Shown: positions 1 through 20,678 of the stretch, piece after piece | How the letters are laid out: each line of letters opens with the position of its first letter | Position numbering within the stretch: the stretch's first letter is position 1 | From: a virus | Strand: one strand, 5' to 3' | Virus record (IMG/VR): IMGVR_UViG_3300048834_000351 | Span: 1 to 20,678 of that record | Length of the DNA: 20,678 bases | Notes under the pieces: model-generated | Seen by the model: only the letters and a program-made list of their open reading frames with translations | What the model was told of the DNA's origin: nothing | Databases searched by the model: none | Translations under genes and position numbers: made by a program

Positions 1-2131
1 GCCAGTCGGTTGAAGTGAAGGGTGAACCAGAGCATCCAGTTACAAACCATGAACCACTGAAATACGACACATCCCCCGTCACGGTTGAATTGTCCGAAAA
101 GCAGCAATCGTGGCAGGGGGTTTCGCTCACACAATCGAACACCTGGCAATCCGAATCATCGCAACTGGTCTTATCTGGTGCCCCGGCGTCCGTCGCTCCC
201 TCGGGCAACTCGTCCTCGCGCGTGTTGGCGGCGTTGATGTAATAGCACTCATCGCCGATCTTCTTGACGCTCTTTCCGCTTTGAATCCAGTCGATCACCC
301 GCGCGTAGTAAGTGCTGGTCGAATCATCGGAGCATTTGAGGTACTGGATAAACTGCACGTCCGCCAAACAGTGGGAGCATGAATAGTAAAGCGGCCCGCT
401 GGTGTCGCCTCCACCCATCGACCGCAGGGAAGTCACTTCGTAGCAATTTGTTCCCTCCCGGATGATCTTCCCGGCAGCGCCGGAGTATCGGGAGACGTAC
501 TTGCTGACCAGGCTCCCGGTGCGGCAGTCTTTCAGTTGAAGCTGATCCCAATCATCATCTGGTGGCGTGGGCGGCGGGGGATTATCCGGCGGTGGGGGAG
601 TGGTGTCCGGCTCACATTTTCCCGTATCGCCGTTGTAGGTGTATCCGCTGGCGCAGCCGGGGTCTGTTCCCGGCGGTGGATTGGCAACACATTGGACGCC
701 ATTCCAGTAATATCCATCGGCACACGGCTCGGAAATATCAACGCACGCCGTTCCGTCCCAATACTCACCATCCGCGCAATCGTGGTCGTCGGGTTCGTCG
801 GGGATGCACGTTGACCCATCCCAATGCCAGCCCGTGGCGCAGGGCGTTGGATCATCATCATCGACGCATGTTGAGCCGTTCCAGTGCTGGCCGTTGGGGC
901 AGTCCGGTGGTTCGTTGCCATTGTTGGCGCGGCAGTCGGCACAGTTCTGAAAAATCTTTTGCGGCACGATCAGCAACGCCGAAGATGGAATAGCCTTGGT
1001 TGCTTCCGTTGGCTCGACGTAAACGCATACCCCCTGATAGGAAAAGTAGAATCTCTTCGGCGGCAGGTTGCATTCGGCAACCCACAAATCAGGCAAGCTC
1101 ACCTTGCCTCCTCCCCCACAGCGCCGAACCTTCACCCCCTGGGTGACGGTGGCGGCGGGTCCGCACAGGCAATCCGTACAGGTTTCAAACTGGCTGGCGC
1201 AGGCGGTAAAAATCCATGCGGTTGACGGCCGGGAAACGATCTCGGCGTCGGATGAGATTGAATAACAGAATCCCCCAGTACGCCAGATAAATGTCTGACC
1301 GGCCGGCGGCAGCTTCCCCTGGGGAATCCACAACGGGCGGGCGTTCTCGCTGCCTTCCTGGCCGTCGCAAAGAGTGGCCATGGCACCCGAAATACAATCG
1401 TTGCAATTGGTAAACTCGCTGTCGGGGTCGATCACCTTGGCGCCGGCGGGGATGGCGGCGGCGTAAGAATTGGGATAGGCCGAATAACAGACCCCCTCGT
1501 ACTGGAAGAAAACGGGGGCGGCTGGGGCGGATGAGAGCCATACCTGTTTGGGTGCGGTCCAAAAGAATTGTCCCGCGCAAATGGTGGGCGCGACTCCCCC
1601 GGTACAGGCGTCCATGGTGGGGTGGCAATCGTAATAATTGACGATGACCGCTGCCCCGCCGAATCCGGTACACGTTCCCGGATCAACGTAGTAGCAGTCC
1701 CCCCCGAATCGGAAATAACATCGGGCCGCAAGGCCATTGGGTGGGCAGGTGATCCATACATTGGGCAGCGGCCCCACCGCGTGCAGGCCTAATTCTCCCC
1801 CCGGCAATGGATGTTCATCGCCACCTGGCCCGCCTCCGTGATGGTCATTGGTGGCGTAGGAATCTTTGCAGTTCGTGCAATCGGTGAACGTGCTCCCGGT
1901 GGTTTTCAGGGTCACGGCCCCACTGGGCGGTGCTGCCGGCGTGGCTGAAAAATCAACCGAATAACACCAGTCCGCAAAACCAAAATATCGGATCGAGGGT
2001 GAGGGCGTGGGGGTGATGTTCTTCACCCAAACGTCCGGGGCACCGTCGGCTTGTCCAGAACAGACCGTGGCCTCGATATAATCGTAGCAGTCGGGAGAGC
2101 AATCGGGGCAGGCGGGAAGAATCGTGGCCAT
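1..2131 (-). CDS. Cysteine-rich modular repeat protein, probable tail-tip or host-contact protein (C-terminus beyond window)
   Basis: I translated this frame by hand. It is open without a stop from the ATG at 2131 to the left edge, giving at least 710 residues. The ATG shares its A with the TAA of the upstream gene (TAATG), so translation is probably coupled, and a GGGGAG sits about ten bases upstream. There is no signal peptide. Residues 20-400 hold about five loose modules with the order Cys-Gly, VW or LW, a hydrophobic stretch, G-x-CY or CV, then FxxCxxC. Examples are CY at 56, 146, 215 and 289 and CxxC at 85-88, 243-246, 318-321 and 397-400. Residues 411-506 hold five short CxxGxxWNGxxC-type repeats. 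A proline-rich hinge follows at 511-525. Further CY/CxxC modules follow (CY at 563 and 629, CxxC at 585-588). The repeats and the position after the tape measure suggest a virion surface protein. Whether the cysteines form disulfides or bind metal cannot be told. Confidence 0.8.
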   Translation of the reverse strand, partial: MATILPACPDCSPDCYDYIEATVCSGQADGAPDVWVKNITPTPSPSIRYFGFADWCYSVDFSATPAAPPSGAVTLKTTGSTFTDCTNCKDSYATNDHHGGGPGGDEHPLPGGELGLHAVGPLPNVWITCPPNGLAARCYFRFGGDCYYVDPGTCTGFGGAAVIVNYYDCHPTMDACTGGVAPTICAGQFFWTAPKQVWLSSAPAAPVFFQYEGVCYSAYPNSYAAAIPAGAKVIDPDSEFTNCNDCISGAMATLCDGQEGSENARPLWIPQGKLPPAGQTFIWRTGGFCYSISSDAEIVSRPSTAWIFTACASQFETCTDCLCGPAATVTQGVKVRRCGGGGKVSLPDLWVAECNLPPKRFYFSYQGVCVYVEPTEATKAIPSSALLIVPQKIFQNCADCRANNGNEPPDCPNGQHWNGSTCVDDDDPTPCATGWHWDGSTCIPDEPDDHDCADGEYWDGTACVDISEPCADGYYWNGVQCVANPPPGTDPGCASGYTYNGDTGKCEPDTTPPPPDNPPPPTPPDDDWDQLQLKDCRTGSLVSKYVSRYSGAAGKIIREGTNCYEVTSLRSMGGGDTSGPLYYSCSHCLADVQFIQYLKCSDDSTSTYYARVIDWIQSGKSVKKIGDECYYINAANTREDELPEGATDAGAPDKTSCDDSDCQVFDCVSETPCHDCCFSDNSTVTGDVSYFSGSWFVTGCSGSPFTSTDW
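614..901 (-). repeat. Five tandem CxxGxxWNGxxC-type repeats
   Basis: Within the cysteine-rich gene, residues 411-422, 431-442, 452-463, 470-481 and 493-506 each start and end with Cys. The first four share C-x2-G-x2-W-[ND]-G-x2-C with exactly ten residues between the cysteines. The fifth is looser, with twelve residues between cysteines and Tyr in place of Trp. The units are separated by acidic or proline-containing linkers of five to eleven residues. The protein pattern is clear; the DNA has diverged between copies. Confidence 0.85.
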
Positions 2132-2952
2132 TAGGAACAGCTCCCCCCAACCGCGTTCTCATAAGAGAACAGCCATTCGGTCACACCGTCGCAATTGACG
2201 ATTGGCCACGCCTGAACCACCGGCTCACCCTGAACCGGCTGGATGGTGATGGTGCCGGGCAATGAATCGATGTCGATAGAGTTGCCCTGCATCCCCGATG
2301 CGGAATTGTTAGCCTCCACGGAGTTGTAGGCGTACCCATCGGTGGCGGATGAACGGCCGCCGCTTTTGTCCTGCCATATCCCGTTGTGAACCAATTCTTG
2401 TTCGGTCCATGAATAGCGCCAGGCGTTGTCGCGGTCCGTGATCGTGGCGTAGCTGGTGATTTTGATCCAGGTGGGGCCGGTGCCGCTGCCGCCAGAATGA
2501 AACCAAAAGAACTTCGCGGGCGGGTTGGTGTTCCTTGCAATCGCAAAAATGTGAACCAGTGTCCCTGCATTCAGGGTGTGCGTTCCAGTGGAGGCAAAGG
2601 CGTCACCTGCGCCAAGGGACAGCTCGGATATGTTTGTTGCGGTGATGTAGCCCTTGTCCAGATCGGCAACAGACACCGCATTCGCAGTCACATTCAACAG
2701 CTTGGCGGTTGTGGCGGCGGCCGCGTCCAACCGCTGAACCCAATACCTCGAATCGGTGTAATCGCTTTCGGCGTTGGGGCCGGTGCTTCTGACAACCCCC
2801 ATGAAATGACCGATGGCCGATGACGTTGGAATCGGCTGCATCCGCTCATTGAGTTGCTTTTTGAGTTCGTTGATCTGTGCGGCCATCTCATTCAGATAGT
2901 CCGCAAACAACAGATCGCCGGGCTTGGATAAGGCTATGTCCTGTTTGTCCAT
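2131..2952 (-). CDS. Virion-associated protein with N-terminal coiled coil, function unknown
   Basis: This 273-aa protein is not a family I can name. Residues 15-42 form a short amphipathic helix rich in Leu, Asn, Lys and Glu (LNEMAAQINELKKQLNERM), likely a trimeric or dimeric coiled coil. The rest is rich in Gly, Ser, Thr and aromatic residues and looks all-beta. This layout is common in phage tail-tip and fibre proteins. It is preceded by a small hairpin and lacks an obvious Shine-Dalgarno sequence. Its stop overlaps the start of the cysteine-rich gene by one base, so the two are probably made together. The C-terminus carries two cysteines (NCDG near residue 253 and Cys272), which recalls the neighbour. 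A tail or baseplate role is inferred from position only. Confidence 0.75.
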   Translation of the reverse strand: MDKQDIALSKPGDLLFADYLNEMAAQINELKKQLNERMQPIPTSSAIGHFMGVVRSTGPNAESDYTDSRYWVQRLDAAAATTAKLLNVTANAVSVADLDKGYITATNISELSLGAGDAFASTGTHTLNAGTLVHIFAIARNTNPPAKFFWFHSGGSGTGPTWIKITSYATITDRDNAWRYSWTEQELVHNGIWQDKSGGRSSATDGYAYNSVEANNSASGMQGNSIDIDSLPGTITIQPVQGEPVVQAWPIVNCDGVTEWLFSYENAVGGSCS

Positions 2953-2970
2953 AAATTCGTGGCAAGGGGA

Positions 2971-2990
2971 CTGTCGCCTTCAGGCGACGG
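2971..2990 (-). other. Intergenic hairpin
   Basis: CTGTCGCC-TTCA-GGCGACGG forms an 8-bp stem (one G-T wobble) with a 4-nt loop. It lies 8 nt after the stop of the 2999-3790 gene and 18 nt before the next start. There is no T-run downstream on the minus strand, so it does not read as an intrinsic terminator. It could protect or process the mRNA. Confidence 0.6.
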
Positions 2991-2998
2991 AGTAGTCA

Positions 2999-3790
2999 CT
3001 AGATGACCGAAGGCAATCCAAGCCCGTTTAAGTCCATCGTGTTCACAAGCAAGTCATTGACATATCCGTTTCCTGATGGGGTTAGCAGGTCAAAGCTGGG
3101 TTCAATGTCGGCGGGAACTTCATAGGTCGCATTGTCCCGAAACAGCATCGTGTGAAGATGCGTGTGTTCGTCGTACTCAATCGCTCCGCAGAATTTGTAA
3201 CCCGGCCGATACCTGATTTTCTCAATGGTCAAATTCATCACCTTCCACGTCCACTTAGGCTGCCCACGGAAGGAGACCGAATTGACCTTGTTCAGATACA
3301 CCAGCTTGTTTTCAGGATCATCGGGGACTTCCATGCGGAAGGTCAAAACACCATAAGCCCTAGTGGTTCGGCTTCTGCCCAGTTGCGTTGCCACTGTTCC
3401 ATCGGGCGAGGTGTAACTGACCTTAATCAGCTTCCCATCCGCATATCGTTCCGTTTCAATTTCACGTGTGGTCCCATTGAAGGCCAGAACCGTTTCAGGT
3501 GTGTTGCCGAAATCAGGAGTGCCATAGGTGACGTAGACCTTGACGCTGGTTTTCGACCTTGCAGGGAACGGCTTGGGTCGTATGCGATTGACGAAAATCG
3601 CCCCATTGTTGGGATGGGGTACGTTGTAGGCGACCCCCTTCTGCCCCGCCAGTTCGTCATACGCCTGTTGCCAGATACCTGGACCTGGGGTTAACCCGTA
3701 AACGCGGAATGCCCGGACCTCGATCCTCCCGTTGGGGTTGATTTCAGACTCCGCACCGTCTATCAAATCTTCAACAATTGTGACTGGCAT
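2999..3790 (-). CDS. Beta-rich phage structural protein, probable tail or baseplate component
   Basis: This 263-aa protein is unrecognised at family level. It begins at ATG 3790; there is no clear Shine-Dalgarno sequence, as the upstream bases are pyrimidine-rich. The sequence reads as alternating short beta strands (for example IEVRAFRVYG, KVYVTYGT, LTFRMEVPDD, SVSFRGQPKWTWKVMNLTIE) with no signal peptide, membrane segment or catalytic motif. It is the first minus-strand gene after the plus-strand insert, so it must either be reached by readthrough from the tape measure gene or have its own promoter in 3791-3873. A tail-tip or baseplate role fits its place after the tape measure gene. It shows no distal-tail-protein signature that I can identify. 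Confidence 0.75.
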   Translation of the reverse strand: MPVTIVEDLIDGAESEINPNGRIEVRAFRVYGLTPGPGIWQQAYDELAGQKGVAYNVPHPNNGAIFVNRIRPKPFPARSKTSVKVYVTYGTPDFGNTPETVLAFNGTTREIETERYADGKLIKVSYTSPDGTVATQLGRSRTTRAYGVLTFRMEVPDDPENKLVYLNKVNSVSFRGQPKWTWKVMNLTIEKIRYRPGYKFCGAIEYDEHTHLHTMLFRDNATYEVPADIEPSFDLLTPSGNGYVNDLLVNTMDLNGLGLPSVI

Positions 3791-3873
3791 GGGGGTGGAG
3801 GGTGTTCAGAATTTTCTATCGACTATGCTGACTCGCACGGGTAGGATGATGATATTCCAACAAGTGGAGGATC
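3791..3873. promoter_or_regulatory. Divergent intergenic region with RBS and weak promoter candidate for the plus-strand gene
   Basis: This 83-nt gap separates two divergently read genes, so at least the plus-strand gene needs a promoter here. A GGAGG at 3866-3870 lies 3 nt before the plus ATG. TATGCT at 3824-3829 resembles a -10 box, but no good -35 is seen at 17 nt. The promoter assignment is tentative; the RBS is clear. Confidence 0.4.
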
Positions 3874-4548
3874 ATGCGTACTGCTATTGCGATTTTACTG
3901 GCCTTTGTCTTTTCCGTTCCCGCGATTGCTGCCGATCCGCCCAAAAGTATCGAAGAGGCTCAGGCTGAATTGGATCGAAAGCAGGCCCAACGAGAAGCAG
4001 CGGCAACCCAACCGGCGAATATCAGTCAAGGCGAGTTGGACGCCTTGCGGGCAGAGGTGATGCGATTGAGGGCGGAAAATGCCAGACTCAGAGCGGAAAT
4101 TCAATCCCTTCGACAGGATTCATCAAAGCAATACCAAGCCCCCCATAAACCCAAAACAACCTTCACGGATCGCGCCAAAGAGGCAACCAAAAGGGGCGTT
4201 TTGGTCATGGAAGATGGGAGGCCATATAGAGCGAAATTCAACAAAAAAGATGCTGATGAAACACTGGCGCAGGCTCAAAAAATCGACAAAGCAATACAAT
4301 CCTATCTAAACACCCACGATGTTGCCGATGACGTGGCGGAGTCCCTTTGGGCTGGAAAACCTGCCATCGGAATGGACCGTGAGGCGCTTTTAATTTTTGG
4401 GCAATTGGGAGTAAAATCTGAAACAACCAATGCCCAGATAGCAAAGTTCGTTCCATGGGACCCCACGCCGCGAACATATGAAGATACGATATTTTACTGG
4501 CTAACATTAGAAGAGAATGTGGTCATTCGTGTGACAACAGGCAAATGA
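3874..4548 (+). CDS. Secreted coiled-coil protein with possible BamE/SmpA-like C-terminal domain; candidate moron
   Basis: This 224-aa protein is the only convincing plus-strand gene. Residues 1-20 are a classic signal peptide (basic MRTA, a hydrophobic core, then cleavage after AIA before DPP). There is no lipobox Cys. Residues 25-85 are a charged, heptad-like coiled coil (AEVMRLRAENARLRAEIQSL). Residues 90-140 are a basic linker. Residues 150-224 contain a W-x-GKPAIGM-x-REALL-x(5)-LG pattern followed by a short beta-rich end (FYWLTLEENVVIRVTTG). This layout recalls BamE/SmpA-type periplasmic domains, though the match is by eye. It sits antisense inside the tail operon, has its own RBS, and its second half looks more AT-rich than the flanking genes. 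These are the usual signs of a moron acting on the host envelope. Its stop lies 3 nt from the converging tape measure stop, with no room for a terminator. Confidence 0.8.
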   Translation: MRTAIAILLAFVFSVPAIAADPPKSIEEAQAELDRKQAQREAAATQPANISQGELDALRAEVMRLRAENARLRAEIQSLRQDSSKQYQAPHKPKTTFTDRAKEATKRGVLVMEDGRPYRAKFNKKDADETLAQAQKIDKAIQSYLNTHDVADDVAESLWAGKPAIGMDREALLIFGQLGVKSETTNAQIAKFVPWDPTPRTYEDTIFYWLTLEENVVIRVTTGK

Positions 4549-4551
4549 TTA

Positions 4552-6765
4552 TCAGTTTAACCGAGCGCCATTGCCGCCATTATCCTTAATGTCCTTCAGG
4601 TAGCTGGCGATCAATTTCAGGATTTCCGTATCCTCCTGTTTCTTATCGCTGAATGGATCAGAAAACGCCATGGCGCGAACATCCACTTCGGTAGCCCGTC
4701 CGCCGGATCGCGGCTTTAAGATGCGGTCCTGCATCGACTGGAGTTCGGCTTCCTGAGTCGCGATCAATTGCTGTCGATTCTCTGGGGCAACAGCACGAAG
4801 CTCAGACCCCATTCCCGCAAGAGCGCCGATCATGCCGGCGGTGCGGTCGTGGAACTGCCCCCTAACTTGTGCTTCGGCAACCCTGGCTTGATATCCCAAA
4901 ACAATATCCGCCTGCTGTCTGCCGTGCACCTCTTCCATTAGCCGCCGCTGGCTATCAATCTCATCCTGAGCCGCCTTCTTTAGTCGCGGGTCTTCAATGG
5001 CATCCAGTTTAGCTTTCGCGTTCGCCTCGAACAGTTGCTTTTCGGCTTCGTAATCCCGCCGCTGGATGCGAAGTTCATTGGCGGAAGTGTTGGCCCTGGC
5101 AATCGCAACGGATTCATTGATTTGCCGTTCATGGTTGGCAACGATGACCGAACGCTCCGCCATGCGTCGGGTGGATTCGTTTTGCCGCTCTTCAAGGTCC
5201 TGGATCAGCGCCAGCTTTGCTTGGGTCGCGTTATCGAACGCCTGAAGATCGGCTTCGTAGTTTTTCCGCTGAATGCGAAGTGTTGCCTCAGACGTTGCGG
5301 CAACAGCGGAGGCAGAATCGACGGCACGCTTTTTCTTTCGCTCTTCGGCTTCCGTTTCGTGCTGCTCGGCCTGTCTGGCTAGTGCATCCTCATTCTGTGC
5401 GGCGATATTCCTTCGCTCCTGGGGATTAACCACACCTACCAATTTCTGCTCGCCAGCAACCTTCAATTGAAGTGTTTCGGCATTCTGACGAAGTGCAAAG
5501 GCGCGATCGCCGTCTCCCGAACGCGCCGCCCGCGAGGCCAATATCTGAGCATTGGAAACCCGTGTTCCCTGCTCAGTGGCATAAATGGAGAATGCCTGAC
5601 GTTCTGACTCCTGCTTTATCTGGAGGTCGCGAATCTCTTCTTCCTGTTTGACGATGTTGATGTCACCAGACAATAACGAGATTTTCTTGGCGTCACTGAT
5701 CCGCTGTTCCGCTCCCAACCGTATCGCCCCAACCGTGTCCCCACGCAGGCCGGCGATGTTGGCGGCTTGGGAGCGACTCAATACGCGGGATGCCTCTCCG
5801 GCCGCAACCCGCTGGTTCTCATCATCAATAACCCTCTGTTGTGCCGTACTGGCACCCGTAATCTGATCCGCCACCTGCGCGGTAATCCCCAGCACGGGAA
5901 TACTCTTGGTGAATTGGATGGTGTTCAATCGGGCTTGCGCCTGATTTGCCACATTCGACGATGATCGCAGGCGGCGGTTTTCTTCGCTGAAGTAATCACC
6001 AGCAAGCCGTGCTCCCTCAGTGACGACAAAGCCCGCCGCCGCGAACCCAAACGCACGTTCAAGCCCACGCTGAGAGAATGGATTGAAGCTGGCAAGACCC
6101 CGATGCCCCTCCCGTCCGCCGGCCCGTCCGGATGGACTGTTTGGCCTCGCCACCATATTGCGAGTGCTAGCAAATCTCTGTGTGGCTTCAGCCTCTAAAT
6201 CTCCGGTTCCAACAAGCCGCGTCTGGATGTCGAGAGTTAGCTTGTTCTGGTGCAACTCCGCACGGGCCTCGCGAATTACCCCCGCAAGATGGTTGCGGAA
6301 TGCGCGGTCGTCAACGCTTAATTGCGCCACCCGCTCGCCCCGTGCGGTAAGACTTCGGGTCTGTGGGCCAAGGATGCGGCTATCTTCCGCATATTTGATT
6401 TTGGCCTGAATCTCAATCTGTTCCTGCGCGGCACGCTCTTTAGCCGTGCGGACCATCTCCGCCACGCGGACCTTGACCGCTTCGGGGCTGAATTTAACCC
6501 GTGGTTCAAAAACAAACGACTTCTCGTTGATGAGCCGGACCTGTGCCGCAAGCTGCGCCGATGAACGCTCCGCCTCGCGGATGGCCTTATTCATGGCGCG
6601 GGTGATTTGACCCTCCTGAAAATCCATTTCAGGCTTGATCTTGATCACATTGGGTGAACGCGCAATGATGCGCTTCACCTCTTCAAATCCCGGCTTCATG
6701 GTGGATGGGTCCACCGTCACCGGAATTGAAATACCACCCGCGTCTCTTATAACCCCATCAGCCAT
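4552..6765 (-). CDS. Tail tape measure protein (short, coiled-coil rich)
   Basis: This 737-aa protein follows the frameshifted tail assembly chaperone, the standard place for the tape measure gene, which sets tail length and is ejected with the DNA. It is largely helical and rich in Ala, Glu, Arg and Gln. Residues 50-180 and 370-640 look like coiled coil, and residues 237-256 are a modest hydrophobic stretch (FGFAAAGFVVTEGARLAG). Two copies of a LRIQR-x2-YEA unit start at residues 496 and 565, 69 residues apart. There is no peptidase or lysozyme motif. By the usual rule of about 0.15 nm per residue, the tail would be about 110 nm. The start ATG at 6765 overlaps the end of the frameshifted chaperone by 8 nt. 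The call rests on position and composition rather than on a recognised domain. Confidence 0.8.
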   Translation of the reverse strand: MADGVIRDAGGISIPVTVDPSTMKPGFEEVKRIIARSPNVIKIKPEMDFQEGQITRAMNKAIREAERSSAQLAAQVRLINEKSFVFEPRVKFSPEAVKVRVAEMVRTAKERAAQEQIEIQAKIKYAEDSRILGPQTRSLTARGERVAQLSVDDRAFRNHLAGVIREARAELHQNKLTLDIQTRLVGTGDLEAEATQRFASTRNMVARPNSPSGRAGGREGHRGLASFNPFSQRGLERAFGFAAAGFVVTEGARLAGDYFSEENRRLRSSSNVANQAQARLNTIQFTKSIPVLGITAQVADQITGASTAQQRVIDDENQRVAAGEASRVLSRSQAANIAGLRGDTVGAIRLGAEQRISDAKKISLLSGDINIVKQEEEIRDLQIKQESERQAFSIYATEQGTRVSNAQILASRAARSGDGDRAFALRQNAETLQLKVAGEQKLVGVVNPQERRNIAAQNEDALARQAEQHETEAEERKKKRAVDSASAVAATSEATLRIQRKNYEADLQAFDNATQAKLALIQDLEERQNESTRRMAERSVIVANHERQINESVAIARANTSANELRIQRRDYEAEKQLFEANAKAKLDAIEDPRLKKAAQDEIDSQRRLMEEVHGRQQADIVLGYQARVAEAQVRGQFHDRTAGMIGALAGMGSELRAVAPENRQQLIATQEAELQSMQDRILKPRSGGRATEVDVRAMAFSDPFSDKKQEDTEILKLIASYLKDIKDNGGNGARLN
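4996..5280 (-). repeat. 69-residue internal repeat in the tape measure protein
   Basis: Residues 491-520 and 560-590 of the tape measure protein align without gaps (TSxxxLRIQR[KR][ND]YEA, then AKLxxIxD). The DNA also matches visibly (around 5043-5075 and 5250-5281), 207 nt apart, which is exactly 69 codons. This points to an in-frame duplication within the rod region. Confidence 0.75.
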
Positions 6766-7395
6766 CCAGCAGTGCCTTTCTCATGTCACGAAGCTCCTGA
6801 AGGTCCCCGCCTTCATCCTCATGTTTCATATCGCGGATGGCGGTCAATCTCGCCTCAAACTCATCGAGGGGGATTGACCACGCATCCGCGATTTGAGGAA
6901 ACTCATGCTCTATGCGGCAGCGGTCGTAGAAGCCGTATCGTTCTTCGGCGGAGTCTGATAGGTCTCCGGCTCCGCCGTCGGAGGGTTTGGGGAGTCTTCT
7001 CCATACGCTTCATCCGGCGCAGCCAGTGAAAGGTTGCACAACTCCGCCGCCAGTATTAATGGATCAAACGCCGGATCGGACATGGCGTCTCGAATTTCCT
7101 GGCGTTCAGACTCACCACAAACCATCGATCGCTCGATGATCGCCAGCCGGCCGTCAAGCGAATTGACGTATCCGATGAACTCCCGTTCACCGTACTGGAC
7201 CTCATCCAGCGCCCGAAGCTCACCCAGCATCTCTTCTTTTTCCGCACCCACGGCCTTTAGATCGGCCAGTAGGCTTTCCCGTTTCTGCGCTTTGAGTTTG
7301 CGCAGAATTTCGACGCGGTCATAAGGGGTGAGCTTCTTGAATTGATAATCTTTCCCGCCAATGGGGCGGGTGATCGTGCGTTCACCAACAGACAT
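6758..7395 (-). CDS. Frameshifted tail assembly chaperone fusion (lambda gpGT-like)
   Basis: This is the long form made by -1 frameshifting. Ribosomes read frame 0 from 7395 to the AAC codon ending at 6985, slip back one base, and continue in the -1 frame to a TGA at 6760-6758. That gives about 137 + 75 = 212 residues. The -1 frame segment reads as real protein (for example YGFYDRCRIEHEFPQIADAW, then LDEFEARLTAIRD). The frame has no ATG near its beginning and is closed upstream by a TGA at 7012-7010, so it can only be reached by shifting. In lambda the gpGT fusion binds the tape measure through its T part and recruits tail tube subunits through G. The same role is inferred here from gene order. 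The fusion ends 8 nt inside the tape measure gene. Confidence 0.88.
6910..7395 (-). CDS. Tail assembly chaperone, short form (lambda gpG-like)
   Basis: This 161-aa protein lies between the tail tube gene and the tape measure gene, the conserved slot of tail assembly chaperones. It begins at ATG 7395 with a good GGGAG five bases upstream. Residues 1-60 carry the pattern of such chaperones: a short beta segment (RTITRPIGGKDYQFKKL), then charged helices. The tail from residue 128 is Pro/Thr/Ala-rich and low in complexity (for example PPTAEPETYQTPP). That is typical of the frame-0 tail beyond a shift site, where only a small fraction of ribosomes switch frames. It would be the abundant product, with the fusion made at lower level. 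Sequence similarity to lambda gpG itself is not obvious; the assignment rests on position, length and the frameshift signal. Confidence 0.85.
   Translation of the reverse strand: MSVGERTITRPIGGKDYQFKKLTPYDRVEILRKLKAQKRESLLADLKAVGAEKEEMLGELRALDEVQYGEREFIGYVNSLDGRLAIIERSMVCGESERQEIRDAMSDPAFDPLILAAELCNLSLAAPDEAYGEDSPNPPTAEPETYQTPPKNDTASTTAAA
6946..6977 (-). promoter_or_regulatory. Stimulatory stem-loop downstream of the slippery site
   Basis: On the minus strand CGGCGGAG (6977-6970) pairs perfectly with CTCCGCCG (6953-6946), an 8-bp GC-rich stem with a 16-nt loop. The stem begins 7 nt after the heptamer, inside the 5-9 nt spacing usual for -1 frameshift stimulators. A competing 5-bp stem (6983-6970) starts only 1 nt after the heptamer and is less likely to act. 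Confidence 0.8.
6985..6991 (-). promoter_or_regulatory. Slippery heptamer C CCA AAC for -1 frameshifting
   Basis: On the minus strand the frame-0 codons TCC CCA AAC place CCCAAAC exactly in the X XXY YYZ register. Both tRNAs can re-pair with CCC and AAA after moving back one base. It lies inside the only stretch where the -1 frame is open and frame 0 is still read (7009 to 6912). Confidence 0.88.
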
Positions 7396-7414
7396 GAAAT
7401 CTCCCAGTTAAAGG

Positions 7415-7822
7415 TTACGACGTTGCCCACGTTTCGGTGAGGTCGCCCTTGTTAATTCCTTCATAGCTGATCGGCACCGCACCAGCGCGTTTGCGATGGT
7501 CAAGGGTGGCACCAGACATAATGAAATTTCCCGTTTCGGTGCATCCGGTTTTAGCCGTCAGCGTCACCGCGCCGGCGGTTTCCGAAAACGAGTCCAACCC
7601 CGGCGCGGTGCTGGCCGCATTGGCCTTGAGGAAGCCCGCCGCCGTCAGGTTGTAGTCGATCGTTCCAGCGCCAGCGTGGCTTGAGCCGGTTCCGGTATCC
7701 GTATAGCTGGTGTCATCATCCACCGGCTGCGAGCAGCGCAGCGTCCACGACGCGAAGTCCGCATTGAAGCCGGAGGGAAGAGACACCGCCCCATCTTTTC
7801 CACCAACACGAGTAACAGCCAT
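7415..7822 (-). CDS. Major tail tube protein (candidate)
   Basis: This 135-aa protein sits just upstream of the tail assembly chaperone, the normal place of the tail tube gene. It has a strong GAAAGGAG ribosome binding site seven bases before ATG 7822, fitting a highly expressed structural protein. The N-terminus (MAVTRVGGKDGAVSLPSG) and the following WTLRCSQPVDDDTSYTDTG segment resemble the opening beta strands of small lambda gpV or TP901-1-type tube proteins. The rest is Gly, Ser and Thr-rich beta sequence ending in LTETWATS. Its length is at the short end for tube proteins. A virion role is likely; the exact identity is inferred from position and strand pattern. Confidence 0.72.
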   Translation of the reverse strand: MAVTRVGGKDGAVSLPSGFNADFASWTLRCSQPVDDDTSYTDTGTGSSHAGAGTIDYNLTAAGFLKANAASTAPGLDSFSETAGAVTLTAKTGCTETGNFIMSGATLDHRKRAGAVPISYEGINKGDLTETWATS

Positions 7823-7879
7823 AATCCAACTCCTTTCGGGAGGGATTCAAGAGAAAACAAAAATCAAAAACAGTGTGGT

Positions 7880-8212
7880 TCAGGTATGCAGCAGACGCCG
7901 TGGAGTCAGACGCCTATTGGAAATCAAAACCGAGATTCGCCTTGGGTCTGGCTTGGCCAGATCGGGAACCGGAACATGGAACCGCACATGCTGAGGGGGG
8001 ACGGGATAAAGCGTTCGATGCCCATCTTCCGCCGGGTCCCACGGGCGCACTTCCAGCAGTTCCAGATTACGGAAGTAGGTATTGACCCATTCCCGCATTT
8101 GCTCGAATGGCAACAAGCGATTCATGGCCGATTGCCGGTTTTCTTCCCGTCCTGTCAGCAGGCACTTGGCCCGCCAGAACACAAGAACTTTTCCACTAGG
8201 GGTGACAACCAT
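7880..8212 (-). CDS. Hypothetical tail-region protein
   Basis: This 110-aa protein matches no family that I know. It starts at ATG 8212, which shares a base with the TAA of the preceding gene (TAATG), good support for real translation. It has an N-terminal beta segment (TPSGKVLVFWRAKCLL), then a helical part (MNRLLPFEQMREWVNTYFRN), and a basic, proline-containing end. No membrane segment, zinc site or catalytic motif is visible. It lies between the tail-completion group and the tail tube gene, so a minor tail or assembly role is possible but unproven. Confidence 0.65.
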   Translation of the reverse strand: MVVTPSGKVLVFWRAKCLLTGREENRQSAMNRLLPFEQMREWVNTYFRNLELLEVRPWDPAEDGHRTLYPVPPQHVRFHVPVPDLAKPDPRRISVLISNRRLTPRRLLHT

Positions 8213-8412
8213 TATTCGGCCTTGGCGTGGTTTTCGATCTTGCCGGCAACGGGAGTCACCACCGGCTGGTCAATCCCGCCCACGGAAACAAACTCCAACT
8301 CTGGTGAAGTGCGGGAAAGATGATCTCGAATATCATCTTCCATCTTCACCCCGGAACATTGCAGGGACATCAACTGTCCGGTGCGTTTATTGCGAACAGT
8401 GAACGTGGTCAT
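8212..8412 (-). CDS. Small hypothetical tail-region protein
   Basis: This 66-aa protein has an excellent AAAGGAG ribosome binding site about four bases before ATG 8412 and a TAATG junction with the next gene, so it is almost certainly translated. The N-terminal half begins with beta-like TTFTVRNKRTGQLMSLQC and continues into a short charged helix (MEDDIRDHL). The C-terminus is short and polar. The family is not recognised. It may work with the 110-aa protein encoded directly after it. Confidence 0.65.
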   Translation of the reverse strand: MTTFTVRNKRTGQLMSLQCSGVKMEDDIRDHLSRTSPELEFVSVGGIDQPVVTPVAGKIENHAKAE

Positions 8413-8421
8413 AAGTCTCCT

Positions 8422-8799
8422 TTACACGGTCGGATCGACCAGGAAATACCCCGTCAGCACCGTCGCGGCGGCAATGGTGACATAGATGGCTGTCACGTCC
8501 GCAGAGAACGGGTTGGCGTGATAGGTCCCATCCTGCCAAACCAGCGGCACGCCTGCGGCGAGGGTAATGGTGTCATCGGCGGCGCTGCTGGAATTGGTTT
8601 CAATCGTCGCCGCCGTGGTGCTGACCAGATAGATGCTCTTGAGTTGCGAGATGTCCAGCGTCAAGGCAACCAGCTGATCGGTGCCGCTGGAGAGTGACTC
8701 GCTGAGAATAATGGACTGCCCCGCACTCTTGGATTGCGTAGCGGTCACACTCTCCCCGCCTGTTGCGAGGGTATAGGTGATACTGTGCTGTACAGACAT
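8422..8799 (-). CDS. Beta-rich phage structural protein, function unknown
   Basis: This 125-aa protein has a clear AGGAG five bases before ATG 8799. It reads as a single beta domain: Ser/Thr-rich strands, a LDISQLKSIYLVST strand pair, an AADDTITLAAGVPLVWQDG turn region, then SADVTAIYVTIAAATVLTGY. The combination of ETNSSSAADDTITL, GVPLVW and ANPFSADVTAIYV is familiar to me from uncharacterised proteins in this position in other phages. It lies between the tail-completion protein and the tail tube. A virion component, such as a tail terminator partner or tube-associated domain, is possible. No enzymatic motif is seen. Confidence 0.72.
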   Translation of the reverse strand: MSVQHSITYTLATGGESVTATQSKSAGQSIILSESLSSGTDQLVALTLDISQLKSIYLVSTTAATIETNSSSAADDTITLAAGVPLVWQDGTYHANPFSADVTAIYVTIAAATVLTGYFLVDPTV

Positions 8800-8822
8800 A
8801 AAATCTCCTGCCGTTCAAAAGA

Positions 8823-9251
8823 TCAATTCACACTGAATTCATAAATTACGGACCATTGCCAGACATCCTTGCCCCCGCTGCTGGCGTCATCTTCCAGCTT
8901 GGCGGGTATCGGTTCTCCGATTCGTCTCATGCTGTAGTTGGTGGCCCCGCTCAACGTCAGGTTCGTATCATCAAAGATGTTGATGAACGCCTTGATCGCG
9001 TTGTAGGTCAGGTCATGTCCGGAAGCCGAATCGCTCGCACACCCAACCGCCTTGAAGACAATCGTGATGTCGGAACTGATCTTGTTTGCATACGCATCGG
9101 TCAGGGGTCCGCCCACAACTTCGCTGACGATGTACGGCATACTCGCCCCCGGTTGCGCCGTGTCTCTGGACATTCCGCCCGGAAATGCGGAGGTCAGACC
9201 CGCGTTACCCGTGAACTGGGTATAGATGGCGTGGAGCAACTTAAGGATCAT
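8823..9251 (-). CDS. Tail completion / tail terminator protein (DUF3168-like)
   Basis: This 142-aa protein begins with an amphipathic helix (ILKLLHAIYTQFTGNAGL). A MPYIVSEVVGG beta strand follows, then a SSDITIVFKAVG strand, a central helix (LTYNAIKAFINIFDD), and a final WQWSVIYEFSVN strand. That order matches DUF3168 and lambda gpU-type tail completion proteins, which cap the tail tube and join it to the head. Its ATG overlaps the stop of the gp10-like gene by four bases (ATGA), and that gene pair is the usual one in HK97-type neck regions. The length is typical for the family. Confidence 0.82.
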   Translation of the reverse strand: MILKLLHAIYTQFTGNAGLTSAFPGGMSRDTAQPGASMPYIVSEVVGGPLTDAYANKISSDITIVFKAVGCASDSASGHDLTYNAIKAFINIFDDTNLTLSGATNYSMRRIGEPIPAKLEDDASSGGKDVWQWSVIYEFSVN

Positions 9252-9742
9252 TGGCCGGCAAGGATTCGGATAATCTCATCGCGTGAAGCGTCAACGGCTG
9301 GGCTGGCGAAGGGTCGCGGTTCGACAAACACGCCTTTTTCACGCTGCTGGGCGTAGGCGGCTTGTTCCTGTTTGGCCTGCGACCGCAACTCCTGTTCGGT
9401 GGCTTTGAGGCTTTTGTCTCCGGTGGTCTTTCGCAACTGTCTGAGCTTGGACGCCTGCTTTCGGGTAGACCTGGCCTTTGAGCTTCGCCTTGATCCCACC
9501 TTGTGGCCAAACTCCACAAAGGGTGCGTAATACTTTTGCACCACGACCTTGAAGCCAAGCGGTTTAATATCAACCCGCGTGGCCGCTCGCATCGCTCCGG
9601 TGCGAACCGGCTCGCGGGCGATGACCTGCGCCAAGAGGTAATTGGCGGCTTTCTCGATTCGAGCGGTGATGTTCGCTTCAACTTTCTGTTGTGCGAATTC
9701 CGCGTCGAAATTCAGTTTTGTGACAAAGGGTACGTCGGCCAT
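9248..9742 (-). CDS. HK97 gp10-like head-tail/tail completion protein
   Basis: I chose ATG 9742, two bases after the stop of the preceding gene, giving 164 aa; an in-frame ATG at 9916 would overlap that gene by 172 nt. The protein shows the HK97 gp10 pattern: an N-terminal helix region (FDAEFAQQKVEANITARIEK), then PVRTGAMRAAT at residues 45-55, a strand ending YAPFVEFGH at 72-80, and a C-terminal PRPFASPAVDASRDEIIRIL. Family members act at the head-tail joint during tail completion. Residues 84-127 form a basic Arg/Lys/Gln-rich helical insert longer than in compact relatives. The next gene encodes the DUF3168-like partner, with an ATGA overlap. Confidence 0.85.
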   Translation of the reverse strand: MADVPFVTKLNFDAEFAQQKVEANITARIEKAANYLLAQVIAREPVRTGAMRAATRVDIKPLGFKVVVQKYYAPFVEFGHKVGSRRSSKARSTRKQASKLRQLRKTTGDKSLKATEQELRSQAKQEQAAYAQQREKGVFVEPRPFASPAVDASRDEIIRILAGQ

Positions 9743-9744
9743 GG

Positions 9745-10860
9745 TTAAGCGAAATTGATCGTTGAGCCGGGGTCTTGTGTAAGCGTGGTCCAGGAAAAAT
9801 GGCCGGGGTTTGCCTTGCTCCGATAGACAGTGACATTGCCGGTTGCCCGGAAGGTTCCAACCGAGATATCCGACGGATTGTCGCGAAGGTCCAACACCGC
9901 CCCATCCAATAGCCACAAGGTGCTGGTGATGGTATCGCCCGCCGAAGCCTTGCGGAGATTCAATTTCACTGTTCCCGCCGCTTTAATATCCGCCAGTGTT
10001 CCCGATCCGTTCAACGTGGTCGTACCGGCGGATTGGTTCAGGATGGATGATCCGCTCGCACCACCCCCCATATTCAACGTGCCGCCGGTTTGATAAATGG
10101 TCGTCCATGTGGTTCCCGCGCCACAGTTTAATTTGCCGTCGGCGATGTTGATCGTCGCAAGGGTCGCCGTCTCATTGGGAACAGTTGTCGCCACCCCCAC
10201 CAACCCGCCTAACACCGTCAGGGTATTGCTGGTGTTGCTCCCCAATATCCGCAATGGTTCCAGATTCGAGTCGGTGCCTTGATTTTTGGTGTTGACCACC
10301 ACGGCGGCGGTTTGGATGGATGAAAAGTCGATCTTGAACCTGCCCGATCCCACGGCGGCGGTCGCACCATTGCCAGCGTCTCCATACCGAAACGCGGTCG
10401 CTCCGATCCGCAGGTAATCGTATTGGCGCGCGATGATCGTTCCGGTGGCCGGCGTGGTGGGGGTGTTGGCGACGGTATAGGTGAAGGTGTTGGCATCTGC
10501 AACGGTCAAGATGGTGTAGGTGCCGTTGTAGTCTGTCTCCACCGCGCCGCTGATAACCACCGTGTCGCCGACCGCATATCCATGAGAGGTCAATGTCACG
10601 GTCGCGGTGTTGCTGCTGCGCGTAATGCTGGTGACTGATTTTGGGGTTTTAGCGGTCAGGCCGGCTGTTCCCGTAAAGGTCAACGGCACGATCAGGTTGG
10701 TCAATGTCACGGCGGCTTGATTCAAGCCAAGTGCGATATCTCCCGACGAATTGGCAATCGTGGTGTTGTCAGAGCTTGCCGGGGTGGCCAGCCCGGACCA
10801 GTTGGTGGAGGTGGACCAGTTGAGTGTGCCACTGCTGGCGGTTAGATAATTCGTGCCCAC
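9745..10860 (-). CDS. Beta-repeat surface protein inserted among neck genes
   Basis: This 371-aa protein starts with GTG at 10860, directly after the TAA of the adaptor gene, with GAGGAAAGG about nine bases upstream. It is rich in Gly, Thr, Ser, Asn and Ala and shows the rhythm of a beta-helix or pectin-lyase-like stack (short strands such as TTIYQTGGTLNMGGG and LNQSAGTTTLNGSGTLADIK). Residues about 75-145 look like a separate beta domain, with SITRSSNTATVTLTSHGYAV, VGDTVVISGA and YNGTYTILTV, a motif set that I associate with phage and bacterial surface proteins. No catalytic site is evident. Neck genes around it are normally contiguous, so this looks like an accessory virion gene such as a neck fibre or decoration. 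The function is inferred only. Confidence 0.75.
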   Translation of the reverse strand: MGTNYLTASSGTLNWSTSTNWSGLATPASSDNTTIANSSGDIALGLNQAAVTLTNLIVPLTFTGTAGLTAKTPKSVTSITRSSNTATVTLTSHGYAVGDTVVISGAVETDYNGTYTILTVADANTFTYTVANTPTTPATGTIIARQYDYLRIGATAFRYGDAGNGATAAVGSGRFKIDFSSIQTAAVVVNTKNQGTDSNLEPLRILGSNTSNTLTVLGGLVGVATTVPNETATLATINIADGKLNCGAGTTWTTIYQTGGTLNMGGGASGSSILNQSAGTTTLNGSGTLADIKAAGTVKLNLRKASAGDTITSTLWLLDGAVLDLRDNPSDISVGTFRATGNVTVYRSKANPGHFSWTTLTQDPGSTINFA

Positions 10861-11208
10861 TTAGACGATCCTTTCCTCAACGTCCATGACATACAGGGGG
10901 AAGTTGGCAATCAGGGTGTTATGAAAATGCCCTATGCCACGAACCAGATAGTATTTACTGCCGATGGTGATTCGATCCTCCGCCTTGGCCCCCAGGTCAA
11001 CGTCCGCCGCGATCTTGTGCGTCACCACGATGTCATTGCGGAGATAATCATTTTTGGTTTGTGAATCGGCTGGCCACAAGGCGCATTTGACGTTCGCATT
11101 TCGCGAAGCATAGGTGGCAAACGCCGCCCCGCTGGCGTCTTTGGTATACGTCGCCCGCTCATGCTGGGCGGTAGAAGTCAAAAACATGCTTAGGATATTG
11201 CGGCTCAC
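10861..11208 (-). CDS. Head-tail adaptor / head closure protein
   Basis: This 115-aa protein begins with GTG at 11208, overlapping the connector stop by four bases (GTGA). The sequence fits the small beta-barrel head-closure proteins (SPP1 gp16-like, phage head-tail joining family): an early helix, an ERATYTKDASGAAFATYASR strand pair, a variable loop, then DRITIGSKYYLVRGIGH and a closing strand that ends VMDVEERIV. These proteins cap the connector after packaging and receive the tail. The position after a gp6-like connector and before a gp10-like protein supports this. Length is normal for the family. Confidence 0.78.
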   Translation of the reverse strand: MSRNILSMFLTSTAQHERATYTKDASGAAFATYASRNANVKCALWPADSQTKNDYLRNDIVVTHKIAADVDLGAKAEDRITIGSKYYLVRGIGHFHNTLIANFPLYVMDVEERIV

Positions 11209-12413
11209 AATCGATTGGTCCCAATCGTTTTGCTCAGGTCGATGTAATAAGCCAAGGAATCTCGGATATCCGAAGCTTGAACTTCAGACGCCTTCCACGA
11301 GAACGGGCCAAGAGTCGCCGCGACAATACTCCGCTGCGTCAACCCCTCATAGAAGGCGTCCTGAACCATCCGATTGCAGATTCGCATCACATCATCGGGG
11401 ATCGACTCATATCCAGCCCGATACTCCACGAGGATGTATTGATGCCCACCGGGGAACACAGGAACGCCGCCGTAGCCGCTAGGAGTGCGCCCAGTCAAAG
11501 GGAAGGGGAATTGCCACCCTACCAACTCGATCAATCCCGCCTGGTAATCAACGTGGTAAGTGATGTCCGCACGGTCGGGGTAAGTCAAAATGACAGATCG
11601 ACTCTTGGCGTCACTCCCACCCAGTGGGTTCAGGTCCGCCGATGGTACGTCGATGGTCAAGGTGGCTGCCCATCCACTCACGGCATTGATTGCCGCCACA
11701 AGAAGGGACGCTGTGGGATAGTCGGTGAACAGGAGGGTATTCGTCGTCACTGTTCCCGAAGATGCCGTGGAGACGATTTTCAGGGCCGTGTCGGATACCG
11801 CCACGCTGGCACTGATCGCCGATCCGCTATACCCCACCGTTAAGGCGGGTCCATAGCCCCACGAAAGCCGATTGATCGAAATCACGGGGCTTTGCTTCAA
11901 TACCAAGCACCGCTGATATGTTCCGTTCAATCGCTCCCGGCGGTCCCTGGCTTTGAACTGGATTCCGCAGATTCGCTCAATCTCCGCCGACACCTGGTTG
12001 ATTAACTCCGTCAACAGCGTGTCGTCTGAAGTATCGGTGATGCGAAGATATCGCTTGGCGCTTTCCAGCGTAGTCAAGGCATAACTGGAAAGCGTGATAT
12101 CCGATTCACTGGCGAGCGCCGCACCATCCCAATGCCGGGCGATTGATCGGAGAATCAAATCTGTAATGGCGGGGGATGCGCCGGCCTGCTCATAAAAGTA
12201 TATGCGATAGTCGCCAGCGGCAATCGCGGAAGGGAAGTCCGCCGCATACAGATCGCCGCCAAGGCTGGTCAGGGAGACATCGTAGGTGGCGACATTCGCA
12301 TCCGACCATACCTCAAAAGCCGTCCCATTCCATGCATACCCATCGCTTTGTCGGCGGATGATTGCATAGAGCGTGCCGCCGCCCTGGTAGGAAAGTGTTA
12401 ATTCATTGGCCAT
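11205..12413 (-). CDS. Enlarged head-tail connector (gp6-like) with extra beta domains
   Basis: The core of this 402-aa protein is a gp6-like head-tail connector: TLESAKRYLRITDTSDDTLL then INQVSAEIERICG at residues 115-150, and a C-terminal helical part (DDVMRICNRMVQDAFYEGL). These proteins form the ring under the portal. It is far longer than the usual 100-200 residues. Residues 5-100 are an added beta domain (GTLYAIIRRQSDGYAWNG, then GDYRIYFYEQAGASP). Residues about 188-285 look like a second inserted beta domain (ALTVGYSGSAISASVAV, LLVAAINAVSGWAATL). Both may project from the neck. ATG 12413 lies six bases after the preceding stop with no strong Shine-Dalgarno, suggesting coupled translation. 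The connector call is fairly firm; domain limits are approximate. Confidence 0.78.
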   Translation of the reverse strand: MANELTLSYQGGGTLYAIIRRQSDGYAWNGTAFEVWSDANVATYDVSLTSLGGDLYAADFPSAIAAGDYRIYFYEQAGASPAITDLILRSIARHWDGAALASESDITLSSYALTTLESAKRYLRITDTSDDTLLTELINQVSAEIERICGIQFKARDRRERLNGTYQRCLVLKQSPVISINRLSWGYGPALTVGYSGSAISASVAVSDTALKIVSTASSGTVTTNTLLFTDYPTASLLVAAINAVSGWAATLTIDVPSADLNPLGGSDAKSRSVILTYPDRADITYHVDYQAGLIELVGWQFPFPLTGRTPSGYGGVPVFPGGHQYILVEYRAGYESIPDDVMRICNRMVQDAFYEGLTQRSIVAATLGPFSWKASEVQASDIRDSLAYYIDLSKTIGTNRL

Positions 12414-12419
12414 GAGAAA

Positions 12420-12608
12420 TTACTTGCGTTTTCCACGACCCACATACAGCTTGCTTGCCGGCGACTCGACCACCTTTACTTCGGGTTCCTCTGTCGGCTC
12501 GATAATGTGGTAATCAAGCATCGTTTTGATGGTCCCCGCATCGTAGGTAGTGGGAACCAAATCACCTTCACGGAACTGTCGATGGATTCGCTTGAAACGG
12601 TAGGTCAT
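12420..12608 (-). CDS. Small basic hypothetical protein
   Basis: This 62-aa protein overlaps the preceding gene by four bases (ATGA at 12608) and ends six bases before the connector gene, so it fits the operon spacing. It is basic at both ends (TYRFKRIHRQFREGD and YVGRGKRK), with a short helix (DAGTIKTMLDYHIIEP) and an acidic middle. The family is not recognised. A minor head or neck accessory role is possible from position. Confidence 0.65.
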   Translation of the reverse strand: MTYRFKRIHRQFREGDLVPTTYDAGTIKTMLDYHIIEPTEEPEVKVVESPASKLYVGRGKRK

Positions 12609-13759
12609 GCTAATTCCTTCGGCGCACCTTCACGCCGGTAAGTGTGTACATACTGGTGGATCGGTTGCAGTTCCGGACCCGGCCAACTCACCATCAACTG
12701 CAAGTGGCCCAGCCGAACGTGATTCGCCTGAAACAATTGCAACCCCGCCTTCTCAAACTCCCGCCAGAAATGGATATCCTCATCGATCCGTCCATCCTCC
12801 CACGTCCCTTGCGGGTCGGGATGATGCCAGAACCACGGCTTGGCCATCTTCTGCAAAGCGGCAACGCGGATCAGTGTTAAACCAAAATGACCCGTGCTGA
12901 CCGGAAGTAATTCTGCATCGATGTCTTCACGCTTCACTCCCGACAGGTTGCGGCCATCCTCTCCCCGGATGGTCAACAGGACAGATTCCCTATCCCTGCC
13001 AACCTGCATCCCCATCACCGCGTCAACTTGAGGATTGTCGAGCATCAACCGATACAATTCCCGCACGTTGTCATTGGTGAAGATCGTGTCATAGTCGATG
13101 GTCAGGATGAACTTTGCTCCGTTGCCGATGGCTTGTTCCATCGCCACGGTCATCGTCTGGCCCCAGAACACCCCCTGGCGAACGAAGGTGGGGATTTTCA
13201 GCTTCGTCACCATCTCCAACATGCACGTTGCCTGATCGGTAAAGGCCAGTCGTGGCATGGACAGGACGGCTTGCGCGCCTTCAAGGCGGGCTTCCTGCTG
13301 AGAGGGTTTGCGGCCCATCAGGTTGAGGCTGATGGGGAGGCTGGAACAATCGCTGATGATCGATTTCCATCGACAGATACCCGTCAACCCCGCCATCTGC
13401 ATCAGGCCGCGTAGCTTCTGCTCGTTGAAGATCGCGCCATGATGATCTTCGTCATCGGTGTGACTGCCCATCACATAGGCTTCGATGGGAACGTCTTCTC
13501 CCGATTCGTATTTTTCACAAATACGGTCAAAGTCGGGAACTGCGACCTTCAGCACCCCACCAGGCTTCAAGGTGCGAACCCAGTCTTTTAGAACATCGAG
13601 CGTCTGTTGGAAGCTGAAATGCTCCAGAACATGGCTTGCGTAGATTTCTTCAACCGATTCATCCGCATATTCCAGCGGGTAGGCTTCCGATCCTAACTTT
13701 CGGTCTACGCTCGTATATCCAGGAAGCTCGCTTTGGCCCGCGCCGATATTCAGTCGCAT
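12605..13759 (-). CDS. Methyltransferase-glycosyltransferase fusion enzyme
   Basis: This 384-aa protein has two enzyme-like halves. Residues 1-150 resemble a class I SAM-dependent methyltransferase: motif I LNIGAGQ at 3-9, an acidic residue in SVDR at 17-20, SHVLEHF at 42-48 and LKPGGVLKVAVPDFDR at 64-79. Motif I is slightly degenerate (GAGQ rather than GxGxG). Residues 165-384 resemble a GT-A glycosyltransferase: KFILTIDYDTIF with a DxD-type DYD at 222-224, and an acidic DEDIHFWREFEKAG at 326-339. It may add or modify sugar on a virion protein, the host surface or nucleotides; the position between decoration and neck genes favours a virion target. A GGAG seven bases before ATG 13759 serves as RBS. 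Enzyme classes are likely; the substrate is unknown. Confidence 0.82.
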   Translation of the reverse strand: MRLNIGAGQSELPGYTSVDRKLGSEAYPLEYADESVEEIYASHVLEHFSFQQTLDVLKDWVRTLKPGGVLKVAVPDFDRICEKYESGEDVPIEAYVMGSHTDDEDHHGAIFNEQKLRGLMQMAGLTGICRWKSIISDCSSLPISLNLMGRKPSQQEARLEGAQAVLSMPRLAFTDQATCMLEMVTKLKIPTFVRQGVFWGQTMTVAMEQAIGNGAKFILTIDYDTIFTNDNVRELYRLMLDNPQVDAVMGMQVGRDRESVLLTIRGEDGRNLSGVKREDIDAELLPVSTGHFGLTLIRVAALQKMAKPWFWHHPDPQGTWEDGRIDEDIHFWREFEKAGLQLFQANHVRLGHLQLMVSWPGPELQPIHQYVHTYRREGAPKELA

Positions 13760-13781
13760 TCAGGTACTCCAAAAAGGGAAG

Positions 13782-13812
13782 CCTTGCCGGCAGCGATTAA
13801 CCACCGGCAAGG
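13782..13812 (-). terminator. GC-rich hairpin with short T-run after the decoration gene
   Basis: CCTTGCCGG at 13782-13790 pairs perfectly with CCGGCAAGG at 13804-13812 (9 bp, 13-nt loop). On the minus strand the stem is followed by CTTCCCTTTTT. The T-run begins 6 nt after the stem, so termination is probably partial. The hairpin starts 4 nt after the stop of the 13816-14259 gene and could lower expression of downstream genes relative to capsid genes. Confidence 0.6.
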
Positions 13813-13815
13813 TGA

Positions 13816-14259
13816 TTAGCCGTTGACCACAACGGTTGCCTGTGAAGACGTGGAAGGCGTCTGTTCCGCCCGCGTCAACTGGCCCACCGCATTGACCACT
13901 TGCGTGGTGGCGGGGCTGACACTGATCTTCAGGTAGCGTTTGCGCCCCTTTAGATCGACATTCAGCGTGGCGTATGGCTGAGTAATACTCGTCGCGGCCG
14001 TGATGGCGTTGGGGATGGTGAAATCCGTCCCGCCCACAAAACCGCTGACACTGGCGAAGTTGGTGACAACCGTGTCATCCGACTCGCTGAGCTTCAAAAC
14101 CGTGGGCTTGTTGCTGACAACATCCGCAGTCGGCAGCAGAACATCGAGGCTGAGGTAGTCATACCCCAGCGTATCGATGTTTCCGCTGGCCGTTCCAGCG
14201 GCGGTGGTTGACGATTGGAAAATCGGCAACACCTTTTTTGCATTTTGAGCATGGATCAT
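13816..14259 (-). CDS. Probable head decoration protein
   Basis: This 147-aa protein is encoded directly after the major capsid gene, with an AGAAAGG ribosome binding site about eight bases before ATG 14259. It appears to be a single beta domain: DTLGYDYLSLDVLLPTADV, TVLKLSESDDTVVTNF, then PYATLNVDLKGRKRYLKISV and a closing Thr/Val-rich strand. Many HK97-type phages place a small capsid-stabilising or decoration protein here. No membrane segment, zinc site or enzymatic motif is visible. It is isolated by hairpins on both sides, consistent with separate dosage control. Decoration is inferred from size, fold and position; a minor head protein is the alternative. Confidence 0.7.
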   Translation of the reverse strand: MIHAQNAKKVLPIFQSSTTAAGTASGNIDTLGYDYLSLDVLLPTADVVSNKPTVLKLSESDDTVVTNFASVSGFVGGTDFTIPNAITAATSITQPYATLNVDLKGRKRYLKISVSPATTQVVNAVGQLTRAEQTPSTSSQATVVVNG

Positions 14260-14289
14260 ATTTCATGCCTTTCTTATTTCAGGAGAATT

Positions 14290-14319
14290 TCCCCGCCGAA
14301 GACCATTCCCCGGCGGGGA
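14290..14319 (-). other. GC-rich hairpin after the major capsid gene
   Basis: TCCCCGCCG at 14290-14298 pairs with CGGCGGGGA at 14311-14319 (9 bp, 12-nt loop). It begins 6 nt after the capsid stop, where TAA and TGA are adjacent in frame. No T-run follows on the minus strand, so it is more likely a 3'-end stabiliser or processing site than a strong intrinsic terminator. Confidence 0.6.
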
Positions 14320-14325
14320 TAATCA

Positions 14326-15747
14326 TTAGCTGGCCGCGAGGATCAGGCCCACAACAGGACCGGCGGTGGTGGAATTGCCGACATCGTGAACCACGATGTC
14401 AAAGCGTTGCGTTCCACGGATACCGATTTCGTTGCGTTCCCACAGGGATTGACCACCGACCGTTGCTTGCGTCGAGAAGTCGATCATGTCCTGCTGGCGA
14501 TCCCCAAACCTTGCCGCCAGCGACAGGTCGCCGAACAACGCCGCGATCTGAGAGTTCGCCGCCGAAGTGGGCATCACTTCCGTCAGTTCCACGGGATAAC
14601 CCAGGAAGATCGGACCACCACCCGCTTGCAGGTTCAGCACCGTGTTTCCACCCGCAGCGGTGAGCAATTTCTGCATCACGCTGTCGTGGAAATTCGGAGA
14701 CACAAACCATTTAGCACCCTTGCGAGCATAGGTGGGAGTGCGTCCAACAACAGCATGGAAGTCGCCCAGCACCAGTTCAGAGTAGGCATTTCCCGAACCC
14801 AACACCAGACCGCCACCATCGTCAGTGCCGTTGATGGTGGACAGCGCCGTAGAGACGCCGACAATCCCGCCGTAGGTGGAGGTGCCATCGCCCAGGAACC
14901 CGCACTGGTCTTCTTTCAAGGCGAAGGCGTAGCCGATTTCACCCGCCAGATCGTCACCAATGCTGATAACCGCATCCTGGCTGAGCTGGTTGGTCATACG
15001 GCTGATAACCATCAGGTCTTTGGCGACCAGCCGAACCTGATCCCAACCCTTGGTGGATTCAATGCCCGCCGAACCTTCCGACACGAAGTAGGCAGTCAAG
15101 CCACCCGTGCGGCGGGGAACGGTTTTGGTATCGCTGGTCATGGGTTCGATTCGCGCATTGCGGCGAAATACGCCGTATTCAAGGCGCAGGTCGATCATGT
15201 CCGTGCTGAACTCTTCGGGGATCAGGAACCCGCCGGCCGTGTTGGCGTTCGACTGGTGGAGCTTGATCGTGATGCCCTGTTCCTCGCAGAACCGTTTTGC
15301 GTTCTCGTTTCCAAGACAGGCCATCGCCCACTGGCCGAACCGATAAGCGCGTTCCACCCGATCAAACTCGCCAACCTTGGCCTGTTTGAAGTTGCGAACC
15401 TGCCCGTACCGCTTAGCGGTTGCAGGGATCACAAATCGAGCGGCCTTGCCCGTCTCACCCAGCGGGTTGCCCGGAAGCGGATTCGCCTTGCGAAGCTCTT
15501 CCAATCGCTTGTTGACCAGCCGTTCAACGGCAGATTCGTCAACCTGGATCGTAGCATTCGCGTCCGCCTTGGCGTCCGGCTCTTCGCCGATAATCTTGAC
15601 GCTGACGGGGGTCTCCTTGCCGTCTTTGTCCGCCTCATAGACCTCGGCGGATTTGAGGTTTTTGAACATCGCCGTTCGGGCATCGCCCGCCGGCATTGAC
15701 TTCAACAGCGCAAGCTGCTGTTCAAACTCTTCGAGTTTGAGCTTCAT
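14326..15747 (-). CDS. Major capsid protein, HK97 fold, with N-terminal scaffold (delta) region
   Basis: This 473-aa protein follows the prohead protease, as in HK97-type genomes. Residues 1-90 are charged and helical (LEEFEQQLALLKSMPAG, VERLVNKRLEELRKAN), as expected for the delta domain that acts as scaffold and is removed by the protease. The mature part probably starts between residues 95 and 165. AGGFLIPEEFSTDMIDLRLE at 171-190 is the typical N-arm opening of Phage_capsid family proteins. Later segments (LAGEIGYAFALKEDQ, FLGDGTSTYGGIVGV, WFVSPNFHDSVMQKL, LGYPVELTEVMP and LFGDLSLAARFGDRQ) fit the spine helix, P domain and A domain. The ATG has an AAGAGAG upstream. Cross-linking residues as in HK97 cannot be assigned by eye. 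Tandem stops TAA-TGA end the gene. Confidence 0.93.
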   Translation of the reverse strand: MKLKLEEFEQQLALLKSMPAGDARTAMFKNLKSAEVYEADKDGKETPVSVKIIGEEPDAKADANATIQVDESAVERLVNKRLEELRKANPLPGNPLGETGKAARFVIPATAKRYGQVRNFKQAKVGEFDRVERAYRFGQWAMACLGNENAKRFCEEQGITIKLHQSNANTAGGFLIPEEFSTDMIDLRLEYGVFRRNARIEPMTSDTKTVPRRTGGLTAYFVSEGSAGIESTKGWDQVRLVAKDLMVISRMTNQLSQDAVISIGDDLAGEIGYAFALKEDQCGFLGDGTSTYGGIVGVSTALSTINGTDDGGGLVLGSGNAYSELVLGDFHAVVGRTPTYARKGAKWFVSPNFHDSVMQKLLTAAGGNTVLNLQAGGGPIFLGYPVELTEVMPTSAANSQIAALFGDLSLAARFGDRQQDMIDFSTQATVGGQSLWERNEIGIRGTQRFDIVVHDVGNSTTAGPVVGLILAAS

Positions 15748-15884
15748 GGGATACTCTCTTTCTAATTCTGAATATGGATCGTCGCTGGCTGTCTGCCGTA
15801 CCCCATTCGCCCGGCGTTCTTCGGCCCGGAGTTGCCTCCATCCGCTTGAACACCATCGACCCGGAGTGGTTGCCTGACGTGTGT

Positions 15885-15899
15885 GCGGCGAACCGCCGC
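15885..15899 (-). other. Short hairpin between protease and capsid genes
   Basis: GCGGCG and CGCCGC form a 6-bp perfect stem around a 3-nt loop, extendable by two G-T pairs. It starts about 8 nt after the protease stop and lies in the 159-nt gap before the capsid ATG, the longest gap on the minus strand apart from the plus-strand insert. No T-run follows. No convincing gene was seen in the rest of the gap. Confidence 0.45.
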
Positions 15900-15906
15900 G
15901 TTGTTT

Positions 15907-16749
15907 CTAAAGGTAGTAGATTCGGCCCCGCAACTTGGCCAAAAGTTGATCCGCCGCGATGGCTGATGCTTTGGCTGCGTCCAGGGTCGGCTTGTCAAAA
16001 TTCATGTGATAGACGCGGGTTTTCCTGATCGGAACTTCTGCCGCCGTTTTCATGCCATCTCGGCAATCGGCACAAAATAAACCGTCCTCGCCGTCCATCT
16101 CCTGCATATCATCCATCGGAAATTCTTTGCCGCATTTAGCGCAATTCCCGATGGCCGCTTTCTGTTCCGGTGAGTCTTGTGGAGAATCAGCATTGACGGG
16201 TTGTTCAGACTTGGTGAAGCATTTCGCGGCGATATCTTGTGGGATAAACCCCTTTGACACTGCCGTCGCCACTGCCTCTTGATTGCAGGGGATGGTGACA
16301 CAACCCACCTCGAACAGTTCCCACTTATTTGTTACCCTGCGGCATCCAGCGCCGTATTTCTCTAAGTCACGATCCGTCGCCGGCCGCGACTCGACACAAT
16401 CGAAACCCACCGAAAAGGCCGATAAGACCTTCTGCTGGTACATGCTGAATACGACGTCGGGGAACCACTCTTCATTTTCGGGGTGATTCTCCGGTCGCGT
16501 GGCGAACACGATCTTAGCGCTGATGCTTTCCGCGTCCCGTTTAATTGCCGTGATTTTCCCCACCGGCAGCGAATAGTAATCGTGCATCCAAGTGACGATG
16601 GGGTTTTTCTCGTAGTCCTTGGTATTGCACCCTTGCGGGATCAATACCTCCCCATCGCGATCCACGGCAATCGTGCTGATCTTGGCCATGACGGCACGCT
16701 CGCCATCAACCACTGAGACATCCGCCGAAAACGCCTTATGCTGGATCAT
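15907..16749 (-). CDS. HK97-family prohead protease with C-terminal zinc-ribbon-like segment
   Basis: This 280-aa protein carries the prohead protease fold in residues 1-165: ISTIAVDRDGEVLIPQG, catalytic-type His56 in NPIVTWMHDY, the Ser motif LSAFSVGF (Ser113 the likely nucleophile), and WELFEVGCVTIPCN at 143-156. It would cleave capsid scaffold regions inside the prohead. The unusual part is the C-terminus: CAKC at 203-206 and CADC at 226-229 form a CxxC-x19-CxxC pair like a zinc ribbon, followed by a helical end (LDAAKASAIAADQLLAKL). The usual family length is about 160-250 residues. Its ATG overlaps the stop of the small upstream gene by three or four bases. It is followed by the capsid gene, the expected partner. 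Confidence 0.9.
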   Translation of the reverse strand: MIQHKAFSADVSVVDGERAVMAKISTIAVDRDGEVLIPQGCNTKDYEKNPIVTWMHDYYSLPVGKITAIKRDAESISAKIVFATRPENHPENEEWFPDVVFSMYQQKVLSAFSVGFDCVESRPATDRDLEKYGAGCRRVTNKWELFEVGCVTIPCNQEAVATAVSKGFIPQDIAAKCFTKSEQPVNADSPQDSPEQKAAIGNCAKCGKEFPMDDMQEMDGEDGLFCADCRDGMKTAAEVPIRKTRVYHMNFDKPTLDAAKASAIAADQLLAKLRGRIYYL

Positions 16750-16913
16750 TCTTCCACCTGCCCATCAATCAGTTTCAAGAGTTTGAGGGTTTCGTATCGA
16801 TATTCGCGGCGCAGCCGGTGATAGTCCGCCAGCGTTTTGGCGTTTCTCGCATACGCCTTGGCGTTGACCACATCGACGTACCTTAACGGCGGCTTAGGGT
16901 TTGGGGGGTTCAT
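16746..16913 (-). CDS. Small hypothetical protein between portal and protease
   Basis: I place the start at ATG 16913 (55 aa), overlapping the portal end by 20 nt. A GTG at 16982 would add 23 residues but overlap the portal by 89 nt. No strong Shine-Dalgarno is seen, so translation may depend on the portal. The protein is basic and helical (AKAYARNAKTLADYHRLRRE, then YETLKLLKLIDGQVEE), with a proline-rich start. The ATGA junction with the protease supports it being real. No family is recognised; a small portal or scaffold accessory is possible. Confidence 0.6.
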   Translation of the reverse strand: MNPPNPKPPLRYVDVVNAKAYARNAKTLADYHRLRREYRYETLKLLKLIDGQVEE

Positions 16914-18582
16914 TTTGCGATTGAAGTTCGGCTTCAAGTCGAGGGTTGGGATTCGGCGTGGTAGGAGTATTTGTCCCCGCACTGCCCATCATCTGCGCGG
17001 CCTGTTCACTGGTGAGGTTGAACAGCACGATCAACTGTCCTATCCCCGCATCGCGCGGAAGGTCGCCAGCGGATACCGCCGCCACAATCGCGGTCGCGGC
17101 GGTAATCTGCGCACCATTCAAAACGGAATCTTGATGCACTTGCAGCGTTTGATCGGTCGATGCGGGTTGACCATTCACCGGCGCACCCGTCGGAAGCCCC
17201 TGGCCTTCGTTGTGTCGCTGCTGATTTTGTCCAACTGCTGCATTTCCAGCGGCGGCAGCGGCTCCACCCGATGCACCGCTGGGCGGGAACAACTGATCCC
17301 CGCCGGGTAACGGGTCGGCACCCTCTTCGGAGCGAACTTCGTTGGGAGTGGCGATGCCGCCGGCCACCAATGCCACGCGGCGCTTCAACTCGAACTCGCG
17401 GTTTTCCAATACGGCCGGGTCATAGGCCAGAAACGCATCTTCACCTACGTCAAAACGGGGGAGGTATTGTTCGTTGAGCTTTTCCTCATCCATCAGGCAG
17501 TAGGGTTGAATCGTATCCCGCATCCACGCGGTATCGGCCGTGCTGGCGCTGGATCGGTTGGGGTCATCCGCCTTCAACATGGTGACAGGCACTTCCCACG
17601 CGGCGGCTATTTCCTCAACAACGCGGTCGCTATCTCCGATTTCTTCAATCGGTTCATTGAGTGATTGAATGGCGACATCCCCACCCACCGCAAGGAACTT
17701 TCCGCCCTTGCTTGGCCCGCGATATTTTTCCTCAATCTTCGCTTCAAACCGATCTAACTGATCGCCCTTGCCTCCACTTTTGAAGATCATCAGCCAGTCA
17801 GGGCGGGCCATATTGTCGAATTTAGCCTGATCCAATGTTCGCTTGCTGTCATGCAACATCAGTGCGGTCCAAGCCGCCTGGGCACACCCCATGCCGTAGT
17901 ACAAATCCGATGGGTTGGCACGCTTGGCGTGAATCACCGTGTCGGGTGAAAACTCCCGCTCCATTTCACGCCGCGCACCATACAGGTAACCACGGATAAA
18001 ACTCTGCTGATCGGGAATGATCGACACCCATTGACTAGGCATTGGCCACAATTGCGAGGGGATACCCAATACCGGATCATTAACCACAAGGGTATAGGCG
18101 TTGCCGGTCAGCTGAAGATAGATCATCCGCAGCACAGTCAGATCAAACCCGTTCATCCACGGATTGACGTTGCGGAGCACCTTCAATGCGGGGTGCGGTT
18201 CATTGATTTCCTCAAACTCGCCACGAAACTCCGCCACTTTCTGCTGCACGAATTGGCTTGGCCGATAGTCCGGGATGTTGCCCCATAGATACTTTCGCCG
18301 CGAACTCTCTACCGAACGGGTTCGATACAGCTTTTGTCCACCTGATTTTTTTTTAACGTACAGCCGCAAGGGAATGCGCCCAACCGCATTAGCGTTGAGC
18401 ATCGTCGCCTTGTATCCCCAACTCCTGAATCCCACCGGAATGGCCGCATGGTCATTGAACGGTCGCGGCTTGGAGCCTTTGGACCCATACCCCGGCACCA
18501 CCGACGCATTTAGGTAGTCAGAGGTTCCGTACAGCGATTTGAGATTGTCCAGCAGCAGCGGATGGCTGTTATCGATAATCAC
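16894..18582 (-). CDS. Portal protein, HK97 (Phage_portal) family
   Basis: This 562-aa protein forms the dodecameric ring at one vertex through which DNA enters. Family segments in order include VGRIPLRLYVKKK near 67-79, a TGNAYTLVVND strand, PMPSQWVSIIPD, DTVIHAKRANPSDLYYGMG, a helix LDQAKFDNMARPDWLMIF, and the crown region WEVPVTMLKADDPNRSSAST followed by QPYCLMDEEKLNEQYL. After residue 430 comes a Gly/Ala/Gln/Pro-rich linker. A conserved-looking helical end starts at 488 (LNGAQITAATAIVAAV, then LPRDAGIGQLIVLFNLTSEQ), and a Pro/Asn-rich tail closes the protein. The extended C-terminus makes it longer than the HK97 portal. The ATG overlaps the HNH stop by four bases. A run of nine A residues encodes Lys77-79. 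Confidence 0.92.
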   Translation of the reverse strand: MIIDNSHPLLLDNLKSLYGTSDYLNASVVPGYGSKGSKPRPFNDHAAIPVGFRSWGYKATMLNANAVGRIPLRLYVKKKSGGQKLYRTRSVESSRRKYLWGNIPDYRPSQFVQQKVAEFRGEFEEINEPHPALKVLRNVNPWMNGFDLTVLRMIYLQLTGNAYTLVVNDPVLGIPSQLWPMPSQWVSIIPDQQSFIRGYLYGARREMEREFSPDTVIHAKRANPSDLYYGMGCAQAAWTALMLHDSKRTLDQAKFDNMARPDWLMIFKSGGKGDQLDRFEAKIEEKYRGPSKGGKFLAVGGDVAIQSLNEPIEEIGDSDRVVEEIAAAWEVPVTMLKADDPNRSSASTADTAWMRDTIQPYCLMDEEKLNEQYLPRFDVGEDAFLAYDPAVLENREFELKRRVALVAGGIATPNEVRSEEGADPLPGGDQLFPPSGASGGAAAAAGNAAVGQNQQRHNEGQGLPTGAPVNGQPASTDQTLQVHQDSVLNGAQITAATAIVAAVSAGDLPRDAGIGQLIVLFNLTSEQAAQMMGSAGTNTPTTPNPNPRLEAELQSQNEPPKP

Positions 18583-18911
18583 ATTGAGCTTTGACGATCT
18601 AGTTTTCTGTGACCAAATCCGCCATCTTCAGAAGCGGTTTTGATGGAGTGGTGCGCATGGCATAATCGCTGCCAGTTGGATTCGTTCCAGAATTCAGGAT
18701 CGCTTGCCTTGCGGGGAATCTTGTGGTCCACGTCGGTCGCTTTATTGGGACAATGCCTTCCATCTTCAAGGATCGCCTCACACCACGGCCACTGGGCAAG
18801 GAATCGAGCACGCGCCCGCCGCCACACACTCCCGTAGCCTCTTTTTGAGGCGGTGGGGCGTCCGCCGAATGATGGTCGGGTTGGACGATGGACGGCAAAT
18901 CGTTGCGGCAT
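18579..18911 (-). CDS. HNH endonuclease, packaging-associated
   Basis: This 110-aa protein has a clear HNH core: DVDHKIPRK at 60-68 (Asp62-His63), FWNESNWQRLCHAHHS at 74-89 (Asn79, His88), and KTASEDGGFG at 91-100. Cys44, Cys54, Cys84 and His87 are probable zinc ligands. The N-terminus is basic and includes SKRGYGSVWRRARARFL. Phage HNH proteins beside the terminase genes, such as HK97 gp74, are known to work with the terminase in cutting and packaging DNA. Here the gene lies between the large terminase (zero-base junction, TAA-ATG) and the portal (ATGA overlap), which ties it to packaging rather than to a free homing endonuclease. Its length matches the small stand-alone HNH packaging proteins. 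Confidence 0.92.
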   Translation of the reverse strand: MPQRFAVHRPTRPSFGGRPTASKRGYGSVWRRARARFLAQWPWCEAILEDGRHCPNKATDVDHKIPRKASDPEFWNESNWQRLCHAHHSIKTASEDGGFGHRKLDRQSSM

Positions 18912-20606
18912 TTAGATCATCCGGAAGACGATCTCTCCCGAATCGGATACCAGTGACCGCCCCAAAGCCATGATCGTCGCAACAACCCCGTCGATCTTCT
19001 TGCCCGTCTTCGATTCTGGCTTCACCGGCTTGATGTTTCCGGCGGGGTCTTCCTTCACCGCCACATTGCCAATCATCCACCGCATGAGAGGGTTGCCGCC
19101 GTGGGTCAATTTGTGAGACGCGATGAGTTTTTCAAATTCCTTCGATGGTTCATTCATTGACGCGAAACCCTGGCGAAATTCCACCATCTCAATCCCATGT
19201 TCCTCTTTTAATCGCGTAGCGGTTTGCGTGGCGTTCCACGGATCAAACGCAACTTCCTGAAGGTTGTAGTCCTTGGAACATTGAACAATTTGTTTCTCGA
19301 TGAACTCGTAATCCGTCACCGCGCCCGGGGTGGTCGTAATCAATCCCTGATCCAGCCATGGACCCCAGAATGGTTCTTTTCTACGTCTCTCCTTAGCGGC
19401 TTCCTCCGGCATCCAGAACCATTCACGGGTAAAGAACCTATGATCCTTGCGAAAGAGCAATGCGAACGCGGTCAGGTCCAACTTGCTGGCCAAGTCCAAA
19501 CCTCCCCAACACTCGCAACCCTTCAGTTGTTCAAGATCAACCACCCCACGGCACGCATCCCATTTATCTAAATCCAGCCACGCCGTCTCGGTTTGCGTCC
19601 AGATGTTCAGGTGCAACCGAAGAAACGCATTGCGTGCTGAAGGTAGTTCCTTCGCTCTTGCGGCCTTGCGTTCCAGATCGTCGAGCTTGACCGATACGCC
19701 AAGGTTTGGATTGGCCTTGGCCCACGTCGCGGGAGAGTAAGGGTCATCGTCTTTATCGGCGGCGGAGATGAACGCGAAGAACGTATCGTCCTTCACACCG
19801 TCAGGTTTATCGAACCCCTCCAGGATTCTTTCACCGTACCGATGCAGCTCACCGCCAATCGACTCTTCGTCACTCCCCGCCGTCGTGATGGCTAGCATCA
19901 TGGGTTGGCGTCTGGCACCCGTCGCGGTGTCCAAAACATCCCACAACTTTCGGTCTTTGTGGGCGTGAAGCTCATCGATTAACCCTGCATGGACGTTCAG
20001 GCCATCGAGCTTTTCGCTGTCCGCTGCCAATACTTCAAATTTAGAAGCGGTTGGCAGGTAGGCAAGGTTCTGAACATACTTCCCCCCAGAGGCGACCACC
20101 CTTGACCTCAACGCCGGCGAGCGTCTTCGCATCATCTCCGCATCGGTCAAGATGATGCGTGCCTGATCCTTCTTGGTGGCCGCAGAGTAAATCTCCGCCC
20201 CGGATTCGCCGTCAGCCGTCAGGAGATGGAGACCAACACCTGCCCACGTGCTGGTCTTGCCGTTCTTGCGGGGGACTTCAACATAACCCGTGCGAAATCG
20301 CCTTGTCCCATCCGCACGCTTCCATCCAAACAATACGACCAGCAGGAACTTCTGCCACAGATTCAGCGTGAATGGTTCACCCGCCCATTCACCCTTCCAA
20401 TGGTGAAGCAGTGCGAAGTATCGGACTACCCTTGCCCCCGCCTCAAAGTCGAACCGCAGTCCGCGTTTTGAGCCATCCCGCAAATCAGCTTTATGGCGGA
20501 GGACGCATCGCTTGACCAATGCGGCGGCGGGTATCTTCTCGCTCAACACCCCATCCATGTACGCCGTGAAATCGGCGGCAAGAGCATCAGGTTTTTTCGA
20601 CGGCAT
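18912..20606 (-). CDS. terL: Terminase large subunit
   Basis: This 564-aa protein is the ATP-driven packaging motor and headful or cos nuclease. Walker A is PRKNGKT at 112-118, typical of HK97-type terminases. Walker B is LIDELHAH at 209-216 with Asp211-Glu212. The coupling motif TTAGSD is at 241-246. The C-terminal nuclease half supplies acidic residues at Asp371 (GGLDLASKLD), Asp455 (VAFDPWNATQ) and Asp539 (KKIDGVVATIMALGR). All expected motor and nuclease motifs are present, so the protein looks intact. The chosen ATG at 20606 shares its A with the TGA of the upstream frame. Full length agrees with the family (about 500-580 residues). Confidence 0.96.
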   Translation of the reverse strand: MPSKKPDALAADFTAYMDGVLSEKIPAAALVKRCVLRHKADLRDGSKRGLRFDFEAGARVVRYFALLHHWKGEWAGEPFTLNLWQKFLLVVLFGWKRADGTRRFRTGYVEVPRKNGKTSTWAGVGLHLLTADGESGAEIYSAATKKDQARIILTDAEMMRRRSPALRSRVVASGGKYVQNLAYLPTASKFEVLAADSEKLDGLNVHAGLIDELHAHKDRKLWDVLDTATGARRQPMMLAITTAGSDEESIGGELHRYGERILEGFDKPDGVKDDTFFAFISAADKDDDPYSPATWAKANPNLGVSVKLDDLERKAARAKELPSARNAFLRLHLNIWTQTETAWLDLDKWDACRGVVDLEQLKGCECWGGLDLASKLDLTAFALLFRKDHRFFTREWFWMPEEAAKERRRKEPFWGPWLDQGLITTTPGAVTDYEFIEKQIVQCSKDYNLQEVAFDPWNATQTATRLKEEHGIEMVEFRQGFASMNEPSKEFEKLIASHKLTHGGNPLMRWMIGNVAVKEDPAGNIKPVKPESKTGKKIDGVVATIMALGRSLVSDSGEIVFRMI

Positions 20607-20678
20607 CAGGTGGCGAGACGAAGATCGCCCCCGAAGAATTCCCGCTCCACGTCATTTATTTCACTATTTGTCATGGGG
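20606..20678 (-). CDS. Partial upstream gene, possibly terminase small subunit C-terminus
   Basis: The frame is open from the right edge to a TGA at 20608-20606 that overlaps the terminase start (TGATG). It contains an ATG at 20674 that would give only 22 residues (MTNSEINDVEREFFGGDLRL, then AT), but the frame also continues past the window edge, so this is more likely the end of a longer gene. Small terminase genes usually precede the large subunit. No domain can be seen in so few residues. Confidence 0.5.
   Translation of the reverse strand, partial: PMTNSEINDVEREFFGGDLRLAT

Follow-up and report, generated by a model that had tools for sequence, protein, structure and literature searches.

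What is the long, cysteine-rich protein encoded at one end of this viral DNA, and what would its repeated cysteines do for the virus? The window, which is the whole stretch of DNA analysed here, is a linear virus record of 20,678 bases. At its end, a minus-strand open reading frame runs from 2131 to 2, encodes 710 residues and is still open at the contig end. The protein contains 51 cysteines (7.1%), compared with about 1% for most of the other minus-strand frames of at least 140 residues in the window. No tRNA or Rfam match was found anywhere in the window.

A repeated cysteine module and its full-length homologue

The repeat unit of the 710-residue protein is about 65 residues long. It has a strand ending in Cys 1, a central hairpin carrying Cys 2 (in the pair CY) and a closing aromatic-xx-CxxC on a short helix, and this full layout is present in modules 1, 3, 4, 5 and 6. 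A full-length homologue with the same architecture, L285 (L285:3298-5595:-), was found on a 42-kb contig, G001 (IMGVR_UViG_3300032173_000014). The features of the window protein, all on the minus strand, are as follows.

2..2131, minus: 710-residue multi-module protein rich in cysteine, truncated at its C-terminus by the contig end (open reading frame; homologue L285)
1868..2083, minus: module 1, residues 17-88 (leave-one-out score 30.6 bits; outside profile)
1775..1867, minus: Gly/His-rich linker, residues 89-119, placed as the Gly-rich linker of L285 (sequence)
1604..1774, minus: module 2, residues 120-176, degenerate (15.6 bits, i-E 0.011, profile of window protein plus L285)
1394..1600, minus: module 3, residues 178-246 (leave-one-out 36.3 bits; AlphaFold model)
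1169..1390, minus: module 4, residues 248-321 (leave-one-out 22.3 bits; tandem AlphaFold model)
932..1141, minus: module 5, residues 331-400 (leave-one-out 40.2 bits)
614..901, minus: short CxxGxxW[D/N]GxxC repeats, residues 411-506, a second repeat type absent from L285 (repeat count; weak partial CBM_14 match)
545..613, minus: Pro/Asp-rich linker, residues 507-529 (sequence)
368..544, minus: module 6, residues 530-588, the form closest to the wider viral family (outside profile 22.3 bits, 0/500 Cys-fixed shuffles)
146..355, minus: module 7, residues 593-662, ending in C-x4-C (outside profile 14.0 bits, 0/500 shuffles)
2..145, minus: Cys-rich start of a C-terminal domain, with about 135 residues at this place in L285 (comparison with L285)

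The preliminary description had listed seven copies of the unit. Modules 1, 3, 4, 5, 6 and 7 stood. Module 2 turned out to be degenerate, keeping only 'GDCYYV', with no first cysteine and a C-x6-C end, and module 7 does not end in CxxC. The opening strand 'yyxlxxC' of each unit and the block at residues 411-506 had been overlooked. This block contains four strict CxxG..W[D/N]GxxC copies and a relaxed one, and its unit differs from the main module. It weakly matches part of the C..G....C core of CBM_14 (peritrophin-A, PF01607), at 22.5 bits against a cut-off of 22.1; the full domain has six Cys, and the best stretch covers only positions 28-48 (21/53).

IMG/VR viral contigs were scanned with a DNA pattern for CYx[VI]...[FY]xxCxxC...CY. 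Most matches were due to chance, but a subset were long frames with repeated units, which also showed features beyond the pattern: a hydrophobic strand that closes with a Cys some 25-35 residues ahead of CY and, in many cases, a Gly preceding the hairpin. The controls were shuffles with the cysteines fixed in place, because the pattern had selected the cysteines, and for the same reason E-values within the module set are conditional. In leave-one-out HMM tests, modules 1, 3, 4 and 5 were recovered at 22-40 bits, and 0/500 Cys-fixed shuffles scored as high. A profile built only from the N-terminal modules missed module 6 (-0.7 bits). With a profile of 52 outside modules, taken from contigs other than those of the window and L285, the window protein obtained 43.4 bits (E=2.6e-11); the highest score among 1000 Cys-fixed shuffles was 10.1, so that 0/1000 reached the window protein. 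With this outside profile, modules 1, 3, 4, 5, 6 and 7 each beat their own 500 Cys-fixed shuffles. In the reverse direction, the profile of the window protein plus L285 matched L290 at 6.9e-10 and L263 at 4.4e-7. Judged from sequence, modules 1, 3, 4 and 5 are certainly real repeats, and modules 6 and 7 are supported as real by the outside sequences. These results bore out the original observation of a repeated cysteine module in the long frame.

L285 is itself uncharacterised and matches the window protein with a BLASTP E-value of 1e-33 (28% identity over 434 residues). Both proteins consist of module 1, a Gly-rich linker, modules 2-5, a linker, modules 6-7 and a C-terminal domain, and both have the C-x4-C end of module 7. 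In pairwise scores, modules 1, 3 and 5 of the two proteins pair one to one. In contrast, L285 lacks the CxxGxxWDGxxC block and has a Gly/Pro linker in its place. L285 runs about 135 residues past its last module, and therefore the window protein is probably missing roughly 100 residues at its C-terminus.

A viral module family and its predicted fold

The window protein is not a lone oddity, and its repeat unit is widespread among uncultured viral contigs. Iterated profiles collected 158 modules in 61 frames from 59 loci (with the window and L285 counted in). The number of modules per phage ranges from 1 to over 30, and the flanking domains also differ widely. One 60-kb contig (G409, carrying L343) has 26 modules in frames of up to 3843 residues, and one 105-kb contig (G410, carrying L189) has 34 modules in frames of up to 3752 residues. 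In L316, the modules are joined to a LamG lectin-like domain. A giant module-bearing frame (L189:2-5422:+) also contains a zinc-peptidase-like motif, HEMGHTFGLHH.

The family could not be linked to any known one. When the 710-residue protein was searched directly against viral contigs, genome contigs and phages (tblastn), Pfam, PHROGs and PDB sequences, nothing was found, and no Pfam or PHROG match was present at E<=1. A consensus of the module, used only as a lead, matched no phage, Pfam or PHROG family, and the modules of L316, L343 and L290 found no named phage by tblastn. Terminase relatives of the window phage carry no modules. Profile A5, which matched 6/6 virus records as a positive control, had no match in 1563 bacterial genomes drawn from the phyla of Hymenobacter, Planctomycetota, Anaerolineae and Acidobacteria genomes (sets of 395 and 392 genomes at E<=1e-5, and of 390 and 386 at E<=1e-4). 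The profile of the window protein plus L285 was likewise without a match, both in 13 genomes of host type and in 392 genomes from the phylum to which a Planctomycetota MAG belongs. Open-access papers, searched briefly, gave no name for the module family. The 'cysteine-rich repeats' of rusticalin were considered as the same unit and rejected, as their Cys pattern differs. The unit had been said to fall in no named family, and this agrees with the Pfam, PHROG and PDB-sequence searches, in which the modules were assigned to no known domain. The module family is thus undescribed in the libraries searched, while the modular phage adhesion device is already known as a kind.

Structure prediction, which had been proposed as a check, gave a repeated fold. 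AlphaFold2 modelled module 3 from an alignment of 65 modules with a pLDDT of 94.1 and a pTM of 0.80, and modelled modules 3 and 4 in tandem from 19 rows with a pLDDT of 89.3. In the tandem model, the order of short strands, a hairpin at CY and a short helix at CxxC appears twice. The models therefore predict one repeated, mostly beta fold for the module. No convincing solved-structure match to the models was found in the PDB, which does not prove a new fold: the best Foldseek match had E=3.3, and in VIA-align no structure reached Z>=2 with the single module, while the tandem model had one match (Z 2.4, 46 residues, rmsd 3.3). In BFVD, the single module found weak matches (best TM 0.61, E 0.65, in a 1279-residue entry) and the tandem model found no useful match. 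The weak matches are long uncultured-phage proteins and may be family members.

The tail region and its variable slot

On the minus strand, the window reads from the terminase (20606) through portal, protease, HK97 capsid and connectors to tail genes near coordinate 1. Homologues were found for terminase, portal, capsid, head-tail adaptor and neck, and the tape-measure and tail-tip assignments are inferred from position rather than family matches. Three of the genes ahead of the module protein are listed here.

4552..6765, minus: probable tape measure protein (position, length and composition; no PHROG match)
2999..3790, minus: protein of the tail region, encoded after the tape-measure-like gene and before the cassette (position; no family match)
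2131..2952, minus: upstream partner gene, whose C-terminal ~110 residues are also present in L366 and, as the end of a larger protein, in G001 (sequence comparison)

The module protein gene lies downstream of the tape-measure-like gene. Its start overlaps the stop of the upstream partner gene as TAATG, and the two genes are translationally coupled. Other loci have a similar setting. In L263 and L290, the module protein follows shortly after a tape-measure-like gene, and in L100 and L130 large proteins encoded in tail regions carry modules at their C-terminal end. The phage-tail setting suggested for the protein thus received support from module proteins lying beside tape-measure or tail genes. 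L290, L263 and L342 resemble the window protein in having about six modules of this family in tandem, but their modules are fused to an N-terminal domain of about 190 residues. This domain was compared with the upstream gene of the window and no detectable kinship was found.

On G001, the gene just upstream of L285 ends in the same ~110-residue domain as the upstream gene of the window (39% identity), but it is longer. Its central part gives, by eye, the impression of a tail-hub protein, although no Pfam or PDB match was found for it. The head genes of G001 and the window have no BLASTP match at 1e-3, and therefore the two-gene cassette moves between different phages. In L366, the upstream partner domain occupies the same position and is followed by an unrelated 339-residue protein, and therefore this position is a variable slot. 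From the gene context, the tail location of the window protein is well supported, and from this location we infer that the protein is part of the virion.

Several neighbouring genes have features of their own. Small and mid-size proteins adjoining module or partner genes frequently carry either a CCC motif close to the N-terminus or the motif CLECVEKHLG (L263:8611-9213 and 9217-9582, L342:2371-2988, L366:6314-7330), and those of them that were scanned match no Pfam family. In the window, the only clear plus-strand gene (3874-4548) has the tape-measure-like gene on one side and the tail cassette on the other. Its product begins like a signal peptide (MRTAIAILLAFVFSVPAIAADP), continues as a coiled coil and could possibly act on the envelope or in superinfection exclusion. 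Between the head genes, 12605-13759 (minus) encodes a methyltransferase domain fused to a family-2-type glycosyltransferase (PF08241 and PF13632, both above Pfam cut-offs), with a possible role in surface or DNA modification. The head maturation protease (15907-16749, minus) has a C-terminal zinc-ribbon-like stretch, CAKC...CADC, with 10 cysteines. On G001, a run of genes that look by eye like glycosyltransferases (L361:17680-21459, continuing into L362) lies on the strand opposite to the tail genes.

Cysteine chemistry and proposed role

The preliminary description asked whether the modules bind metal or form disulfides. Each module has four conserved cysteines and a single CxxC. Across 81 non-redundant modules, first strands (beta-1) with an additional Cys co-occur with an additional Cys after CY (7/11 versus 6/70; Fisher p=1.2e-4), and these cases represent only about 3-4 independent lineages (L290/L342, L310 and L343). 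Such a paired gain is expected for a disulfide, because a disulfide is gained as a pair, and the pattern is suggestive of disulfide bonding. Between L263 and L290 (86% identity), 37/37 cysteines are conserved and dN/dS is 0.135. For disulfides within a phage tail, phage Milano offers a published precedent (PMC10811340). Disulfides are likely in the modules, and they are favoured over metal because extra cysteines are gained in pairs, each module has a single CxxC and extracellular-type domains occur alongside. The balance thus leans to disulfides.

We give slightly better than even weight to a disulfide-stabilised modular tail-tip or adhesion protein, encoded in a variable slot among the tail genes of an HK97-type tailed phage. 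This would be a late structural protein at the tail tip or in attached fibres, with about seven small, mostly beta modules held by their cysteines and joined by flexible Gly- or Pro-rich linkers, a centrally placed CxxGxxWDGxxC block and another domain at the C-terminal end. Disulfides would form after the virion has left the reducing cytoplasm and would give a stiff, protease-resistant rod. Through the array, the phage would offer surfaces for binding the host envelope or its polysaccharides, and modules would be gained or lost as hosts change. The adhesion role is proposed by analogy, and the main modules match no known carbohydrate-binding domain. A broader proposal is tentative and falls somewhat short of an even chance: an undescribed beta module, restricted to viruses, stabilised by disulfides and with a small fold of its own, would be an exchangeable bead of phage tail adhesins, ranging from single copies to more than 30 modules per virus and spreading by cassette exchange among otherwise unrelated uncultured phages.

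The modules could instead be purely structural: beads locked by disulfides, which make the tail or its fibres stiffer or decorate them and do not touch the receptor. The tail gene context, the strict Cys conservation and the failure to recognise a ligand-binding domain in the modules all speak for this. A precedent is the Agrobacterium phage Milano, in which a disulfide network gives the tail mechanical strength (PMC10811340). Our reading of the window protein would share with Milano the use of cysteines as disulfides in a phage tail, but Milano has inter-subunit disulfides in sheath, tube and baseplate, whereas the window protein has small repeated modules. The variable copy number and the flanking domains (LamG, short Cys repeats) better fit host-facing proteins, as does a slot that is exchanged between phages, and we regard purely structural beads as rather unlikely.

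Less probable still is a metal-binding tail-tip protein in which the four cysteines of each module, one CxxC among them, hold zinc or an Fe-S cluster. At the tail tip of phage lambda, gpL carries a [4Fe-4S] cluster, as do its homologues (PMC10721106), and gpL, like the window protein as read here, is a cysteine-bearing siphophage tail-tip protein. However, gpL uses four cysteines (C173, C182, C205 and C212) for one Fe-S cluster and has no tandem array (PMC10721106). The module Cys spacing is unlike that of gpL, and no Pfam or PHROG match to the gpL-type family was found at E<=1. A zinc ribbon has two facing CxxC-type knuckles, whereas the modules have one CxxC each, and only 1/65 modules matched, at E=0.65, which is not above chance. 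The paired extra cysteines and the lack of a convincing match in the PDB fold searches also argue against metal.

That the frame is Cys-rich low complexity or spurious, with repeats arising by chance, is highly improbable: identity among the modules is low and modules 2, 6 and 7 score weakly within the protein, but the shuffle controls, the full-length homologue L285, purifying selection in relatives and the confident repeated fold refute it.

Tail-tip and fibre proteins decide the host range of phages and are mostly unannotated in uncultured ones. With a named profile for this module, annotators could mark very large Cys-rich proteins of viral metagenomes as probable devices for tail adhesion. 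For structural biologists, the module is a small domain that is predicted with confidence and lacks a convincing solved relative, and it is a case in which disulfide chemistry in phage tails can be tested.
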